A stretch of 64,000 bases of DNA from Ardenticatena maritima (GTDB lineage: Bacteria; Chloroflexota; Anaerolineae; Ardenticatenales; Ardenticatenaceae). The notes beneath the pieces were generated by a model, which had not been told where the DNA came from, ran no database searches, and worked only from the letters and a program-made list of their open reading frames with translations. The DNA lies in assembly GCF_001306175.1 (NCBI RefSeq), contig NZ_LGKN01000005.1:434001-498000 (forward strand), read 5' to 3'. Positions 1-64,000 of this stretch are shown piece by piece (within the stretch, counting starts at the first letter, position 1; each line of letters begins with the position of its first letter). Position numbers and translations under genes: made by a program.

Positions 1-914
1 ACCACCAGCCCAGCCGCCAGGTTGGCAAGGTGGCACGCGTCGGCGGGGGCAAGCCCCGCCAGCCGCGCCAGCGTGAGCAGAGCCAGCACGGTATCGCCCG
101 CTCCCGTCACATCGTACACGGTGGCGCGCCGCGCAGGGGGCACATGCCCCGCGGCGTCGGGTGTCGCCCACACCATGCCTTCATCCCCCAGCGTCACCAC
201 AAGCCAATGGGCATCACACTGCCGGCGCAAGGCGCGCACGGCGTCCAGCCGCTCGGCGGGCGCATCGGGCAAGTGCGCCCCCAGTTCGCTTTCGGCTTCG
301 GCGCGGTTGCATTTCACCACATCGAACCCTCGAAAGCGCTGCAAGCCGCCTTGCGAATCCACACAGAGCAAAACGCCGTGTTGGGCACGCGCGGCATGGC
401 AAGCGGCGATAACGCCGTCGGTGATGACGCCGTTGCGATAGTTGCTCACCGCAATGGCGTTCACGCGCCCGGCAACATGATGAAGCCGCTCGACCAACAG
501 CGTTTCGACAGGATGATCCAGCGGGCGACGATCCAGATGGTCAATACGCGCCAAATGCTGCCCATGCACAAAACTTCCCTCGGCCACAATGCGCGTTTTC
601 GTCGTGGTGGGACGCGAGGGGTCGCGCACTACCGCCTCGGTGTGCACGCCCGCCCGGTGCAGCAAATCCAGCAGGTCGCGCCCCTGCTGGTCATCGCCGA
701 CCACGCCCGCCACCCAAGCCTCCGCCCCCAAACGCGCCAGGTTGACGGCGGGGTTGGCGGCGCCACCCGCCACAAGCGTGCGGCGAGTGCGTTCCAGCAC
801 AGGCACCGGCGCCTCGCGCGAGAGGCGCACCGCCCGCCCGGAAAGGTATTCATCAAGAATCAGGTCGCCCAACACAAGCACAGTGTGCTGGACCAAGTTC
901 TCCAGATGCTTCAT
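1..914 (-). CDS. PfkB-family carbohydrate kinase, RfaE1/HldE kinase-like (C-terminus cut by window edge)
   Basis: I translated this from the reverse strand; it runs off the left end, leaving about 304 residues. It begins with a ribokinase-fold start (VLVLGDLILDEY), then a GGAANPAVNLARLGA substrate/nucleotide loop near residue 50, and carries the PfkB signature DVTGAGDT near residue 268, where the last Asp is the catalytic base. The N-terminal pattern (SREAPVPVLE, GGAANPAVNLA) is closest to the kinase domain of heptose-7-phosphate kinases, which phosphorylate the sugar C1. The substrate cannot be fixed from sequence alone. ATG at 914 is preferred because the next upstream ATG reaches a stop within six codons. 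It is divergent from the biotin ligase gene. Confidence 0.85.
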   Translation of the reverse strand, partial: MKHLENLVQHTVLVLGDLILDEYLSGRAVRLSREAPVPVLERTRRTLVAGGAANPAVNLARLGAEAWVAGVVGDDQQGRDLLDLLHRAGVHTEAVVRDPSRPTTTKTRIVAEGSFVHGQHLARIDHLDRRPLDHPVETLLVERLHHVAGRVNAIAVSNYRNGVITDGVIAACHAARAQHGVLLCVDSQGGLQRFRGFDVVKCNRAEAESELGAHLPDAPAERLDAVRALRRQCDAHWLVVTLGDEGMVWATPDAAGHVPPARRATVYDVTGAGDTVLALLTLARLAGLAPADACHLANLAAGLV

Positions 915-932
915 GGTTGCTTCAACATGGTA

Positions 933-960
933 TTGCGTTCATCACGCGCAGCAGTATACT
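933..960 (+). promoter_or_regulatory. Candidate sigma-70-type promoter for the biotin ligase gene
   Basis: TTGCGT (933-938) and TATACT (955-960) are separated by 16 bp, 42 bp upstream of the ATG at 1002. The leader also holds two TGTGGAAA-type 9-mers (968-976 and 987-995), similar to those in the DnaA-box-like arrays described elsewhere. Confidence 0.45.
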
Positions 961-1001
961 GCAAATGTGTGGAAACAAAAGCAGATTGTGGAAAAACCGC
1001 C

Positions 1002-1778
1002 ATGATTCGACGCACTGATATCGAAGCACGCCTGGCTACACGCCGCTTTGGGCGACCGCTCTACTGGTACGACCGCATTGACTCGACCAATCGCGAGTTG
1101 CTGGAATGGGCGGTGCGCGGTGCGGAAGAAGGCACACTGCTCGTCGCCGACGAACAAACCGCAGGACGGGGGCGGCGCGGGCGTCAATGGATCGCACCGC
1201 CGGGCACGGGGTTGTTGATGAGCCTGCTGGTACGTCCACGTCAGGCGGTGGGGCTTCTCCCATTGATGACAGGCGCTGTACTGGCTGAAACGATAGAAGC
1301 CGTGAGCGGTGCGCGCGCCACGGTCAAATGGCCGAACGATGTCCTCATAGGCGAGCGCAAAGTCGCGGGTGTGCTGGTGGAAACGGTGATACAACGCGGG
1401 CAACAAGCGGCTGTGATTGGCATGGGCATCAACGTCAACATGCAAGCGCACGATTTTGAGCGTGTGGGAATGCCCGCCACCAGTCTGCGCCTGGAAACGG
1501 GGCAAATTTGGGAGCGGGAAGACCTTCTGGCGGCGCTGTTGCCGCGCCTGGAAACAGCCTACGACGCCTTGCAAGCGGGCGCATGGTCGTTAGACGCCTG
1601 GCGAGCGCGCGCCCCGATGCTTGGCAAGCCCATCACCGTCTTTGAAGAGGAAGACGCCTGGTATGGTGTGGCGCTGGATGTGGCCGAAGATGGGGCGCTG
1701 CTGGTACAAACCGAAGAAGGTGTGCGCGCCATCTATGCGGCGGATGTGCGTGTGCGTTTTCCTTCGTCAGAAACTTGA
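1002..1778 (+). CDS. birA: Biotin--[acetyl-CoA-carboxylase] ligase, monofunctional
   Basis: This 258-residue protein attaches biotin through biotinyl-AMP to the carrier lysine of biotin-dependent carboxylases in the cytoplasm. The biotin/ATP-binding loop GRGRRGRQW lies near residue 60 and KWPNDVLIG near residue 110, both hallmarks of the BPL/LplA fold, and a small C-terminal domain follows. There is no N-terminal helix-turn-helix, so this is the class I enzyme without the repressor function of E. coli BirA. The open frame extends far upstream, but that part is the antisense of the sugar kinase. ATG 1002 matches the conserved domain start. Confidence 0.93.
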   Translation: MIRRTDIEARLATRRFGRPLYWYDRIDSTNRELLEWAVRGAEEGTLLVADEQTAGRGRRGRQWIAPPGTGLLMSLLVRPRQAVGLLPLMTGAVLAETIEAVSGARATVKWPNDVLIGERKVAGVLVETVIQRGQQAAVIGMGINVNMQAHDFERVGMPATSLRLETGQIWEREDLLAALLPRLETAYDALQAGAWSLDAWRARAPMLGKPITVFEEEDAWYGVALDVAEDGALLVQTEEGVRAIYAADVRVRFPSSET

Positions 1779-1840
1779 CGCCACCGCAAAGCCGTCGTAA
1801 GGTTGACACAGGAGCGAACTGCAAAGCGTGAGGGACAGCC

Positions 1841-1966
1841 ATGGATTTCAGCCTGTTTACACCCAAACATTGGCTCTTCATCATCAGCGTGTTGATTTTC
1901 CTGAACGTGGTTGTGTATGGGTGCTTCCTGCTCTTTTGGGCAGGAAAACTCTGTTTTGGGTGCTAA
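1841..1966 (+). CDS. Small single-pass membrane peptide, 41 residues, unknown function
   Basis: A short frame starts MDFSLFTPKHW, continues with about 20 hydrophobic residues (LFIISVLIFLNVVVYGCFLL) and ends WAGKLCFGC before TAA. A purine-rich GAGGG lies seven bases before the ATG, and a strong terminator follows 24 bp after the stop. It lies 62 bp downstream of the biotin ligase gene on the same strand. The single membrane segment, ribosome site and terminator support a real gene, but I recognise no family, and a chance open frame is possible. Confidence 0.5.
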   Translation: MDFSLFTPKHWLFIISVLIFLNVVVYGCFLLFWAGKLCFGC

Positions 1967-1990
1967 CCCTTCCCCGGTTTGAGACGGCAA

Positions 1991-2020
1991 CGCCCACCCC
2001 GTGCATGGGGTGGGCGTTTT
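1991..2020 (+). terminator. Rho-independent terminator
   Basis: A perfect 10-bp stem CGCCCACCCC / GGGGTGGGCG with loop GTGCAT is followed by TTTT. It closes the biotin ligase and small-peptide transcript and separates it from the convergent DUF58 gene. Confidence 0.85.
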
Positions 2021-2058
2021 GCAATGTACCGACCGGTATCGCCGCAAGTGTACGCCGC

Positions 2059-2949
2059 CTACCGCAACAGACCATACCGTTGCAGAAGCCCAAACAACAA
2101 CGCATCGAGCGCGGTTTCGGACGGCACCAACACATGCGTGATGGCGCGCGCCTGACACCACTGCCGCACCTCATCAAGCCAGGCGTTGAGGTGGCGGTGG
2201 TACGCATCCAGCAAGGCGTTGTCCAATGTGATTTCCACGGTCTGCCCCGTTTCGGCATCACGCAAGCGCCAATCGCCAAAAAAATCAGGGGTGCGCTCAT
2301 CAGGCGCCAGAATGTGCAGGATGTTGATTTCAAATTGGCGTGCCAGCAGGGCGCGCATGCCGTCTTGCCAGGTGGGGTCGAGCAGGTCGGTGATGAGGTA
2401 CAACGGGCCAGGGTGGCGTGCTGCGGCGGCGTATGCCCGCAAGTGTTCGCCCATGTGTGTAGCGCCCTCGGCGCGCGTCTGCTGCAAGAAGTCGAACAAC
2501 GCCAGTGCGGCTTGCCGCCCACGGCGGGGCGGCAAGGTGTCGCGCGTTGCCCCAAAGCGCGTGAGCGTCACCCGGTCGAGATGGTTGAGGGCGATGTAGC
2601 CGATGGCGGCGGCTGTCTGCACAGCCAGGCGCAGTTTGGAAGGCGCACCCCACGCCATGGAACGGCTCGCATCCAAAAGAAGATGGACGGTGATGTCTTC
2701 TTCTTCAACAAAGAGTTTGATGAAAAAGCGTTCCAGCCGCGCATAGACGTTCCAATCCAGTTGACGCAAATCATCGCCGGGCACATATGGGCGATAGTCG
2801 GCAAATTCCACCGAAAGCCCCCGTTTGGGGCTGCGGCGCTCCCCCTGCAACATGCCACGCCGCACCTGTCGGCTGACAAGCGTCAGTTGTTCCAATCGGC
2901 GCAAAAAAGCGCTTTCGAGCAAGGGGGCGTCTTCACGTTGAAGCGTCAT
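2059..2949 (-). CDS. DUF58 domain protein (vWA-like)
   Basis: A 296-residue protein with the DUF58 signature: RSPKRGLSVEFADYRPYVPGDDLRQLDWNVYAR near residues 42-75, then a vWA-like core with HLLLDASRSM (a DxSxS MIDAS-like motif) near residue 95 and YLITDLLD near residue 185. DUF58 proteins are nearly always encoded beside MoxR AAA+ ATPases, which are thought to remodel vWA proteins. Here the MoxR gene lies immediately upstream on the same strand, separated by 144 bp. ATG 2949 is chosen; a GTG at 2961 is the alternative. The phased 9-mer array 2952-3045 sits directly in its leader, so it may have its own regulation. Confidence 0.88.
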   Translation of the reverse strand: MTLQREDAPLLESAFLRRLEQLTLVSRQVRRGMLQGERRSPKRGLSVEFADYRPYVPGDDLRQLDWNVYARLERFFIKLFVEEEDITVHLLLDASRSMAWGAPSKLRLAVQTAAAIGYIALNHLDRVTLTRFGATRDTLPPRRGRQAALALFDFLQQTRAEGATHMGEHLRAYAAAARHPGPLYLITDLLDPTWQDGMRALLARQFEINILHILAPDERTPDFFGDWRLRDAETGQTVEITLDNALLDAYHRHLNAWLDEVRQWCQARAITHVLVPSETALDALLFGLLQRYGLLR

Positions 2950-2951
2950 GA

Positions 2952-3045
2952 TTTCCCACACCTATGGGCGAGTTTTCCACACTTTTCCCACGTTATCCAC
3001 ATCAAAAACGGCAGTTTTCCACACTTGTCCACAGACTTTTCCACA
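2952..3045 (+). repeat. Phased array of DnaA-box-like 9-mers
   Basis: Seven same-orientation 9-mers related to TTATCCACA start at 2952 (TTTCCCACA), 2973 (TTTTCCACA), 2983 (TTTTCCCAC), 2993 (TTATCCACA, perfect), 3015 (TTTTCCACA), 3025 (TTGTCCACA) and 3037 (TTTTCCACA). Start-to-start spacings are 21, 10, 10, 22, 10 and 12 bp, close to whole helical turns. The array fills the gap between the MoxR and DUF58 genes. It resembles DnaA-binding arrays; the binding protein is inferred. Confidence 0.65.
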
Positions 3046-3070
3046 AGGCTTGTGTTGTACTGGAAACACC

Positions 3071-3086
3071 ACCACAAGATGTTGTG
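3071..3086. repeat. 16-nt element shared with the 17.1-kb region (copy 1)
   Basis: ACCACAAGATGTTGTG contains the inverted repeat CACAA-N4-TTGTG and recurs exactly, on the opposite strand, at 17104-17119. Both copies flank DnaA-box-like arrays. A related perfect palindrome CACAAG-G-CTTGTG lies at 3042-3054. Confidence 0.6.
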
Positions 3087-3093
3087 CACCATT

Positions 3094-4080
3094 TCACAAG
3101 GCGGCTTGCGGCTGGACGTGGTCGAGCAAGGTTTCCACAATCGTATCCGTGCTGACGCCCTCGGCGAGCGCCTCGAAGTTCAAGCCAATGCGGTGCCGCA
3201 AGGCTGGCGTCGCCACGGCGCGCACATCGTCGAACGCGACATTGAAGCGCCCGTCGAGCAGGGCGGTGATTTTCGCCGCCAGGATGATGGCTTGCATCCC
3301 ACGCGGAGACGCTCCATAGCGCACATACCGCCGCACGGTGTCGGGGGCGTTGGCGTCGGTGGGGTGGGTCGCACGCACCAGGCGCGCGACGTAGGTCAAC
3401 ACGGCGTCAGCGATGGGGACTTCGCGGGCGAGCGCCTGCATGGCAAGCACGGTTGCGCCATCGGCAACAGTTTGCGCGCGAGGCGTTTCCGCGCCTGTGG
3501 TACGCCGCGCGATTTCCACCAACTCTTCCACACTGGGGAAGGGCACATCAATTTTGAAGAAAAAGCGGTCCAATTGGGCTTCGGGGAGCGGATATGTCCC
3601 TTCCATTTCCAGCGGGTTTTGGGTTGCCAGCACAAAGAAAGGTTGCGGCAATGTGTGAATCTGGCGGGCAACGGTGACGGTACGCTCCTGCATGGCTTCC
3701 AACAGCGCCGATTGGGTTTTGGGCGTGGCGCGGTTGATTTCGTCCGCCAGCACGAGATTGGCGAAAATGGGCCCCGGCTCGAAGCGGAAGAAGCGCCGCC
3801 CCTGCTCGTCTTCAGCGATAATGTTCGTGCCCGTGATGTCCGCAGGCATCAGGTCGGGCGTGAATTGAATGCGGCTAAACTGCACATCCAGCACATCAGC
3901 CAGCGTGCGAATGAGCATGGTTTTGCCCAAGCCGGGCACCCCTTCCAGGAGGGCGTTCCCTCCCGCCAGCAAGGTGATGAGCACCCCCCGGATGAGCGCC
4001 TGCTGGCCGACAATCACGCGCCCAACCTCCTGTTCGATGGCGGCGGCGGTGGCGCGGAACGTTTCGGGCGTCATGGACAT
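3094..4080 (-). CDS. MoxR-family AAA+ ATPase
   Basis: A 328-residue AAA+ protein. Walker A is GVPGLGKT (near residue 55) and Walker B is LVLADEINR near residue 118. It has the MoxR hallmark QSALLEAMQERTVT, sensor 1 ATQNP, and PLPEAQLDRFFF. MoxR ATPases act as chaperone-like partners of vWA proteins, and the next gene is a DUF58 protein. The reading frame opens at 4095, but AGGAGG (4091-4086) lies inside those first codons and five bases before ATG 4080, so 4080 is the better start. It probably works with the coiled-coil membrane protein encoded just upstream (30-bp gap). Confidence 0.93.
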   Translation of the reverse strand: MSMTPETFRATAAAIEQEVGRVIVGQQALIRGVLITLLAGGNALLEGVPGLGKTMLIRTLADVLDVQFSRIQFTPDLMPADITGTNIIAEDEQGRRFFRFEPGPIFANLVLADEINRATPKTQSALLEAMQERTVTVARQIHTLPQPFFVLATQNPLEMEGTYPLPEAQLDRFFFKIDVPFPSVEELVEIARRTTGAETPRAQTVADGATVLAMQALAREVPIADAVLTYVARLVRATHPTDANAPDTVRRYVRYGASPRGMQAIILAAKITALLDGRFNVAFDDVRAVATPALRHRIGLNFEALAEGVSTDTIVETLLDHVQPQAAL

Positions 4081-4110
4081 GGGTTCCTCCTGCATGGCTT
4101 GGTTTGGTGG

Positions 4111-5802
4111 CTATGGTTGACCGCCCAAAGCAGTAAAGTATTCCTGAATGAAGGTGCGCAAATGAGGCGGATACTGCTCCTGTTCGAGTGCGCGCGCAGC
4201 ACTTTCGGCATACACCGGCAACGCCGCATCCAGCGGGACAATGGCGGGGTTTTGCACGCCCGCACCGGGGGCGCTGAGGCGTTCCGTGCTTGTGCCATTG
4301 TCGCCGAGCGTGCCTTCCACGCGGTCAATGTCGGGGTTGGTGGGCGCAACCGGCGCAAAAACGCCCGGTTGATACGCCCCCTCCAACGCTCCGGGACCGG
4401 CGCGGTTGGGGTCGCTCCCTGAAAATTGCCCCTGGCGCGTGCCGCCCGGCAATTGCCCGGCGGTTGTGCCGCCCCCACCGCCAGGTTGCCCGTTTTGTCC
4501 GCCTTGCGGGTTGGGAGCCCCATTTTGCCCTTGCGCCCCATTCTGGCCACCGGTTCCCTGTCCCCCTTGCCCGGTTCCGGCGTTCTGGCCATTTTGACCG
4601 CTTTGCCCATTCTGGCCGCCAGCCTGCGCCTGGGCTTGCGCCTGTTGTGCGGCACGGGCAACAGCACGCCGCGTGGCGTCAAGTTCCTGGGCGGCACGTT
4701 GGGCGGTTTCGGCGGCTTGCAAGGCGTCGTCCGCGGCTTCCAGCCGCTGGGCGGCTTGCTCCGCCGCTTCCTGCGCGGCGGCAAGGTCGTTTTGGGTGAG
4801 GGCGTTGGCAAGCGCGTTCAGGTCGGCGGCAAGGTCGGCGTCGAAAGGCGCGACAGCCGCGGCTTGTTCGCGCAATTGGGCGGCGAGGTCGGCGCGTTCC
4901 AACGGTGAAAGCGACCCCAAACGCGACGCCAGGTCGCGCAAGGCTTGGGCGGCGGCGCGAGCGTCGCCAGTGGGTGGTTCGTTGGGGCGACTGGCGCTTT
5001 CCAGTTGGCGGCTGAGGGCTTGCAAGGCGTCCTCTTGGGCGGCAAGGTTGGGGGGCACCTGCGCTTCGAGCGCCGCGCGGGCGGCTTCGATGTCGGCAAG
5101 CGCTTTTTCAAGGTCGCCTGGGTTGGTGCGCAATGCAAGCGCGAGGCGGTCAAGTTCTTGCAAGACGGCTTCAAGGTCGGGTGGGGGCAAGCGGTCGCGC
5201 GGGGTGAGCGCTTCGCGCACTTGCTCCAATCGTTCGGCTTCGGCCTGGGCGGCGGCGCGTATCGCTCGCCGTTCGGCGAGTACCGCATCCTGGGGGTTGG
5301 GCAACCACCAGAGCGCCACAACGCCCACAACCAACACCGCCGCCAGCGCGGGCGGGCGCGTGGCAAGGCGGGGCGGCAAAAGGCGGCGGGCGTCGCGGGC
5401 GAGGCGTTCGGCATGGTCGGCGGCGTCGGCAATCTGGCGCGACGCCAGGGGCGGGCGTTCGTGCGGCGCGTGCGCCAGCAGGTCGAGCGCTGTGGTGAGG
5501 CGTTCTTTGAGATGGGCTTCGGTATCCGCCCACAACGCCACGTGAGCCAGCGGCATGGGGCGTAGCCATTCCCACGCCAGCCAGACCAGCACCAGCGCCA
5601 GCGGCATGCTCACCGTCAGCAGGTCGGCGTGTTCAAGCGGCACGGCACGCGCCAGCACCTGCACACACAACGCCAAAAGGGGAGGCGCCCATGCCCAATG
5701 TGCGCCGTGTTCCACCAGCGCGCGGCGGCGAGCATACCGCCGTATCCGCTGCAATGCGCGAAACAGGCGCTCTTCACTTTCCATTGTCGGTTGCTGGTCC
5801 AT
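4111..5802 (-). CDS. Membrane-anchored coiled-coil protein with Gly/Gln/Asn-rich repeats (MoxR-cluster component)
   Basis: A 563-residue protein with no enzyme motif that I can see. Two hydrophobic segments lie around residues 33-80 and a third around 150-170. A long Ala/Glu/Leu-rich region (about 180-385) is predicted coiled coil, followed by a low-complexity GQNGQ/GQGTG stretch (about 390-450) and a globular tail. It resembles the DUF4175-type proteins of MoxR/DUF58 clusters in architecture, though I cannot confirm the family. It lies between the ABC-2 transporter genes and moxR on one strand. The likely location is the cytoplasmic membrane, with the coiled coil acting as a scaffold or partner of the vWA/MoxR pair. 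Confidence 0.7.
   Translation of the reverse strand: MDQQPTMESEERLFRALQRIRRYARRRALVEHGAHWAWAPPLLALCVQVLARAVPLEHADLLTVSMPLALVLVWLAWEWLRPMPLAHVALWADTEAHLKERLTTALDLLAHAPHERPPLASRQIADAADHAERLARDARRLLPPRLATRPPALAAVLVVGVVALWWLPNPQDAVLAERRAIRAAAQAEAERLEQVREALTPRDRLPPPDLEAVLQELDRLALALRTNPGDLEKALADIEAARAALEAQVPPNLAAQEDALQALSRQLESASRPNEPPTGDARAAAQALRDLASRLGSLSPLERADLAAQLREQAAAVAPFDADLAADLNALANALTQNDLAAAQEAAEQAAQRLEAADDALQAAETAQRAAQELDATRRAVARAAQQAQAQAQAGGQNGQSGQNGQNAGTGQGGQGTGGQNGAQGQNGAPNPQGGQNGQPGGGGGTTAGQLPGGTRQGQFSGSDPNRAGPGALEGAYQPGVFAPVAPTNPDIDRVEGTLGDNGTSTERLSAPGAGVQNPAIVPLDAALPVYAESAARALEQEQYPPHLRTFIQEYFTALGGQP
4480..4640 (-). repeat. Low-complexity Gly/Gln/Asn-coding repeat
   Basis: The minus strand encodes imperfect tandem GQNGQ, GGQGTGGQNG and GAQGQNGA units inside the coiled-coil membrane protein. 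The bases alternate GGC/CAA/AAT codons, so length variation by slippage is plausible. Confidence 0.6.
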
Positions 5803-5881
5803 GCCCCCACCTTCGCCATACGCTTTTCATCATGCTAGCCGCTTTTGTCTAAACGTCCAACAGGCTGCAACCGTTCCCCCG

Positions 5882-6853
5882 CTAGAATGCGGGGCGCTCG
5901 AAAATCGTTTTCCATACAGATGGGGGATGCACCAACAAAGCGGCAATCGTCACAGCCACAACGACCAGCGCAATCATGACAAAGGTGCGTGAGCGCGGCG
6001 CTCGGCGTGCTTCGGGGAGCACCAGACGCGTCGTCAAGATGAAGAAAACGGCGACGACTGCCACAAAGAGGAAAACGCTCAATTGCCAAGTGGGCGTTTG
6101 CGTGCTGGTTTGCCCGCTCGAGCCATGCAAAATGCTGTTTTCAGAAGCGGCGAGCAATGAGGCATAGAACGAAAGGGGGGAGAAGAGAAACCAAAGGCGC
6201 AGTGGGGAGGCCTCATTCAGGATACCATCAAAAATGGCAAAAACATAGGGGAACGCCGTCCAGCCACCAATCAGGAAGTAGGAAAGCCCAGAAGCGCGCA
6301 CGGTGCGTCGCAGCCAGGCGGAGTTGCACATGGTGATGATGCTAAACAAGGTGGCGAGGAAGAGCATGCCCACGTTGGCTTTGAAGACGTCCGTCCACCG
6401 GAAGCCCCCCAACACATACACAAGACTGTACAGGGGCAACGCAGAGAGAAGCGTGATGACCACATACGCCAGCATGGCGAAGAGTTTTCCCAGAACGATG
6501 CTGCGCGCCGAGAGCGGCGTTGTCAACAACATTTCGTAGGTTTGGTTTTCATACTCGCTACTGATGGTGTTGGCGGCAAGCGAGGGAACGCCAAACAGAA
6601 TAATGAGAAACTGCATGAAGGCGATCGCGACAAAAAGGTTCCAGCCCACTTCCGCCGGCGTAGGCCCAAAAGGCGTGCCCATGCTTGAGCGTTGCGCCAG
6701 GTAAAAAAGCCCGGTGAAGAAGGCGAGTAGCGCCAGGTTCGCCGTGAGCAGGATGAAGGCGCGCACGCCGCGCATACGCCCACGAATTTCTTTCAGCAAC
6801 ACCGGGTTGATTTCAATTGTGGTGGGGCGGGGGAGGCGTGCGAGTTTCATCAT
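5882..6853 (-). CDS. ABC-2 type transporter permease
   Basis: A 323-residue protein with six hydrophobic segments: near residues 32-52, 80-98, 132-155, 165-185, 225-245 and a C-terminal pair. It has the usual ABC-2 feature of a cytoplasmic stretch after the second helix (SSEYENQTYEMLLTTPLSARSIVLGKL), which contacts the ATPase. Its start overlaps the stop of the ATPase gene by an ATGA, indicating translational coupling, and the two form one export-type ABC complex. The substrate is unknown. The 79-bp gap to the next gene shows nothing notable. Confidence 0.88.
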   Translation of the reverse strand: MMKLARLPRPTTIEINPVLLKEIRGRMRGVRAFILLTANLALLAFFTGLFYLAQRSSMGTPFGPTPAEVGWNLFVAIAFMQFLIILFGVPSLAANTISSEYENQTYEMLLTTPLSARSIVLGKLFAMLAYVVITLLSALPLYSLVYVLGGFRWTDVFKANVGMLFLATLFSIITMCNSAWLRRTVRASGLSYFLIGGWTAFPYVFAIFDGILNEASPLRLWFLFSPLSFYASLLAASENSILHGSSGQTSTQTPTWQLSVFLFVAVVAVFFILTTRLVLPEARRAPRSRTFVMIALVVVAVTIAALLVHPPSVWKTIFERPAF

Positions 6854-7803
6854 TGCACCTCGCCTTTCGTCAGTTGCAAGAAGAGGTCTTCCAGGTCGGT
6901 GGTGGCTTCGCCAAATGTAAGCACGGAAATCCCCGCGTGGATGAGGCGTTCCAGCAACGCGGCTTGTTGCGCGGCGTCGCCGGCAAATGCGATTTCCAGA
7001 TGGTCGTCGGTGGTGAAAACGTCTTGGACGCCGGGCGTTTGACGAAGCAGTTCCAGGGCTTTGGGGGTATCGCGGTCAGGGGCGAGCAGTTCCACCTGCA
7101 AGAGCCGATACCCCTGGGTCATGGCGCTGATTTCGCGCACATTGCCCGCCGTGACCAGTTTCCCCTTTTCGATGATGACCACCATGTCGCAGAGTTCGGC
7201 CAATTCGGTCAGGATGTGGCTGGAAATGAAGACGGTTTTGTTCATGCGCCCCAGTTCGCGCAATAATTCGCGCATTTCCACACGGGCGCGGGGGTCCAGC
7301 CCACTGGCGGGCTCGTCCAGCAAGAGCACATGGGGGTCGTGCACGAGAGTATGCGCCAAACAGAGCCGCTGGCGCATGCCGCGGCTGAGCGACTGCACGA
7401 ATGCGTCGCGTTTGTGCGACAGGTCCACCAGTTCGAGCAAGTCAGCAATCAATCCGGGACGCCGAGCGGCGGGGATACGGTAGGCGCGCGCAAAGAAATC
7501 GAGGTATTCCCAAACTTTCATGTCATGATAGACACCGAAAAAGTCGGGCATGTAGCCAATCAGCCAGGGGATGCGCTCCGGTTCGGCGAGAATGTCCACC
7601 CCCTCGATGCGAATTTCACCCGACGTCGGTTTGAGCAAGCCGGCGAGCATGCGCAGGGTGGTGGTTTTGCCGGCGCCATTGGGTCCAATGAAGCCGCAGA
7701 CAACACCCCGTGGAATCGCGAGCGAAAGCGAATCCACCGCCACGAGCGAACCATAGCGCTTGGTGAGATGGCGTGTTTCGATAGCGAGGGGCTGGGTACT
7801 CAT
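6850..7803 (-). CDS. ABC transporter ATP-binding protein (ABC-2 exporter type)
   Basis: A 317-residue ATPase with Walker A GPNGAGKTT near residue 40, a Q-loop region around GYMPDFFGVY, signature LSRGMRQRL near 140, Walker B LLLDEPASGLDP near 160 and the H-loop ISSHIL. The C-terminal 80 residues form the extension common to CcmA/NatA-like ATPases. The signature has LSRGM instead of LSGGQ, which is frequent in this subfamily. The start overlaps the stop of the upstream membrane protein gene and its stop overlaps the permease start, so the three genes are coupled. Confidence 0.93.
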   Translation of the reverse strand: MSTQPLAIETRHLTKRYGSLVAVDSLSLAIPRGVVCGFIGPNGAGKTTTLRMLAGLLKPTSGEIRIEGVDILAEPERIPWLIGYMPDFFGVYHDMKVWEYLDFFARAYRIPAARRPGLIADLLELVDLSHKRDAFVQSLSRGMRQRLCLAHTLVHDPHVLLLDEPASGLDPRARVEMRELLRELGRMNKTVFISSHILTELAELCDMVVIIEKGKLVTAGNVREISAMTQGYRLLQVELLAPDRDTPKALELLRQTPGVQDVFTTDDHLEIAFAGDAAQQAALLERLIHAGISVLTFGEATTDLEDLFLQLTKGEVQ

Positions 7804-10163
7804 GAGCCTGCTCCGGTTGTTCGTTCAAGTCCGATAGCGGGATAGGCGCACATGTTGTTCGGTTGCACGCGAATGCGCACGCGTCCGTTGGCATCGGCAT
7901 AGTCAGCAACGGGTAAACGCACAAGGCCGCTTTCATAGGCGACTTGCTCCCATTCACCTGTGCGCACATTCAGTACTTCAAGCGTGCGCGTTTGAGAGGA
8001 TCCCAGGTAGGCTTTTCCCAGCAAGATGGTATCGCCGGGTTGGGGGGTGGGAAGCCATGCGGAGAAGGTCATCTCTTCATTGGCGACGCCCATTCCCCAC
8101 CAGGACGTGCAACGGTCGAGCGCCAAAAATGGGCGTTCAGGCCAAAGCGGAATATCGCCCGGCACGATGTAGGCGGCATTGGGGGCTGCGGGCGTGATAC
8201 GCGCCAGCAACAGGTGCATGCCGACGGTTTTGGCGGGATTTCCGGCTACGCTGAGATTGTAAAGCGGTTCATCCAGCCATGCGCCAAACCAAATGGCGCT
8301 TCCCAGTGGGGCCTGGAACAGCGAAAGAAACGGATCGAGTTCGCCTTCAAAGGTGGGCGGCGGCATATTGCTGGCAAAGGGGAGATTGAGCAAGGCGGAC
8401 ACAAATTGGTCGCGGGCGATACGGCGATTTTCATCATCTCCACTGTCGGGAACGAAGTAGCCGCCTGGCCATATAAACGTGCTCTCTGCCGAAGGCGCAA
8501 AGATGTTGACATTCCACTGCACCGTCCAGGTCTCCTGAGGCGCAAGTTCGGAGCGGCGCGTAATGGTTTTTCCGCGCCCAAGCACCAGGTGTTTCAGCGG
8601 CACAGTGCCTGTATTGGTGACCTGAATTTCCACAATGTCCGGCGTGAGGCGCGTTTCAATGTGCACGGGGGCGGATTGGACGGGGGGCGAAACGTAGAAG
8701 ACGGTTTGCGCCCCAGGGCGTGTTTGAATCGGGCCTGCCTGCGCACGGTCGCCAAAGCGGAACGTGTACACACTCGCCGTGGACGCGGGTTGAACGTCAA
8801 ATGTCCCGTCGGGCAAGGGGGCGAACACGACGTCACCGGGGGCTTCAATCGTGAAGGTGTCATCGTAGGGCGAGAAGAAGAGCGCGCCTCCCTCGCTTTC
8901 GAGGGTATCATTGGGCAACAGGAAGCCCACCCCCATTTCAGCCAACCACAAATCAGTCCCACGCAGACGCGTACCCCACATGTACGTAACGACGGAAAAG
9001 ACCAGCGTAAAGAGGGGAATGGTGAGCCACGCCCATTCCAGACGCTGTTTCCAGCGCAAGAAGAGGTAGTTGATAGGGCCAACAAAGATGATGTAAAGCA
9101 ACAAGACCACGCCCAAGACGCCCAAGGAGGGGACGGTCAGCGCCAGCAGATTGGAAGTGGAGCGCATTGCCCAAGCGTTGAGTTGGAACACGGGCTGGAT
9201 GTAGGTCATCATTGACGAAGGGAGCAGGTAGGTCCAAAACGTTTCACGTCCCGCCCAAGCGTCAAAAGGCGCCTGGTTGGGGTCGAGCGCCAGCCAGTAG
9301 ATGACGCCATAGCCCAAACGACGTTGCACCACCAGGGGGCGACCGTCCGCCAGCGCCAGTTGCACAAAGCCGGTGGTCGGTGTGGCGTTCGCAAACACAA
9401 AATCCCCCGCAAGGCGAAGCTGTTCGCCCGTCGTCTCGGCAAGTATGGACAGGTCGTCGGCGTTCACAGTCTCGGTGGCATTGAGCCGCACCGGTTGAAG
9501 CGTCTCCGGCAATCCGCTCAACACAGCCGCGGCGTCCGCCCCACCACCGAGCACGAGGACGCCCCCGCGGTTGACCCACGCCACCAAACTGCGCTGGGTC
9601 GCCGGCGAAAGCCGCGACGTATCCACGCCGCTGATGATCAGCACGTCAAGCATATGCAAGACGGCGGGGTGTTCCGGCAAGGACGCAAGGGGAACGTCGG
9701 CGATTTGCATTTCACGCGATGTGAGAAAATCCAGCCCTCTGCCCGCGCCGCGCACACGCCCGACAAACAGCACGTCGCTGGTGTGGAGCGTCACCGTGAC
9801 GTCTTGGCGTACCAGCACCTCATCGGACGCCATATCGCGGACAATGACGCGCAAGGTGGCTTTATTCAACAACCCCGAGGACGTCGGCATAAAGAGCGTG
9901 ACGGCTTTTTGCGCCCCCGTGGGGAGATTGACCTCACGTTCGACAAGCCCGGCACGCCCAACAAAGCGTGCCGAGACCACCACGTCGCGCGTGCCCCCTT
10001 GGTTGTGGAGCACGATACGCACCGGATGAAGGGCGCCGAGTTTCATGTGACCATCAAAGAAGGGTTGGATGTCCACTTCGATGGGGTCTTGGGCATTCAC
10101 CGGTGTGGCAAAGAGCAACCAGACAACGCCCAGAAGAAGCCAAAGAAGACGGCGTCTGTTCAT
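7800..10163 (-). CDS. Large secreted/membrane protein with two central TM helices, MoxR/ABC cluster
   Basis: A 787-residue protein. It starts with a signal peptide (MNRRRLLWLLLGVVWLLFATPVNAQ) and continues with a beta-rich extracytoplasmic part. A GATase-like region follows around residues 140-235 (VLIISGVDTSRLSP, VNRGGVLVLGGGADA). Two membrane helices lie around 365-425 with the motif VGPINYLFLRWKQRLEWAW, then a second beta-rich domain of about 350 residues. The frame opens at 10238, but ATG 10163 gives the signal peptide. Proteins of this shape often accompany ABC-2 exporters and MoxR/DUF58 pairs. Its specific role is unknown. The stop is coupled by ATGA to the ATPase gene. Confidence 0.75.
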   Translation of the reverse strand: MNRRRLLWLLLGVVWLLFATPVNAQDPIEVDIQPFFDGHMKLGALHPVRIVLHNQGGTRDVVVSARFVGRAGLVEREVNLPTGAQKAVTLFMPTSSGLLNKATLRVIVRDMASDEVLVRQDVTVTLHTSDVLFVGRVRGAGRGLDFLTSREMQIADVPLASLPEHPAVLHMLDVLIISGVDTSRLSPATQRSLVAWVNRGGVLVLGGGADAAAVLSGLPETLQPVRLNATETVNADDLSILAETTGEQLRLAGDFVFANATPTTGFVQLALADGRPLVVQRRLGYGVIYWLALDPNQAPFDAWAGRETFWTYLLPSSMMTYIQPVFQLNAWAMRSTSNLLALTVPSLGVLGVVLLLYIIFVGPINYLFLRWKQRLEWAWLTIPLFTLVFSVVTYMWGTRLRGTDLWLAEMGVGFLLPNDTLESEGGALFFSPYDDTFTIEAPGDVVFAPLPDGTFDVQPASTASVYTFRFGDRAQAGPIQTRPGAQTVFYVSPPVQSAPVHIETRLTPDIVEIQVTNTGTVPLKHLVLGRGKTITRRSELAPQETWTVQWNVNIFAPSAESTFIWPGGYFVPDSGDDENRRIARDQFVSALLNLPFASNMPPPTFEGELDPFLSLFQAPLGSAIWFGAWLDEPLYNLSVAGNPAKTVGMHLLLARITPAAPNAAYIVPGDIPLWPERPFLALDRCTSWWGMGVANEEMTFSAWLPTPQPGDTILLGKAYLGSSQTRTLEVLNVRTGEWEQVAYESGLVRLPVADYADANGRVRIRVQPNNMCAYPAIGLERTTGAGS

Positions 10164-10317
10164 AACGCCCTCGTCATCAGTTGGTTGGCAAGGTGGCGCA
10201 AGTATAGTGAGAAGGTTCAAAGAAGACAAAGGCGGCAATCCCCGCCGGGGTCTGTGCAGTGCAGGGAGTGTTGCGCACGGAAGCGGAGCGGTTCAGACGG
10301 TATGGAAAAATCAGGCT

Positions 10318-10345
10318 TTGCTCTCCCCGCCCATTAACGTATAAT
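10318..10345 (+). promoter_or_regulatory. Candidate promoter for the glycosyltransferase gene
   Basis: TTGCTC (10318-10323) and TATAAT (10340-10345) with a 16-bp spacer lie 47 bp upstream of ATG 10393. The remainder of the 229-bp divergent gap (10164-10392) shows no other clear signal. Confidence 0.55.
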
Positions 10346-10392
10346 CTGCCGCTTTGAAACAGATTCAGAACCTGGAAACGAGGTTGTGACGC

Positions 10393-13164
10393 ATGACCAA
10401 CCGACAGCGTACCCAATGGGGCATACTGGGGCTTACACTGCTGGCGTTTGCCCTTCGTATTCACCGGATTGATGTTCAAAGTTGGTGGTGGGATGAAGGG
10501 TATAGCACCTATCTGGCACGGCATGGTATCATCACCGCCATCAAAATGACTTCGGTGGATATCCATCCGCCGCTCTACTACGTCTTGCTTTCGATTTGGG
10601 GCACATTTACCGGCTATACTGAATTTTCCACGCGCCTCTTCTCCACCTTTTTGAACGTGTTGCTCATCCCGTTCATCTACCAGGTGGGCAAAAAAGGGTT
10701 CAATGAACGTGTGGGGTTTTGGGCGGCGTTGGTGAGCGTCTTTTCGCCGCTTTACGTTTACTACTCGCAAGAAGTGCGCATGTACACGCTCTTTGCGCTC
10801 GAATACCTGGCCGCCATCTGGCTGCTGATGCGTCTGGCGGAAAGCGAGCGCTGGTCGTGGCGCACGTTGGGGGCGCTCATTCTCGTCGAATCGGCGATGA
10901 TGTACACCCACTATTTCTCATCGGTGGGAATTGTCTGTATCAATCTGGTATTGCTGGTGTTGCTGGCGCGCCAACACGGCGCGCTGCGCTGGCAAAATGC
11001 ACGCGCCTGGTTTATCTCTCAGGTGCTGGCTGCCGTCTCGTATTTCCCATGGCTGCCTTTCGCCATCCGCCAATCGTTGCGCCACAGCGATGAACGCGCC
11101 ACCCCACTGCCCTTCATGGACTTCATCACCCTGGTGTGGCATTTCTTCAACATTGGCGTGCGCGGCGCACTGGGCAACCCGGGCCAAGAACCACCGCGCC
11201 CCTTCGTCGTCGCCGCCTCAGGCTGGTTTGGCGTCTTCTTCGTGGCGGCGTTTGTGTTCGTAGTGGTGCGCTGGTGGCGCGAACGCCGCACCGGCGATTT
11301 GGGCATGCTCAGCCTCTGGACTGCCGCGTTTGCCATCCCGTTGCTCGCCGTGTTCGGGCTGATGCAGTGGAAGCCGCTCATTCACCCCCGCTATGTGATG
11401 ATGCTCACACCCGCGCTCTTCCTGACGGTGGGCGCACTCCTCGCCGACCTCTCACAGCCAAAGCGGTGGCGCTGGCTCAGTTGGGGGCTCTTGCTGGCGC
11501 TGCTGCTCAGTATCAGCGCCACATTTGCGCGCGGCTTGTGGATTGTCTATTACGATGAAGCCTACTACCGCGCCGACACACGCAGCCTCGCCCGCTATCT
11601 TGACAGTGTGACCACCGCCGACGATGCCATTGTGTTCGACTCGGAAGATTACACGCTTGAGCAGTATTACACTGGTCCCGCGCCCATTCGCGGCATTAAA
11701 ATGCGTGGGCGTGAAGCCGCGGGGCTGGCTGATTTGCAAGCCGTCAGCGCCGGCAAAAAGCGCGTCTTCCTCATTCACTGGGACCTCTCGGTGACGGACG
11801 ACAAACGCTTCCTGCCCTTCTTGCTGGAAACCGCTGGGCGGCTCGCCGACCATCAAACGTTCCACGGCTACGATGTCTGGATGTACGAACTGGAACGCCC
11901 GGTGGAAATGCCGCCGCTCACACCGACGGCTGTCAACTTCAACAACACCTTCTATCTGCAAGGTCTGTTTAGCGAAACGCGCGCCTACGCGGGTGAAGGT
12001 GTGCCGGTCGCGCTTCAATGGCACATGCCCGCCCCCGTGGACGTGGATTACAAGGTGTCGGTCTTCCTGCTGGACGAAGCGGGGCAACTCATCAACAACA
12101 TGGATATCATGATGATGAATGAACTGCACCGCTACACCACGCGGTGGGATGTGGGCGAAACCACCACGACCTACCACGTGGTGCCGGTCCCGCTGGGCAC
12201 GCCGCCAGGCACCTACCGCATCGCCACCACCGTGTACGAAGAAGAAGCCCTGCGTGGGCTGGATGTTCTTGACGAAGCCGGCAACCCCGCGGGGCGCATA
12301 GCGGTGCTGGGTACGGTCGAAATCATGCCGCCGCGCTTGCTCGCCGACCCTTACGACACCATGGAAGGCATTCCCATCGAAAAACCGCGCACGCTGGGCG
12401 AAGGCGTCGCGCTGGATGGCGCGCTCCTGCCCAAGACCAGCGCCGCGCCGGGCGAACGCCTGCCAGTTGTGCTCCTGCTTCACGCCGACGAAGCCGGCTT
12501 GCCCGATAATCCCTTCACCGTGGAGATTGTGCGCGGCGATACCGTGCTGGGTGCTGCCACCGACCACGTGGGCTACGGGCGCTATCCCGTTTCGCAATGG
12601 CAACCGGGCTATCCCGTGCTGGAACGCCGCTTTGTCATCATCTCCCCCGACGCCGGCGAAGGTCCCGCGACGGTGCGTGTGCGCTGGGGCGAAGGGGAAC
12701 CGCTTACCATCGGCGAAATCACCATCGAAGGGCGCGCGCGCCTGTTTGAACCACCCGCGTTCGAGCATGCTATTGGCGAGTCATTCCCCGGCGTCGCCGA
12801 ACTAGTTGGCGCAACACTCGCCGAACCCTACAACGCCGCAACCGGTACCGCCACCGTGCGCCTGGTCTGGCAAGCCATCAACGACGCGCCCATCGCCACG
12901 CCCTACGTCGTCTCTGTGCAGGTATTGAACGCCGAGGGGCGACTCATCGGGCAAAGCGACCACGAACCGGGCAACGGCGCAACGCCCACCACCTCGTGGG
13001 TGGCGGGTGAATACATCGAAGACACGCACACCATCACCTTCCGCGAAACACCGCAAGCGGGGGCGCGCATCATCGTGGTCATGTACGATCCGGTCACCTT
13101 CCAGCGCCTCACCACCACCAACGGCACAGACACCATCGAATTGCCGTTTAGCATCACACCTTGA
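10393..13164 (+). CDS. GT39/ArnT-type membrane glycosyltransferase with large C-terminal beta-domain
   Basis: A 923-residue protein. The N-terminal 400 residues hold about 11 hydrophobic helices. The first extracytoplasmic loop has the acidic motif SWWWDEGYS (residues 30-38), the catalytic Asp-Glu feature of the lipid-phosphosugar-dependent PMT/ArnT superfamily, followed by DIHPPLYY and a Q-E-R pattern (YYSQEVRMYT). The remaining 500 residues are soluble and beta-rich and contain repeated passages such as PVALQWHMPAP / TVRLVWQAIN, suggesting two or three immunoglobulin-like modules. It likely transfers sugar from a polyprenyl carrier to a protein or glycan outside the cell. The acceptor is unknown. 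Confidence 0.85.
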   Translation: MTNRQRTQWGILGLTLLAFALRIHRIDVQSWWWDEGYSTYLARHGIITAIKMTSVDIHPPLYYVLLSIWGTFTGYTEFSTRLFSTFLNVLLIPFIYQVGKKGFNERVGFWAALVSVFSPLYVYYSQEVRMYTLFALEYLAAIWLLMRLAESERWSWRTLGALILVESAMMYTHYFSSVGIVCINLVLLVLLARQHGALRWQNARAWFISQVLAAVSYFPWLPFAIRQSLRHSDERATPLPFMDFITLVWHFFNIGVRGALGNPGQEPPRPFVVAASGWFGVFFVAAFVFVVVRWWRERRTGDLGMLSLWTAAFAIPLLAVFGLMQWKPLIHPRYVMMLTPALFLTVGALLADLSQPKRWRWLSWGLLLALLLSISATFARGLWIVYYDEAYYRADTRSLARYLDSVTTADDAIVFDSEDYTLEQYYTGPAPIRGIKMRGREAAGLADLQAVSAGKKRVFLIHWDLSVTDDKRFLPFLLETAGRLADHQTFHGYDVWMYELERPVEMPPLTPTAVNFNNTFYLQGLFSETRAYAGEGVPVALQWHMPAPVDVDYKVSVFLLDEAGQLINNMDIMMMNELHRYTTRWDVGETTTTYHVVPVPLGTPPGTYRIATTVYEEEALRGLDVLDEAGNPAGRIAVLGTVEIMPPRLLADPYDTMEGIPIEKPRTLGEGVALDGALLPKTSAAPGERLPVVLLLHADEAGLPDNPFTVEIVRGDTVLGAATDHVGYGRYPVSQWQPGYPVLERRFVIISPDAGEGPATVRVRWGEGEPLTIGEITIEGRARLFEPPAFEHAIGESFPGVAELVGATLAEPYNAATGTATVRLVWQAINDAPIATPYVVSVQVLNAEGRLIGQSDHEPGNGATPTTSWVAGEYIEDTHTITFRETPQAGARIIVVMYDPVTFQRLTTTNGTDTIELPFSITP

Positions 13165-13174
13165 AAGAACGAAC

Positions 13175-13210
13175 CCACCGCCACGGCGCAACCGTGGCGG
13201 TGGTGCTTTT
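13175..13210 (+). terminator. Stem-loop terminator after the glycosyltransferase gene
   Basis: A perfect 12-bp stem CCACCGCCACGG / CCGTGGCGGTGG with loop CGCAA begins 10 bp after the stop and is followed by TGCTTTTGG. The short T-run makes it a moderate terminator. Confidence 0.65.
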
Positions 13211-13260
13211 GGCACGCTTGCATGGTATGCAGAGAGAGACCTTTGTGGCGTTGCAAAACC

Positions 13261-13289
13261 TTGTATCTTGCCACACTCTCGGCTACAAT
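13261..13289 (+). promoter_or_regulatory. Candidate promoter for the Ser/Thr kinase gene
   Basis: TTGTAT (13261-13266) and TACAAT (13284-13289) are 17 bp apart, 53 bp before ATG 13342. Confidence 0.5.
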
Positions 13290-13341
13290 GCGCATACCAA
13301 ACAATACGCACAATGCAACTTTATGAATTTGGTGAGACCCT

Positions 13342-14511
13342 ATGCAACTGCCACAAACGATTGACAATCGCTACCGCATTGTTGAACTGATTGGTGAAGG
13401 TGGCATGGCGCAAGTCTATCGTGGCGACGACTTGCGCCTGGGGCGTGAAGTGGCCATCAAGATTCTGCGCCCGCAATACGCCAACGAACGCACTTTCGTG
13501 GAGCGTTTTGTGCAAGAAGCACGCGCCATGGCGGGCTTTTCGCATCCCAACATCGTCAACGTCTTCGACGTAGGGCGCACGGGCGCCAGCCCCTACATCG
13601 TCATGGAATATGTGGACGGCATTGACCTGCGCCGCAAATTGCAACAAGAAGGGCGCCTCTCCATCGGCGAAGCGCTTGAAATCGCCCGCCAGGTTGCCGA
13701 AGGCGTCGGCGCAGCGCACCGCAAAGGCATCGTGCACCGCGATATCAAACCCGGCAACATTCTCATTGCCAGCGATGGGCGCGTCAAAGTCGCTGACTTC
13801 GGGATTGCCCGCGCCATGGCCGACGCCCAACATCTCACCGAGCCGGGTGTTGTGTGGGGAACCACCGCCTATCTCTCACCAGAGCAAATTCGGGGCGAAA
13901 CCGCCACACCGGCGTCGGACGTGTACGCCATCGGGGTTCTGCTCTACGAAATGCTGACGGGGCAAACGCCCTTCCAGGGAGAAGACCGCGTGGCGGTGGC
14001 ACTCAAACATCTGAACGAACCCCCGCCACCGCTGCACGAACTCAACCCGCGCGTGCCGCCGGGATTGGAACGCCTGGTGCTGCGCATGCTCAGCAAAGAC
14101 CCTGCGCAACGCCCCGCCGACGCCAACGAAGTTGCGCGACTGTTGCGCGCCTACCAGAACATGGGGAATGAAGCCACCGCCGTCACCCCTCGCATTCAGA
14201 CACCAACCACACCGCCACGCCAAGCCGCGGCTGCGCGTTCAGCGCCTCCCCCCAAAGCCGCGCCAACAAGCACGCCGGACTATCGCACGGCGCCCGTACG
14301 GGCGGAGCCGCAACGCCGCGCCGAACCGCAACCAGGCACGCCAGGTGTGGACTGGGTGGGGGTTCTGCTCGGCATTCTGGCCATGCTGGCGGTGCTAGGC
14401 CTCATTCCACTCTACGCGCTCGTCTATCGCGAACTCACGTCATCGAATTTGCTCGGGTGGCTGAACGATACAGCAACGGTGCTTTCAATTTTCCATACAG
14501 GTTGGCTATAA
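13342..14511 (+). CDS. PknB-type serine/threonine protein kinase, membrane anchored
   Basis: This 389-residue protein opens with a complete Hanks-type kinase domain (about residues 9-265). It shows the Gly-rich loop GEGGMAQVYRG, catalytic Lys in VAIKIL, HRDIKPGN catalytic loop, DFGIA metal-binding motif and SPEQ of the activation segment. A Pro/Ala-rich linker follows (about 275-330), then one membrane helix (about 335-360) and a short extracellular tail. It has no PASTA or other sensor domain outside, so the input is unclear. The kinase faces the cytoplasm. It is a single-gene transcript by position; the last bases overlap the promoter of the next small gene. Confidence 0.93.
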   Translation: MQLPQTIDNRYRIVELIGEGGMAQVYRGDDLRLGREVAIKILRPQYANERTFVERFVQEARAMAGFSHPNIVNVFDVGRTGASPYIVMEYVDGIDLRRKLQQEGRLSIGEALEIARQVAEGVGAAHRKGIVHRDIKPGNILIASDGRVKVADFGIARAMADAQHLTEPGVVWGTTAYLSPEQIRGETATPASDVYAIGVLLYEMLTGQTPFQGEDRVAVALKHLNEPPPPLHELNPRVPPGLERLVLRMLSKDPAQRPADANEVARLLRAYQNMGNEATAVTPRIQTPTTPPRQAAAARSAPPPKAAPTSTPDYRTAPVRAEPQRRAEPQPGTPGVDWVGVLLGILAMLAVLGLIPLYALVYRELTSSNLLGWLNDTATVLSIFHTGWL

Positions 14512-14512
14512 T
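14483..14512 (+). promoter_or_regulatory. Candidate promoter for the 67-residue protein gene
   Basis: TTTCAA (14483-14488), an 18-bp spacer and a perfect TATAAT (14507-14512) overlap the last codons of the kinase gene, 43 bp before ATG 14556. Confidence 0.5.
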
Positions 14513-14555
14513 TTCAAAATGCGCTTGTGGTTATACAAACTCTCCTGGTTAAAAA

Positions 14556-14759
14556 ATGGCTAAAGAGCGACCACTCATTGAAATCAACCAACATGCGTTG
14601 CGTGTGTTGTATCGAGAATTGGGTATCGTAGATACCGTGCGATTTTTAAAACAATTTACAACAGGTTTTGGGAATTACACGCAAGAACGTGATGAAATCT
14701 TTGCAGGAAAAACATTGACAGAAATAATTCAAGAAAATAAACAGCAAAGCGAAACGTAA
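14556..14759 (+). CDS. Small conserved-type protein, 67 residues, AT-rich
   Basis: A 67-residue hydrophilic protein with the pattern ALRVLYRELGIVDTVRFLKQFTTGFGNYTQERDEI and a C-terminal LTEIIQEN. From memory, similar short proteins (GxxxxxRFLQQFxxGxGDYTxER) are scattered through cyanobacteria and Chloroflexota, sometimes annotated as antitoxin-like; that recall is not verified here. The gene and its flanks (about 14515-14860) are visibly richer in A and T than the neighbours, with AAA/TTT/GAA codons, suggesting recent acquisition. No toxin partner lies beside it; the flanks are the kinase and ftsH. Confidence 0.7.
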   Translation: MAKERPLIEINQHALRVLYRELGIVDTVRFLKQFTTGFGNYTQERDEIFAGKTLTEIIQENKQQSET

Positions 14760-14861
14760 AATCTGTACGCCCTAACACAGATACAGCAAACTCGTTCAAG
14801 AGTCGTTACGTGATTCAATGAGAATAAAACGATTCCATACATTGAAGGTGGTAAATAGCCT

Positions 14862-16784
14862 ATGAACTTTTCACGCAATCCACGGTCGTACATTCTGTAT
14901 ATTTTGCTGTTCGGCGCATTCGGTCTGTTTGTGTACAGCATGTTGACATCTTCCGAACCAACCCAGGTTGTCGCGCTGAACACGGTTGCGCAAGCCGTCA
15001 TGGACGGCGAAGTACGCGAAATCCGCGTCAGCAACAACACCGCCACCATCATCACACGCCGCGGTGACCGCTATCGCGCCACGCTCGAACCCGACGCCGA
15101 CATCACAAAACTTCTGCGCGATTTTGGCGTGACGCCTGAACAGTTGAACCGCGTGGATATCATCTATGAGCCCCCCTCACAATGGGGCGCCTTGCTCAGT
15201 GTGCTGGGGTCTTTCCTGCCGCTTCTCCTGTTTGCCGGCTTCCTCTTCTTCATGCTGCGGCAAGCCCAAGGCTCGAACAATCAGGCGATGTCGTTTGGAA
15301 AAAGCCGCGCACGCATGTTCAGCGGCGACAAGCCCACAGTCACCTTTGACGACGTCGCCGGTGCGGACGAAGCCAAGGAAGAACTGAAAGAGGTCGTTGA
15401 GTTTCTGCGCGAACCCGAAAAATTCGTTTCGCTGGGCGCGCGTATTCCCAAAGGCGTGCTCATGGTCGGGCCGCCGGGAACCGGCAAAACGCTCATGGCG
15501 CGTGCCGTCGCCGGCGAAGCGGGTGTGCCTTTCTTCAGCATTTCGGGGAGTGAGTTTGTAGAAATGTTCGTAGGCGTCGGCGCGAGCCGCGTGCGCGACC
15601 TCTTCGAGCAGGCGAAGCGCAACAGTCCCTGCATCATTTTCATTGACGAGATTGACGCCGTCGGGCGGCATCGCGGCGCCGGCCTGGGCGGGAGCCATGA
15701 TGAACGCGAGCAGACGCTCAACCAGATTCTGGTGGAAATGGACGGCTTCGATACCGATACCAACGTCATCGTGATTGCCGCCACCAACCGCCCCGACATT
15801 CTCGACCCGGCGTTGCTGCGCCCTGGGCGGTTCGACCGCCGCGTCGTGCTCGACCGCCCCGACCTGCGTGGTCGCCGCGCCATTCTGGACGTGCACGTGC
15901 GCGGCAAACCGCTTGCCAAAGACGTAGACCTGGACGCTATCGCCCAACAAACGCCAGGCTTCACCGGCGCCGACCTGGAAAACCTGGTGAACGAAGCCGC
16001 TATTCTGGCGGCACGCCGCAACCGCCGCACCATTAGCATGGCGGAATTCCAGGAAGCCATCGAACGGGTGTTGGCGGGGCCGGAACGCAAGAGCCGCATC
16101 ATCAGCGAACACGAAAAGCGCGTCATCGCCTATCACGAAGCGGGGCATGCGGTTGTCATCTACCACCTGCCCAATTGCGACCCCGTGCACAAAATCAGCA
16201 TTGTTGCACGCGGCATGGCCGGCGGCTATGTGCTCAACCCGCCGGCGGAAGACCGCATGTTTATGCGCAAATCCAAATTCCTGGATGAAATGGCGGCGGC
16301 GCTGGGTGGACGCATCGCCGAAGAACTCGTTTTTGGCGATGTCACCACCGGCGCCAGCAACGACCTGGAAAAAGTCACTCACATGGCGCGCTCAATGGTG
16401 ACACGCTACGGCATGAGCGATGTACTGGGTCCGCTGACTTTTGGTGATACAGAGGAAATGGTGTTCCTGGGGCGTGAGATTGCCGAACAGCGCAATTACA
16501 GCGAAGAAGTGGCGCAGATGATCGACGAAGAAGTGCGTAAACTGGTCACGCACGCGTATGAGCGCGCTCGCCAAATTTTGATTGAACACCGCGACCAACT
16601 CGACCGCCTGGCGCAACGCCTTATGGAAGTTGAGACGATGAGCCGCGCGGAATTTGAAGCGCTGATGCGTGGCGAAGAACCACCCGCGCCATCAGCCCCC
16701 GCATCGAAACCGACAGCATCAACGCAAACCGACAGCGACAAAAAAGCGGGGGGGGATTTATCCCTGTCTCCTCTGCCGGCGTAA
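14862..16784 (+). CDS. ftsH: ATP-dependent zinc metalloprotease FtsH
   Basis: A 640-residue membrane AAA+ protease that degrades unassembled membrane proteins and short-lived regulators. Two membrane helices (about residues 10-27 and 108-128) flank the extracytoplasmic domain. The AAA module has Walker A GPPGTGKT (about 203), the pore motif [15 protein letters not shown], Walker [12 protein letters not shown] and the arginine-finger region RPGRFDRR. The protease has HEAGH near residue 426 with the third zinc ligand in the downstream [12 protein letters not shown] segment. A Ser/Pro/Thr-rich tail ends the protein. The length matches the family. GGTGG lies ten bases before the ATG, and a strong terminator follows. 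Confidence 0.97.
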
Positions 16785-16802
16785 TCAGACGGCAACCTTC
16801 AA

Positions 16803-16834
16803 GCGGGAGTCACACAGGACTCCCGCTTTTTTTA
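16803..16834 (+). terminator. Rho-independent terminator after ftsH
   Basis: The stem GCGGGAGT / ACTCCCGC with loop CACACAGG is followed by a run of seven T. It starts 18 bp after the ftsH stop. Confidence 0.92.
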
Positions 16835-17200
16835 TCTCCATTTCAAGGTTCGTTTATCAACGGATGTTGATATTTTTCCACATTTTTGTGGATAACTTTG
16901 GGATAGATGTGGAAAAGTGTGGGTAAATGGGGATAACTTTATGGTCAACTTCCCACAGGAGACCCGCATATTCCACGCTTCCAAACCGATACCACAAGAT
17001 ATAGGGGGTGGTGCTTGCAGGAATTGAATCAAGGTTTTGGCATCTCCCCACACTCTTCCACAAGAGAACGCCCTGTTATCCACATTGTCAAAAGGAATGT
17101 TTACACAACATCTTGTGGTATCCCGAAGGTACAACCACAACTACTACGGTGATGTGAAACACAGAAACGTGAGTTATACACTTATCCACGCCCCCTACTA
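16835..17200. other. Candidate replication-origin-like region: clustered DnaA-box-like 9-mers in a gene-free gap
   Basis: No gene lies between ftsH (16784) and tsaD (17366). Perfect TTATCCACA occurs at 16887-16895 (- strand) and 17076-17084 (+). Near matches are at 16874 (+ TTTTCCACA), 16908 (- TTTTCCACA), 16918 (- TTACCCACA), 16928 (- TTATCCCCA), 17044 (CTCCCCACA), 17054 (TCTTCCACA), 17174 (TTATACACT) and 17182 (TTATCCACG). The minus-strand set is spaced 21, 10 and 10 bp; the plus-strand set 10 and 22 bp. An AT-rich stretch (about 16827-16890) borders the first boxes. This looks like an oriC or DnaA-titration site, but dnaA is not in the window. From 17200 to 17365 I see only the tsaD leader. 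Confidence 0.55.
17104..17119. repeat. 16-nt element shared with the 3.07-kb region (copy 2, inverted)
   Basis: CACAACATCTTGTGGT is the exact reverse complement of 3071-3086. A further partial copy, GATACCACAAGAT, lies at 16988-17000; its 13 bases match the reverse complement of this copy with its flank. Confidence 0.6.
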
Positions 17201-17365
17201 CGTCTAAAAAACAAATAGACATGTTCTTTATGGGGATGAACGTGTGCACAAACCTGTTTGCAAAAAAACCTTGCCCTTTTACGTGAGTCTGGATATGCTA
17301 CCACCACAACAAGAACAGGCATCTTGTTGGCATGTGTGATACATTTCCCAAAAGTGAGGGCTGCT

Positions 17366-18430
17366 ATGTTGGTGCTTGGAATTGAAACGTCATGTGATGA
17401 AACATCCGTGGCTATCGTGCGCGATGGTCGCGATATCTTGTCAAACGTTGTTGCCTCGCAGATTGATTTGCATCGCCAGTATGGGGGCGTTTTTCCCGAA
17501 ATGGCGGCGCGGCAACACATTCTCTCTATCACGCCAGTGTTGCGCGAAGCGATGCAAAAAGCCGGCGTCACCTGGGATGCGATTGACGCCATCGCCGCAA
17601 CCTATGGTCCGGGTTTAGCCGGTTCGCTTGTAGTGGGCTTGAATTTTGCCAAGGCGCTGGCAATTGCGCGGGGGTTGCCCTTTATCGGCATCAACCATCT
17701 GGAAGGGCACATTTACAGCGCCTGGTTGCGTCTGCGCCCCGACCAGGACGCCCCTTTGCCGGAATTTCCCGCGCTGATTTTGATTGTCAGTGGCGGTCAC
17801 ACGGAATTGGTGCTCATGGAAGACCACGGCGTCTATCGTCTGCTGGGGCAAACCCAAGACGACGCCGCCGGCGAGGCGTTCGACAAGGTAGCGCGGTTGC
17901 TGGGGCTTCCGTATCCGGGTGGTCCGCACATTCAGCGTGCCGCAGAGCAAGGCAACCCCCGCCATTTTGAATTCCCCCGTGCGTGGTTGCCTGGCACCTA
18001 TGATTTCAGTTTCAGCGGCTTGAAAACGGCCGTCTTGCGCGAGGTGGAAAAGTACCGCAAGCCTGCGGCTTCATCAAAAAAGCAAGCGTCCTTTATGCCG
18101 GTGGTCACGCGTGAGTTGCCTGTTGCACACATTGCGGCGGGCTTTCAGCAAGCGGTGATTGATGTCTTGGTGGGGAAAGTCCTGCAAGCCGTGGAGCAAT
18201 ACGGCGTGCAGGTTGTGGTGATGGCCGGCGGGGTGGCTGCCAATCGTCCCTTGCGCGAGCAGATGCAAAAGGCGCTGGAGCGCCACAACGTCGCGTTGCA
18301 TGTGGCGCCCATAGCCCTTTGCACCGACAACGCCGCCATGATTGCCGGAGCGGCTTACTATCGGCTCGTCAGGGGTGAACGTTCGCCGCTTGACCTTGAC
18401 GTAGACCCAAACGCCCCCCTTGCCCTTTGA
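17366..18430 (+). CDS. tsaD: tRNA N6-adenosine threonylcarbamoyltransferase
   Basis: A 354-residue ASKHA-fold protein that, with TsaB and TsaE, transfers the threonylcarbamoyl group to A37 of ANN-decoding tRNAs. It starts MLVLGIETSCDETSVAIV. The iron-binding HxxxH is in NHLEGHIYSAW (about residue 111), ISGGHTELVLM-like SGGHTE is near 137, and MAGGVAANRPLREQM is near 289. The frame extends upstream to 17258, but the family always starts at MLVLGIETSCDET, and GAGGG lies before ATG 17366. It is transcribed away from the candidate origin region. Confidence 0.96.
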   Translation: MLVLGIETSCDETSVAIVRDGRDILSNVVASQIDLHRQYGGVFPEMAARQHILSITPVLREAMQKAGVTWDAIDAIAATYGPGLAGSLVVGLNFAKALAIARGLPFIGINHLEGHIYSAWLRLRPDQDAPLPEFPALILIVSGGHTELVLMEDHGVYRLLGQTQDDAAGEAFDKVARLLGLPYPGGPHIQRAAEQGNPRHFEFPRAWLPGTYDFSFSGLKTAVLREVEKYRKPAASSKKQASFMPVVTRELPVAHIAAGFQQAVIDVLVGKVLQAVEQYGVQVVVMAGGVAANRPLREQMQKALERHNVALHVAPIALCTDNAAMIAGAAYYRLVRGERSPLDLDVDPNAPLAL

Positions 18431-18457
18431 TGGGTGTTGGCGGGATGCGTACCGCTT

Positions 18458-18985
18458 TCATGCGCTGGAAGGCTTGGCGGCGCGGTGTTGCATGGCCAGG
18501 GCAATCGCTTCGCGTTCTTCGTCGCTCAGCGCGTATTCAGATTGGCCTTTTTCAACCGGTTTGGCATACACGCGCGTTCCATCGCGGCTGTGCAGGCTTG
18601 TAATGGTGACGCCGTTGCCTGCGCTGTCCAGTATGGCTATGGCGAAACTCTGATTGCCGCCTGTTTCCTGGAACGGGTTGAAGCGCACAATGCCGACATG
18701 ACCGGCGAGCCTATCCACGCGCTGAGTCAGGGCGTTCAGGCTTTCTTCCAGATGGTGCATGTGGGCGGATTGTTTGTCGAGCGTATCGAGGATGTGTTGC
18801 ACCATCGTTTCAATGTCAAGCGTGCCGTCGGCGTGCAAGCGTAGCCGTGAGCGCCGCAAACTGTACAGGCGTTGAAGCCGCCAGGCGAGAAAGAATGTCC
18901 AGAGCAGCACCACAATCAACCCGACGAGTGCAAAGAGCATGAGTTCGGGAGCAAATTGCTCGAAAAAGTCGTACCACGCTTGCAT
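18458..18985 (-). CDS. DUF4446 family membrane protein
   Basis: A 175-residue protein with one N-terminal membrane helix (LMLFALVGLIVVLLWTFFLAW, about residues 14-34), a basic cytoplasmic stretch, a short coiled coil, and a conserved beta-region VGIVRFNPFQETGGNQSFAIAILDSAGNGVTITSLHSRDGTRVYAKPV typical of DUF4446. It ends DEEREAIALAM. The function is unknown. GGGAGG precedes ATG 18985, so the longer frame to 19030 is not used. It converges on tsaD with a 27-bp gap. It also diverges from rpiA, with a gap containing two perfect DnaA-box-like 9-mers. Confidence 0.85.
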   Translation of the reverse strand: MQAWYDFFEQFAPELMLFALVGLIVVLLWTFFLAWRLQRLYSLRRSRLRLHADGTLDIETMVQHILDTLDKQSAHMHHLEESLNALTQRVDRLAGHVGIVRFNPFQETGGNQSFAIAILDSAGNGVTITSLHSRDGTRVYAKPVEKGQSEYALSDEEREAIALAMQHRAAKPSSA

Positions 18986-19160
18986 GAAGGCGCCTCCCTT
19001 GTAAGCGATTGTTGGTTTGCATCCTACCACAGAGTGGGAATTCAGGGCAAAGCCTTGTCAAAAGCACAAATGTGCCAATCAGATACGAACAAATGTTGCA
19101 ATGTCAAAACGGGTTGGCAGGTCGAAAGTCATATGAAATTGGGGAAGAAGCCCCTTTTTT

Positions 19161-19189
19161 TGTGGATAACTCTTGTGAAGTGTGGATAA
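19161..19189 (-). repeat. Pair of perfect TTATCCACA 9-mers upstream of rpiA
   Basis: TGTGGATAA occurs at 19161-19169 and 19181-19189, two helical turns (20 bp) apart and in the same orientation. They lie 32-60 bp upstream of the rpiA start in the 235-bp divergent gap. Two consensus 9-mers this close are unlikely by chance, so regulation by DnaA or a protein with the same specificity is plausible. Confidence 0.55.
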
Positions 19190-19220
19190 ATCGAACATAT
19201 ATTTGACGAAAGGAGGCGGT

Positions 19221-19934
19221 ATGGGCGATTGGCAAAGTGCCGCCAAGCGTGCGGCGGCGTACTACGCTGTAGACCATTTTGTGCAAAGCGGTATGCGTTT
19301 GGGCTTGGGCACCGGCTCAACGGTGGCGTTTGTGTTGGAACGCTTGGCGCAACGGTTGCAGACAGGCGATTTGCGCGATATCGCCGGCATCCCCACGTCA
19401 GAAGCGACGGCGCAGCGGGCGCAAGCGTTGGGTATTCCTTTGCTCTCGTTCGATGATGTGCAGTCGTTGGATCTCTGTATTGACGGCGCTGACGAGGTTG
19501 ACCCGTCGCTCAACCTGGTGAAGGGCTTGGGTGGGGCGCTCGTGCGGGAAAAAATCGTGGCGAGCGCTTCGCGGAGCATGGTTGTGGTGGTGGATGAGAG
19601 CAAGATTGTGCCCAAATTGGGAACGCGCGCGCCCTTGCCGGTGGAAGTTTTGACGTTTGGCTGGCAGTTGCATGAGGCGTGGTTGCGTTCGCTGGGGGTG
19701 GAGCCGGTGTTGCGGCGCACAGCGCAAGGCGAGCCGTTTGTGAGCGACAACGGCAATTACATTTATGATTGCCACTTCCCCCAAGGGATTGACGACCCCA
19801 TGCGTGTCGAAGCCGCCATCAATAACCGTCCCGGAGTGGTGGAGAATGGTTTGTTTTTGGGGTATGCGACGCAAGTGGTCATTGGCATGGAAAGCGGCGA
19901 TGTGGTGGTGAAGCGCGTCGCCGAAGAAGCATGA
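19221..19934 (+). CDS. rpiA: Ribose-5-phosphate isomerase A
   Basis: A 237-residue enzyme interconverting ribose 5-phosphate and ribulose 5-phosphate in the pentose phosphate pathway. It has LGTGSTVAF (phosphate-binding loop, near residue 33), IDGADEVDPSLNLVKGLGGALVREKIVA (near 88-115, active-site Asp and Glu), and SDNGNYIYDC. The length matches the family. AGGAGG lies six bases before ATG 19221; the frame continues upstream but without a ribosome site. The next gene follows after 32 bp on the same strand. Confidence 0.96.
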   Translation: MGDWQSAAKRAAAYYAVDHFVQSGMRLGLGTGSTVAFVLERLAQRLQTGDLRDIAGIPTSEATAQRAQALGIPLLSFDDVQSLDLCIDGADEVDPSLNLVKGLGGALVREKIVASASRSMVVVVDESKIVPKLGTRAPLPVEVLTFGWQLHEAWLRSLGVEPVLRRTAQGEPFVSDNGNYIYDCHFPQGIDDPMRVEAAINNRPGVVENGLFLGYATQVVIGMESGDVVVKRVAEEA

Positions 19935-19966
19935 GGCGCATGAATCAAGAACCAGCGGGAGGGCAT

Positions 19967-20881
19967 ATGAGCGAACGTGTGGGTTTCATTGGTCTCGGCA
20001 TTATGGGGCGCGGTATGGCGCGCAACTTGCTCAAAGCGGGGTTTGACCTGTGCGTCTGGAATCGAACGCCGGAGAAGATGCAACCGTTTGCCGAAGCAGG
20101 GGCGCGCACGGCAACGTCGCCGGCGGATTTGGCGGCGCAGAGCGATATTATCATCACTTGTGTGAGTGATACGCCTGACGTAGAGGCTGTCATTCTGGGG
20201 GAGAATGGTGTCATTCATGGAGCGCGTCCGGGGGCGCTGGTGATTGACATGAGCACGATTAGCCCCAAGGCGACCCAACGCATTGCCGCGGCGCTTGCCG
20301 AACGCGGCATTCATTTGTTGGATGCCCCCATTAGCGGCGGGAGTGAAGGCGCAGAGCGCGGTACATTGAGCATCATGGTGGGGGGAGAGGCGGAACAGGT
20401 CGCGCGTGCCATGCCTGTTTTTCAAGCCATGGGCAAGAAGATTACCCATGTTGGCGGGCATGGTGCGGGGCAAATGGTCAAGTTGGTCAATCAGATTTTA
20501 GTTGTCATCAACATGTTGGCTGTGAGTGAGGCGTTGGTTTTTGCGCAAGCAGGCGGGCTTGACCTGGAAAAAACGCTGGAAGCAGTGACCGAAGGGGCAG
20601 CCGGCAGTTGGATGTTGAGCAATCGGGGTCCACAGGTCATTGCGCGTGATTGGCGACCGGGGTTCACGATTGATTTGCAGCAGAAGGATTTGCGGTTGGT
20701 GTTGCAAACAGCGGATGAATTGGGCGTCCCGGTGCCCACAACGGCGGTGATTTTCAACCTGTATCGCACGTTGCAGCGCGCCGGCTTGGGGCATGAGGGC
20801 AATCATGCGTTGGTCAAAGCGATTGAGCGCTTGAGTGGCATTGTCGTGGGGGCGGAAGCCGCGCAAAACAACGAGGCGTAG
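19967..20881 (+). CDS. NAD(P)-dependent beta-hydroxyacid dehydrogenase, 2-hydroxy-3-oxopropionate reductase type
   Basis: A 304-residue dehydrogenase. The Rossmann start VGFIGLGIMGRGMARNLLKAG (about residues 5-24) gives the family fingerprint. DMSTISP, then DAPISGGSEGAERGTLSIMVGG (substrate loop) and the catalytic Lys helix GAGQMVKLVNQI follow. The pattern fits tartronate semialdehyde reductase or 3-hydroxyisobutyrate dehydrogenase; I cannot choose between them. GGGAGGG just before ATG 19967 decides the start over the in-frame ATG at 19931, which overlaps the rpiA stop. A terminator follows. Confidence 0.9.
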   Translation: MSERVGFIGLGIMGRGMARNLLKAGFDLCVWNRTPEKMQPFAEAGARTATSPADLAAQSDIIITCVSDTPDVEAVILGENGVIHGARPGALVIDMSTISPKATQRIAAALAERGIHLLDAPISGGSEGAERGTLSIMVGGEAEQVARAMPVFQAMGKKITHVGGHGAGQMVKLVNQILVVINMLAVSEALVFAQAGGLDLEKTLEAVTEGAAGSWMLSNRGPQVIARDWRPGFTIDLQQKDLRLVLQTADELGVPVPTTAVIFNLYRTLQRAGLGHEGNHALVKAIERLSGIVVGAEAAQNNEA

Positions 20882-20913
20882 TCCCGGCTGTTGTGAATGC
20901 GTGTTGTGGGGAA

Positions 20914-20940
20914 GAGAGCGGGAGACCCCGCTCTCTTTTT
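20914..20940 (+). terminator. Rho-independent terminator
   Basis: A 9-bp stem GAGAGCGGG / CCCGCTCTC with loop AGAC and T5. It closes the dehydrogenase transcript just before the convergent MFS gene. Confidence 0.9.
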
Positions 20941-20948
20941 ATGTGCGA

Positions 20949-22247
20949 TTATGCCGCCGTTGGGGTTGGTGTCATGCGTTTGACCGCCCACACGGTTAGG
21001 GTGGCAAGCACCGTTGCGCCAAGCGCGATTGAAAAAGGGACGGTGTAGGTGTGTGTCATATCAAACAGGACGCCGCCCACCCAACTGCCTAAGGCAGCCC
21101 CCAGCGCAAATGTGGCGCCGAGTGAGCCGACAATCGCGCCAATAGCGGGGCCGGGAAAGGTGTCGCTGGCGATGGCGGTCAAGAGGCCGCTGCGGCTTCC
21201 TTCGCCAAGCCCCCAGCAGACCGCATAGAGGTAAAGCATGCCCACCGGGTAGCGCGGGCTGACAATGAGCAAAAGCCCAAATGCCAGCACTTGAAACAGT
21301 GTGCCCAGCATAAAGGCGCGCTCGCGACCAATACTATCACTCAGACGCCCAAAAAAGATAAAAGAGAAGCCCGTAATAAGCCCACTGCCGCCAAAAATGG
21401 TAGCGGCTGTTTGACGAGAAAACCCCCGGTCTACAAAGTGCGCGATTTGGTGGACGGTCACCATGCGCAACGAGAAAAGGCTCAATCCGCCCGCTAGCAG
21501 GAGCAACCAGAATGCCGGCGTTTGGATTGCGTCATGCCAGTGCCACGTTGTGTGAGGCGTGGCGCGTGTGGTGGAATCTGGTGTGAGTGGCGACGGCGCA
21601 CCGTCGGGGGATAAACCGAGTTCGGATGGGTGGTTGCGCAAGAAAAGCAATGTGATGGGGAGGGCGATGCCACCCAGCAACGCGGCAAGGAGTAGATACC
21701 CCTCACGCCAGCCCCAACGTGTAATGACCCGTTCCAGGAAGGGGATGATGGTGAGGACGCCAATGCCTGTGCCTGAAAATGCCAGTCCAATGGCGAGACC
21801 GCGCCGCCCGGTACGGCTAAACCAGCGGCTAATCGTGGTCGCGTGGACGGGGAGCGAAAGAATGGTAATCCCTAAACCGGCGAGCACGCCGTACGCGAGG
21901 TAAAACTCACGCAGTGAGCGGATGCGGCTGGTGAGAACTAAGCCGGCAATCAGCAGGCATAAGCCGCTTGTAAAGACTTTTCGCGCGCCATACCGGTCAA
22001 GCAGCCAGCCTGTGGGCATGCCGCCGAGGGTGGCGATGATCATCGAAAGACTAAAGACGCCGGCTGTGCTCCCGCGCGACCAGTTGAATTCGCCGCTACG
22101 AATGAGCGCATCGAAAAAAAGTCCAAAACTGAGCCGCACTGCAAAAAGCAGGGTAATGACCACAAAGCAGACACCAACAACGACCCAGCCGTAGAAGAAG
22201 GGAAGGCGGCGGGCTAGGTTGGCCTGAAACGAGCGGTCTGGCGTCAT
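20949..22247 (-). CDS. MFS transporter (monocarboxylate/OFA-like)
   Basis: A 432-residue protein with 12 predicted helices. The loop after helix 2 carries GGMPTGWLLDRYGARKVF, the MFS G-x-x-x-D-R-x-G-x-R motif, and an equivalent FFGRLSDSIGRERAF sits in the second half. A hydrophilic central loop (about residues 205-230) separates the halves. The overall pattern resembles oxalate/formate or monocarboxylate carriers, but the substrate is not determinable. It begins 21 bp after the small TPR-like gene on the same strand, so it may be the last gene of the liv transcript. Confidence 0.87.
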   Translation of the reverse strand: MTPDRSFQANLARRLPFFYGWVVVGVCFVVITLLFAVRLSFGLFFDALIRSGEFNWSRGSTAGVFSLSMIIATLGGMPTGWLLDRYGARKVFTSGLCLLIAGLVLTSRIRSLREFYLAYGVLAGLGITILSLPVHATTISRWFSRTGRRGLAIGLAFSGTGIGVLTIIPFLERVITRWGWREGYLLLAALLGGIALPITLLFLRNHPSELGLSPDGAPSPLTPDSTTRATPHTTWHWHDAIQTPAFWLLLLAGGLSLFSLRMVTVHQIAHFVDRGFSRQTAATIFGGSGLITGFSFIFFGRLSDSIGRERAFMLGTLFQVLAFGLLLIVSPRYPVGMLYLYAVCWGLGEGSRSGLLTAIASDTFPGPAIGAIVGSLGATFALGAALGSWVGGVLFDMTHTYTVPFSIALGATVLATLTVWAVKRMTPTPTAA

Positions 22248-22268
22248 CGTGGTGAAGCGGGGCGAGGT

Positions 22269-22580
22269 TTACGAGAGCCGCGATTTGGCAAGCGGATGGT
22301 TGGGATGCACTTCCAGGATACGACGGTAGATTTCGCGTGCGGCTTCGCGTTCGCCTTGCTGTTCATATTCAAAGGCGAGAATGGCGGCTTCATCCGGTTT
22401 CATGGCTTCGGGCGTCATTTTGCCAGTGAGCAGGTAGCAAAAGGCTTTATAGCCGATGTCAGCCCCATATTTGCGCGTGAGGTTGCGAATATCATCAGCC
22501 GTTTGGGCGTTTTGCAACGCTTTTTCGACTTCCTTGAGCTTGGCGTATGAGGCAATGGGGGAATAGGGCTTGCGTGCCAT
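22269..22580 (-). CDS. Small TPR-like protein of the liv cluster
   Basis: A 103-residue hydrophilic protein. Its C-terminal third (EAAILAFEYEQQGEREAAREIYRRILEVHPNHP) reads as one tetratricopeptide repeat. The N-terminal part (KLKEVEKALQNAQTADDIRNLTRKYGADIGYKAFCYLLTG) is helical. It lies 15 bp after the livF-like gene and 21 bp before the MFS gene. I recognise no named family; a protein-interaction role is inferred from the repeat. Confidence 0.75.
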   Translation of the reverse strand: MARKPYSPIASYAKLKEVEKALQNAQTADDIRNLTRKYGADIGYKAFCYLLTGKMTPEAMKPDEAAILAFEYEQQGEREAAREIYRRILEVHPNHPLAKSRLS

Positions 22581-22595
22581 GTTGTCCCTCCCGGT

Positions 22596-23357
22596 TTATC
22601 GTCCACCCAGGAATGCTCGCCGCACGTCTGGATTGTTGAGCAAGTCTTGGGCGTTTCCTTCGTATGTGTTCCGTCCCAATTCGAGCACATACCCGCGGTG
22701 GCTGATTTCCAGCCCCTGGCGCGCATTTTGCTCAATCATCAGCACCGTCAGGCCGATTTTTTCATTCAGCTCGCGAATTGTCTGGAAGATAGCGCGCGTA
22801 ATCAATGGCGCTAGCCCTGCGCTGGGTTCGTCCATCATCACCATTTTGGGTTCCAGCAGGAGCGCCCGCCCGATTTCGAGCATGCGCTGTTCCCCCCCTG
22901 ACATGGTGCCGGCAAGTTGGTTGCGGCGTTCCGCCAGGCGGGGAAAGAGCTCGAACACATATTCGATGCGCTCTTTGATGCGGCGCTTGTCTTTTTCAAG
23001 GTACATGCCGAGTTCCAGGTTTTCGTACACGGTCATTTGGGGAAACACGCTGCGCAATTGCGGCACGATAGAGATGCCGGCTTGCAAGATTTGTTGGGGT
23101 TTCCAGTTGGTGATGTCTTTCCCATCAAACAGAACACGCCCCTGACGGATACGCACAAAGCCATAGATGGCTTTGAAAACGGTGGATTTTCCCGCGCCAT
23201 TGGGGCCAATTACACAGACGATTTCGCCCTCATGCACGTGGAGAGAGACGCCTTTCAGGATGTCGAAATCTTGATAGCCGGCGTATACGTCTTCGACGCG
23301 CAACAATGCCCTTTCTGGTGAGAGGGGGGAGCGGATAACGGGTTGCGTTTGCGTCAT
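22596..23357 (-). CDS. livF: Branched-chain amino acid ABC transporter ATPase LivF-type
   Basis: A 253-residue ATPase with Walker A GPNGAGKST (about residue 54), signature MSGGEQRMLEIGRALL (about 150) and Walker B MVMMDEPSAGLAP. The spacing and the SIVPQLRSVFPQMTVYENLELG region are diagnostic of LivF. With LivG it powers uptake of hydrophobic amino acids, or related amides or urea. A 20-residue extension precedes the conserved LLRVEDVYAGYQ start. It is fourth in the livH-M-G-F order, 29 bp after livG. Confidence 0.93.
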   Translation of the reverse strand: MTQTQPVIRSPLSPERALLRVEDVYAGYQDFDILKGVSLHVHEGEIVCVIGPNGAGKSTVFKAIYGFVRIRQGRVLFDGKDITNWKPQQILQAGISIVPQLRSVFPQMTVYENLELGMYLEKDKRRIKERIEYVFELFPRLAERRNQLAGTMSGGEQRMLEIGRALLLEPKMVMMDEPSAGLAPLITRAIFQTIRELNEKIGLTVLMIEQNARQGLEISHRGYVLELGRNTYEGNAQDLLNNPDVRRAFLGGR

Positions 23358-23386
23358 GGGTGTTCAACTCCTGTCTGTCTGGCAGG

Positions 23387-24136
23387 TTATGCGCCAAAAT
23401 AGGCTTCGATGACGGCTTCATTTTCCATGATGTCGTGCGGTGTGCCGTGGGCGAGCAATTGCCCGTAGTTCAGCACATAGACGCGCTCGCACAGGTCGGC
23501 AATGAAGTTGATGTTGTGTTCAATGAGCAAGAACGCCTTGCCCTGGGTGCGGTTGAGTTCGCGAATATGGTCTTTGATTTCTTCGATAAGCGTGGGATTG
23601 ACGCCGGATGTGGCTTCATCGAGCAAGACTAGGTCGGGGTCGGGCATGAGCGCCATACCAATTTCGAGCAGGCGGCGTTGCCCACCGGAAAGGTTGCCTG
23701 CTTGTTCGTTGATGAGGTGCGAGAGTTTGAGAAAATCCAACAGTTCACGAGCGCGGCGTTCGGTTTCGGGATGGCTGGGTTTCAACATGCTGAGGAGCGT
23801 TTCACCACGCCATTGGCGGCTGATGAGCATGTTTTCCAAGACGGTCATTTTGCGGTAGACACGAATGACCTGAAATGTGCGCGAAAGCCCCATACGGGCA
23901 ACCTGGTAGGGGCGCGCACGGGTGATGTCGCGCCCTTTGAAGAAGATACGCCCGCTGTCTATGGGCAAAAGCCGGCTCAGACAGTTGAACAAGGTGGTTT
24001 TGCCGCTTCCATTCGGACCAATCAAGCCCACAATTTCACCAGACCGCACGACAATATCCACGCCATTGACCGCCGCCAGACCACCAAAATATTTGACAAT
24101 CTTTTCTCCCCGCAGGAGTTCTGCTGATTGGCTCAT
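23387..24136 (-). CDS. livG: Branched-chain amino acid ABC transporter ATPase LivG-type
   Basis: A 249-residue ATPase with Walker A GPNGSGKTT (about residue 39), signature LSGGQRRLLEIG (about 150) and Walker B LVLLDEATSGVNP. LivG features include LSRTFQVIRVYRKMTVLENML and the C-terminal VIEAYFGA. Its ATG overlaps the stop of the livM-type gene (ATGA) and AGGGGG lies upstream, so the two are translationally coupled. Confidence 0.94.
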   Translation of the reverse strand: MSQSAELLRGEKIVKYFGGLAAVNGVDIVVRSGEIVGLIGPNGSGKTTLFNCLSRLLPIDSGRIFFKGRDITRARPYQVARMGLSRTFQVIRVYRKMTVLENMLISRQWRGETLLSMLKPSHPETERRARELLDFLKLSHLINEQAGNLSGGQRRLLEIGMALMPDPDLVLLDEATSGVNPTLIEEIKDHIRELNRTQGKAFLLIEHNINFIADLCERVYVLNYGQLLAHGTPHDIMENEAVIEAYFGA

Positions 24137-25155
24137 GATGGTCCCCCTGGTTTTTTGTTGGGTGTGATTGATTGGGGGTCGCGCCGCCAGATGCGCAAGA
24201 GGGAAGTGCTATGGCGGTTACCCAATGTGCCCAAAATCCCTTCCGGCATGAAAAGCACGGTCAGAATGAGGAGGACGCCCAGCGAGATGAGGTGATAATC
24301 GAGTAGGTTCGCCCACAGGATATCCCGCATGAAGTAGAGTACCACAGCGCCCAAAGGTGGTCCCCACACCGTTCCCAGACCGCCCAACATGCTCATCATC
24401 ACCATTTCGACGGTGCGGCTTTCGATGAACACCACGTCGGGGTCAATGTAGGTGTTTTGCCACGCCCAGAAGGCGCCCACGATGCCGGTGAAGAAAGCCG
24501 CGATGACGAAGGCGGCGATTTTGTGCAAGGTGGTGTTGATTCCGCGCATTTCAGCACCGATTTCGTCTTCGCGAATGGCGATGAGCGTTGCGCCGAATTC
24601 ACTGCGACGAATCCACCAGATGAGCGCCACTACTAGCGCCATGAGGCTGAGCGTGAAGTAGTAATCGTTGACGCGATTGAGCACAGGCGGGAGGCTCAGC
24701 CCTTTGCCGCCGCCGGTGATGGGGGCGGCGATGCGGATGATTTCGCGCATGGCGACAAAAGTGCCTAGCATGGCGATGGAGAAGTAGGGCCCTTTGAGGC
24801 GCAGTGTGGGAAGCCCGATGAGAACCGCAAACAGGGCTGACGCCAAACCGGCCAGAGGCAGGGCTTGCCAGAAGGTGAGATGCGGCGAAAACGCCATGTC
24901 CACAGGTGTCACCAAAATTCCCATGACGTAGGCGCCGATTCCGAAGAAGACCGCGTGGCCGAAGTCCACGTAGCCGGTCATCCCACCAATCAGGTTCCAG
25001 TTGGATGCCAGCGTGACCAGAATGAACACCTGGCTGAATGTGAACAGCGTCGAGCCGCTGAGTCCTGTGTAGGGGTAGAGTGCCAGAATGACGATGAGCG
25101 TGAGCCACGCGAGCAGTCCGCGCCAGGGTGCGAGATGCTGTCGAAGTCTGTTCAT
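24133..25155 (-). CDS. livM: Branched-chain amino acid ABC transporter permease LivM-type
   Basis: A 340-residue permease with about nine hydrophobic helices. The LivM marker GLPTLRLKGPYFSIAMLGTFVAMREIIR lies at about 108-135, and the coupling region FGATLIAIREDEIGAEMRGINTTLHKIAAFVI at about 188-220. Tyr-Ser of the canonical GLPALRLRGHYLAM motif is present in slightly altered form. It pairs with the LivH-type permease in the membrane. The start overlaps the livH stop by ATGA. Confidence 0.93.
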   Translation of the reverse strand: MNRLRQHLAPWRGLLAWLTLIVILALYPYTGLSGSTLFTFSQVFILVTLASNWNLIGGMTGYVDFGHAVFFGIGAYVMGILVTPVDMAFSPHLTFWQALPLAGLASALFAVLIGLPTLRLKGPYFSIAMLGTFVAMREIIRIAAPITGGGKGLSLPPVLNRVNDYYFTLSLMALVVALIWWIRRSEFGATLIAIREDEIGAEMRGINTTLHKIAAFVIAAFFTGIVGAFWAWQNTYIDPDVVFIESRTVEMVMMSMLGGLGTVWGPPLGAVVLYFMRDILWANLLDYHLISLGVLLILTVLFMPEGILGTLGNRHSTSLLRIWRRDPQSITPNKKPGGPS

Positions 25156-26039
25156 TCGGCTTCCTCCATGGGACGCAAGCCGCTCAGCAAGCCTTGGGGG
25201 CGCACAATCAGCATGATCACAAGCAGAACGAAACTGACCGCAACGCCTAGATTGGTGCCAATGCCTGGCACGAAGGTGGCCACAAAGACCTCGGTCATGC
25301 CGAGGACGATGCCGCCCAAGAGCGCACCGGGGATACGTCCCAAGCCTCCTAACGCGGTGATGGTGAAGGCTTTGAGCGTGAAGGGGGCGCCCATGAAGGG
25401 GAAAATCGCCTGGGTGGGGCTCAGCATGGCACCGGCTGCGCCCGTCAAGGCAATGCAGATGCCGGCGGTGATGGCATAAACGCGGTTGACTTCGATGCCG
25501 ACGATGCGAGCGGCGTTTTTATTTTGCGCCGCTGCGCGGATGGATTTTCCCAGGCGGGTATGCTGCAAGAAAAGGTGCAGGGCGAGCATAAGCGCCAGCG
25601 CAACAAAAAAGACGATGGTCTTTACAATCGGGAAGGTAATGCCGAAGAGGTCAAAAGACCCATTGTAGGCAACCGGAACATTGCGCGGGCTGGCGGTGTA
25701 AACCACCTTGTAAATGTTAGCAATGCTAATTGAAATACCGAAAGTGACGAGCAGTGCCATCAAGTGGGGGCGTTCAATAATGCGGTTCAGCAAAACGCTT
25801 TGCAAGAGATAGCCGACAACGAACATGACCGGCATGACGATGAGCAGCGAGGCGAAGGGGTCTAAACCGAATGCGCGAAAGAGCGCCCATGCCATGTACG
25901 CCCCCATCATCAGGAATTCGCCATGCGCCAGATTGATGACGCCCATGACGCCCCAAATGATGGAAAAACCGAGCACCATGATGCCATAGAACCCACCGAG
26001 TAAGAGCCCGCTTACAAGCGCCTGAAGCACGCGATCCAT
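25152..26039 (-). CDS. livH: Branched-chain amino acid ABC transporter permease LivH-type
   Basis: A 295-residue permease with about eight helices. The N-terminal LLLGGFYGIMVLGFSIIWGVMGVINLAHGEFLMMGAY is the standard LivH signature. The coupling helix (GKSIRAAAQNKNAARIVGIEVNRVYAI) and FTITALGGLGRIPGALLGGIVLG are also present. It is preceded by a hairpin and the binding-protein gene, an arrangement that usually gives excess binding protein over permease. Confidence 0.94.
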   Translation of the reverse strand: MDRVLQALVSGLLLGGFYGIMVLGFSIIWGVMGVINLAHGEFLMMGAYMAWALFRAFGLDPFASLLIVMPVMFVVGYLLQSVLLNRIIERPHLMALLVTFGISISIANIYKVVYTASPRNVPVAYNGSFDLFGITFPIVKTIVFFVALALMLALHLFLQHTRLGKSIRAAAQNKNAARIVGIEVNRVYAITAGICIALTGAAGAMLSPTQAIFPFMGAPFTLKAFTITALGGLGRIPGALLGGIVLGMTEVFVATFVPGIGTNLGVAVSFVLLVIMLIVRPQGLLSGLRPMEEAE

Positions 26040-26077
26040 GATGCTTCCTCACAATTCGATTAACACGCCACAGAAGG

Positions 26078-26108
26078 GGCAAGAAGGGCAACGTCCCCCC
26101 TTCTCGCC
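26078..26108 (-). terminator. Intercistronic hairpin between binding protein and permease genes
   Basis: On the minus strand GGCGAGAAGGG pairs with CCCTTCTTGCC (one wobble pair). There is no T-run, so it is more likely a partial attenuator or RNA-stabilising stem that lowers livH expression relative to the binding protein. Confidence 0.55.
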
Positions 26109-26124
26109 CCCCATACCGGTTGGC

Positions 26125-27399
26125 TTAGCGTTCTTTCCAGGGCTTCATTGGGTAGCGTAGTTCGGCAACCGCGGCTTCTTCGGGTGCGACGACAACAATA
26201 TTGCCGTCTTGAATCTGGATGGTGCCCATGGGTTTGGCGACGTTCTTACCGGTTTCATCAAAGTTGATGGGACCGTAGAAGGTCATAATGTCGAGGTCGA
26301 GCAGGGCCTGGCGGACGGCATCGGTATCGAGCGAGCCGGCGTTTTCGATGGCAACATGCAGGGCTAACGCGGTAGCAGTGGATTCAGCCGCTTGGTAAGT
26401 GGGTGGTTCACCCCACAACTTCTCATAACGCTGGGCGTATTCTTCCGCTGTGCCAAACCAGGGACCTTTCCATGACATCGTGCGTTCCCACTGCGTCGGC
26501 CCCAGGATGTACTCGGCATCAGCGCCCATTTCGGACACAAATTCGGGGTTGCTGGGTCCCACGGTGATGAGCATGGCTTTGGGCACAAAGTCGAGTTCTT
26601 TGGCGGAGCGGACGAAGAGCAAGGCATCGTTGAAGTGCCCACCGCCTACGAAGATGTCGGGGTTAAGGTCTTTGAACTTGCTCATGATGCCGCTCACGTC
26701 GGCGACGTCTTTCGGATACGTTTCAACCGCCAAGACTTCAATGCCGTATTCTTGCGCCCAGCGTTGCGCCCCTTCAGCAACACTGGTTGGGAAAGCAGTG
26801 TCCTCATACGCGAGCACCATTGTTTTCGCGCCCTTGTCGGCGAGGAGTTTCAACCCGGATTGGGTATAGTTTCCGGCGGGCGTGAGCACAGCAAAGAGGT
26901 TTTTGAAGCCGCGCTCAAAGAGTGATTCCGATGCGCCGTTGCCTTCAATCATGATCTTGTTGTACTTTTCGGCGATGGCGCTGGTGCTCATCGTCAAGCC
27001 TGAGGAGTAGGGCCCCAGCAGGAAGTCAACCTTGTCTTCAGTGATGAGTTTCTCGACAAGACGGGCGGCGGTATCAGGGTCGCCTTCATCGTCGTAGTAG
27101 ATGATTTCGACTTTGTAGCGTTCGTCACCCACTTTGATGCCGCCATATTCTTCGTTGACCCACTTGCGCCACGTTTCGTAGCCCTGGCGGGTATCTTTCC
27201 CTTCGCGGGCATATTTGCCGGTTTCACTCACCGCAGCGCCAAGGCGGATGACTTTCATCTCCCCGCTGGATGATTCGCTTGCGGTTTGCTCGCTTTGGGA
27301 GGCTGTTTCACTAGTGCTACTTTCTTCCGTCGGCGGGGCGGGGCAGGCGGTCAAAAGAAGAGCTGCGAGCAAGAGTAAAAGAGGGACAATCCGTCGCAT
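26125..27399 (-). CDS. livK: Branched-chain amino acid ABC transporter substrate-binding lipoprotein
   Basis: A 424-residue lipoprotein precursor. The signal ends LLLTAC (lipobox, Cys about residue 19), followed by a Ser/Thr/Glu-rich linker. The type I periplasmic-binding fold starts IRLGAAVSETGKYAREGKDTRQGYETW. FLLGPYSSGLTMSTSAIAEKY and KTMVLAYEDTAFPTSVAEGAQRW are typical of the Leu/Ile/Val or amide-binding class. AAAGGAGG precedes ATG 27399; the longer frame to 27501 has no ribosome site. The ligand could be a branched amino acid, an amide or urea. It is the first gene of the operon. Confidence 0.93.
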   Translation of the reverse strand: MRRIVPLLLLLAALLLTACPAPPTEESSTSETASQSEQTASESSSGEMKVIRLGAAVSETGKYAREGKDTRQGYETWRKWVNEEYGGIKVGDERYKVEIIYYDDEGDPDTAARLVEKLITEDKVDFLLGPYSSGLTMSTSAIAEKYNKIMIEGNGASESLFERGFKNLFAVLTPAGNYTQSGLKLLADKGAKTMVLAYEDTAFPTSVAEGAQRWAQEYGIEVLAVETYPKDVADVSGIMSKFKDLNPDIFVGGGHFNDALLFVRSAKELDFVPKAMLITVGPSNPEFVSEMGADAEYILGPTQWERTMSWKGPWFGTAEEYAQRYEKLWGEPPTYQAAESTATALALHVAIENAGSLDTDAVRQALLDLDIMTFYGPINFDETGKNVAKPMGTIQIQDGNIVVVAPEEAAVAELRYPMKPWKER

Positions 27400-27463
27400 A
27401 CAATCCTCCTTTGGATACTCGACGGGTGATACGAATAAACATGTTGATTGAAGGTGCAGGGGC

Positions 27464-27493
27464 ATTATATCAGAACGCAAAACGATTTTGCAA
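27464..27493 (-). promoter_or_regulatory. Candidate promoter of the liv operon
   Basis: On the minus strand TTGCAA (27493-27488), 18 bp and TATAAT (27469-27464), 65 bp before the ATG. The -35 element abuts the palindrome at 27494-27509. Confidence 0.6.
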
Positions 27494-27509
27494 CTACTCA
27501 TTTGAGTAG
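27494..27509. promoter_or_regulatory. Palindromic operator-like site between divergent transporters
   Basis: CTACTCA-TT-TGAGTAG is a perfect 7-bp inverted repeat next to the liv promoter and 90 bp upstream of the iron-type permease start. It is well placed for a dimeric repressor or activator acting on either or both. No regulator gene is nearby. Confidence 0.5.
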
Positions 27510-27598
27510 CAATATTATTTTCTTTACCAACAATCTTTTGTCTTTCAACGTGTTTTTATGAAAATCGAATGCATCACGTCTTCCAAGGAGCGGTCGGC

Positions 27599-29311
27599 AT
27601 GCAGCAAGAAGCGCAAAAAAGAGGTCGAATTACTTTATTAAAAGTATCGTGTCATTTGCTATGGGGTATCCCCTTGGGATATTTGTTGCTTTTTTATTTT
27701 TATCCGCTCTGGGCGATTTTCCAAACCAGCCTGTTTCCCGAAGGACGTTTCATTGCGGCAGGCGTGATAGCGCTCTTTTCGCGCCCGTACATATGGCGCG
27801 TTCTCTGGTTCACGGTTTGGCAGGCGGCGCTTTCCACCGGCTTGACCTTGTTGGTGGGGATGCCTGTTGCCTATGTGTTGGCGCGGTATCGTTTGCCGGG
27901 CAAAGCGTTATGGCGCGCCCTTTTGACCGTTGCGTTTGTGATGCCGACCGTCGTCGTCGCAACGGCTTTTGCAGCCTTGCTGGGGCCTTCGGGGTGGCTC
28001 AACCTCATATTGATGCGCCTTTTAGGGGTGGATACACCACCGCTGGTGCTGACAGGCACCATTTGGGCGATTTTGCTGGCGCATGTCTTCTACAACATTT
28101 CTGTTGTTGTGCGCCTTGTAGGGGGCGTTTGGGGGAATTTGGATGTTCAACTCGAACAGGCGGCGACCGTATTGGGTGCATCACCCTGGCGCGTTTTTCG
28201 TGAGATTACCTTGCCGCTCTTGCTCCCGGCGGTGGGGGCGGCGGCGTTGCTTGTTTTCCTCTTCTGCTTTACCAGCTTTGGCATTGTGCTGATTCTGGGC
28301 GGCGCGCGCTACGCGACGCTCGAAGTCGAAATTTACCGTCAGACAATTAGTTTTTTCAACTTACCTTTGGCCGCGACGTTGTCATTACTTCAAATTGCCT
28401 GCACCTTCGTCGTCATGGTGGCTTATACGCGCCTGCAACAACGCGCCAGTGTCCCGCTCCGCTTGCGCCGTGCGGCTGCTGTGGAACGCCCGTTGCGCGG
28501 GCGACGGGCGTGGCTCGTCTGGGTGTTTTTGGCGGCGGTGTTAGCGTTCGAGGTAGCGCCCTTGTTGTTGCTGGCGGTGCGCAGTTTGACGCTGGGCGGG
28601 GAGTTGACGCTTGAATTTTATCGCGCATTGAATACCAACCCAACACGCTCAGTGTTTCACGTGAAACCTTTGGTGGCGGTGCGCAACTCAGTGCTCTTTG
28701 CACTGGCGACCATGACGCTGAGCTTGGTGATTGGAACGCTCAGCGCCTACTTCCTTGTACCGGGGCAACGTGCGCGGCGCAGCGATTGGTTGCGGCGTCT
28801 TTTCGACCCGCTCATCCTCTTGCCCTTGGGTACCAGCGCCGTGACGTTGGGCTTTGGCTTTGTGATCGCCCTAGATGAACCGCCGCTCAATTTGCGTACC
28901 AGCCCGCTCCTGATTCCCATTGCGCACTCCCTGGTGGCGTTTCCGTTTGTTGTGCGTACGATTTTGCCCGTTTTGCGTGGCATTGACCCCCGCTTGCGTG
29001 AAGCCGCCGCCATTTTGGGCGCATCGCCCTGGCGCGTCTGGCGTGAAGTGGATGTGCCTATCGTCAGCCGGGCGTTGCTGGTGGGAGCGGTTTTTGCTTT
29101 TGCCATCTCCATGGGTGAATTCGGCGCGACGGCGCTGGTGGCGCGCCCTGAATACCCAACCATGCCTGTGGTCATTTATCGGTTTTTAGGGCAACCCGGC
29201 CAACGCAATTATGGTCAGGCATTGGCCATGAGCACCTTGTTGATGTTGGTCACAGCAACCGGTTTTCTCATTATCGAGCGCTTCCGGTATCGTGATATTG
29301 GTGAGTTTTGA
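27599..29311 (+). CDS. Double-domain ABC permease, Fe(III)/thiamine (FbpB/ThiP) type
   Basis: A 570-residue protein made of two fused permease halves, each with about six helices. Each half has an EAA-type coupling motif: EQAATVLGASPWRVFREITLPLL (about residue 185) and EAAAILGASPWRVWREVDVPIV (about 475). This duplicated form is usual for ferric-ion and thiamine importers. AAGGAG lies eight bases before ATG 27599; the frame opens earlier at 27569. The next gene, 25 bp on, encodes the ATPase, but no matching binding protein is present. The coding sequence contains a parS-like site at 28653-28668. The first 40 codons are more AT-rich than the rest. Confidence 0.9.
   Translation: MQQEAQKRGRITLLKVSCHLLWGIPLGYLLLFYFYPLWAIFQTSLFPEGRFIAAGVIALFSRPYIWRVLWFTVWQAALSTGLTLLVGMPVAYVLARYRLPGKALWRALLTVAFVMPTVVVATAFAALLGPSGWLNLILMRLLGVDTPPLVLTGTIWAILLAHVFYNISVVVRLVGGVWGNLDVQLEQAATVLGASPWRVFREITLPLLLPAVGAAALLVFLFCFTSFGIVLILGGARYATLEVEIYRQTISFFNLPLAATLSLLQIACTFVVMVAYTRLQQRASVPLRLRRAAAVERPLRGRRAWLVWVFLAAVLAFEVAPLLLLAVRSLTLGGELTLEFYRALNTNPTRSVFHVKPLVAVRNSVLFALATMTLSLVIGTLSAYFLVPGQRARRSDWLRRLFDPLILLPLGTSAVTLGFGFVIALDEPPLNLRTSPLLIPIAHSLVAFPFVVRTILPVLRGIDPRLREAAAILGASPWRVWREVDVPIVSRALLVGAVFAFAISMGEFGATALVARPEYPTMPVVIYRFLGQPGQRNYGQALAMSTLLMLVTATGFLIIERFRYRDIGEF
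28653..28668. other. parS-type centromere site (15/16), inside the permease gene
   Basis: TGTTTCACGTGAAACC differs from the Bacillus-type parS consensus TGTTNCACGTGAAACA only in the last base, and its 14-bp core GTTTCACGTGAAAC is a perfect palindrome. It is read through as codons for VFHVKP, so the site coexists with protein coding. ParB proteins of most bacteria recognise this sequence. Confidence 0.8.
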
Positions 29312-29335
29312 CAACAACAAAGGTGGAGAGAAGCA

Positions 29336-30433
29336 ATGCCAATTGTGGATAACTCATTGCTGTTTGTGGAAAACATATACAAGTCTTTTGATAACCAACC
29401 GGTTTTGCGCGATATAACTTTTGGCGCGGCTCAAGGGGCGATTGTGGCCTTGTTGGGACCGAGTGGGAGCGGAAAAAGCACGTTGCTGCGCTGCATCGCC
29501 GGTCTGGAACACCCTGATCGCGGGGCGATTTGGTTTGCCGGTGAGCGTATTGATACGGTACCACCGCATGCACGCGGCTTTGGCTTGATGTTTCAGCAAT
29601 ACGCTCTTTTTCCCCACCGCACCGTGGCTGAAAATGTGGCGTTTGGCTTGCGTATGCAGGGGTGGCCGCGCGAGCGCATTCGCCGTCGCGTGGCGGAAAT
29701 GCTGGCGTTGGTGGGGTTGGAGGGGTATGAAGACCGCGATGTGCTGGATCTGAGCGGCGGCGAACAACAGCGCGTGGCGCTGGCGCGGAGCCTTGCGCCG
29801 CAACCTCGATTGCTCATGCTGGATGAACCGCTTGGCGCGCTCGACCGTGCTTTGCGCGACCGCTTGCTGGATGAGGTGCGCGGCATTTTGAAGCATGTTG
29901 GCGTCACGGCGCTCTATGTGACCCACGACCAGCAAGAGGCCTTTGCCGTCAGCGATTGGCTTGTTTTGTTGCATGAGGGCCGCATTGTTCAGCAAGGTGT
30001 GCCCGAGGCGGTCTATCGCCGTCCGAATAGCCCTTTTGCGGCGCAATTTTTTGGGGTTGAGAATCTCATCAACGTGGTGCGATATGGCACACGCTCGGCG
30101 AATATGGTGGAAGTCGAAACAGCATTGGGGCGCTTGCTGGTGGAGTGGCCTGCTGAGATGACCATGCCGCCGCTACCGGTACGGCTGGCGATTCGCCCCG
30201 AAGCTGCGCATGTGGCTGAACATCCGGAGACAGGCGTCAATATCGTTCGCGGCGAGGTTGTGGAACGCTCGTTCCGGGGGCCATTCTTTCATGTGCGTGT
30301 GCAACACACCAGCGGCGCTTTGCTCGTGTTCGATATCACCACCACGGGCACGGATATTCCCGCGGTTGGTGCGCCCATCACTTTGCGGGTGCGCCCTGAT
30401 GGCATGTGGCTGGTGCCGGTTCAGCAAGCGTGA
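29336..30433 (+). CDS. ABC transporter ATPase, Fe(III)/thiamine/polyamine (FbpC/PotA) type
   Basis: A 365-residue ATPase with Walker A GPSGSGKST (about residue 42), FGLMFQQYALFPHRTVAENVAFGL (Q-loop region), signature LSGGEQQRVALARSL (about 140), Walker B LMLDEPLGALD and H-loop THDQQEA. A C-terminal TOBE-type domain (about 240-365) fits CUT1/FbpC-class importers. GGAGAG lies ten bases before the ATG. It is the partner of the preceding double permease. The stop codon's last base is also the first base of the 18-bp palindrome containing the perfect parS site. Confidence 0.93.
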   Translation: MPIVDNSLLFVENIYKSFDNQPVLRDITFGAAQGAIVALLGPSGSGKSTLLRCIAGLEHPDRGAIWFAGERIDTVPPHARGFGLMFQQYALFPHRTVAENVAFGLRMQGWPRERIRRRVAEMLALVGLEGYEDRDVLDLSGGEQQRVALARSLAPQPRLLMLDEPLGALDRALRDRLLDEVRGILKHVGVTALYVTHDQQEAFAVSDWLVLLHEGRIVQQGVPEAVYRRPNSPFAAQFFGVENLINVVRYGTRSANMVEVETALGRLLVEWPAEMTMPPLPVRLAIRPEAAHVAEHPETGVNIVRGEVVERSFRGPFFHVRVQHTSGALLVFDITTTGTDIPAVGAPITLRVRPDGMWLVPVQQA

Positions 30434-30449
30434 TGTTTCACGTGAAACA
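30434..30449. other. parS centromere site, perfect 16/16 match
   Basis: TGTTTCACGTGAAACA fits the ParB-binding consensus TGTTNCACGTGAAACA at every base and extends to an 18-bp perfect palindrome (30433-30450). It lies in the 49-bp gap between two convergent genes, 1.78 kb from the second site at 28653. parS sites usually cluster near the replication origin and nucleate ParB spreading and SMC loading. Confidence 0.9.
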
Positions 30450-30482
30450 TACGGCTGTGGGTGCGGTCAGCCGTGCGCGGGC

Positions 30483-31286
30483 TTACGGTTCTTGTTGTGT
30501 GGGTGCCGCCGCTGCATGCAGGCGCGCCAAATTGCGCGCAAGCGCCGTTTCGGCTTCGCGGCGCATATCCTCAAACCCCCATTCCAGAAGTGGATAGGCA
30601 AACGCAATCATGCCGAAGCCAAAGAGAAAACCCGTCACTGTGCGCAACAGCCAGTTCAGCGTGCCAACCCCACTGCCAACGTAGAAGTCCGGCGGAAACG
30701 CGCCCCCCGTAAGCCTGACCGCCCACGCATTCGTATCACGAAACCCCCAGCCGGTGAGGTCGTTGATGAGGTGCGACGTGCCGTCTATCGCCATCGGCGC
30801 CAGGAAGAAGAAGAGCAGCCACACCGGTAGAGGCTTCAATCGGCGCTTATGGCGCACCAATGCGTAGAGCAGCCCCGCTGTCAGCACGCCGCTGTACATG
30901 CCCGTCAAACGGTGGGCGATAGCCGCTTTGTACCCCAATTGTGGGTCGCCGATGAATGTGCGCAACGTCAATTCATTCGTCGGGTTGGCGCCATGCGCTA
31001 TCAGTGTTGGCAAATCATAACTTGCGAAAAAAGCACCCGCTTCCCCACCGAAAAAGTAACTGCGCTGGGGCAGTTGGTGGCATGTGAAGCCGTATAGCGT
31101 GTACAAAATGCGTGCCGGCGTCTCCAAGCCGGCTTGCATGAGCCAGGGCGTCAGATACGCGCCGCCCAGATAGAGCGCAAAAAAGCCGTTGAAGAGCAAG
31201 AGCCAATGCTTTGAAACCCACAGCACCAACCGCTGCATCTGCAAAGCGAGCCGTTGCGCGCGTGGAATCTGTGGTGTCGCCGTCAT
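30483..31286 (-). CDS. DUF2085 membrane protein (copy 2)
   Basis: A 267-residue protein with about six hydrophobic helices. The DUF2085 signature TLYGFTCHQLPQRSYFFGGEAGAF (Cys-His-Gln-x-x-x-Arg-Ser) lies near residue 90, and MAIDGTSHLINDLTGWGFRDTNAWAVRLTGG near 165. It is similar in sequence over its whole length to the adjacent upstream gene, so the pair is a tandem duplication. The function is unknown; the conserved Cys-His suggests a metal or redox site in the membrane. It lies 14 bp after the other copy and is the last gene of a tlpA-lgt-like-DUF2085-DUF2085 operon. Confidence 0.85.
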   Translation of the reverse strand: MTATPQIPRAQRLALQMQRLVLWVSKHWLLLFNGFFALYLGGAYLTPWLMQAGLETPARILYTLYGFTCHQLPQRSYFFGGEAGAFFASYDLPTLIAHGANPTNELTLRTFIGDPQLGYKAAIAHRLTGMYSGVLTAGLLYALVRHKRRLKPLPVWLLFFFLAPMAIDGTSHLINDLTGWGFRDTNAWAVRLTGGAFPPDFYVGSGVGTLNWLLRTVTGFLFGFGMIAFAYPLLEWGFEDMRREAETALARNLARLHAAAAPTQQEP

Positions 31287-31300
31287 GATTTCCTCATCCT

Positions 31301-32095
31301 TTACACGTTGGCCTGTAGGCGTTGCCGGGTTTGCGCTAACGCCGTTTTGGCTTCATCCGCAATCTCGCACATGCCCTCGTTCAAAAGTGGGTAGGCGAAC
31401 CAGACCACGCCAGCCCCGAACAAAAGCCCCGTCAAGGTACGAAGCCACCAGTTGAGCGACCAGAGTTGCGTGCCCGTGTAAAACTCCGGCGGAAACATGT
31501 TGCCGGTCAGCGCCATCGCCCACGTGTTCGTATCGCGAAACCCCCAGCCTGTTATGTCGTTGATGAGGTGCGACGTGCCGTCTATCGCCATGGGCAGGCT
31601 CATCAAGACAAGCCCCCACCAGGGAAGCCGGGGAAGGCGTTTCCAGTGCCGCACCAGCGCGTACAGAAGCCCCATCCCAAGCACGCCGCTATACTCGGCG
31701 ATACAGCGAAATCCCACCGCCGTTTTGTATCCCAGCACCGCATCACCGCGAAACGCCCGCAAGGTCAATTCGTTTGTGGCGTTGGCGCCATGCGCGATGA
31801 GCGTTGCGAGGTCGTAGGTGCTGAAAAAGGCGCGCATCTCGCCGCCGAAGAAGTAGGATCGGTCGGGCAGTTGGTGGCAGGTGGAACCGTAGAGCGTGTA
31901 GAGCACGTTGGCTGTGCGTTCAAACCCCGCCACCATCAACAGCGGCGTGAGGAAAATGCCCCCCAGAAAGAGCGCCCAAAACCCGTTGAACAACAGCAAC
32001 CAATGCCGTGCAATCCAATATACCCCTGTTTGCAGCATCAGCACCAGGTGGGCAAAGCGTCGTGATGATGGTGTATCAACCGGCTTTTGTTGCAT
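31301..32095 (-). CDS. DUF2085 membrane protein (copy 1)
   Basis: A 264-residue paralogue of the next gene, with TLYGSTCHQLPDRSYFFGGEMRAF near residue 90 and MAIDGTSHLINDITGWGFRDTNTWAMALTGN near 165. The helices and loops align end to end. Differences cluster in the termini and in the loop following the last conserved motif. Only two bases separate it from the Lgt-like gene, so translation is probably coupled. The function is unknown. Confidence 0.85.
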   Translation of the reverse strand: MQQKPVDTPSSRRFAHLVLMLQTGVYWIARHWLLLFNGFWALFLGGIFLTPLLMVAGFERTANVLYTLYGSTCHQLPDRSYFFGGEMRAFFSTYDLATLIAHGANATNELTLRAFRGDAVLGYKTAVGFRCIAEYSGVLGMGLLYALVRHWKRLPRLPWWGLVLMSLPMAIDGTSHLINDITGWGFRDTNTWAMALTGNMFPPEFYTGTQLWSLNWWLRTLTGLLFGAGVVWFAYPLLNEGMCEIADEAKTALAQTRQRLQANV

Positions 32096-32097
32096 GA

Positions 32098-32850
32098 TTA
32101 TTTACCTGAATTGCTGGATTGGTGTGATTCTGGGCGGTCGAGCATGGCGAGCAGCGCCAGCGCCGCCAGCAAAATCAGCCACGCCGCAAATTGTACCGCG
32201 CGAAAGCCCCCCGGCAAAACGGTTTGCGTGGCGCGAAACGTTTCGATGAGCATCCGCGCCCCTGCCAGCAACGCCACCCCGACCAGCGCCAGCCATCCAT
32301 CGAAGCGTCGGCGTGGCAGCCATGCCCACAGTATGGCCGCAATAGCAACCCCCGCCACGCTTTCGTAGAGTTGCACCGGGTGGCGTTTCACCCCCCACAA
32401 CACCACGCCCCACGGCAGACGGGTGGGCGTCCCGAAAGCGTCGCCGCTCAGAAAGGCGCTCAATCCCGCCAGCGCCCATGCCACTGCACCACCCACCACA
32501 AGAGCGTCGGCGGCGCGTCGAAGCGGCACACGCATGCGTATCAGCCAGACAACAAAAACGAGCGCCCCGACCAGTGCGCCCACGCGCCAATCCATATCAC
32601 GAATGTTGGGCGAAACCAGCAGGCGTGGCGAGTGCGCATACACGTCCCAAAAGCGGATCGCGTAAGCAGTGCGCGCGCTGAAAATGCCCGCCAGCAACGC
32701 CATAAACCCCGCGTTCCAAAAGTCATCAGGATCAAGGTTGAGGCGGCGGGCGGCGCGGTCGGTGGCGTACAGCCCAAACCAAAATGCCGCCAGGAGCACC
32801 AATCCGCGCGTTTGCAGCGCAACGGAGCCGACATTCAACACTGGCAACAT
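32098..32850 (-). CDS. Lgt-like integral membrane protein lacking key signature residues
   Basis: A 250-residue protein with seven or so helices. GTPTRLPWGVVLWGVKRHPVQLYES (about residues 140-164) is the well-known segment of prolipoprotein diacylglyceryl transferase. However, the usual preceding GGRIGNFINGE signature reads LAGLSAFLSGDAFG here, so the Arg and Asn are absent, and I find no H-x-G-G motif in the first half. Diacylglyceryl transferase activity is therefore doubtful. A role with the neighbouring TlpA-like and DUF2085 proteins is inferred. Confidence 0.75.
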   Translation of the reverse strand: MLPVLNVGSVALQTRGLVLLAAFWFGLYATDRAARRLNLDPDDFWNAGFMALLAGIFSARTAYAIRFWDVYAHSPRLLVSPNIRDMDWRVGALVGALVFVVWLIRMRVPLRRAADALVVGGAVAWALAGLSAFLSGDAFGTPTRLPWGVVLWGVKRHPVQLYESVAGVAIAAILWAWLPRRRFDGWLALVGVALLAGARMLIETFRATQTVLPGGFRAVQFAAWLILLAALALLAMLDRPESHQSSNSGK

Positions 32851-32868
32851 GGATTTCCCTCTGCTTGT

Positions 32869-33420
32869 TTACGGTGTAATGCTCTGCACCTTTTCTTCCA
32901 AAAACGCCTCACTCATAGGACCGCCAACGACCACATCTTCAATCATCCCATCAGGATGAATGAAGACGGTGGTGGGCAATCCGCGCACGCGGTACTGCTT
33001 CGCACCAATCTCGCCGTTATCCAGCACTACGGTTTGTGTAATACCCATCTCTTGCAAAAATGCACGAATCGCGTCCGGTGATTCGCCCTGATTGATGAGC
33101 AAGACCACCAATCCGCGGTCGGCATACGCTTGCGCCACGCGCTCGATAGCCGGCATTTCAAAGCGGCATGGACCGCACCAGGTCGCCCAAAAGTTCAACA
33201 CCACGGGATGACCGCGGAAATCCGCCAACCGCACGGTCTCGCCGTCCAATGTTTGCCCTTCAAAATCGGGCGCGGGAAAGCCGGCGCGCGGTTGTGCCGG
33301 TAGCGCCGCATCCACGGCGTCGGCGTTGGGCAGAGGCGGAATGCGGGAAACCGCCAGCCACGCGCCCCCCAGAAGAAGCGCCAGAACGAAAAGCCGTTGC
33401 CAAATCGTCATGGTTCGCAT
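32869..33420 (-). CDS. TlpA/ResA-type membrane-anchored thioredoxin
   Basis: A 183-residue protein. One N-terminal helix (IWQRLFVLALLLGGAWLAV) anchors it outside the membrane. The redoxin fold follows with FPAPDFEGQTLDGETVRLADFRG, the active site WCGPC (about residue 83) and cis-Pro in GLPTTVFI. It belongs to the class that reduces disulfides in cytochrome c maturation or serves copper-site assembly. GAGGG precedes ATG 33420; the frame opens at 33444. It is the first gene of the four-gene minus-strand operon, downstream of the copper ATPase gene and a terminator. Confidence 0.9.
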   Translation of the reverse strand: MRTMTIWQRLFVLALLLGGAWLAVSRIPPLPNADAVDAALPAQPRAGFPAPDFEGQTLDGETVRLADFRGHPVVLNFWATWCGPCRFEMPAIERVAQAYADRGLVVLLINQGESPDAIRAFLQEMGITQTVVLDNGEIGAKQYRVRGLPTTVFIHPDGMIEDVVVGGPMSEAFLEEKVQSITP

Positions 33421-33442
33421 GGTTCTTTCCCTCTTGCTTTGC

Positions 33443-33481
33443 AAAAACGGGGGCTGCCATGCACATGACAGCCCCCATTTT
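33443..33481 (-). terminator. Terminator hairpin between copA and the TlpA-like gene
   Basis: GGGGGCTG-C-CATG / CATG-A-CAGCCCCC forms a long stem with one mismatch. On the minus strand it is followed by GTTTTT, and on the plus strand by ATTTTT, so it can work in both directions. It separates the copper ATPase transcript from the tlpA operon. Confidence 0.85.
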
Positions 33482-33512
33482 TGAGGTATGCAACAGGCGT
33501 CTTCTTACACGC

Positions 33513-35993
33513 CTAAACCAATTCGGGCTTGAAGTTGCGCAGGCGGAGCGAGTTACTGACCACAAAGACACTGCTGAACGCCATTGCCGCCGCGGCGAAC
33601 ATCGGGTTCAACAGCATGCCCGTGAAGGGGTAGAGCGCCCCGGCCGCCACGGGAATACCAATCACGTTGTAGAAAAACGCCCAGAACAGGTTGCCTTTGA
33701 TGGTGCGCATGGTGGCGCGGCTCAACTGAATCGCCTCGACCACTTTCAACAAGTCGCCCTGCATCAGGGTGACATCCGCGGCTTCCATCGCAATATCCGT
33801 CCCTGTGCCGATAGCAATCCCCACATCGGCTTGCGCCAGCGCGGGCGCATCGTTGATGCCATCGCCCACCATAGCAACAATTTTGCCCTGCGCTTGCAGT
33901 TCCTTCACCTTTGCCGCTTTTTGCTCCGGCACGACCTCGGCCATCACATGCGAGTCAGGGATACCCAGTTCGCGGGCAATCGCCAGCGCCGTGCGGCGAT
34001 TGTCACCCGTCATCATCCAGACCTCAATGCCCATTTGCTGCAAAGTGGCCACCGCGCGGCGGCTGCTTTCTTTCACCGTATCCGCCAGCGCCAAAATGCC
34101 TGCGGCGCGCCCATCAATCGCCACGAAGACAGGCGTTTTGCCTTCCTGTGCCAGCCGTTCACTTTCGGCTGTAAAATCATCAATGGAAATGCCTTCGGTT
34201 ACCATCAAGCGCGCATTGCCAATCAACACCTCATGCCCTTCGACCAACGCCCGCACGCCGTGGCCGGTCAGGCTCTCGAACCGTTCTGGTTCGGAGATGG
34301 TATGCCCATTTTGGCGTTGCGCGGCTTCAACAATCGCCTCCGCCAGTGGGTGCTCCGAACGGCGTTCGGCGGCGGCCGCCAGCCGCAACAGCGCATTGGC
34401 GTCATACCCGTTCAGCGGCACCACATCGGTCAGCGATGGCTTGCCAACCGTCAGCGTCCCCGTCTTGTCCAGCAAAATCGCATTGACCTTGTGGAGCGTT
34501 TCCAACGCCTCACCACTGCGAATGAGAATGCCGCGCTGAGCGCCAACGCCTGTGCCCACCATGATGGCGGTGGGCGTTGCCAGCCCCAACGCGCACGGGC
34601 AGGCGATGATGAGGACTGCCACCGTTGTCACCAGCGCATAGGTCAAGCGGGGCTCCGGCCCAAAGAAGAACCAGACGACAAACGTCAACGCGGCAATGCC
34701 CAGCACCGTCGGCACGAAAATGGCGGCAATCTGGTCGGCGAGGCGCTGAATAGGGGCTTTTGAGCCTTGGGCTTCTTCCACCAGCCGAATAATGTGCGCT
34801 AGCACCGTTTGCTTGCCGACGGCGGTCGCGCGCATTTTGAACGCCCCCGCGCGGTTGACGGTCCCGCCAATCACTTGTGCGCCGATACCTTTTTCAACCG
34901 GCACACTCTCACCCGTCACCATGCTTTCGTCAATCGTGCTGCGCCCCTCGATGATGACGCCGTCCACGGGTACCGTTTCCCCAGGCTTCACCAGCAGAAC
35001 ATCACCCACCTGCACCTCATCAACCGGCACCTCAACTTCGCGCCCATCACGCAAAACGGTGGCGGTTTTGGCGCGCAAATCCATCAGGCGGCGAATCGCC
35101 TCGCTGGTTTCACCTTTCGCGCGTGCTTCCAGGTAGCGCCCCAGCAAAATCAGCGCGATGATGACCGCCGAGGTTTCGTAGTACACATGCGCGGTGCCTT
35201 CGGGGAAGATCGAGGGCGCGAGCGTGACGGCGAGGCTGTAAAAGTACGCCGCGCTGGTCCCCAACGCCACAAGCGTATTCATGTCGGTTGTGCCGTGGCG
35301 GGCGGCTTTGATTGCCAGGCGATAGAAGCGCCGACCGGCGTAAAATTGCACGGGGGTTGCCAGCGCCAGTTGCACGAACCAGAGCACGCGCTCCGAACCG
35401 ACTAGCGCCAGCAGCGTTTCCATCACCCCCGGTAGCACCATCGGCAACATGCTCAGCAACAACAGCGGCGTGCCGAAGACCAGCGCCACCGTCAGGTCGC
35501 GCCGCAAGCCGGCCAATTCGGCCGCGCGCGCCTCACGTTCAACGTCGCGCATTTCTTCCTCTTCAGCGGTCAAATCAGGCGATTCATAGCCAATGTCGCG
35601 CACGCGCTGCTGAATATCGCGCACGGTAATTTCGGTGGGAATGTAGGTGACTGTGGCGCGTCCCGTCGCCAGATTCACATCGGCGCTGAGCACGCCGGGC
35701 AGTTTCAACAGGTTGCGCTCCACAGTGCGCACACACGAAGCGCAGGTCATCCCTTGCACGGGAATCGTGACCGTCGCGGTAGGCACTTCGTACCCAATTT
35801 CCTTGACTTTGCTCACCAGGTCGCCGACCCCTGCGCCTTCCTCTTCGTCAAGCACAACTGTGGCGCGCTCGGTGGCCAAGTTGACATGCACTTCTTTGAC
35901 ACCCGGCACTTTTTTCAAGTTGCGCTCCACGGTGCGCACACACGAGGCGCAGGTCATCCCCTGAACCGGGAGTGTTACCTGTTTTTCGCTCAT
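33513..35993 (-). CDS. copA: Copper-translocating P1B-type ATPase with two HMA domains
   Basis: An 826-residue pump exporting Cu(I). Two N-terminal heavy-metal-binding domains each hold GMTCASC (about residues 12-18 and 83-89). Eight helices include the ion-binding IACPCALG (about 463). The A-domain has MVTGES, phosphorylation occurs at DKTGT (about 508), the N-domain has SEHPLAEAI, and [10 protein letters not shown] precedes the conserved MxxSS end ([14 protein letters not shown]). AAAGGAGG lies before the ATG. A C-rich inverted element at 36041-36060 may be a copper-sensor operator. No csoR or copZ gene is seen nearby. Confidence 0.96.
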
Positions 35994-36040
35994 GGGAGCC
36001 TCCTTTATCGCCCATCAGGGCGTCTTTTTGTCAAAAATGC

Positions 36041-36060
36041 CCCCCCTGGGTATATGGGGT
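36041..36060 (-). promoter_or_regulatory. Candidate copper-responsive (CsoR-like) operator upstream of copA
   Basis: On the minus strand ACCCCATATACCCAGGGGGG combines C-tract and G-tract halves around an AT centre, recalling CsoR-type operators. It lies 50 bp upstream of the copA start. The match is by eye only. The other 135 bp of this divergent gap, up to 36198, show nothing clear. Confidence 0.3.
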
Positions 36061-36198
36061 GCATCAAAAAAGTATATGCCGCGCATGCCCGCTGTCAAAT
36101 GCAATTGGCGTGCCTTGCTGGTCCATTTGCATCCCATCCAAACGCGCCCACAATATGGCGCTTGAAAGTTGACGAAAACGAGCAGCGCCCGGAGCGGC

Positions 36199-38724
36199 AT
36201 GTCGGCACACACGCATTCAAAAACCTGGCTGGAACCCCTTTTGCACGACCCCGCGTTTCAGCGAAGCGTGGTGCATCATCGCATTCTGCCTGCCCGTTCA
36301 GCGCAGTATGCCCCTTTTCCACCTGATTTGCACCCCGCGCTGGTCGAAGCGCTGCAACGCCGTGGCATTCAGGCGCTCTATACGCATCAGGCGGCGGCTG
36401 TCTCTGCGGCGTTGCAGGGGCGGCATGTCTTGCTGGTGACGCCGACCGCTTCGGGGAAGACGCTCGCTTACAACCTGCCGGTGTTGCACACCCTTCTGCA
36501 CGACCCGAACGCCCGCGCACTCTACATCTACCCCACCAAAGCCCTGGCGCAAGACCAGCGCATGGCGTTTCAGCATCTTGCCGAAGGGCTGCCCGTCGCG
36601 CCTCGTGTCGCAGTGTACGATGGCGATACGCCCGCCGCGGCGCGCCGTGAGATTCGCGCTTCGGCGCAGGTTGTGATGACCAATCCCGACATGCTGCACA
36701 CCGGCATCTTGCCCCACCACACCAAATGGCTCTCGTTTTGGACCAATTTGCGCTACATCATTCTTGATGAAGTTCATCACTATCGGGGCGTCTTTGGAAG
36801 CCATCTGGCGAATGTGTTGCGGCGCTGCCACCGTATTGCCCAATTTTACGGCTGTCGCCCGCAATTTCTGTGTGGGAGCGCCACCATCGCCAACCCGCGC
36901 GAATTTGTCGAGCGGCTCATTGACGCGCCTGTGCATCTGGTGGATGAAAACGGCGCCCCTTCCGGCGAACGCCATTTTTTCTTCATCAATCCCCCCATGG
37001 TCAATGAAGAATTGAACATGCGCCGTTCCGCCTTGCTCGAAGGGCGACGTGTCGCCGGCGCGTTTATCGCTCGTGGTGCGCAAACCATCATCTTTACGCG
37101 CGCCCGCCTCAACACAGAAGTCCTGCTCACCTATTTGCGCAATGACGCCCCCGCGCTGGGTGTCGCCACGCATGCAGTGCGTGGCTATCGTGGTGGCTAT
37201 CTGGCGCGTGAACGACGCGACATTGAACGGGGGTTGCGTGAAGGGCGTGTGCGGGCGGTGGTCAGCACGAATGCGCTCGAACTGGGCATTGACATCGGCG
37301 CGCTGCAAGCCTGTGTCATTGTGGGGTATCCCGGCACGATTGCCAGCACATGGCAGCAAGCCGGGCGTGTGGGGCGTCGGGGCGCCCCCTCGGCGGTGGC
37401 GTTGGTGGCGAGCAGCGCCCCGCTCGACCAGTTTTTGGTACAGCATCCCGAATGGTTTTTCGACGCTTCGCCGGAACACGCCCGCATCAACCCCGACAAC
37501 CTGCCCATCCTCATAGACCATTTGCGGTGTGCAGCGTTTGAACTTCCATTTCGTCCGGGGGAGACGTTTGGCTCGCTGCCTGCCGAAATGGTGCAAGTGT
37601 TGCTCGATTTTCTGGTGGAAGAAGGCGCACTGCACAAAGCCGCCGACACCTACTATTGGAGCGCGCCGGAGTATCCGTCAGAACAGGTTTCATTGCGAAC
37701 GCTCACACCGTATCGCATTCTCATCGTGGAACAGCCCGGCGGTACAACGATTGGCGAAGTAGACCGTTTCGCCGTGCATCAAATGTGCTTTCCCGGCGCG
37801 ATTTACCTGCACGAAGGGCGGCAGTACCGCATTACGGCGCTCGATTGGGAGCAAGGGCGTGCCGAGGCTGTCGCCACCGAGGTGGAATACTACACACGCC
37901 CCATCACCAAAACCACCGTCACGCCCCAAAACGTGCTGGCGCATGAGGGCAGGCATGCCTTGGGGGAAGTCGAGGTGATTCGGCGCGCCACTGGCTACAA
38001 GCAGATTCGTTTCTTCACGCATGAAGTGTTGGGGCAACACTCGCTCACCCTGCCCGAAAGCCGCTTGCACACCACCGCCTATTGGGCGTGCTTGCCGGCG
38101 TCGTTTGCCCCCCAGCGCCGCGATTATGGACCCAATTGGGAAACCCAGCGGCGCAAAGCCCGCCGGCGTGATGGGTTTCGCTGCCAGATGTGCGGCGTGA
38201 GCGAAGACGAACTGGGGCGCGAACTCGACGTCCACCACAAGCGCCCCTTCCGCGAATTTGAGTACGACCCCACCGACCCTACCCGCGCCGACCGCTATCT
38301 GCTCGCCAATGCGCTTGACAACCTCATCAGCCTGTGCCCAACGTGCCATCGCCGCGCCGAACCGTCATACATCAGTGAGACAGCGTTGGGGTTGCAGGGC
38401 GTCGCCCATGCGCTGGAACATGTGGCGCCGCTTTTCCTCATGTGCGACCCCGCCGACATCGGCGTGACGACGGACATCAACAACGCGTTCACTCAGCGCC
38501 CCACCATCTTTGTGTACGAATATGCCGAGGGCGGAATTGGGTTTGCCGAACAACTTTTTGCGTTGCATACCCGTATCTGGGACACAGTCGGCGCACTGAT
38601 TCGAGATTGCCCGTGTCGGCATGGGTGTCCTTCGTGTGTTGGACCACACCCGGAAAGTGAGCACAATGCCAAACAGGCTGCGCTCATGGTGTGGGCGGCT
38701 TTGCAAAATGAAGAAAGTCAATGA
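36199..38724 (+). CDS. MrfA/YprA-type DEXH helicase with DUF1998 (MZB) region and inserted HNH nuclease motif
   Basis: An 841-residue protein. Helicase core: Walker A TPTASGKT (about residue 82), Walker B/motif II ILDEVHHYRG (about 189), motif III GSATIANP, and motifs V-VI TNALELGIDIG and QQAGRVGRRG. The C-terminal zinc-binding MZB region has ADIGVTTDINNAF, FVYEYAEGGIGFAEQLF and CPCRHGCPSCVG (about 803). Between LHTTAYWACLPASF and that region (about 655-725) is a full HNH motif: RCQMC, DVHHKRPF, NALDNLISLCPTCHRRAE. The family unwinds DNA in mitomycin repair; the nuclease part is an unusual addition. ATG 36199 (GGAG four bases before) is preferred over TTG 36169. Confidence 0.88.
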   Translation: MSAHTHSKTWLEPLLHDPAFQRSVVHHRILPARSAQYAPFPPDLHPALVEALQRRGIQALYTHQAAAVSAALQGRHVLLVTPTASGKTLAYNLPVLHTLLHDPNARALYIYPTKALAQDQRMAFQHLAEGLPVAPRVAVYDGDTPAAARREIRASAQVVMTNPDMLHTGILPHHTKWLSFWTNLRYIILDEVHHYRGVFGSHLANVLRRCHRIAQFYGCRPQFLCGSATIANPREFVERLIDAPVHLVDENGAPSGERHFFFINPPMVNEELNMRRSALLEGRRVAGAFIARGAQTIIFTRARLNTEVLLTYLRNDAPALGVATHAVRGYRGGYLARERRDIERGLREGRVRAVVSTNALELGIDIGALQACVIVGYPGTIASTWQQAGRVGRRGAPSAVALVASSAPLDQFLVQHPEWFFDASPEHARINPDNLPILIDHLRCAAFELPFRPGETFGSLPAEMVQVLLDFLVEEGALHKAADTYYWSAPEYPSEQVSLRTLTPYRILIVEQPGGTTIGEVDRFAVHQMCFPGAIYLHEGRQYRITALDWEQGRAEAVATEVEYYTRPITKTTVTPQNVLAHEGRHALGEVEVIRRATGYKQIRFFTHEVLGQHSLTLPESRLHTTAYWACLPASFAPQRRDYGPNWETQRRKARRRDGFRCQMCGVSEDELGRELDVHHKRPFREFEYDPTDPTRADRYLLANALDNLISLCPTCHRRAEPSYISETALGLQGVAHALEHVAPLFLMCDPADIGVTTDINNAFTQRPTIFVYEYAEGGIGFAEQLFALHTRIWDTVGALIRDCPCRHGCPSCVGPHPESEHNAKQAALMVWAALQNEESQ

Positions 38725-38733
38725 GGAAACGCC

Positions 38734-39717
38734 ATGTTTGAATTGTTGTGGTTTTTAGCCGTGCTGCTGGTTGCCAATGTGGCTGAAAAAATGCGCTCGT
38801 GGCGCGTGGCGGCGTGGGCGTTGTTGCTCATCACCAACCTGCTCGCTATGGGCTTGGGGCTTTTGACGCTGCTTTTGGGGCAAATACTCAACACACTTGA
38901 CGCCGCCATGCTCGACACGCTCCCGCCGAATGTTCTGTTCTTCGTGCAACCCACCTTTGCCCTCATTCTTTTTGCAACCGGTTGTGCTGGCATGCTCGTC
39001 TTGTTGCCGCCTGTACGGCGTGGTGTTGCGCCTCTTTTGCGTGCCTTCGACCCGGAGAACATGGTGCATATCACCGCGCTTATGTTCAGCGTTTACGTCG
39101 TCGGGGTGAGCCTGGCGCAAATTCTTTCCGGCATTGGCGACCTGTTACAAACGTTGGACGCCAGTGTCAGTTTGCTCACCGTCTGGGCGCAAGGGGTTGT
39201 GTTCGTGCTCTTTGCGTTTTTAGGCGTAGGGCTGTTTGTGCGCCGTTCCTGGCGCGAGACCCTGCACCGTCTGGGGCTTGAACGTCCAACGGGGCGGCAA
39301 ATCGTGCTGGCGGTGGGCATCATGCTGCTTTTGCAGGTGTTGGACACCATGATCGTGCTGCTCTGGCAGTGGCTCGACCCCCAGGGCTTTGAGGCGCTCA
39401 ACGAAAGTTTCATGGGCTTGATTGGCGGTTTGATGAACGTCGCCGGCGCATTGTCCATCGGGCTGACAGCGGGGATTGGCGAAGAATTACTCTTCCGGGG
39501 GGCGTTGCAACCCCGCTTTGGCTTACTGCCGACGGCGGTCTTGTTCAGCCTGTTGCACGTGCAATATGGATTGAGCCCCGCCATGCTCGAAGTGTTCGTG
39601 ATTGCGCTTGTGTTGGGTGTCGTGCGCGACCGCACAAACACAACCACCGTGATACTCGTACATGCTTTGTACAACACGCTGAACGTGTTGTTGATGAGTT
39701 TGTTGTATTCTGTGTAA
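38734..39717 (+). CDS. CPBP-family intramembrane protease (CAAX protease/bacteriocin-processing type)
   Basis: A 327-residue protein with about eight helices. The Abi/CPBP motifs are GIGEELLFRGALQPRFG (motif 1 with paired Glu and Arg, about residue 249), FSLLHVQYG (motif 2 His, about 272) and LVHALYNTLNVL (motif 3). These residues form the glutamyl metal-independent site of Rce1-like proteases. It lies nine bp after the helicase gene, so the two may be co-transcribed. The substrate is unknown. Confidence 0.87.
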   Translation: MFELLWFLAVLLVANVAEKMRSWRVAAWALLLITNLLAMGLGLLTLLLGQILNTLDAAMLDTLPPNVLFFVQPTFALILFATGCAGMLVLLPPVRRGVAPLLRAFDPENMVHITALMFSVYVVGVSLAQILSGIGDLLQTLDASVSLLTVWAQGVVFVLFAFLGVGLFVRRSWRETLHRLGLERPTGRQIVLAVGIMLLLQVLDTMIVLLWQWLDPQGFEALNESFMGLIGGLMNVAGALSIGLTAGIGEELLFRGALQPRFGLLPTAVLFSLLHVQYGLSPAMLEVFVIALVLGVVRDRTNTTTVILVHALYNTLNVLLMSLLYSV

Positions 39718-39730
39718 AAAAAGGTACTAT
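39703..39730 (+). promoter_or_regulatory. Candidate promoter for the PTPQQ-repeat protein gene
   Basis: TTGTAT (39703-39708), a 16-bp spacer including A7, and TACTAT (39725-39730), 33 bp before ATG 39764. Confidence 0.4.
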
Positions 39731-39763
39731 TGGCACGATGGGCAACCAAGAAAGGGGGACGGT

Positions 39764-40372
39764 ATGTCCAAATGGTGGCGCATTTACATCTTCGTACTCA
39801 CGGTGATTGCCATCACCTCGTTGGCGTTGAATATCCTCATCATTCGCGAAGCCTTGCAAGTCCAAACCCAAATCAGCGAGGGCGCAAAAGCCGCCGCCGG
39901 CGTGCTGAAAGAAGCCACACAGCAAATGGGTGAATTGGAAAACACGACGATTGACCTGAAGGTGCCTATCAGCGACACGCTGACGATTAGCGCCGACATC
40001 GCCATCAGTGATACCTGGATTGTGCCCATTCGCGACGTGTTTGTTATTGACCAGTCCATTCCCCTGGAGTTTGGTGTGCCGGGACGTACCTACACGATTG
40101 ATATCCCACTCTACCTCGAAGTCCCGATTGACATGACGGTGGCGGTTCCTGTTCAGCGCACCATTCCCGTGCAAGCCGAAGTCCCCATCAACATGACGGT
40201 GCCGGTGCAATTCTCGCTCGCGAACACGCCATTCGCCGAAATGATCAAGGTCTGGCGTGAGCAGCTTATCAATGTACAGAAAACGTTGGAAGAAGGGGAA
40301 CTTCCGTCGGCAACGCAACAACCGACCCCGCAACAACCGACCCCGCAGCAACCCACCCCGCAACAACCCTGA
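39764..40372 (+). CDS. Membrane-anchored protein with PTPQQ tail, unknown function
   Basis: A 202-residue protein. One N-terminal helix (IYIFVLTVIAITSLALNILII) is followed by a short coiled coil. A striking beta-type stretch repeats hydrophobic-polar phrases (TTIDLKVPISDTLTISADIAI, YTIDIPLYLEVPIDMTVAVPVQRTIPVQAEVPINMTVPV). It ends with four PTPQQ units. The soluble part is probably outside the cell. I recognise no family. It is followed after 21 bp by the SH3/PA14 surface protein gene, with AAAGGAG between them. Confidence 0.7.
   Translation: MSKWWRIYIFVLTVIAITSLALNILIIREALQVQTQISEGAKAAAGVLKEATQQMGELENTTIDLKVPISDTLTISADIAISDTWIVPIRDVFVIDQSIPLEFGVPGRTYTIDIPLYLEVPIDMTVAVPVQRTIPVQAEVPINMTVPVQFSLANTPFAEMIKVWREQLINVQKTLEEGELPSATQQPTPQQPTPQQPTPQQP
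40316..40369 (+). repeat. 15-bp coding tandem repeat (PTPQQ)
   Basis: Units of CAACAACCGACCCCG, nearly identical, are repeated head to tail just before the stop codon of the membrane-anchored protein. The in-frame period allows copy-number change without frameshift. Confidence 0.8.
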
Positions 40373-40393
40373 CCATCAAAGGAGCAATCATCG

Positions 40394-42214
40394 GTGAAGG
40401 GTGTCTCGGCGTGGTTTTGGAAAAACCTGCCCTACATCATCGTTGTGGGGCTGGTGGTGGTGTGGGGCGTTGTCTGCATTCTGGCGGCGCGCCTTGTCTG
40501 GTCGTCCGTGGCTTCGCCATCCACCGCCATGTTGACCGCCACACCGCGCCTGCCTTCAACACCGACACCTTCCGCCACGCCGTCCACGCCTCTGCTCAAT
40601 GTTCGTGTTGAAGAAAACACCCTCACAGTCGTCGGAACGAATTGGCCCGCCAACGCCATCGTCCAATTGTGGCTGCGCCATCCATCTATCAGCGCCGAAT
40701 ACTTCTTGGGCACCGTGACCACGGATGAACAAGGGCGCTTTGAATGGCGGGGAACGCACCAATCCTTGATGCCTTCTGGCGAAGGCATAACGTTGATTGT
40801 GTTGAGCGGGGCTGTGCGCCAGGAAAGCACGTTCGATTGGCGCTTACCCACGCCAACCCCCAGCGTGACCCCCACGCCGACCATTGCAGGGGCGTTTGCC
40901 TGCTCAATCTATCTCGCCTCGGCGAATGTGCGCGCCTTTCCTGACGGCGCAAGCCCTGTCCTCGTGGTGTTGATGCGTGGTGCGACCGTGCAGGCTGTCG
41001 GGCGGCTTGCGGACACGCTCTGGGTGCACATTGAGGCCAGCGATGGCACACGCGGCTGGGTGACGGCGGACGCGCTCAACTGCCCGGAACCGCTCTCGCG
41101 TTTGCCTGTGCTTGTGCCACCGCAAGAGACGCCAACGCCCACCCCCACGGCAACCGCCACGCCAACACCAACGCCGACCGTGATCCCGACCGACGCCTGG
41201 CGGGGCGAGTATTTTAGCAACGCCGGGCTGTTGGGCGTTCCCGCGCTTGTGCGCACCGACGCCGAACTGCGCTTCGAGTGGGGCACACAAGCCCCTGCTG
41301 AGGGGGTGCCCGCCGACAATTTCAGCGTGCGCTGGATGCGCCGCCTGCACTTTGCCGCCGGAACGTATCGCTTTGCCGTGCGTGTAGATGACGGCGCGCG
41401 GCTCTGGATTGATGACAATCTTGTGCTTGATGCGTGGGAACTGGGACCATCGCGCACGTTGACGGTGGACGTGACCTTGACGGAAGGCGAGCATACGCTG
41501 CGCCTGGAATACTTTGAAGCGGCGGGCGAGGCGGTCGCCATTCTCTGGTGGTCGCCCATTCCCACCTCTTTTGATGGCTGGCAGGGGCGCTATTTTGCCG
41601 CCCCTTTGCCGACCGGCACCCCAGTCCTTGAACGCGATGATACGGTGATTGATTTCGACTGGGGCAATGATGCGCCCGCCCCCGTTTTGCCGCGTGATGG
41701 CTGGTCGGCTCGCTGGGAACGCACGCTGGCACTCCCCGCACCCGGCTATCGCTTCACGGTTGACGTGAAGGGTGGCGTGCGGCTCTGGGTTGGGAACACG
41801 CTCATGCTGGATGAATGGCACGCCGCCGACACTACCTACACGTTCGACCTCGCTACCGATGGAGAACCACGCCGCTTCATCGTCGAATACTACGATGCCG
41901 GCGGCGAGGCTGCCATCCGTGTGCAGTGGGTGCTGCTCTCGCCTACGCCAACGCCTACGCCAACATCCACCCCCACACTCACACCGACACCGACACTCAC
42001 ACCCACATCGTCACCTACTGCGACGCCGACGGCTTCGCCCACACAATCACCCACGCCCAGCGCCACACCTTCGCCGACAGCGTCGCTCACGCCCAGCGCG
42101 ACCCCCTCGCCCACGCCGAGCGTCACGCCTTCGCCCAGCCCCGCCGCCACACCGCCAACCGCCACCCCAACCCAAACGTTGGTGCTCACGCCTGTGCCAA
42201 CAGCCACACCTTGA
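40394..42214 (+). CDS. Surface protein with SH3-like domain and two PA14 domains on Thr/Pro linkers
   Basis: A 606-residue protein with a GTG start after AAAGGAG. Its parts are an N-terminal membrane helix (about residues 12-35), a Ser/Thr/Pro spacer and a small beta-domain (about 65-155). A bacterial SH3-type domain comes next ([21 protein letters not shown], about 172-235), then two PA14 domains ([13 protein letters not shown], about 270-390, and [13 protein letters not shown], about 393-515). A 90-residue TPTPTPTST tail ends the protein. PA14 domains often bind glycans, so adhesion or glycan binding at the cell surface is likely. The tail has no cell-wall sorting signal. Confidence 0.85.
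41940..42213 (+). repeat. Thr/Pro/Ser-coding low-complexity repeat
   Basis: Short repeats such as ACGCCTACGCCAACATCC encode TPTPTPTST-like units at the C-terminus of the PA14 protein. The 206-bp gap that follows (42215-42420) holds the ssb leader, with a small palindrome TCCAC-TT-GTGGA around 42245-42256 and no gene. Confidence 0.8.
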
Positions 42215-42420
42215 ACCGGCGATTTGACGTTTGCCAATCTCATCCACTTGTGGAACAATACGCCCGTACAACGCGCTTCACTGAGACGCACATTCCACAT
42301 GCTCAATCTACACTTTCATCACCAGTTGAACCGTTTCTGTCGCACCTCTCTGCTATCATACCCTCACGCTCGGCAAACATGGTTCGACAGAAACAGCCAA
42401 TTGACACCTAAGGAGGCACC

Positions 42421-42894
42421 ATGTTTCAGAAAGTAACGCTTATCGGCAATCTTGGAAGCGACCCGGAACTTCGCTACACACCCCAAGGCACGCCTGTCTG
42501 CACGTTTAGCGTCGCGACCAATCGCCGCTGGACGAACAACGATGGCACACAAGGCGAAGAAACCGTTTGGTGGCGTGTCAGCGCGTGGGGACGCCTTGGT
42601 GAAACCTGCCACCAATACCTGAGCAAAGGGCGCATGGTCTTCATCGAGGGCGAAATCGTGCCCGACCCGCAAACCGGTGGTCCGCGTCTCTGGACGGGGC
42701 AAGATGGTACTGTGCGCGCCAGTTTTGAAGTGCGGGCACGCACGGTGAAGTTTCTCGGTGGGCGTGGTGAAAACGGCGGTGCTCAAGCACCGGCTGCTTC
42801 TTCGGCAACTTCCCAGCGCCGCAGCACCACCGCCCCTTCGACACCCGCTTTTGAAGAAGAAGACGACTTCGGACCGGACGAAATTCCTTTCTAA
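42421..42894 (+). CDS. ssb: Single-stranded DNA-binding protein
   Basis: A 157-residue OB-fold protein. MFQKVTLIGNLGSDPELRYTPQGTPVCTFSVATNRRW is the classic start, followed by VWWRVSAWGRLGETCHQYLSKGRMVFIEG. The Ser/Ala/Thr-rich linker ends in the acidic tip DDFGPDEIPF, which recruits replication and repair proteins. AAGGAGG lies five bases before the ATG. It is a single-gene transcript with its own terminator. Confidence 0.96.
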   Translation: MFQKVTLIGNLGSDPELRYTPQGTPVCTFSVATNRRWTNNDGTQGEETVWWRVSAWGRLGETCHQYLSKGRMVFIEGEIVPDPQTGGPRLWTGQDGTVRASFEVRARTVKFLGGRGENGGAQAPAASSATSQRRSTTAPSTPAFEEEDDFGPDEIPF

Positions 42895-42923
42895 CTCACG
42901 AACCGCTGTTTGCCCGAGCACCC

Positions 42924-42951
42924 AAACAGCCCCACATGGGGCTGTTTTTTT
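42924..42951 (+). terminator. Rho-independent terminator after ssb
   Basis: CAGCCCC / GGGGCTG stem with loop ACAT and T7, flanked by extra A-T pairs. Confidence 0.92.
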
Positions 42952-42967
42952 ATGCACCGCAATGCGC

Positions 42968-42996
42968 TTTCGACTTCATACCCAGGGCGCTATAAT
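42968..42996 (+). promoter_or_regulatory. Candidate promoter for the M6-like metalloprotease gene
   Basis: TTTCGA (42968-42973), 17 bp and a perfect TATAAT (42991-42996), 36 bp before ATG 43033. Confidence 0.5.
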
Positions 42997-43032
42997 TGCC
43001 CCAGCGAACCAATCAACGGGAGCCGCTTCAAC

Positions 43033-45057
43033 ATGCGTAAAATCGCGTACGTGCTCTTTTTTCTGGCATTCGGCCTTTGCTTGCTGGTGCTCAGCCTTGT
43101 CACGGTGAGCATTGGGTTGACGTGGCTGGCGAATGACCAAGCGACTCGGACACCTCTTCCAACGGCGGCAACCGCAAGCGCGCCGACGCCCACCCCCATG
43201 GCATCCCCAGAGGCGACGCCTCCCCCAGCCGTCTCGCCGACGGCGGAACTCCCTTCGGGTGAAGGGCATTTTTCTCCCGCCGCCGATATGCTCGCGCTGG
43301 TGAACCGGCCCGATTTGCCCATGCGTGATTTGCACGACCTCGGTATCCGCTATGGGCGCATTTCGCCGGATACCCCACGGACGGTTTCAGCGCCCCCGGT
43401 AGAGCGCCGTTTGGGAGACCGCGAAACCTTTACGGTGGCGGATTTGCTGAACAATACCCACAACCGCGTGGAAGCGGAACTGCGCGCCATTGGCGAACAC
43501 GCCTACTGGTGGGTGCAGGTGGGCTACGAAGTGGATGAGGCGGCCTTGGCGGCGTCTGTGGAACGGTTCGACACACGCACCTACCCGACAGACCGCGACC
43601 TCTTTGGGCAAGAGTGGTCGCCTGGAGTGGACGGCGAATCCCGCTTGCACATCTTTTTGGGGAATGTCCCCGGTGTGGGGGGCTACTATTCCAGCGCGGA
43701 CGAATTTGTGCGCCTCATCAATCCCTATTCCAATGAAAAAGAAATTTTCTACATCAACCTGAACAATCGCCGCCCAGGGCAACCGGGATTTGATGAAGTG
43801 CTGGCGCATGAGTACCAGCACATGATTCACTGGAACGAAGACCGCAACGAAGAGACCTGGGTCAACGAAGGGTTGTCCGAATTGGCGGCCGCCCGCAATG
43901 GCTTCCCCGCAAGCCGCGCCGAACGCCAGTTTTTGCTGGAACCCGATTGGCCCTTGACCAACTGGCCTGACCAGAGCGCGAAAGCCTACGGGTCGGCGTA
44001 TCTGTTTATGCAGTATGTCGCCGACCGTTTTGGTGATGACGCTATTCGTGCCCTGGTGGCGGAGCCTTTCAATGGCATGCACGGATTGGAACGGGTGTTG
44101 GGCGTACCGTTCGACGAGGTGTTTGGCGATTGGGCGGTTGCGCTTCTGTTGGATGACCCCGACGGTGGTCCCTATGCGTTTCCCTCGCTCAATTTGGGCG
44201 GCGTCTGGCAAACGCGCACCTTTCGCCGATACCCCGCCACCTTTTCCGACTCGGTTGCCCAGTATGGCATTGATTATTTTCAGTTCCAGCCTGAAAGTGG
44301 GCGCACCGGCACGCTTGTGTTGACCTTCGACGGTCAGGATGAGGTCTCGTTGCTTCCGGCCACGGCGCACAGCGGCGCATTTGGCTTTTGGAGCCATCGG
44401 GGCGACGATGTGGACACAACGCTCACGCGCTCCTTCGACTTGCGTGATGTGGAAAGCGCCACGCTGGAATTCTGGGCGTGGTACGATATCGAAAAAGACT
44501 TTGATTACGTCTATGTGGCGGTTTCGACGAATGGCGGCGCCACCTGGCAGGCGCTCCCCACGGCGCATACCGTCGCCAGCAATCCGAATGGCAATGCATT
44601 TGGACCGGGCTTTACCGGCACAAGTGGCGATGGTGAAACGCCCACCTGGGTTTTCAACCGTGTGGACTTGACGCCCTTTGTGGGGCAAGAGGTGCTGGTG
44701 CGTTTTGAAATGGTCAACGATGATGCGCTCAACGCCAACGGCTTCTGGCTGGACGATGTGCGCGTGCCCGAAATCGGCTACGCCACCGACTTTGAGCAGG
44801 ATGAGGGCGGGTGGCACGCCGACGGATGGGTGCGCACTCACAACCGCCTGAAGCAAGGTTTTGTGGTGCGCGCCGTGCTTCTGCGTGAAAACGATGAGGA
44901 CGTGGTGTCGCTTGTGCTGGATGAAACCAACCGCGGGCAATTGGAAGTGCCCGGCTTTGGTGACGATGTGCAAGCGGTCGTGCTGGTGGTTGCCGGCGCG
45001 ACGCCCGTGACAACGGAGCGGGCGGAGTACACATTGCAAGCCACGTTCGAGGAGTAA
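43033..45057 (+). CDS. Secreted zinc metalloprotease, immune inhibitor A (M6)-like
   Basis: A 674-residue protein. An N-terminal helix (VLFFLAFGLCLLVLSLVTVSIGL) acts as signal or anchor, followed by a Thr/Pro/Ala-rich linker. The catalytic domain has HEYQHMIHW (HExxH, about residue 260) and downstream NEGLSELAA with the likely third ligand. The C-terminal half (about 440-590) carries FWAWYDIEKDFDYVYVAVSTNGGATWQAL, the beta-sandwich typical of immune inhibitor A proteins. The frame opens at 42910, but that part overlaps the ssb terminator, so ATG 43033 is used. It probably degrades extracellular protein. Confidence 0.83.
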   Translation: MRKIAYVLFFLAFGLCLLVLSLVTVSIGLTWLANDQATRTPLPTAATASAPTPTPMASPEATPPPAVSPTAELPSGEGHFSPAADMLALVNRPDLPMRDLHDLGIRYGRISPDTPRTVSAPPVERRLGDRETFTVADLLNNTHNRVEAELRAIGEHAYWWVQVGYEVDEAALAASVERFDTRTYPTDRDLFGQEWSPGVDGESRLHIFLGNVPGVGGYYSSADEFVRLINPYSNEKEIFYINLNNRRPGQPGFDEVLAHEYQHMIHWNEDRNEETWVNEGLSELAAARNGFPASRAERQFLLEPDWPLTNWPDQSAKAYGSAYLFMQYVADRFGDDAIRALVAEPFNGMHGLERVLGVPFDEVFGDWAVALLLDDPDGGPYAFPSLNLGGVWQTRTFRRYPATFSDSVAQYGIDYFQFQPESGRTGTLVLTFDGQDEVSLLPATAHSGAFGFWSHRGDDVDTTLTRSFDLRDVESATLEFWAWYDIEKDFDYVYVAVSTNGGATWQALPTAHTVASNPNGNAFGPGFTGTSGDGETPTWVFNRVDLTPFVGQEVLVRFEMVNDDALNANGFWLDDVRVPEIGYATDFEQDEGGWHADGWVRTHNRLKQGFVVRAVLLRENDEDVVSLVLDETNRGQLEVPGFGDDVQAVVLVVAGATPVTTERAEYTLQATFEE

Positions 45058-45062
45058 GCGCC

Positions 45063-45782
45063 ATGGAGACGCTGCGGCTCGTGCTGTTTGCCGGGGGAAC
45101 GCTTGTGCTGTTGGGCTTCGTGGCGATGATGACATTGGAAACAGCACGCTTGCTTGCCATTACCGACGAACCGTTGCCTTTCAACCCCTTGTTGCACCCC
45201 CTGGAAACGGCGTTTCGCCTGGCGTTGCTCCTGCTGTGCGCCGGTTTGATGCTGGTGAGCGGTTTGCCGCGCGAGCAATTTGGCGTGGTGCCATTCAACC
45301 CCATGCGCGACCTGGCGATGGCCGCCTTCCTGGGGGTTGTGCTGGCGTGGGTGGTGAACGCCTTTTCGATGGGGCTTTTGCCTCGTTTGCGCCCAGGGTT
45401 GTACGCCCCGACAGCCATGCGGCTGTTGCGCCCCCGCACACGCGATGAAGTGGCGCCGGTTGTGCTCGCCGCGTTGCCCGCCGCCGCGCTTGAAGAAATG
45501 CTCTTTCGCGCGTTGCTGGTGGGCGGTTTTTCGTTGTGGGCGCCTGCACCCTTGCTCGTGGTGCTTTCTTCTTTGCTGTTTGGGGTTCTGCATATGGCGC
45601 AAGGTGTGTGGGGCGTCCTGCTGACGGCGGCGTTGGGGATGGTCATGGGGTGGTTGTTCATCGCAACAGGCAGTTTGTGGTTTGTGATTGTGCTGCATTG
45701 GGCGTTGAACGCCAACCAGTTGGTACTCGCGTATCTGCGTCCTGACTTGTTTGAGAGGTTTGCGCATGCCTCAGCAAAATAA
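45063..45782 (+). CDS. CPBP-family intramembrane protease (second)
   Basis: A 239-residue protein with about six helices and the CPBP motifs AALEEMLFRALLVG (about residue 140), FGVLHMAQG (about 178) and VLHWALNANQLV (about 215). It starts five bp after the metalloprotease stop, so the two are co-transcribed. It overlaps the next gene by 17 bp. It is not closely similar to the CPBP protein at 38734-39717 outside the motifs. Confidence 0.85.
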   Translation: METLRLVLFAGGTLVLLGFVAMMTLETARLLAITDEPLPFNPLLHPLETAFRLALLLLCAGLMLVSGLPREQFGVVPFNPMRDLAMAAFLGVVLAWVVNAFSMGLLPRLRPGLYAPTAMRLLRPRTRDEVAPVVLAALPAAALEEMLFRALLVGGFSLWAPAPLLVVLSSLLFGVLHMAQGVWGVLLTAALGMVMGWLFIATGSLWFVIVLHWALNANQLVLAYLRPDLFERFAHASAK

Positions 45783-46356
45783 ATCGCCGTTGTTCGACCG
45801 CATTCATATCGCGCCCTCTGTGCCAACACCGCCGGGGCGTCTGCGCGACGCCGTCTTGCGCCACCTCTCACGCTTGCCCCGCGCCTTGCGCACGCTGTGG
45901 GCGCAGCACCCGCGCGGTGTGATGGCGGTTGACGCCTCAGCCGCTAGCGCCTACCTGGCGGAACCGACCTACTGGCGGCATTTGCACACAGCGGGACTGT
46001 TGCTCTGGCATGTGGATGATGTGATGCAGCGGCGCGAAGCCTTTTGGGAAGTGGTCGGCGCTTGGCTTGACCATTGGCTGGGGAGCGATGCGACGGGGGC
46101 GTTTTTCAGCGAAGGGGCGCGCGCCCCTTTTGTGCCCGAAGATGCCGCCCGACGCTGGCAAGATGTGTTGGCGCTGGGCTACGCCGAAGACCTGTTGGGC
46201 ACGCAGGAACCGGCAACGCTTTTTCGACGCGGGTTTGCCCGCTTGATGGTGTCGCCGCGCGAATTGGATATTGCCGACCCCCAGATGGCGCGGTGGTTTC
46301 GCACGGTGGTGTTGAATGAAGCGTTTTGGCGTGCGGTGCAGGGCGTCGAAAAATGA
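45766..46356 (+). CDS. Hypothetical protein, 196 residues
   Basis: A soluble, Trp- and Arg-rich helical protein (HPRGVMAVDASAASAYLAEPTYWRHLHTAGLLLWHVDDVMQRREAFWEVVGAWLDHWLG). I recognise no domain, signal peptide or membrane helix. GAGAGG lies before ATG 45766. The start overlaps the end of the CPBP gene by 17 bp, indicating coupled translation in the metalloprotease-CPBP-hypothetical operon. Confidence 0.75.
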   Translation: MPQQNKSPLFDRIHIAPSVPTPPGRLRDAVLRHLSRLPRALRTLWAQHPRGVMAVDASAASAYLAEPTYWRHLHTAGLLLWHVDDVMQRREAFWEVVGAWLDHWLGSDATGAFFSEGARAPFVPEDAARRWQDVLALGYAEDLLGTQEPATLFRRGFARLMVSPRELDIADPQMARWFRTVVLNEAFWRAVQGVEK

Positions 46357-46404
46357 TAGCGCCTTCACAAGAGACGTATGGAGCGAAGGCAAAGGAGCAA
46401 TGAG

Positions 46405-46905
46405 ATGCGACGCTGGTTGTTATTCATGCTGAGCCTGCTGATGTTGAGCGGGTGTGGATGGTTCGATGGGTTTGCGCCTGCGGCGTCGTTCGACACGAAC
46501 AACGCTGAACGTGAAGCGTGGAACGCATTGGGCATTACGTCGTACCGCCTGCTGGTGGAAGTGGAAAAGTACAACGAACGACGTCAGGTGGAAGCCGTGG
46601 TGCGTGATGGGCGTTTGGAACAAGCCGTCTTGCGCTATTGGAATGACGAGGCGCGCGACTGGGAGGCGCCGCAGGTGCTCAGTGAAGAGCGAGGTGAACC
46701 CTATACGGTGCCGGGGTTGTTCGAGATGGTGGGGGGGCAACTGGCGGGGCAACAGCGCGGGGTTTCCGCTCGTTATGATGAAACGTATCACTTCCCCACG
46801 CTCATTCGGCTGGGCAACGTGCACGACCAGAATGGGGCGGTTCTGCGCGATACCGAAGTGGTTGTGCGTGTGCTGGAATTCGAGCCGCTGGAACCGTCAC
46901 CCTAG
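46405..46905 (+). CDS. Lipoprotein, DUF6174-like
   Basis: A 166-residue lipoprotein precursor. The signal MRRWLLFMLSLLMLSGCGWF ends in the lipobox LSGC (Cys about residue 17). The mature part starts NAEREAWNALGITSYRLLVEVEKYNERRQVEAVVRDGRLEQAV, which resembles the DUF6174 beginning, though the family's cysteines are not obvious. AAAGGAG precedes ATG 46405. It shares four bases at its stop with the convergent ketopantoate reductase gene. Confidence 0.75.
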   Translation: MRRWLLFMLSLLMLSGCGWFDGFAPAASFDTNNAEREAWNALGITSYRLLVEVEKYNERRQVEAVVRDGRLEQAVLRYWNDEARDWEAPQVLSEERGEPYTVPGLFEMVGGQLAGQQRGVSARYDETYHFPTLIRLGNVHDQNGAVLRDTEVVVRVLEFEPLEPSP

Positions 46906-47966
46906 GGTTGCCGCCCACACGCGCGCGCGTGAGCCACTTCGCGCGCCAGTTCGTGAGGGTGGGCGCGAAAACGTTGCCGCGTGGCGGGGTCTTCGGCGAC
47001 GCGCCAGACAAGTGTCGTCAGTGTTTCATTGACCGGGGTTGGGATGTTGACCGCACGCCCCGCCTTGACCACCGCCCCGTTGAGGAAGTCAATCTCCAAT
47101 TGGGTGCGCCCCGCTTCAATGTCGAGATAGAGCGACGGCATTTTGCCCCCACGCCCCGACGCAACCAGGCGCACAAGCACCGGACGCAGAAGCACCGCGG
47201 GAAGCCAGCGCACCAGTCGCGCGAACCAGCGCAGGGGATACCCCGGCAAATTGACCACCGGAATGCGATGCGCTTGCATGACGGTGTAGGCTTCTTGCCA
47301 GGCGAGATGTTCCACCTCGAAGAGCACGGGGTCGGCAATGATGCGCTGCGGCGGCAATCCGGTGATGGCGGATGTGGCATTGCCGATGATGTTCAGCAGG
47401 AGTTTGCTCCAGACCATGGCGCGGTAGTCGGTGTGGAGATGCACTGGAAAGTGCGCTCGCTGGAAGGTGCGCGCCAGCGTTTCGAGCGTGTGCGCCGTGC
47501 AGTGTTGCACACACGCCAGCCCAATCCCCCCTTTGGCTTTGGCAACCACCACGCCCGGACCAGGCACTTCAACCGGCACTGTGATGCTGGCTGAAACAAT
47601 TGGCGCGTTGGGCAGCACCTGCGCGGCGATTTCTTCACTCCCAACGCCGTTCTGGAACGTGAGCACCGGTGTTTGGGTGTAGCCGGCGTGTGCCAGGTCT
47701 TCGGCGGCTGTTTGCACGCCAAACGCTTTCATGGTGAAGGCGATGGCGTCAAAATCGCCGAAACGGGTGCGCGCCTCGGCCACGGTTGTCACGGCGGGGA
47801 GATGTGCTGTGTAGGTGCTGTCGGGCGCGCGCAGAGTAAGCCCGTGTTGGGCAAGGTGCGCCGCAGTGTGGGGGCGCACAACCAGCACAACGGTTTCACC
47901 CGCCTGTGCAAGCCGCGCCCCCACAAGCGAACCGATAGCGCCTGCTCCGACAATCAACCACCGCAT
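46902..47966 (-). CDS. panE: Ketopantoate reductase family protein (2-dehydropantoate 2-reductase)
   Basis: A 354-residue enzyme expected to reduce ketopantoate to pantoate with NADPH for coenzyme A synthesis. The Rossmann start is MRWLIVGAGAIGSLVGARLAQAG, then TFQNGVGSEEI near residue 105, and the catalytic-Lys region RAMVWSKLLLNIIGNATSAITG near 185, with a late NETLTTL helix. The C-terminal part is longer than E. coli PanE (about 300), so other 2-ketoacid substrates are possible. It starts five bp after the DUF697 gene and is last in the five-gene minus-strand operon. Confidence 0.85.
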   Translation of the reverse strand: MRWLIVGAGAIGSLVGARLAQAGETVVLVVRPHTAAHLAQHGLTLRAPDSTYTAHLPAVTTVAEARTRFGDFDAIAFTMKAFGVQTAAEDLAHAGYTQTPVLTFQNGVGSEEIAAQVLPNAPIVSASITVPVEVPGPGVVVAKAKGGIGLACVQHCTAHTLETLARTFQRAHFPVHLHTDYRAMVWSKLLLNIIGNATSAITGLPPQRIIADPVLFEVEHLAWQEAYTVMQAHRIPVVNLPGYPLRWFARLVRWLPAVLLRPVLVRLVASGRGGKMPSLYLDIEAGRTQLEIDFLNGAVVKAGRAVNIPTPVNETLTTLVWRVAEDPATRQRFRAHPHELAREVAHARACGRQP

Positions 47967-47971
47967 GGCGT

Positions 47972-48946
47972 CTACTCGTCATGTTGTGCAAGCGGTTCGT
48001 CGCCCGGCAGCGGTTCATCTGGGGCGCGCAACGCCAGCCGTTTTTCGCGCACCAGCGTGCTGAACATGGCGCGCAATTCTTCTGTGCTCATCGGCACTTC
48101 GCCTGCCGCCCAGCGGCGCACCGCTTCGCCGATGACGTAGGTGCCGGCGTAGGCGACCGCTGTTTTGGCGGGGATGCCCGCCACCGGAATCAGCCCGACG
48201 AGTTGGCGCGCCAGTTGGCGGAAGAAGAAGCCGCCCCCCAGCACGCCGAGAATCTCGCCCAACAAGTCGCGCGGGTCGCCCTCTTTGCCATACACCAGCG
48301 CGATTTTGTACGCCATAATCAACTGGTTTTTGGTGAGAACGACCATATCGGCGACGTTGAGCGGCACGTTCAAACCGGGCACACTTTCGGCCAATCCAGT
48401 TGTGAGGGCGTAGGTGGCGTTGGTGGTCGCCGTCTGCTCGATGAGGCGCTGCACCACAAAGGGGCGCAGTCCATCGAGTTGGCGACCAAACGCCAGCAAA
48501 AGGTCGTCGCGGGCGTCCAGGATGGTGGGCGCCAGCACCTCCGCAAACCCTTCCTGGTCGTTGGCACGGCGGAGTTTCACACGTGCAAACTCGCCCCGCC
48601 GCGGGATGCCCTTCATCACCGTGGGGGAAGGTGTTTCAACCACGATGATGGGCGCTTTCTGGTGGTGCAGGCGATCCATCGCCGCTTTTTCGGCTTGTGA
48701 GGGTTTCTGGTTCGGCGTCACCAGAATGCCGAGGTCATACGTCACATTTGCGGGAATGGTCGTATCGGCAAGGTCAATCCAGGGGTGAATTTCGGGACCG
48801 CTGAGCAGCCGCCCGATTTCGATGGTGTCTTGCGTGTGTTCGCCAAAGATGACCAGTGCAAAGCGGCGTTCCACTTCTTTGCGGATGCTTTCCAGGTCAA
48901 TTTCACGCAGCAGTTTGACGATGTTGACAAAAGAAAGTTTGCTCAT
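47972..48946 (-). CDS. DUF697 family membrane protein
   Basis: A 324-residue protein. The N-terminal part (about residues 1-150) resembles a nucleotide-binding fold (FALVIFGEHTQDTIEIGRLLSG, LGILVTPNQ) but has no P-loop GxxxxGK[ST], so GTP binding is unlikely. The C-terminal part is the hydrophobic DUF697 domain (SVPGLNVPLNVADMVVLTKNQLIMAYKIALVYG, then LIPVAGIPAKTAVAYAGTYVIGEA). Members are membrane associated and of unknown role. GGAGG precedes ATG 48946. Confidence 0.82.
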   Translation of the reverse strand: MSKLSFVNIVKLLREIDLESIRKEVERRFALVIFGEHTQDTIEIGRLLSGPEIHPWIDLADTTIPANVTYDLGILVTPNQKPSQAEKAAMDRLHHQKAPIIVVETPSPTVMKGIPRRGEFARVKLRRANDQEGFAEVLAPTILDARDDLLLAFGRQLDGLRPFVVQRLIEQTATTNATYALTTGLAESVPGLNVPLNVADMVVLTKNQLIMAYKIALVYGKEGDPRDLLGEILGVLGGGFFFRQLARQLVGLIPVAGIPAKTAVAYAGTYVIGEAVRRWAAGEVPMSTEELRAMFSTLVREKRLALRAPDEPLPGDEPLAQHDE

Positions 48947-48984
48947 TGCGTCCTCCAACCGGCAAGCCGGCGTGGTGTTGGCGC

Positions 48985-50004
48985 TCAACCTTCCTTGAAG
49001 GCGCGCACGGTTTCGCGCCAGAAGGTTTCATCGGCGCCGGGAATAAATTGGGCGTAGTACGTGATTCGGTCGAGCAAGCCTTCGTAGCGTTGCCGGATAG
49101 CCGCCGCCAGCGAGTCGTACGGCGCAATGACGGCGAACGTTTCCAGCATTTCATCAGTAATCAGCGCAGGCATTTCATGCCACTTTTGGCGCGCCGCCAG
49201 GCGGCTCAATTCTTCGGCAACGTCCTTCCAGCCATGCAATTCCATGACCGAGTGATAACTGGGTGTTGAGGCGTAGAAAGCAATCTGCTGACGCACGCCG
49301 AATTTGGCTTCTTCGACGGCTTTTTCATCGGGTCCTGTGACCACAAAGATGGTGGAACTGAGTTTCACATCGGCGCGGCTGCGTCCCGCTTCGGCGGCGC
49401 CTTCCTCAATCCAGGGGATGATGCGCTCTTTCAGGTAGCGCACGGTGTGGAAGGGGTGCACGTGGAACCCGTCGGCAACTTCGCCCGCCAGCCGACACAA
49501 GCCGCGGTTGACGCCGGCGATGTAGATGGGAATGTTGGGGTGGTCAATGGGACCTGGGTTGAAGAAGGGCGTCATCAGCGTGAATTTGTAGAATTCGCCA
49601 CGGAAATTGAGTTTTTCGCCCGTTTGCCACGCATGCCAGATGGCGCGCAGGGCTTGCACATATTCGCGCAGGCGTGCCACGGGTTTATCCCACGGCATGG
49701 AGAAGCGCCGTTCGATATGCGCCTTCACCTGCGTCCCTAACCCCAGAATGAAGCGCCCGTTGCTGTACTGCGCCAAATCCCACGCCTGATACGCCACATC
49801 CATGGGGCTGCGTGCAAACGCGACCACAATGGCGGTTCCCAGTTCAATGCGGCTGGTGTGTTCGGCGGCCAGCACGAGGGGGAACATGGGGTTGTGGCTG
49901 GTTTCGCTGGTCCAAAGCCCGTCGAAACCAATCTCTTCGGCCTGGCGCGCCAGCGCGGGCGCATCTTTCAGGTTGGTGACAAACAAGGCGGTGTCAATTT
50001 TCAT
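48985..50004 (-). CDS. LLM-class F420-dependent oxidoreductase
   Basis: A 339-residue bacterial luciferase-like TIM barrel. It has FDGLWTSETSHNP, IELGTAIVVAFARSPMDVAYQAWDLAQYSNGRFILGLGTQVKAHIERRF and PIYIAGVNRGLCRLAGEVADGFHVHPF, which together fit the TIGR03617-type F420-dependent class. The cofactor (F420 versus FMN) is inferred from subgroup similarity. AGGAGA precedes ATG 50004; the frame opens at 50058. It lies 71 bp after the peroxiredoxin gene. Confidence 0.87.
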   Translation of the reverse strand: MKIDTALFVTNLKDAPALARQAEEIGFDGLWTSETSHNPMFPLVLAAEHTSRIELGTAIVVAFARSPMDVAYQAWDLAQYSNGRFILGLGTQVKAHIERRFSMPWDKPVARLREYVQALRAIWHAWQTGEKLNFRGEFYKFTLMTPFFNPGPIDHPNIPIYIAGVNRGLCRLAGEVADGFHVHPFHTVRYLKERIIPWIEEGAAEAGRSRADVKLSSTIFVVTGPDEKAVEEAKFGVRQQIAFYASTPSYHSVMELHGWKDVAEELSRLAARQKWHEMPALITDEMLETFAVIAPYDSLAAAIRQRYEGLLDRITYYAQFIPGADETFWRETVRAFKEG

Positions 50005-50075
50005 GGCGTCTCTCCTGCAACAGTTTTGGGTTGATGATGAAGGTGGAAACACGAGCATACGCCCGTGTTGATGGA

Positions 50076-50576
50076 CTACGAGCCTTGTTGGGATGCGTGT
50101 TGCCAGGCTTCAAGGTCTTTGCGGGCGGTGGGCACACTTTTGGCAGGGCTGATTTTGTAGTGCGCCGCACGAATGATGCCGTTTTCATCAATCAGAAACT
50201 GGCTGCGAATGATACCCATGTAGGTGCGCCCGTACATGGATTTTTCGCCCCAAACACCGTATGCGTCGGCGACGGTGTGGTCGGGGTCGGAGAGCAGCGT
50301 AAAGTTGAGCCCCTCTTTGGCTTTGAATGCCTGCAAGCGTTCGACGGGGTCGGGGCTGACGCCCAGTACGGTGACGCCCAGGCGCTCGAATTCGGGCATG
50401 GCGTCACGGAAGGCGCACGCTTGGCGGGTACATCCGCTGGTCATGGCTTTGGGGTAGAAGTAGAGCAGCACGGGACGCCCGCGAAAATCGCTCAGGCGTA
50501 CAGGACGCCCTTGGTCGTCAAGCAGTTCAAAATCGGGTGCAGGGTCGCCAACGTTCAGTTTTGGCATGGTCGTCAT
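50076..50576 (-). CDS. bcp: Peroxiredoxin, Bcp/PrxQ type
   Basis: A 166-residue thiol peroxidase. PKLNVGDPAPDFELLDDQGRPVRLSDFRGRPVLLYFYPKAMTSGCTRQACAF contains the peroxidatic Cys in TSGC (about residue 49) and a second Cys five residues on (TRQAC), the usual resolving position in PrxQ. It removes peroxides in the cytoplasm. ATG 50576 overlaps the stop of the preceding regulator gene (ATGA); ATG 50567 is an alternative with better-spaced AAAGG. Confidence 0.94.
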   Translation of the reverse strand: MTTMPKLNVGDPAPDFELLDDQGRPVRLSDFRGRPVLLYFYPKAMTSGCTRQACAFRDAMPEFERLGVTVLGVSPDPVERLQAFKAKEGLNFTLLSDPDHTVADAYGVWGEKSMYGRTYMGIIRSQFLIDENGIIRAAHYKISPAKSVPTARKDLEAWQHASQQGS

Positions 50577-51166
50577 CCTTTCATGCTGACAGATTCAAAG
50601 CCTTCGATTGTGCCCAAAAGCACTTCATTCATAAAGTGGTCCAGGCGTTCATGCAATTCACGCAGGGCTTGGCTATCTTCTGGTTGTGGAAACGAGGGCA
50701 GTTTGAGCGCCATGGTGGTGACCTGACGGCGAAAGTAGAGAAACGCTTCCACCGTTTCGAGCAGTGAAAAACCCGCGGCGGCAATCAGGCGGCCATACTC
50801 GCGTCCGACGTCGCGGCTTTGTTGGAGCAAGCGTGTTTCGTCGCCCGCTTGCAGAATGTATTGCATCAACAAGCCCAGTAAGCGTTGCCCCAGTTCACGC
50901 GCCTGGGTGCGGGCTTCCTTGCCCAGGGTTTGCCCCCATTCAGGGTGTTGGGAATGCACACGCCCGGCCAGTGAATCAATCTGGGGTTCGCTGTGCGAGG
51001 TAATGCCTTGTTGGAGTAGGGCTTCAATATCGCGGCGGTGAAACCGACGGTGCCCGCCGCGTGTGCGAATGGTGTTGATTTTGCCTTCATCGCTCCAACG
51101 GCGCAATGTGGAAGGATGCACGCCAAGGAGATCACTTGCTTCTTTGAGCGTCAACCACTCAGACAC
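50573..51166 (-). CDS. MerR/excisionase-type helix-turn-helix regulator
   Basis: A 197-residue protein. Residues 1-52 are the winged HTH (LTLKEASDLLGVHPSTLRRWSDEGKINTIRTRGGHRRFHRRDIEALL). The remaining 145 residues are helical (EARTQARELGQRLLGLLMQYILQAGDE, FSLLETVEAFLYFRRQVTTMALKLP) and resemble regulator sensor helices. There is no cysteine cluster for metal sensing. It is the first gene of the operon and coupled to the peroxiredoxin gene, so a role in its regulation is likely but inferred. The 212-bp gap (51167-51378) to the rhomboid gene has no gene. Confidence 0.85.
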   Translation of the reverse strand: MSEWLTLKEASDLLGVHPSTLRRWSDEGKINTIRTRGGHRRFHRRDIEALLQQGITSHSEPQIDSLAGRVHSQHPEWGQTLGKEARTQARELGQRLLGLLMQYILQAGDETRLLQQSRDVGREYGRLIAAAGFSLLETVEAFLYFRRQVTTMALKLPSFPQPEDSQALRELHERLDHFMNEVLLGTIEGFESVSMKG

Positions 51167-51378
51167 AAACCGCCTCCGTCGTCTTCACCACCTCGTCTCG
51201 GGTTGCCGCGATTGTAGCATGAGCACGCTGTTGTGGCTAGATGCAGGCAGCGTCCTGCGTTCCGCTGGCTGGCTTTTGCGAGCGTTGAAGAGCCTTGTAC
51301 CCATTTGCTTCGCTTTTATTGGGCGCATATACTCCCCGACAGCAACGCATTCAGAAGCAACCAGGCGAGGAGTATTGC

Positions 51379-52074
51379 ATGATTCCCCTATTCGACGACA
51401 TTCCCTCACGCCGTATTCCTTGGGTCAATTATACGCTTATTTTGCTGAATGTGCTCGTGTTTGTATGGGAAGTGAGTTTGGGACCGGCGTTAGAGCCAAC
51501 CATTCGCCAGATTGGGTTGGTGCCGGTGCGCTTTTGGCACGAAACCGGCATGGCGCGTTGGTTGCCGGTGTTCACCAGCATGTTTTTGCATGGTGGAACG
51601 TTTCACCTCTTCAGCAACATGCTCGCACTCTGGATTTTTGGCGATAACGTGGAAGACCGCATGGGACACCTGCGCTATCTGATTTTCTACTTGCTCTGTG
51701 GGGTTGCGGCGGCGCTGGCGCATGTCTATCTCAATCCCACCAGCCCAATTCCTACGGTGGGCGCCAGCGGCGCTATCTCGGGCGTGTTGGCGGCCTATTT
51801 CGTCATGTTCCCCACGGCGTCGGTCTATACGCTCATTCCCCTCTTTTTCTTTTGGGTTGAGGTGGTGCGTATCCCCGCCGTCGTCTATTTGGGTATCTGG
51901 TTTTTCTCGCAACTCTTCAATGGCTTGTTTGCGCTTTCGGTGAACACCTTGCAAGCCAGTGGCGGCGTCGCCTGGTGGGCGCACGTGGGCGGTTTTGTGG
52001 CGGGGTTGGTGCTGGTCTGGTTCTTCCGCCGACCGCCGGAGCGACGCTATGCCGATGAGTATTGGCCCTGGTAA
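51379..52074 (+). CDS. Rhomboid intramembrane serine protease (active copy)
   Basis: A 231-residue protein with six or seven helices. Catalytic Ser is in GASGAISGVLAAY (Ser130, codon AGC 51766-51768) and catalytic His in WWAHVGGFVAGL. The loop-1 WR-equivalent region (HETGMARWLPVFTSMFLHGGTFHLFSNMLALWIFGDNVEDRMG) is complete. GAGGAG lies before ATG 51379. It cleaves transmembrane helices of unknown substrates. The SDH-family protease gene follows after 29 bp, and a second similar rhomboid gene lies at 53038. Confidence 0.93.
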   Translation: MIPLFDDIPSRRIPWVNYTLILLNVLVFVWEVSLGPALEPTIRQIGLVPVRFWHETGMARWLPVFTSMFLHGGTFHLFSNMLALWIFGDNVEDRMGHLRYLIFYLLCGVAAALAHVYLNPTSPIPTVGASGAISGVLAAYFVMFPTASVYTLIPLFFFWVEVVRIPAVVYLGIWFFSQLFNGLFALSVNTLQASGGVAWWAHVGGFVAGLVLVWFFRRPPERRYADEYWPW

Positions 52075-52103
52075 GCGCACGATCGAACAACAAGGAGGCA
52101 CAT

Positions 52104-52937
52104 ATGGACTTTTTCTCGCTTCTCTGGCTCTTCATCATTCTCTCTTCGTTGCAGCCCATGTTGCAGCAACGTATTTTGATGATGCAACGTATTAACAAGA
52201 TGCGTGAATTGGAACGCAAACGCAACAGCCGTGTGATTGCCATGATTCATCGCCAGGAAGCGTTGAGTTTTCTCGGCTTTCCGCTTGCGCGTTACATCAA
52301 CATTGATGATAGCGAGCAGGTGTTGCGCGCCATCAAGTTGACCGACGACGATGTGCCGATTGACTTCATCCTGCACACGCCGGGCGGGCTGGTGCTGGCG
52401 GCGGAGCAAATCGCCATGGCGTTGAAGAAGCACAAGGCGAAGGTGACGGTGTTTGTGCCGCACTATGCCATGTCCGGGGGGACGCTGATTGCCATGGCGG
52501 CGGATGAAATCGTCATGGATGAAAACGCGGTGTTGGGACCTGTTGACCCGCAGTTGGGGCAATTCCCCGCCGCGAGCATTCTCAAAGTGGTGGAAGAAAA
52601 GCCGATAGCCGAGATTGACGACCAAACGCTCATCATGGCGGACGTCTCGCGCAAGGCGATTCAGCAGGTGACGCGGACGGTGGAAACGATTTTGAAGGAC
52701 AAAATGCCGCCGGAACGCGCCGCGGAGGTCGCGCGCATTATGGCGACCGGCACTTGGACGCACGATTATCCGATCATGGTGGATGAAGCGCGCGAGTTGG
52801 GGTTGCCGGTTTCCACGGAGATGCCGCAAGAAGTGTACGAACTGATGGCGCTCTACCCGCAACCACAGCAACAACGCCCGTCCGTGCAGTACATTCCCGC
52901 TCCGTATGAGCGCCGCAATGGGGCGCAAACGCGCTGA
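52104..52937 (+). CDS. SDH-family ClpP-fold serine protease, membrane anchored
   Basis: A 277-residue protein of the SDH_sah group (Clp-fold serine proteinase, similar to SppA). One N-terminal helix (FFSLLWLFIILSSLQPML) anchors it. The Clp fold has VPIDFILHTPGGLVLAAEQIAMAL, the nucleophile Ser in YAMSGGTLIAMAADEIVMDENAVLGPVDPQLG, and Lys in a later helix (SRKAIQQV) as possible general base. AAGGAGG lies five bases before ATG 52104. It is encoded between the two rhomboids, which suggests linked processing of membrane proteins. Confidence 0.88.
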   Translation: MDFFSLLWLFIILSSLQPMLQQRILMMQRINKMRELERKRNSRVIAMIHRQEALSFLGFPLARYINIDDSEQVLRAIKLTDDDVPIDFILHTPGGLVLAAEQIAMALKKHKAKVTVFVPHYAMSGGTLIAMAADEIVMDENAVLGPVDPQLGQFPAASILKVVEEKPIAEIDDQTLIMADVSRKAIQQVTRTVETILKDKMPPERAAEVARIMATGTWTHDYPIMVDEARELGLPVSTEMPQEVYELMALYPQPQQQRPSVQYIPAPYERRNGAQTR

Positions 52938-53037
52938 GCAGCCGAAACTGCACGTGTTGCCCATGCTCTGACGGGCACCGACGCCAAGCCTGGCGAATCA
53001 GCACTTCATCCACACGCAACCAGGCGAGGAAGAATGC

Positions 53038-53721
53038 ATGATTCCGTTATTCGATAACAACCCGTCGCGCCGTACCCCTTGGGTCAACTATACGCTTATC
53101 TTGCTGAATGTCCTCGTGTTTGTGTGGGAATTCAGGTTGGGGGCGGCGTTAGAGCCAACGATTCGCCAGTTTGGGTTGGTACCGGCGCATTTCTGGCGCG
53201 AAACCGGCATGGTGCGCTGGTTGCCGGTGCTCACCAGCATGTTTTTGCATGGCGGGACGGTTCACCTGTTGAGCAATGTGCTGGCGTTGTGGTTTTTTGG
53301 GGGCAGTGTCGAAGACCGCCTGGGGCACCTGCGCTATCTGCTTTTCTATTTGCTCTGTGGGGTTGAGGCGGCGTTGGCGCATCTCTATCTCAACCCCACC
53401 AGTTCAATTCCCACGGTGGGCGCCAACGGTGCTATCTCGGGGGTGTTGGCGGCTTATTTGATCATGTTCCCCAGAGCGCTGGTCTATACGCTGATACCGC
53501 TGCTCATCTGGGTTGAAGTGGTAGGTATTCCCGCCGTCATTTATTTTGGCGTGTGGTTTCTTTCGCAATTTTTCAACGACTTTTTTGCGCTTTCGGCGGA
53601 CACCTTGCAAGCGCGTGGCGGCGTTGCCTGGTGGGCGCACGTAGGCGGTTTTGGAACAGGCATCGTGTTGGTCTGGTTCTTCCGCTACATGTCTCAGTGG
53701 CGCAATGCCGAAGGGGATTAG
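53038..53721 (+). CDS. Rhomboid paralogue with Ser to Asn at the catalytic site (pseudo-rhomboid)
   Basis: A 227-residue protein highly similar to the rhomboid at 51379, including the leader before its ATG (GCAACCAGGCGAGGA). The helices and WWAHVGGF His are kept, but the catalytic motif reads GANGAISGV: codon 130 is AAC (53425-53427) where the first copy has AGC. Proteolysis is therefore not expected; it may act as an iRhom-like binding protein. It follows the SDH gene by 100 bp. Confidence 0.88.
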   Translation: MIPLFDNNPSRRTPWVNYTLILLNVLVFVWEFRLGAALEPTIRQFGLVPAHFWRETGMVRWLPVLTSMFLHGGTVHLLSNVLALWFFGGSVEDRLGHLRYLLFYLLCGVEAALAHLYLNPTSSIPTVGANGAISGVLAAYLIMFPRALVYTLIPLLIWVEVVGIPAVIYFGVWFLSQFFNDFFALSADTLQARGGVAWWAHVGGFGTGIVLVWFFRYMSQWRNAEGD

Positions 53722-53726
53722 CCCTG

Positions 53727-53800
53727 GAACAACAAGAAAATATGCCTCACTTTTTCTCGATTTTCCGCTGACACACTGCATCAACATTTTTTCTTGCCAT
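53727..53800 (+). pseudogene. Remnant of a second SDH-protease gene
   Basis: After the pseudo-rhomboid, GAACAACAAG and ATATG echo the leader of the SDH gene. The bases that follow read FLDFPLTHCINIF, matching FLGFPLARYINID of the SDH protease (52270 region). The rest of the gene is absent. The [rhomboid + SDH] pair seems to have been duplicated, with the second SDH mostly deleted. The match is short and by eye; chance is possible. Confidence 0.45.
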
Positions 53801-53939
53801 TGCACTCGCACGTTCCCGCTACACAGAGCGAATACGCTACTCCAACGTGTGAAAACAACCCGCAACGCACTCGCTTCACAGCCAAAATCCAATAACTTTC
53901 TAACAAAATGTTGCGGAAATTCCAACATGTTTGGGCGAT

Positions 53940-53961
53940 AGTCTGGTGCAGATACCAGACT
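53940..53961 (+). promoter_or_regulatory. Palindromic leader element before clpB
   Basis: AGTCTGGT-GCAGAT-ACCAGACT is a perfect 8-bp inverted repeat 30 bp before the clpB ATG. It could be an RNA hairpin or a protein operator for heat-shock control. The CIRCE element is absent. The rest of 53800-53991 is AT-rich, with no clear gene. Confidence 0.5.
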
Positions 53962-53991
53962 GTTTAGGTGAGAGAACGAGAGGAGGTTTCT

Positions 53992-56619
53992 ATGAACCTG
54001 AATGAATTTACCGAAAAAGCACAAGAGGCAATTCTACGAGCCCAATCGCTCGCTGTGGAATACGGGCACCCCGAAATTCAGCCCGAACATGTGTTGTACG
54101 CCTTGCTGGAGCAGGATGAAGGCGTTGTGCCGCGCGTGTTGCAGCGGCTGAACATTGACGTGCGCGCCATGCGTGCCGCGGTCAAAGACGCGCTGGAAAA
54201 AATGCCGCGCGTGAGCGGCGGCGCTGGGCAACCGCTGGTGAGCCAGCGCTTGCGCCGTGTGGTGGAAAAGGCGCAGGAAGCCCGCCGCCAATTCAACGAT
54301 GATTATCTCAGCACGGAGCACTTCTTGCTGGGGATTATCCGCGCGGCGGGGGGCGCGGCTGACCGCATTTTGCGCACCTACAACGTGGAAGAAAACGCCG
54401 TCATGGCGGCATTGCAGCAAATTCGTGGGTCGCAACGTGTCACATCGCAAAACCCCGAAGCGACCTACGAAGCGCTCAAACAGTATGGACGCGACCTGAC
54501 CGAACTGGCACGCCAGGGCAAACTCGACCCCGTTATCGGGCGTGATGAGGAGATTCGGCGTGTCATCCAGATTTTGAGCCGCCGCACCAAGAACAACCCC
54601 GTGCTTATTGGTGAGCCGGGCGTCGGGAAGACGGCGATTGTGGAAGGCTTGGCGCAACGCATTGTCAACGGCGACGTGCCCGAAAACCTGAAGAACAAGC
54701 GCATTGTGGCGCTGGACATGGGTGCGTTGCTGGCAGGCGCCAAGTACCGCGGTGAGTTTGAAGAACGCTTGAAAGCGGTCTTGAAGGAAGTCGAAGAATC
54801 CGAAGGGGACATCATCCTCTTCATTGACGAGTTGCACACGGTCGTGGGGGCTGGCGCCGCCGAAGGGGCTGTGGACGCGGCGAACATGCTCAAGCCCATG
54901 CTGGCGCGTGGTGAACTGCGCGTCATCGGCGCGACCACGCTGGACGAGTACCGCAAGTACATTGAAAAGGACGCCGCGCTCGAACGGCGCTTCCAGCCCG
55001 TCTTTGTGGGTGAACCGTCCGTTGAGGACACCATTTCGATTCTGCGTGGTCTGAAAGAGCGCTACGAAGTGCACCACGGTGTACGCATCACCGACCCGGC
55101 GGTGATTGCGGCGGCGACCCTGTCCAACCGCTACATCACCGACCGCTACTTGCCCGACAAGGCGATTGACCTGTTGGACGAAGCGGCCAGTCGGCTGAAG
55201 ATGGAAATCACCAGCAAGCCGGCGGAACTGGACGAACTGGACCGCCGCATCATGCAGCTGGAAATTGAGCGTGAGGCGCTGAAACAGGAAAAAGACCCGG
55301 CGTCGAAAGAGCGCTTGAAGAAGCTCGAACAAGAATTGGCGGACTTGCAAGAACGCCGCAATGCGTTGGCGGCGCGCTGGGAAGCCGAGCGCCAGGTCAT
55401 TGATGAATTGCGCAACATCAAGGAAGAAATCGAGCAGACCAAGATTGCCATTGAGCAGGCTGAACGCCGCGCCGACCTGGAAGAAGCGGCCCGCTTGCGC
55501 TACGGCAAACTGCGCGAGCTGGAACAGAAATTAGCCGCGCAAGAGCAGAAACTGGCCGAAATGCAGAAAGAGGGCGCGCTCTTGCGTGAAGAAGTGACGC
55601 CCGAAGAAATCGCCGAGGTCGTCTCGGCGTGGACGGGTATCCCCGTCAGCAAGCTGATGGAAGGCGAAATCGAGAAGCTCTTGCATCTGGAAGAGCGCTT
55701 GCATGAGCGCGTCGTTGGTCAGGATGAGGCGGTGCGTGCCGTGGCGAACGCAATTCGCCGTGCGCGTGCCGGCTTGAAAGACCCGAACCGCCCAATCGGT
55801 TCGTTCCTCTTCCTCGGCCCGACCGGGGTTGGGAAGACCGAGCTGGCGCGTGCATTGGCCGAAGTGCTCTTCGATGATGAAGACGCCATGATTCGCATTG
55901 ACATGAGCGAATATCAAGAGCGGCACACGGTCGCCCGCCTGATTGGTGCGCCGCCCGGCTATGTCGGGTATGAAGAAGGCGGCCAGTTGACCGAAGCGGT
56001 GCGCCGACGCCCGTACAGCGTCATCCTGTTCGACGAAGTCGAAAAGGCGCACCCGGAAGTCTTCAACGTGTTGTTGCAAGTGCTCGACGATGGTCGCTTG
56101 ACCGACGGGCAAGGGCGCACGGTGGACTTCCGCAACACGGTCATCATCATGACATCGAACCTGGGGAGCCAGTACATCCAGGAACTGGTGCACGACGAAG
56201 AACGCATGCGCGAAGCCGTGATGGAAGTCCTGCGCCAGCACTTCCGGCCGGAATTCTTGAACCGTCTGGACGAAGTCATCATCTTCCGGCCGCTGACGAA
56301 GGAAGACTTGAAGCAGATTGTGGACATCCAGATCAAGCGGCTGGCGCGCCTGTTGGAGGATCGCCGTATGCAAATTCGCCTGACCGACCGCGCCAAAGAG
56401 CGCTTGGCCGAAGAGGGCTACGACCCGGTCTATGGTGCGCGTCCGTTGAAGCGCGTCATCCAGCGCCGTATCCAGGATAAACTGGCGATGGAGATTCTGG
56501 AAGGGCGCTTCATGGAAGGCGACATCATCGAAGTGGACTACGACGATGAATTGAACGAGTTCGTCTTCCGCAAGATTGGCAACGTGCAAGAGCAGGAAGC
56601 CGAAGCGGCGACGGCATAA
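53992..56619 (+). CDS. clpB: ATP-dependent disaggregase ClpB
   Basis: An 875-residue hexameric chaperone that, with DnaK, frees proteins from aggregates. An N-domain with two Clp repeats (about 1-145) precedes the first AAA+ module with [10 protein letters not shown]. The middle coiled coil follows (about 400-520, rich in Glu/Arg/Leu with [17 protein letters not shown]). The second AAA+ module has [50 protein letters not shown], and a C-terminal D2-small domain. The long coiled coil marks ClpB rather than ClpC. GAGGAGG lies five bases before ATG 53992. Confidence 0.97.
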
Positions 56620-56629
56620 TCTCGCCCAA

Positions 56630-56660
56630 GGGTGGTGGGGCGGTAGACGCCCCGCCACCC
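56630..56660 (+). other. Strong hairpin between clpB and the histone-fold gene
   Basis: GGGTGGTGGGGCG pairs with CGCCCCGCCACCC over 13 bp (one T-G pair) around loop GTAGA. No T-run follows, so it may stabilise the clpB RNA or modestly terminate; the DUF1931 gene starts 40 bp on. Confidence 0.5.
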
Positions 56661-56700
56661 GATTCACACCCCAAATTTTCATTGACAGGAGGAGGAAACA

Positions 56701-57153
56701 ATGAGTGCAGTCATCGGCGCCAAACGTCTGGAAGAATTGCTTCGCCGTGTTGCCGGCTTGAACGTGGACAAGAACGACATCAAGCGCCTGACCGACCTGG
56801 TGGGGCGCAAGTTGAATGATTTGCTCGTGGTGGGTGTGCGCAATGCGTCCTACAACGGGCGCGATATTGTGATGGAGCCTGATTTGCCCATCACCAAGGG
56901 GTTGCAGGAAAGCCTGCGCCAATTCCGCGAACTGGAAGAAGAAATCGAATTGCAGCCGATTCTCGACCACCTGGCGACCTATCCCCCGCTTGAGCGCGAG
57001 TTGAGCGAAGACGTTGTCAACATGTTGCCCGACCTGGTGGGGACGTTGATTTTGGTGGCGGCGCGTTTGATGAAGACGATTGATCCGGATATTGTCAACC
57101 CCGACACGGAAATGTGGGAACGTGTTGAGCAAGCAATGGATTTGACGCTCTAA
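56701..57153 (+). CDS. DUF1931 double-histone-fold protein
   Basis: A 150-residue protein of the DUF1931 family (similar to structures from Aquifex and Thermus, which show a histone fold twice in one chain). Signatures: IGAKRLEELLRRVAGLNVDKNDIKRLTDLVGRKLNDLLVVGVRNASYNGRDIVMEPDLPITKGLQESLRQF in the first half and LVGTLILVAARLMKTIDPDIVNP in the second. DNA binding is expected from the fold but unproven. GGAGGAGG lies before the ATG. It lies 81 bp after clpB and ends at its own terminator. Confidence 0.9.
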   Translation: MSAVIGAKRLEELLRRVAGLNVDKNDIKRLTDLVGRKLNDLLVVGVRNASYNGRDIVMEPDLPITKGLQESLRQFRELEEEIELQPILDHLATYPPLERELSEDVVNMLPDLVGTLILVAARLMKTIDPDIVNPDTEMWERVEQAMDLTL

Positions 57154-57171
57154 TACGCTCTGACGCCCACC

Positions 57172-57204
57172 AACGCGGCACGCACTGTGTGCCGCGTTTT
57201 TTGT
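57172..57204 (+). terminator. Rho-independent terminator after the DUF1931 gene
   Basis: AACGCGGCAC / GTGCCGCGTT stem, loop GCACTGT, then T4 and a short G/T tail. Confidence 0.9.
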
Positions 57205-57222
57205 TTGCCCTGCATGGGGGAG

Positions 57223-57250
57223 TTGCTCTTGCGCCCAATCACGCCATAAT
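57223..57250 (+). promoter_or_regulatory. Candidate promoter for the lipoprotein-rdgB operon
   Basis: TTGCTC (57223-57228), 16-bp spacer and CATAAT (57245-57250), 41 bp before ATG 57292. Confidence 0.5.
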
Positions 57251-57291
57251 ACGCGCCGCTTGAAACATGTTCCACAAGGGGGAAAGCGCCA

Positions 57292-58314
57292 ATGACCACG
57301 TTCAGACGACCATTTGCCGCATTCGTTGGTGTTGGGCTTGTGTGGATACTTCTGTTTGTGTCGGCGTGCGCATCTGCGCGTTCCGGTCCATCCACGACAC
57401 CATCCGCAACGCCCACCACACCGCCGCATGCCGCCGAACCGGCGGGGATGACGGTGGCGCCGTGGCTGACCTTGCAAGAGTGGCGCGCTACCGTTGATGG
57501 AACGCCAGCCGATGTGCCTGTGCTGTTGCGCCCAGCCGCCACGCTTGACATTGACCTCGTGTGGCGCGTGGAAACACCCCCACAGGGGGCGTATCAGGTG
57601 CAGGCGCAGTTGCGCCATGTGTTGGGGCGGGAGGTGTTTCAGGCGGAAATCCCGCTGGCGGTTGAGGAAGTCCACGATGGCGTGGTTCAGCAACGCATCA
57701 CCTTTGCCTTACCTGAAAAACTCCCCGAAGGGGCGTACACGCTTGTGCTGATGGTCTTCCGCGCGACCTCGCCCAGCGCCGCCGTGTTGCCCGTGGGGAC
57801 AGCCCTCACCATCCCGCGCTTCAAAGTCCCGCTCGACCAGGCGGAAGACATACCGCCCGCCGGCGAACCATTGGCGCGCTTCGGCGACGCTGTGACGCTG
57901 GTGGGATTGGACGCTCCCGAAGAAGCGCGCGTCTTTGATTCGGTGGTGGTGCGAGCGCGCTGGCAAGTGGAACAGCCTCTCGCCGCCGATTGGACGGGCG
58001 TGCTCTCGCTCGTGGGACCCTGCCAGGACGCCGCATGTGCAGCGCCTACCGTCACCGAGATTGAAGAGCGCCCCTTGCGCGGCTTATACCCGACGACAGT
58101 CTGGACGCCCGGTGAAAGTGTGGTGACCACCATGCAGGTTGCCGTGCCGCCGATTGCCGTTGCAGGTGAGTACCAACTGCGTTTCTTCTGGCGCGAAACC
58201 GAATCGAACAAACGCATCACAGCGGAAGCCCTGACAGCAACGGTTGAGATTGAAGACGGTGTGCTGCGCTTGCCGTTGCGTGTCCTGGGTGAAGAATCCG
58301 AGGAATCACAATGA
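57292..58314 (+). CDS. Secreted lipoprotein, unknown function
   Basis: A 340-residue lipoprotein precursor. The signal ends WILLFVSACAS (lipobox Cys about residue 26), followed by a Thr/Pro/Ser linker. The mature part is beta-rich with Ig-like phrases (TLDIDLVWRVETPPQGAYQVQAQL, VRARWQVEQPLAADWTGVLSLVGP, GEYQLRFFWRE). Such folds resemble the C-terminal domains of the GT39 protein at 10393, but no enzyme motif is visible. Its stop overlaps the rdgB start by ATGA. Confidence 0.8.
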   Translation: MTTFRRPFAAFVGVGLVWILLFVSACASARSGPSTTPSATPTTPPHAAEPAGMTVAPWLTLQEWRATVDGTPADVPVLLRPAATLDIDLVWRVETPPQGAYQVQAQLRHVLGREVFQAEIPLAVEEVHDGVVQQRITFALPEKLPEGAYTLVLMVFRATSPSAAVLPVGTALTIPRFKVPLDQAEDIPPAGEPLARFGDAVTLVGLDAPEEARVFDSVVVRARWQVEQPLAADWTGVLSLVGPCQDAACAAPTVTEIEERPLRGLYPTTVWTPGESVVTTMQVAVPPIAVAGEYQLRFFWRETESNKRITAEALTATVEIEDGVLRLPLRVLGEESEESQ

Positions 58315-58925
58315 GCCAACCGGATCTGCTGATTGCGACCACAAACGCCGGCAAATTGCGCGAATATCGCGCAGCCTTCGAGGCGTTGCCGGTGCGTCTG
58401 CTCAGCCTGCATGATGTGGGCCTGGCAACCATGGATGTGGAAGAGACAGGCACAACGTTTGAAGAAAACGCGCGCCTGAAAGCCGTCGCCTACGGTGAAG
58501 CGAGTGGGTTGCCCGTGATTGCCGAAGACGCCGGCTTGGAAGTGGACGCCCTCGACGGCTTCCCCGGTGTTTACAGCGCCCGTTGGGCGGGCGCGGTCTC
58601 GGCGGCGGAGCGCAACGAAGCGTTGCTGGCGCGCCTGGCGCATGTACCGTGGCCGCAGCGCACGGCGCGCTTTGTAGCGGTGGCGGTGTTGCGGCTCCCA
58701 GACGGCGATTGTTGGAGCGCGCGCGGTGAAGTGGAAGGGCGCATTCTCTTCGCGCCGCGTGGGGAAGGGGGCTTTGGCTACGACCCCATTTTCTACGTCC
58801 CCGAAAAGGGGCGCTCGATGGCCGAGTTATCGCGTGAGGAAAAGAATGCACTCAGCCATCGGGGACGTGCGGCGCGCGCCTTGCGTGATGTCATCCTGCA
58901 ATTGGTGGAGGCGGGGCGTTTGTAA
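58311..58925 (+). CDS. rdgB: RdgB/HAM1-type non-canonical purine NTP pyrophosphatase
   Basis: A 204-residue enzyme that hydrolyses dITP, ITP and XTP to the monophosphates, keeping damaged purines out of DNA and RNA. ATTNAGKLREY at residue 8 is the substrate loop, and SGLPVIAEDAGLEVDALDGFPGVYSARWAG (about 63-92) contains the metal-binding Asp. GEGGFGYDPIFYVPEKGRSMAELSREEKNALSHRGRAARAL is the C-terminal signature. Coupled to the upstream lipoprotein gene. Confidence 0.95.
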   Translation: MSQPDLLIATTNAGKLREYRAAFEALPVRLLSLHDVGLATMDVEETGTTFEENARLKAVAYGEASGLPVIAEDAGLEVDALDGFPGVYSARWAGAVSAAERNEALLARLAHVPWPQRTARFVAVAVLRLPDGDCWSARGEVEGRILFAPRGEGGFGYDPIFYVPEKGRSMAELSREEKNALSHRGRAARALRDVILQLVEAGRL

Positions 58926-58947
58926 GTCGCACACCGTGGGGAAAACA

Positions 58948-58986
58948 AAAGGTGCGCCGGCATCAAATGCGCGGCGCACCTTTTTT
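58948..58986. terminator. Bidirectional terminator between rdgB and maeB
   Basis: AAAGGTGCGCCG / CGGCGCACCTTT stem with a 12-base loop; T6 on the plus side and A4 (T4 on the minus strand) on the other. It serves the two convergent genes. Confidence 0.88.
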
Positions 58987-58998
58987 GTGTCTGGCGGA

Positions 58999-61275
<2,277 letters not shown>

Positions 61276-61447
61276 TGCAATTCCTCCTGAATTTGAGCAA
61301 ACACGTATCACCACGGACATTCAAAATGGTACGATACATAAAGCGGCGTGAGGTTGCTAGTCGCGAATGTCATGTGATCAATGGTCATTTGCCATAGACG
61401 GCTTGGCGGTGGTCTGCCCGCTTGGGCTGCAACGCCCCCTGATGCGC

Positions 61448-61475
61448 TTTTGCAAAAACACAAAACTGCCATAAT
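61448..61475 (+). promoter_or_regulatory. Candidate promoter for prs
   Basis: TTTTGC (61448-61453), 16-bp spacer and CATAAT (61470-61475) lie 51 bp upstream of TTG 61526. Confidence 0.35.
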
Positions 61476-61525
61476 CATGGTGAATGCAGGAACCAACAGG
61501 AGCGACCACCAGGGGAGGGAGAACC

Positions 61526-62470
61526 TTGTACGGCGAAATCAAAATCTACACCGGGACGGCGCATCCGGAGTTGGCGCATGAAATTTGTGATTACTTGAAG
61601 ATTCCGCTGAGCGGCGCGGATGTGTTCCAGTTTCCCAACGAGAACATCTTCGTCAAACTGCACCAGAGCGTGCGTGGGCAAGATGTGTTTTTGATTCAAC
61701 CGATGACGCGCCCAGTGAACAAAAACATCATGGAATTGCTCATCATGATTGACACGCTCAAGCGTGACTCCGCTGGGCGCATTACGGCGGTTATTCCCTA
61801 CTTCGCCTATGCGCGTTCGGACAAGAAAGACCAGCCGCGCGTGCCCATCACGGCCCGCTTGCTTGCCGATTTGATTGAAACTGCGGGCGCTGACCGCTAC
61901 CTGACGATTGACCTGCACGCGGGGCAAATTCAAGGCTTCTTCAAAATTCCGGGCGACGAATTGACGGCGTTCCACTTGCAGCGCGACTATCTTTTGCGCA
62001 AAGGGTTGGACAACATGGTCGTGGTCGCGCCGGACGTGGGCGCAACCAAGAAAGCCCGCAACCTTGCCGAAGCGCTCAACGCTCCGCTTGCCATTGTCGA
62101 AAAGCGCCGCGTGGGCAACGACCCCACAGCGCGGGCGCTCTCGCTCATTGGCGATGTGGAAGGCAAGAACGCCATCATCTTTGATGACGAGATTGATACC
62201 GCCGGGACGATGACGAACGCCATCCACTTCTTGAAGCAGGCGGGCGCAAAAGAGGTGTACGCGGTTGCCACGCACGGCATTCTTTCACCACCCGCCCTTG
62301 AACGCTTGCGCGAAGCCCCACTGACCGAACTCATCCTGACCAACACGGTCCCCATCCCGCCTGAAAAGCGCCTGCCCAACATGACCATTTTGAGCGTGGC
62401 ACCATTGTTGGGTGAAGTGATTCGCCGCATTCACTTTGGTATTTCGGTGGGGGCACTGTTCAACGAATAA
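61526..62470 (+). CDS. prs: Ribose-phosphate pyrophosphokinase (PRPP synthetase)
   Basis: A 314-residue enzyme making PRPP from ribose 5-phosphate and ATP for nucleotide, His and Trp synthesis. Motifs: NENIFVKLHQSVRGQDVFLIQPMTRPVN, PYFAYARSDKKDQPRVPITARL (ATP loop), DLHAGQIQGFF and the PRPP loop IIFDDEIDTAGTM (about residues 210-222). GGGGAGGGAGAACC directly before TTG 61526 argues for this start; ATG 61484 lacks a ribosome site. RpiA in the same window supplies its substrate. Confidence 0.94.
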   Translation: MYGEIKIYTGTAHPELAHEICDYLKIPLSGADVFQFPNENIFVKLHQSVRGQDVFLIQPMTRPVNKNIMELLIMIDTLKRDSAGRITAVIPYFAYARSDKKDQPRVPITARLLADLIETAGADRYLTIDLHAGQIQGFFKIPGDELTAFHLQRDYLLRKGLDNMVVVAPDVGATKKARNLAEALNAPLAIVEKRRVGNDPTARALSLIGDVEGKNAIIFDDEIDTAGTMTNAIHFLKQAGAKEVYAVATHGILSPPALERLREAPLTELILTNTVPIPPEKRLPNMTILSVAPLLGEVIRRIHFGISVGALFNE

Positions 62471-62501
62471 ACACACGCGCAAAAACAAGTAGCGCTTGCC
62501 G

Positions 62502-62528
62502 GGGTGGCCGAACAGAGGCCACCCTTTC
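62502..62528 (+). terminator. Terminator after prs
   Basis: GGGTGGCC / GGCCACCC stem with loop GAACAGA, then TTTCC. The T-run is short. Confidence 0.7.
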
Positions 62529-62532
62529 CGCT

Positions 62533-62565
62533 TTTGTAAAGAAATCTTAGCAGAACCTTTACAAA
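62533..62565 (+). promoter_or_regulatory. Candidate Pho box and inverted repeat upstream of pstS
   Basis: TTTGTAAAG and CTTTACAAA form a 9-bp inverted repeat with a 15-base spacer. Within it, CTTAGCA-GAAC-CTTTACA has the 7-4-7 layout of a Pho box, and TTAGCA/TTTACA repeat with an 11-bp period as in PhoP boxes. It lies about 90 bp before pstS, as expected for phosphate-starvation control; no phoB/phoR gene is in the window. Confidence 0.55.
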
Positions 62566-62653
62566 CGATTTTCGCACGTCTGCTACGCTCATCCTTGGGT
62601 GTCAAACGCCTCACGCCCAAACCAAAAACCATGGCAAGAAGGAGTGAGAAAGC

Positions 62654-63673
62654 ATGAAGCGACTTTCCTGGCTGGTTGTATCCCTGCTCGTGTTCGTGTT
62701 GGCTGCCTGTGGCGGCAGCAATGAAAGCACGACCACCACAGAAGGTAGTGCGGAATTGAGCGGCAACATTTTGATTGACGGTTCCAGTACCGTTTTCCCC
62801 ATCAGTGAAGCCGTTGCCGAAGAATTTGGTCTGGAAAACCCGAATGTGCGTGTCTCCGTTGGTGTGAGCGGCACAGGCGGCGGGTTCAAGAAGTTCTGCG
62901 CTGGCGAAACCGACATTTCGGATGCCTCGCGTCCCATCAAGCAGAGCGAAATTGAACAGTGCCAGGCGAACGGGATTGAATTCATCGAGTTGCCGGTGGC
63001 GTTTGACGGTTTGACCGTGGTGGTCAATCCCGAAAACGATTGGGCGACCTGCATGACCGTGGACGAGTTGAAGATGATTTGGGAGCCGAGCGCCCAGGGC
63101 GTGATTACCAAGTGGAGCCAGGTGCGCCCCGACTGGCCGGATGAAACGCTGAGCCTCTACGGTCCCGGCACCGACTCGGGGACGTTCGACTACTTCACCG
63201 ACGCGATTGTGGGTGAAGAAGGCGCCAGCCGCGGCGATTACACCGCCAGCGAGGACGACAACGTTTTGGTGCAGGGTGTCGCCAACGACAAGTACGCCCT
63301 CGGCTACTTCGGCTTTGCGTACTACGTCGAAAACCAGGGGAAGGTGAAAGCCGTGGCGATTGACGGCGGCAACGGCTGTGTCGAGCCAACGGTGGAAACC
63401 ATCAACAACGGGACGTACCAGCCGCTGTCGCGCCCCATCTTCATCTACGTGAGCACCAAGGCGCTGGAACGCCCCGAGGTCGAAGCGTTCGTCAACTTCT
63501 ACCTGGACAACGCCGCCACGTTGGCCGAAGAAGTGGGCTACGTTGGGTTGCCCGAAAAGGCGTATGAACTGGCGAAAGCGCGCGTCGCCCAGCGCATTAC
63601 GGGTTCGGTCTTCAGTGGTGGTTCGCAAGTGGGCGTTTCGATTGAAGATTTGCTGGCGATTGAAGAGCAATGA
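62654..63673 (+). CDS. pstS: Phosphate ABC transporter substrate-binding lipoprotein PstS
   Basis: A 339-residue lipoprotein precursor. The signal ends VLAACGG (lipobox Cys about residue 19), followed by a Ser/Thr spacer. The mature part has [55 protein letters not shown], whose Ser/Thr/Asp residues form the phosphate cleft, and [13 protein letters not shown]. It captures phosphate outside the cell and passes it to PstCAB. AAGGAG precedes the ATG by 10 bases. The next gene is pstC. Confidence 0.96.
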
Positions 63674-63709
63674 GCGTTTCGCCAGAACAACGTGCGTTAT
63701 GATAGAATG

Positions 63710-63742
63710 CCGACGGTATGAGTGGGATGCTCATACCGTCGG
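63710..63742 (+). other. 13-bp hairpin between pstS and pstC
   Basis: CCGACGGTATGAG / CTCATACCGTCGG with loop TGGGATG, followed by TTCTTG. Between a binding-protein gene and its permease gene this often acts as an attenuator or RNA-stabilising element, giving excess PstS. A possible internal -10 (TATGAT around 63698) precedes it. Confidence 0.6.
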
Positions 63743-63789
63743 TTCTTGTTCAGTGAGGGGAGCGCGTACATGAAAGGAGTTGACCGGCT

Positions 63790-64000
63790 ATGAGCACATC
63801 TCTGCCCATTTCCGAGGCGTTGCGGCGCAAACGACGCCGCGACGTGGGGGAAACAGTCATTCGCTATTTGCTCTTGTTGTGCGGCTTGGTTTCGATTGCG
63901 ACGACGATTGCGATTGTTGTGATTCTGTTTTGGGAATCGGTGCAATTCTTCCGCGACCCGCTGGTCTCGGTGTGGGAGTTTCTGACCGACACGCAATGGA
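63790..64000 (+). CDS. pstC: Phosphate ABC transporter permease PstC (N-terminal part, cut by window edge)
   Basis: Seventy residues are visible. After a basic leader (SEALRRKRRRDVGETVIRY) comes the first membrane helix (LLLLCGLVSIATTIAIVVILFWESV), then FFRDPLVSVWEFLTDTQW, a classic PstC start. AAAGGAG lies ahead of ATG 63790; an earlier ATG at 63770 hits a stop after seven codons. It follows pstS by 116 bp with a hairpin between them. Confidence 0.92.
   Translation, partial: MSTSLPISEALRRKRRRDVGETVIRYLLLLCGLVSIATTIAIVVILFWESVQFFRDPLVSVWEFLTDTQW

Follow-up and report, generated by a model that had tools for sequence, protein, structure and literature searches.

Where does replication begin on the chromosome of Ardenticatena maritima, a heat-loving member of the phylum Chloroflexota? 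The genome is a 3.56-Mb draft in 12 contigs, and the window considered here, the whole 64-kb stretch of DNA that was analysed (G000:C5:434001-498000), contains a gap between two plus-strand genes, ftsH (14862–16784; Pfam M41 peptidase and AAA domains) and tsaD (17366–18430; Pfam PF00814), that an earlier note had read as either a replication origin or a DnaA-titrating locus. The gap, at 450.8–451.4 kb on contig C5, is free of genes, as that note had it. A terminator-like hairpin with a T-run follows ftsH on the plus strand (16801–16832; AAGCGGGAGTC-ACACAG-GACTCCCGCTTTTTTT), and an Rfam search of the 64-kb window gave no matches. Contig C5 (700 kb) was read nearly whole, whereas from the other contigs 20-kb stretches were taken; the scans for box clusters and for the unwinding module covered 1.66 Mb.

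The most obvious feature of the gap is its density of DnaA boxes. Within the 366 bp from 16835 to 17200 there are two perfect copies of TTATCCACA, seven boxes with at most one mismatch and 11 with at most two, compared with means of 0.007, 0.18 and 1.8, respectively, when this sequence is shuffled with its dinucleotides preserved. Each of the three observed counts was reached in none of 2000 shuffles, which bears out the earlier report of two perfect boxes accompanied by many near matches. The left array comprises four minus-strand boxes (16887–16936), beginning at 16887 (perfect), 16908, 16918 and 16928 (TTATCCCCA), with precisely the 21-10-10 spacing that had been described. It is preceded by a plus-strand box with one mismatch, TTTTCCACA, at 16874–16882. 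On the right, all on the plus strand, a box TCTTCCACA at 17054 lies 22 bp upstream of the second perfect box, TTATCCACA at 17076–17084, and two overlapping boxes 8 bp apart, TTATACACT (17174, two mismatches) and TTATCCACG (17182, one mismatch), form a tandem at 17174–17190. The right-hand spacing had been given as 10-22; the 22-bp step stands, but the 10-bp step is absent at two mismatches or fewer. Clusters of at least three boxes per 200 bp occur only three times in the 1.66 Mb scanned, two of them inside the window.

Smaller groups of boxes are found elsewhere. Two perfect boxes, 20 bp apart on the minus strand (19161–19189), are located immediately upstream of rpiA, with a similar pair in G001, and the first part of an ABC-transporter ATPase gene, which is flanked by the two parS sites, contains two boxes at 29344–29373. 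A further site on contig C4, about 73 kb from dnaA, has four plus-strand boxes in 73 bp (L226 6095-6167; G000:C4:426095-426167), placed between two genes resembling leuB and leuD homologues.

Nucleotide skew and the partition sites point to the same place. The combined GC minus AT skew of C5 places its change-point on the gap (451 kb), although the bootstrap 95% interval is broad (411–486 kb); GC skew alone gives 435 kb and AT skew alone 460 kb, and the cumulative GC skew of the contig has a broad minimum over 435–451 kb. The earlier note had proposed the skew as a check, a minimum far from 17 kb being evidence against an origin; the combined change-point instead coincides with the gap, and the skew passes from negative to positive around it, in the direction suggested by the earlier hand reading, in which the right side had looked richer in G. 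Among the sampled contigs C5 is the only one with a lasting minus-to-plus switch. C3 has one plus-to-minus switch, at about 690 kb, which is terminus-like, and C4, C6 and C9 have mostly negative skew throughout. The only two parS sites of the genome (at most two mismatches) are both in the 64-kb window, on the plus strand at 28653–28668 (one mismatch) and 30434–30449 (perfect), 11.5–13.3 kb from the gap and thus at the distance of about 12 kb previously noted. The parB gene is also on C5, 55 kb away.

Adjacency to dnaA is common among bacterial origins of the DnaA type, though it is not required. In A. maritima dnaA is on a separate contig (C4:499453), so that an origin in the gap is not dnaA-adjacent. 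An origin beside dnaA, the other outcome that would have told against the gap, was considered and rejected: no DnaA-box cluster is found within C4:480–520 kb, and the sampled stretches of C4 have no lasting skew switch at dnaA.

How would such an origin open? The rule for a basal unwinding system (BUS) places one or more DnaA boxes, often in tandem, at most 16 bp from a run of DnaA-trios (PMC8287927). Such a run is expected to comprise three or more consecutive trios of the form 3'-NAN-5'. In the gap the tandem boxes at 17174 and 17182 are followed by a 4-bp GC spacer, CCCC (17191–17194, plus strand), and by trios from 17195, the tract reading CTA CTA CGT CTA (CTACTACGTCTA; 17195–17206, plus strand; complement 3'-GAT GAT GCA GAT-5'). 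Three of its four trios fit 3'-NAN-5', only two of them consecutively before an interruption, and a comparable interruption recurs in other Anaerolineae origins (CTACTACGACTACTA). The combination of a box with at most one mismatch and, 0–7 nt after it, CTAYTA is unique to the gap in the 1.66 Mb, and the trio tract is retained in four relatives. By the stability of 50-bp stretches, the DNA at 17195–17244 (64% AT) is a candidate unwinding element; it ranks third for low stability in the A. maritima window, and in each of the four relatives the region's least stable stretch begins at most 13 bp from the trio. The unwinding element is thus most likely the right-hand trio module (17174–17206) together with the AT-rich DNA beyond it, with opening predicted to proceed rightwards. 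The AT-rich flank on the left, to which attention had been drawn earlier, does exist (16827–16890, 70% AT), but we reject it as the unwinding element: its AT-rich start is the T-run of the terminator-like hairpin after ftsH, and the relatives are least stable at the right-hand trio.

The gap can be aligned in four relatives (G001, G003, G004 and G005; TsaD identity 71–93%, with the nearest named relative, Ardenticatena sp. S012_161, at 93%), and all four keep the array, the trio module and two palindromes that are discussed below. Beyond the family, the pattern of three minus-strand DnaA boxes 21 and 20 bp apart was searched for in 298 Anaerolineae genomes and was found in 80 of them, representing 63 of 186 genera, compared with none for the reversed control. 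Among the 76 such loci read, 46 are directly 3' of dnaA and 25 have a BUS at +238 to +369 bp from the array. The origins downstream of dnaA (L257-L333) thus share with the gap both the three-box minus-strand array with 21/20 spacing and a plus-strand BUS some 300 bp further on, and some also carry pairs of NrdR boxes; they differ in that their array directly follows dnaA, which in Ardenticatenaceae is elsewhere. Since the combination of array and BUS is usually dnaA-adjacent in Anaerolineae, the gap is best read, from this shared architecture, as the form that a class-wide origin takes in the Ardenticatenaceae, where it has been separated from dnaA. Apart from the sister Ardenticatena, the other named tsaD loci have no DnaA-box cluster, so that origins elsewhere were located by architecture and not by neighbouring genes. 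An origin architecture is now given for the Ardenticatenaceae, and the three-box array plus BUS provides a class-wide signature by which oriC can be located in draft genomes of Anaerolineae, even where it is separated from dnaA.

Two variations on the array were also seen. Its third box is, across the class, very often the variant TTATCCCCA (TGGGGATAA), which is kept across families, and the origins of family f43 (L259, L261-L266) have two three-box arrays in succession, about 160–600 bp apart.

Box statistics, skew change-point, parS sites, BUS and conservation in relatives all support the origin reading, and we conclude that the ftsH–tsaD gap is almost certainly the chromosomal oriC of A. 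maritima, extending over 16840–17260. The second DnaA-box cluster of the window deserves comparison, however. It comprises five plus-strand boxes (2973–3045) and an NrdR-like box (3072–3087), the whole spanning 2973–3087; its neighbours are moxR and a DUF58 gene, and the proposed oriC is 14 kb away. Could the gap serve only to titrate DnaA or to regulate, as do datA and the DnaA-box clusters of B. subtilis, while replication starts at a site such as 2973–3045? That cluster does have five boxes, the minimum given by GC skew alone (435 kb) is 2 kb from it, and it is kept in the sister species G001, with its NrdR site, and in G002, which has six boxes. Against this, it is without a DnaA-trio module and is not found in G003–G005; three genomes of genus g3 lack it while retaining the ftsH–tsaD array, and the combined skew indicates the gap. 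Pure DnaA titration, the alternative offered in the earlier note, is made unlikely by the array-to-trio architecture that the gap shares with dnaA-adjacent Anaerolineae origins, and we consider it very improbable that the true origin lies elsewhere.

A different relationship between the two sites would be an extended or bipartite origin, in which unwinding takes place at the gap and the cluster 14 kb away is a helper site of the genus. The presence at both of DnaA boxes and an NrdR-like box, and the fact that skew does not separate them, are consistent with such an arrangement, but the cluster is missing from genus g3, and known bipartite origins span about one gene rather than 14 kb. We think this doubtful, if less so than titration.

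What, then, are the two conserved palindromes that lie between the left array and the BUS? The NrdR-box consensus is a 16-bp palindrome, acaCwAtATaTwGtg (PMC4009431), and NrdR prefers a spacer of 15–16 bp between its 16-bp boxes, equivalent to 31 or 32 bp from start to start (PMC12051234). In each of the five Ardenticatenaceae genomes in which nrdR was found (5/5), the nrdR promoter carries a pair of boxes with a spacing of exactly 32 bp. A matrix trained solely on boxes of nrdR promoters was used to scan 697,985 positions of C5. The two highest-ranking positions are both in the gap: box R, ACACAACATCTTGTGG at 17103–17118, is first and box L, CCACAAGATATAGGGG at 16992–17007, second. The third, at 3072, is in the second DnaA-box cluster. 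In each of the four relatives, for which 9.5–20 kb was read, the top two sites likewise fall in the gap. Their placement is also constant. Measured from where the left array starts, box L is 105–108 bp away in five genomes (105 bp in A. maritima), and box R is 90–92 bp before the first trio (92 bp in A. maritima), whereas the distance from R to the tsaD start varies across genomes, from 164 to 263 bp. A pattern search for NrdR-like sites genome-wide gave 11 matches compared with nine for its reversed control; raw counts were for that reason rejected as evidence, which rests instead on position, conservation and pair spacing.

In A. maritima itself the distance between L and R is 111 bp, and a strong pair at 31 or 32 bp, of the kind present in relatives and in other families, is absent. 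The possible partner that R has 32 bp further on (CCACAACTACTACGGT, 17135–17150) is weak, with a matrix score of only 2.9, and the elements of the A. maritima gap, taken alone, are therefore termed NrdR-like boxes and not a canonical NrdR site. Nor was the +32-bp position accepted as a complete NrdR box for the Ardenticatenaceae generally, as in relatives it either scores about 7 or reads TACAAT, resembling a –10 element.

That resemblance raises the question of whether this might be an ordinary oriC on which NrdR does not act, the palindromes being operators or elements of a promoter from which transcription would cross the origin into tsaD, or sites for some factor of similar specificity. 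Box R could be an ordinary operator, since it overlaps a possible sigma-70 promoter, the alignment for genus g3 placing a –35-like TTGTNG over R with TACAAT 17 bp further on; the weakness of the partner of R in A. maritima also speaks for this. Box L, however, has no such promoter, and R keeps its distance from the trio (90–92 bp) and not from the tsaD start (164–263 bp). Moreover, the matrix that picks out these boxes was derived solely from nrdR promoters, and strong 31/32-bp pairs occur in other families where the flanking genes converge. We regard such an ordinary oriC as unlikely, although the least unlikely of the alternatives. That the gap is oriC and that its palindromes are real NrdR sites is, taken jointly and judged from sequence comparison, probable.

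The pairs in other families are best seen in the origin regions of 70 other Anaerolineae. Strong sites (score at least 13) number 11 in these regions, compared with 0.37 expected from shuffles. When both boxes must score at least 8, there are three pairs at 31 bp and five at 32 bp and none at any other spacing from 17 to 60 bp; at a threshold of 5 the numbers are 13 and nine, with at most four at any other spacing. Not all of the positive loci are independent, since two families (f37 and f43) account for several of them, and many Anaerolineae origins have no NrdR box. In two origins (L321 and L323) the 31/32-bp pairs are located between dnaA and an opposite-strand DUF2905 gene that faces it; because the two genes are convergent, no flanking-gene promoter accounts for these pairs. 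A shorter, 13-bp palindrome-like motif, CTACAAWTTGTRG, occurs in some dnaA-adjacent origins (L246, L247); its half-site is that of NrdR, with a centre 3 bp shorter. A literature search found no paper evidently describing NrdR sites in a replication origin, and a search on Chloroflexi oriC and DnaA boxes found nothing evidently on these origins. The pairs of NrdR boxes in origins therefore seem to be new, and NrdR boxes within oriC appear to be unreported before.

A possible sequence of events can be outlined. DnaA would bind the left minus-strand array (16887–16936) and the tandem boxes at 17174 and 17182, and from the latter DnaA-ATP would spread along the trios at 17195–17206 and open the DNA rightwards, as in the B. 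subtilis BUS. NrdR carrying ATP and dATP would bind between these two DnaA platforms and either kink the intervening DNA or occlude the platforms, in both cases making initiation dependent on the dNTP pool. For DNA binding NrdR requires dATP together with ATP or ADP, and it kinks the DNA sharply (PMC12176259); it is because of this need for dATP and this sharp bending that we favour an IHF-like, architectural role for NrdR at oriC, although it might either help initiation or block it. The full proposal, that in Anaerolineae NrdR acts at oriC as a dATP-dependent DNA-bending factor, bound between the box array and the trio module, and so couples initiation to the nucleotide pool, is one for which we judge the case evenly balanced.

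The known links between dNTP supply and the initiation of replication are mainly through DnaA control of nrd transcription, and NrdR sites in an origin would bear on the general problem of how bacteria match the one to the other. If the proposal is true, NrdR sites inside oriC would make a dNTP sensor that also controls ribonucleotide reductase a direct regulator of initiation.

As an origin with a BUS, the gap belongs to an already known kind. With the BUS origins of B. subtilis and C. difficile it shares tandem DnaA boxes, a short GC spacer and a trio tract that begins CTACTA (PMC6669920, PMC8287927, PMC7561715), as well as less stable DNA past the trios and a further box array upstream. It differs from them in being located between ftsH and tsaD, away from dnaA, in having a short and interrupted trio tract (GAT GAT GCA GAT), and in having NrdR-like boxes that separate the array from the BUS.

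The palindromes themselves have their counterpart in the NrdR operators of ribonucleotide reductase operons, which are 16-bp palindromes of the same acaCwAtATaTwGtg type (PMC12051234, PMC12176259, PMC4009431). They have the same motif as the box pair of the A. maritima nrdR promoter, and relatives have the 31/32-bp pairs. In contrast to the nrd operators, however, the boxes of the gap are inside a replication origin and not an nrd promoter, and the strong ones are 111 bp apart.

The arrangement as a whole recalls E. coli oriC, in which sites for IHF and Fis lie between groups of DnaA boxes. Both origins would thus have sites for DNA-bending factors amid their DnaA-box groups, although the analogy is one of function only: the sequences are unrelated, and the factor proposed for the gap, unlike those of E. 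coli oriC, would sense dATP and ATP.
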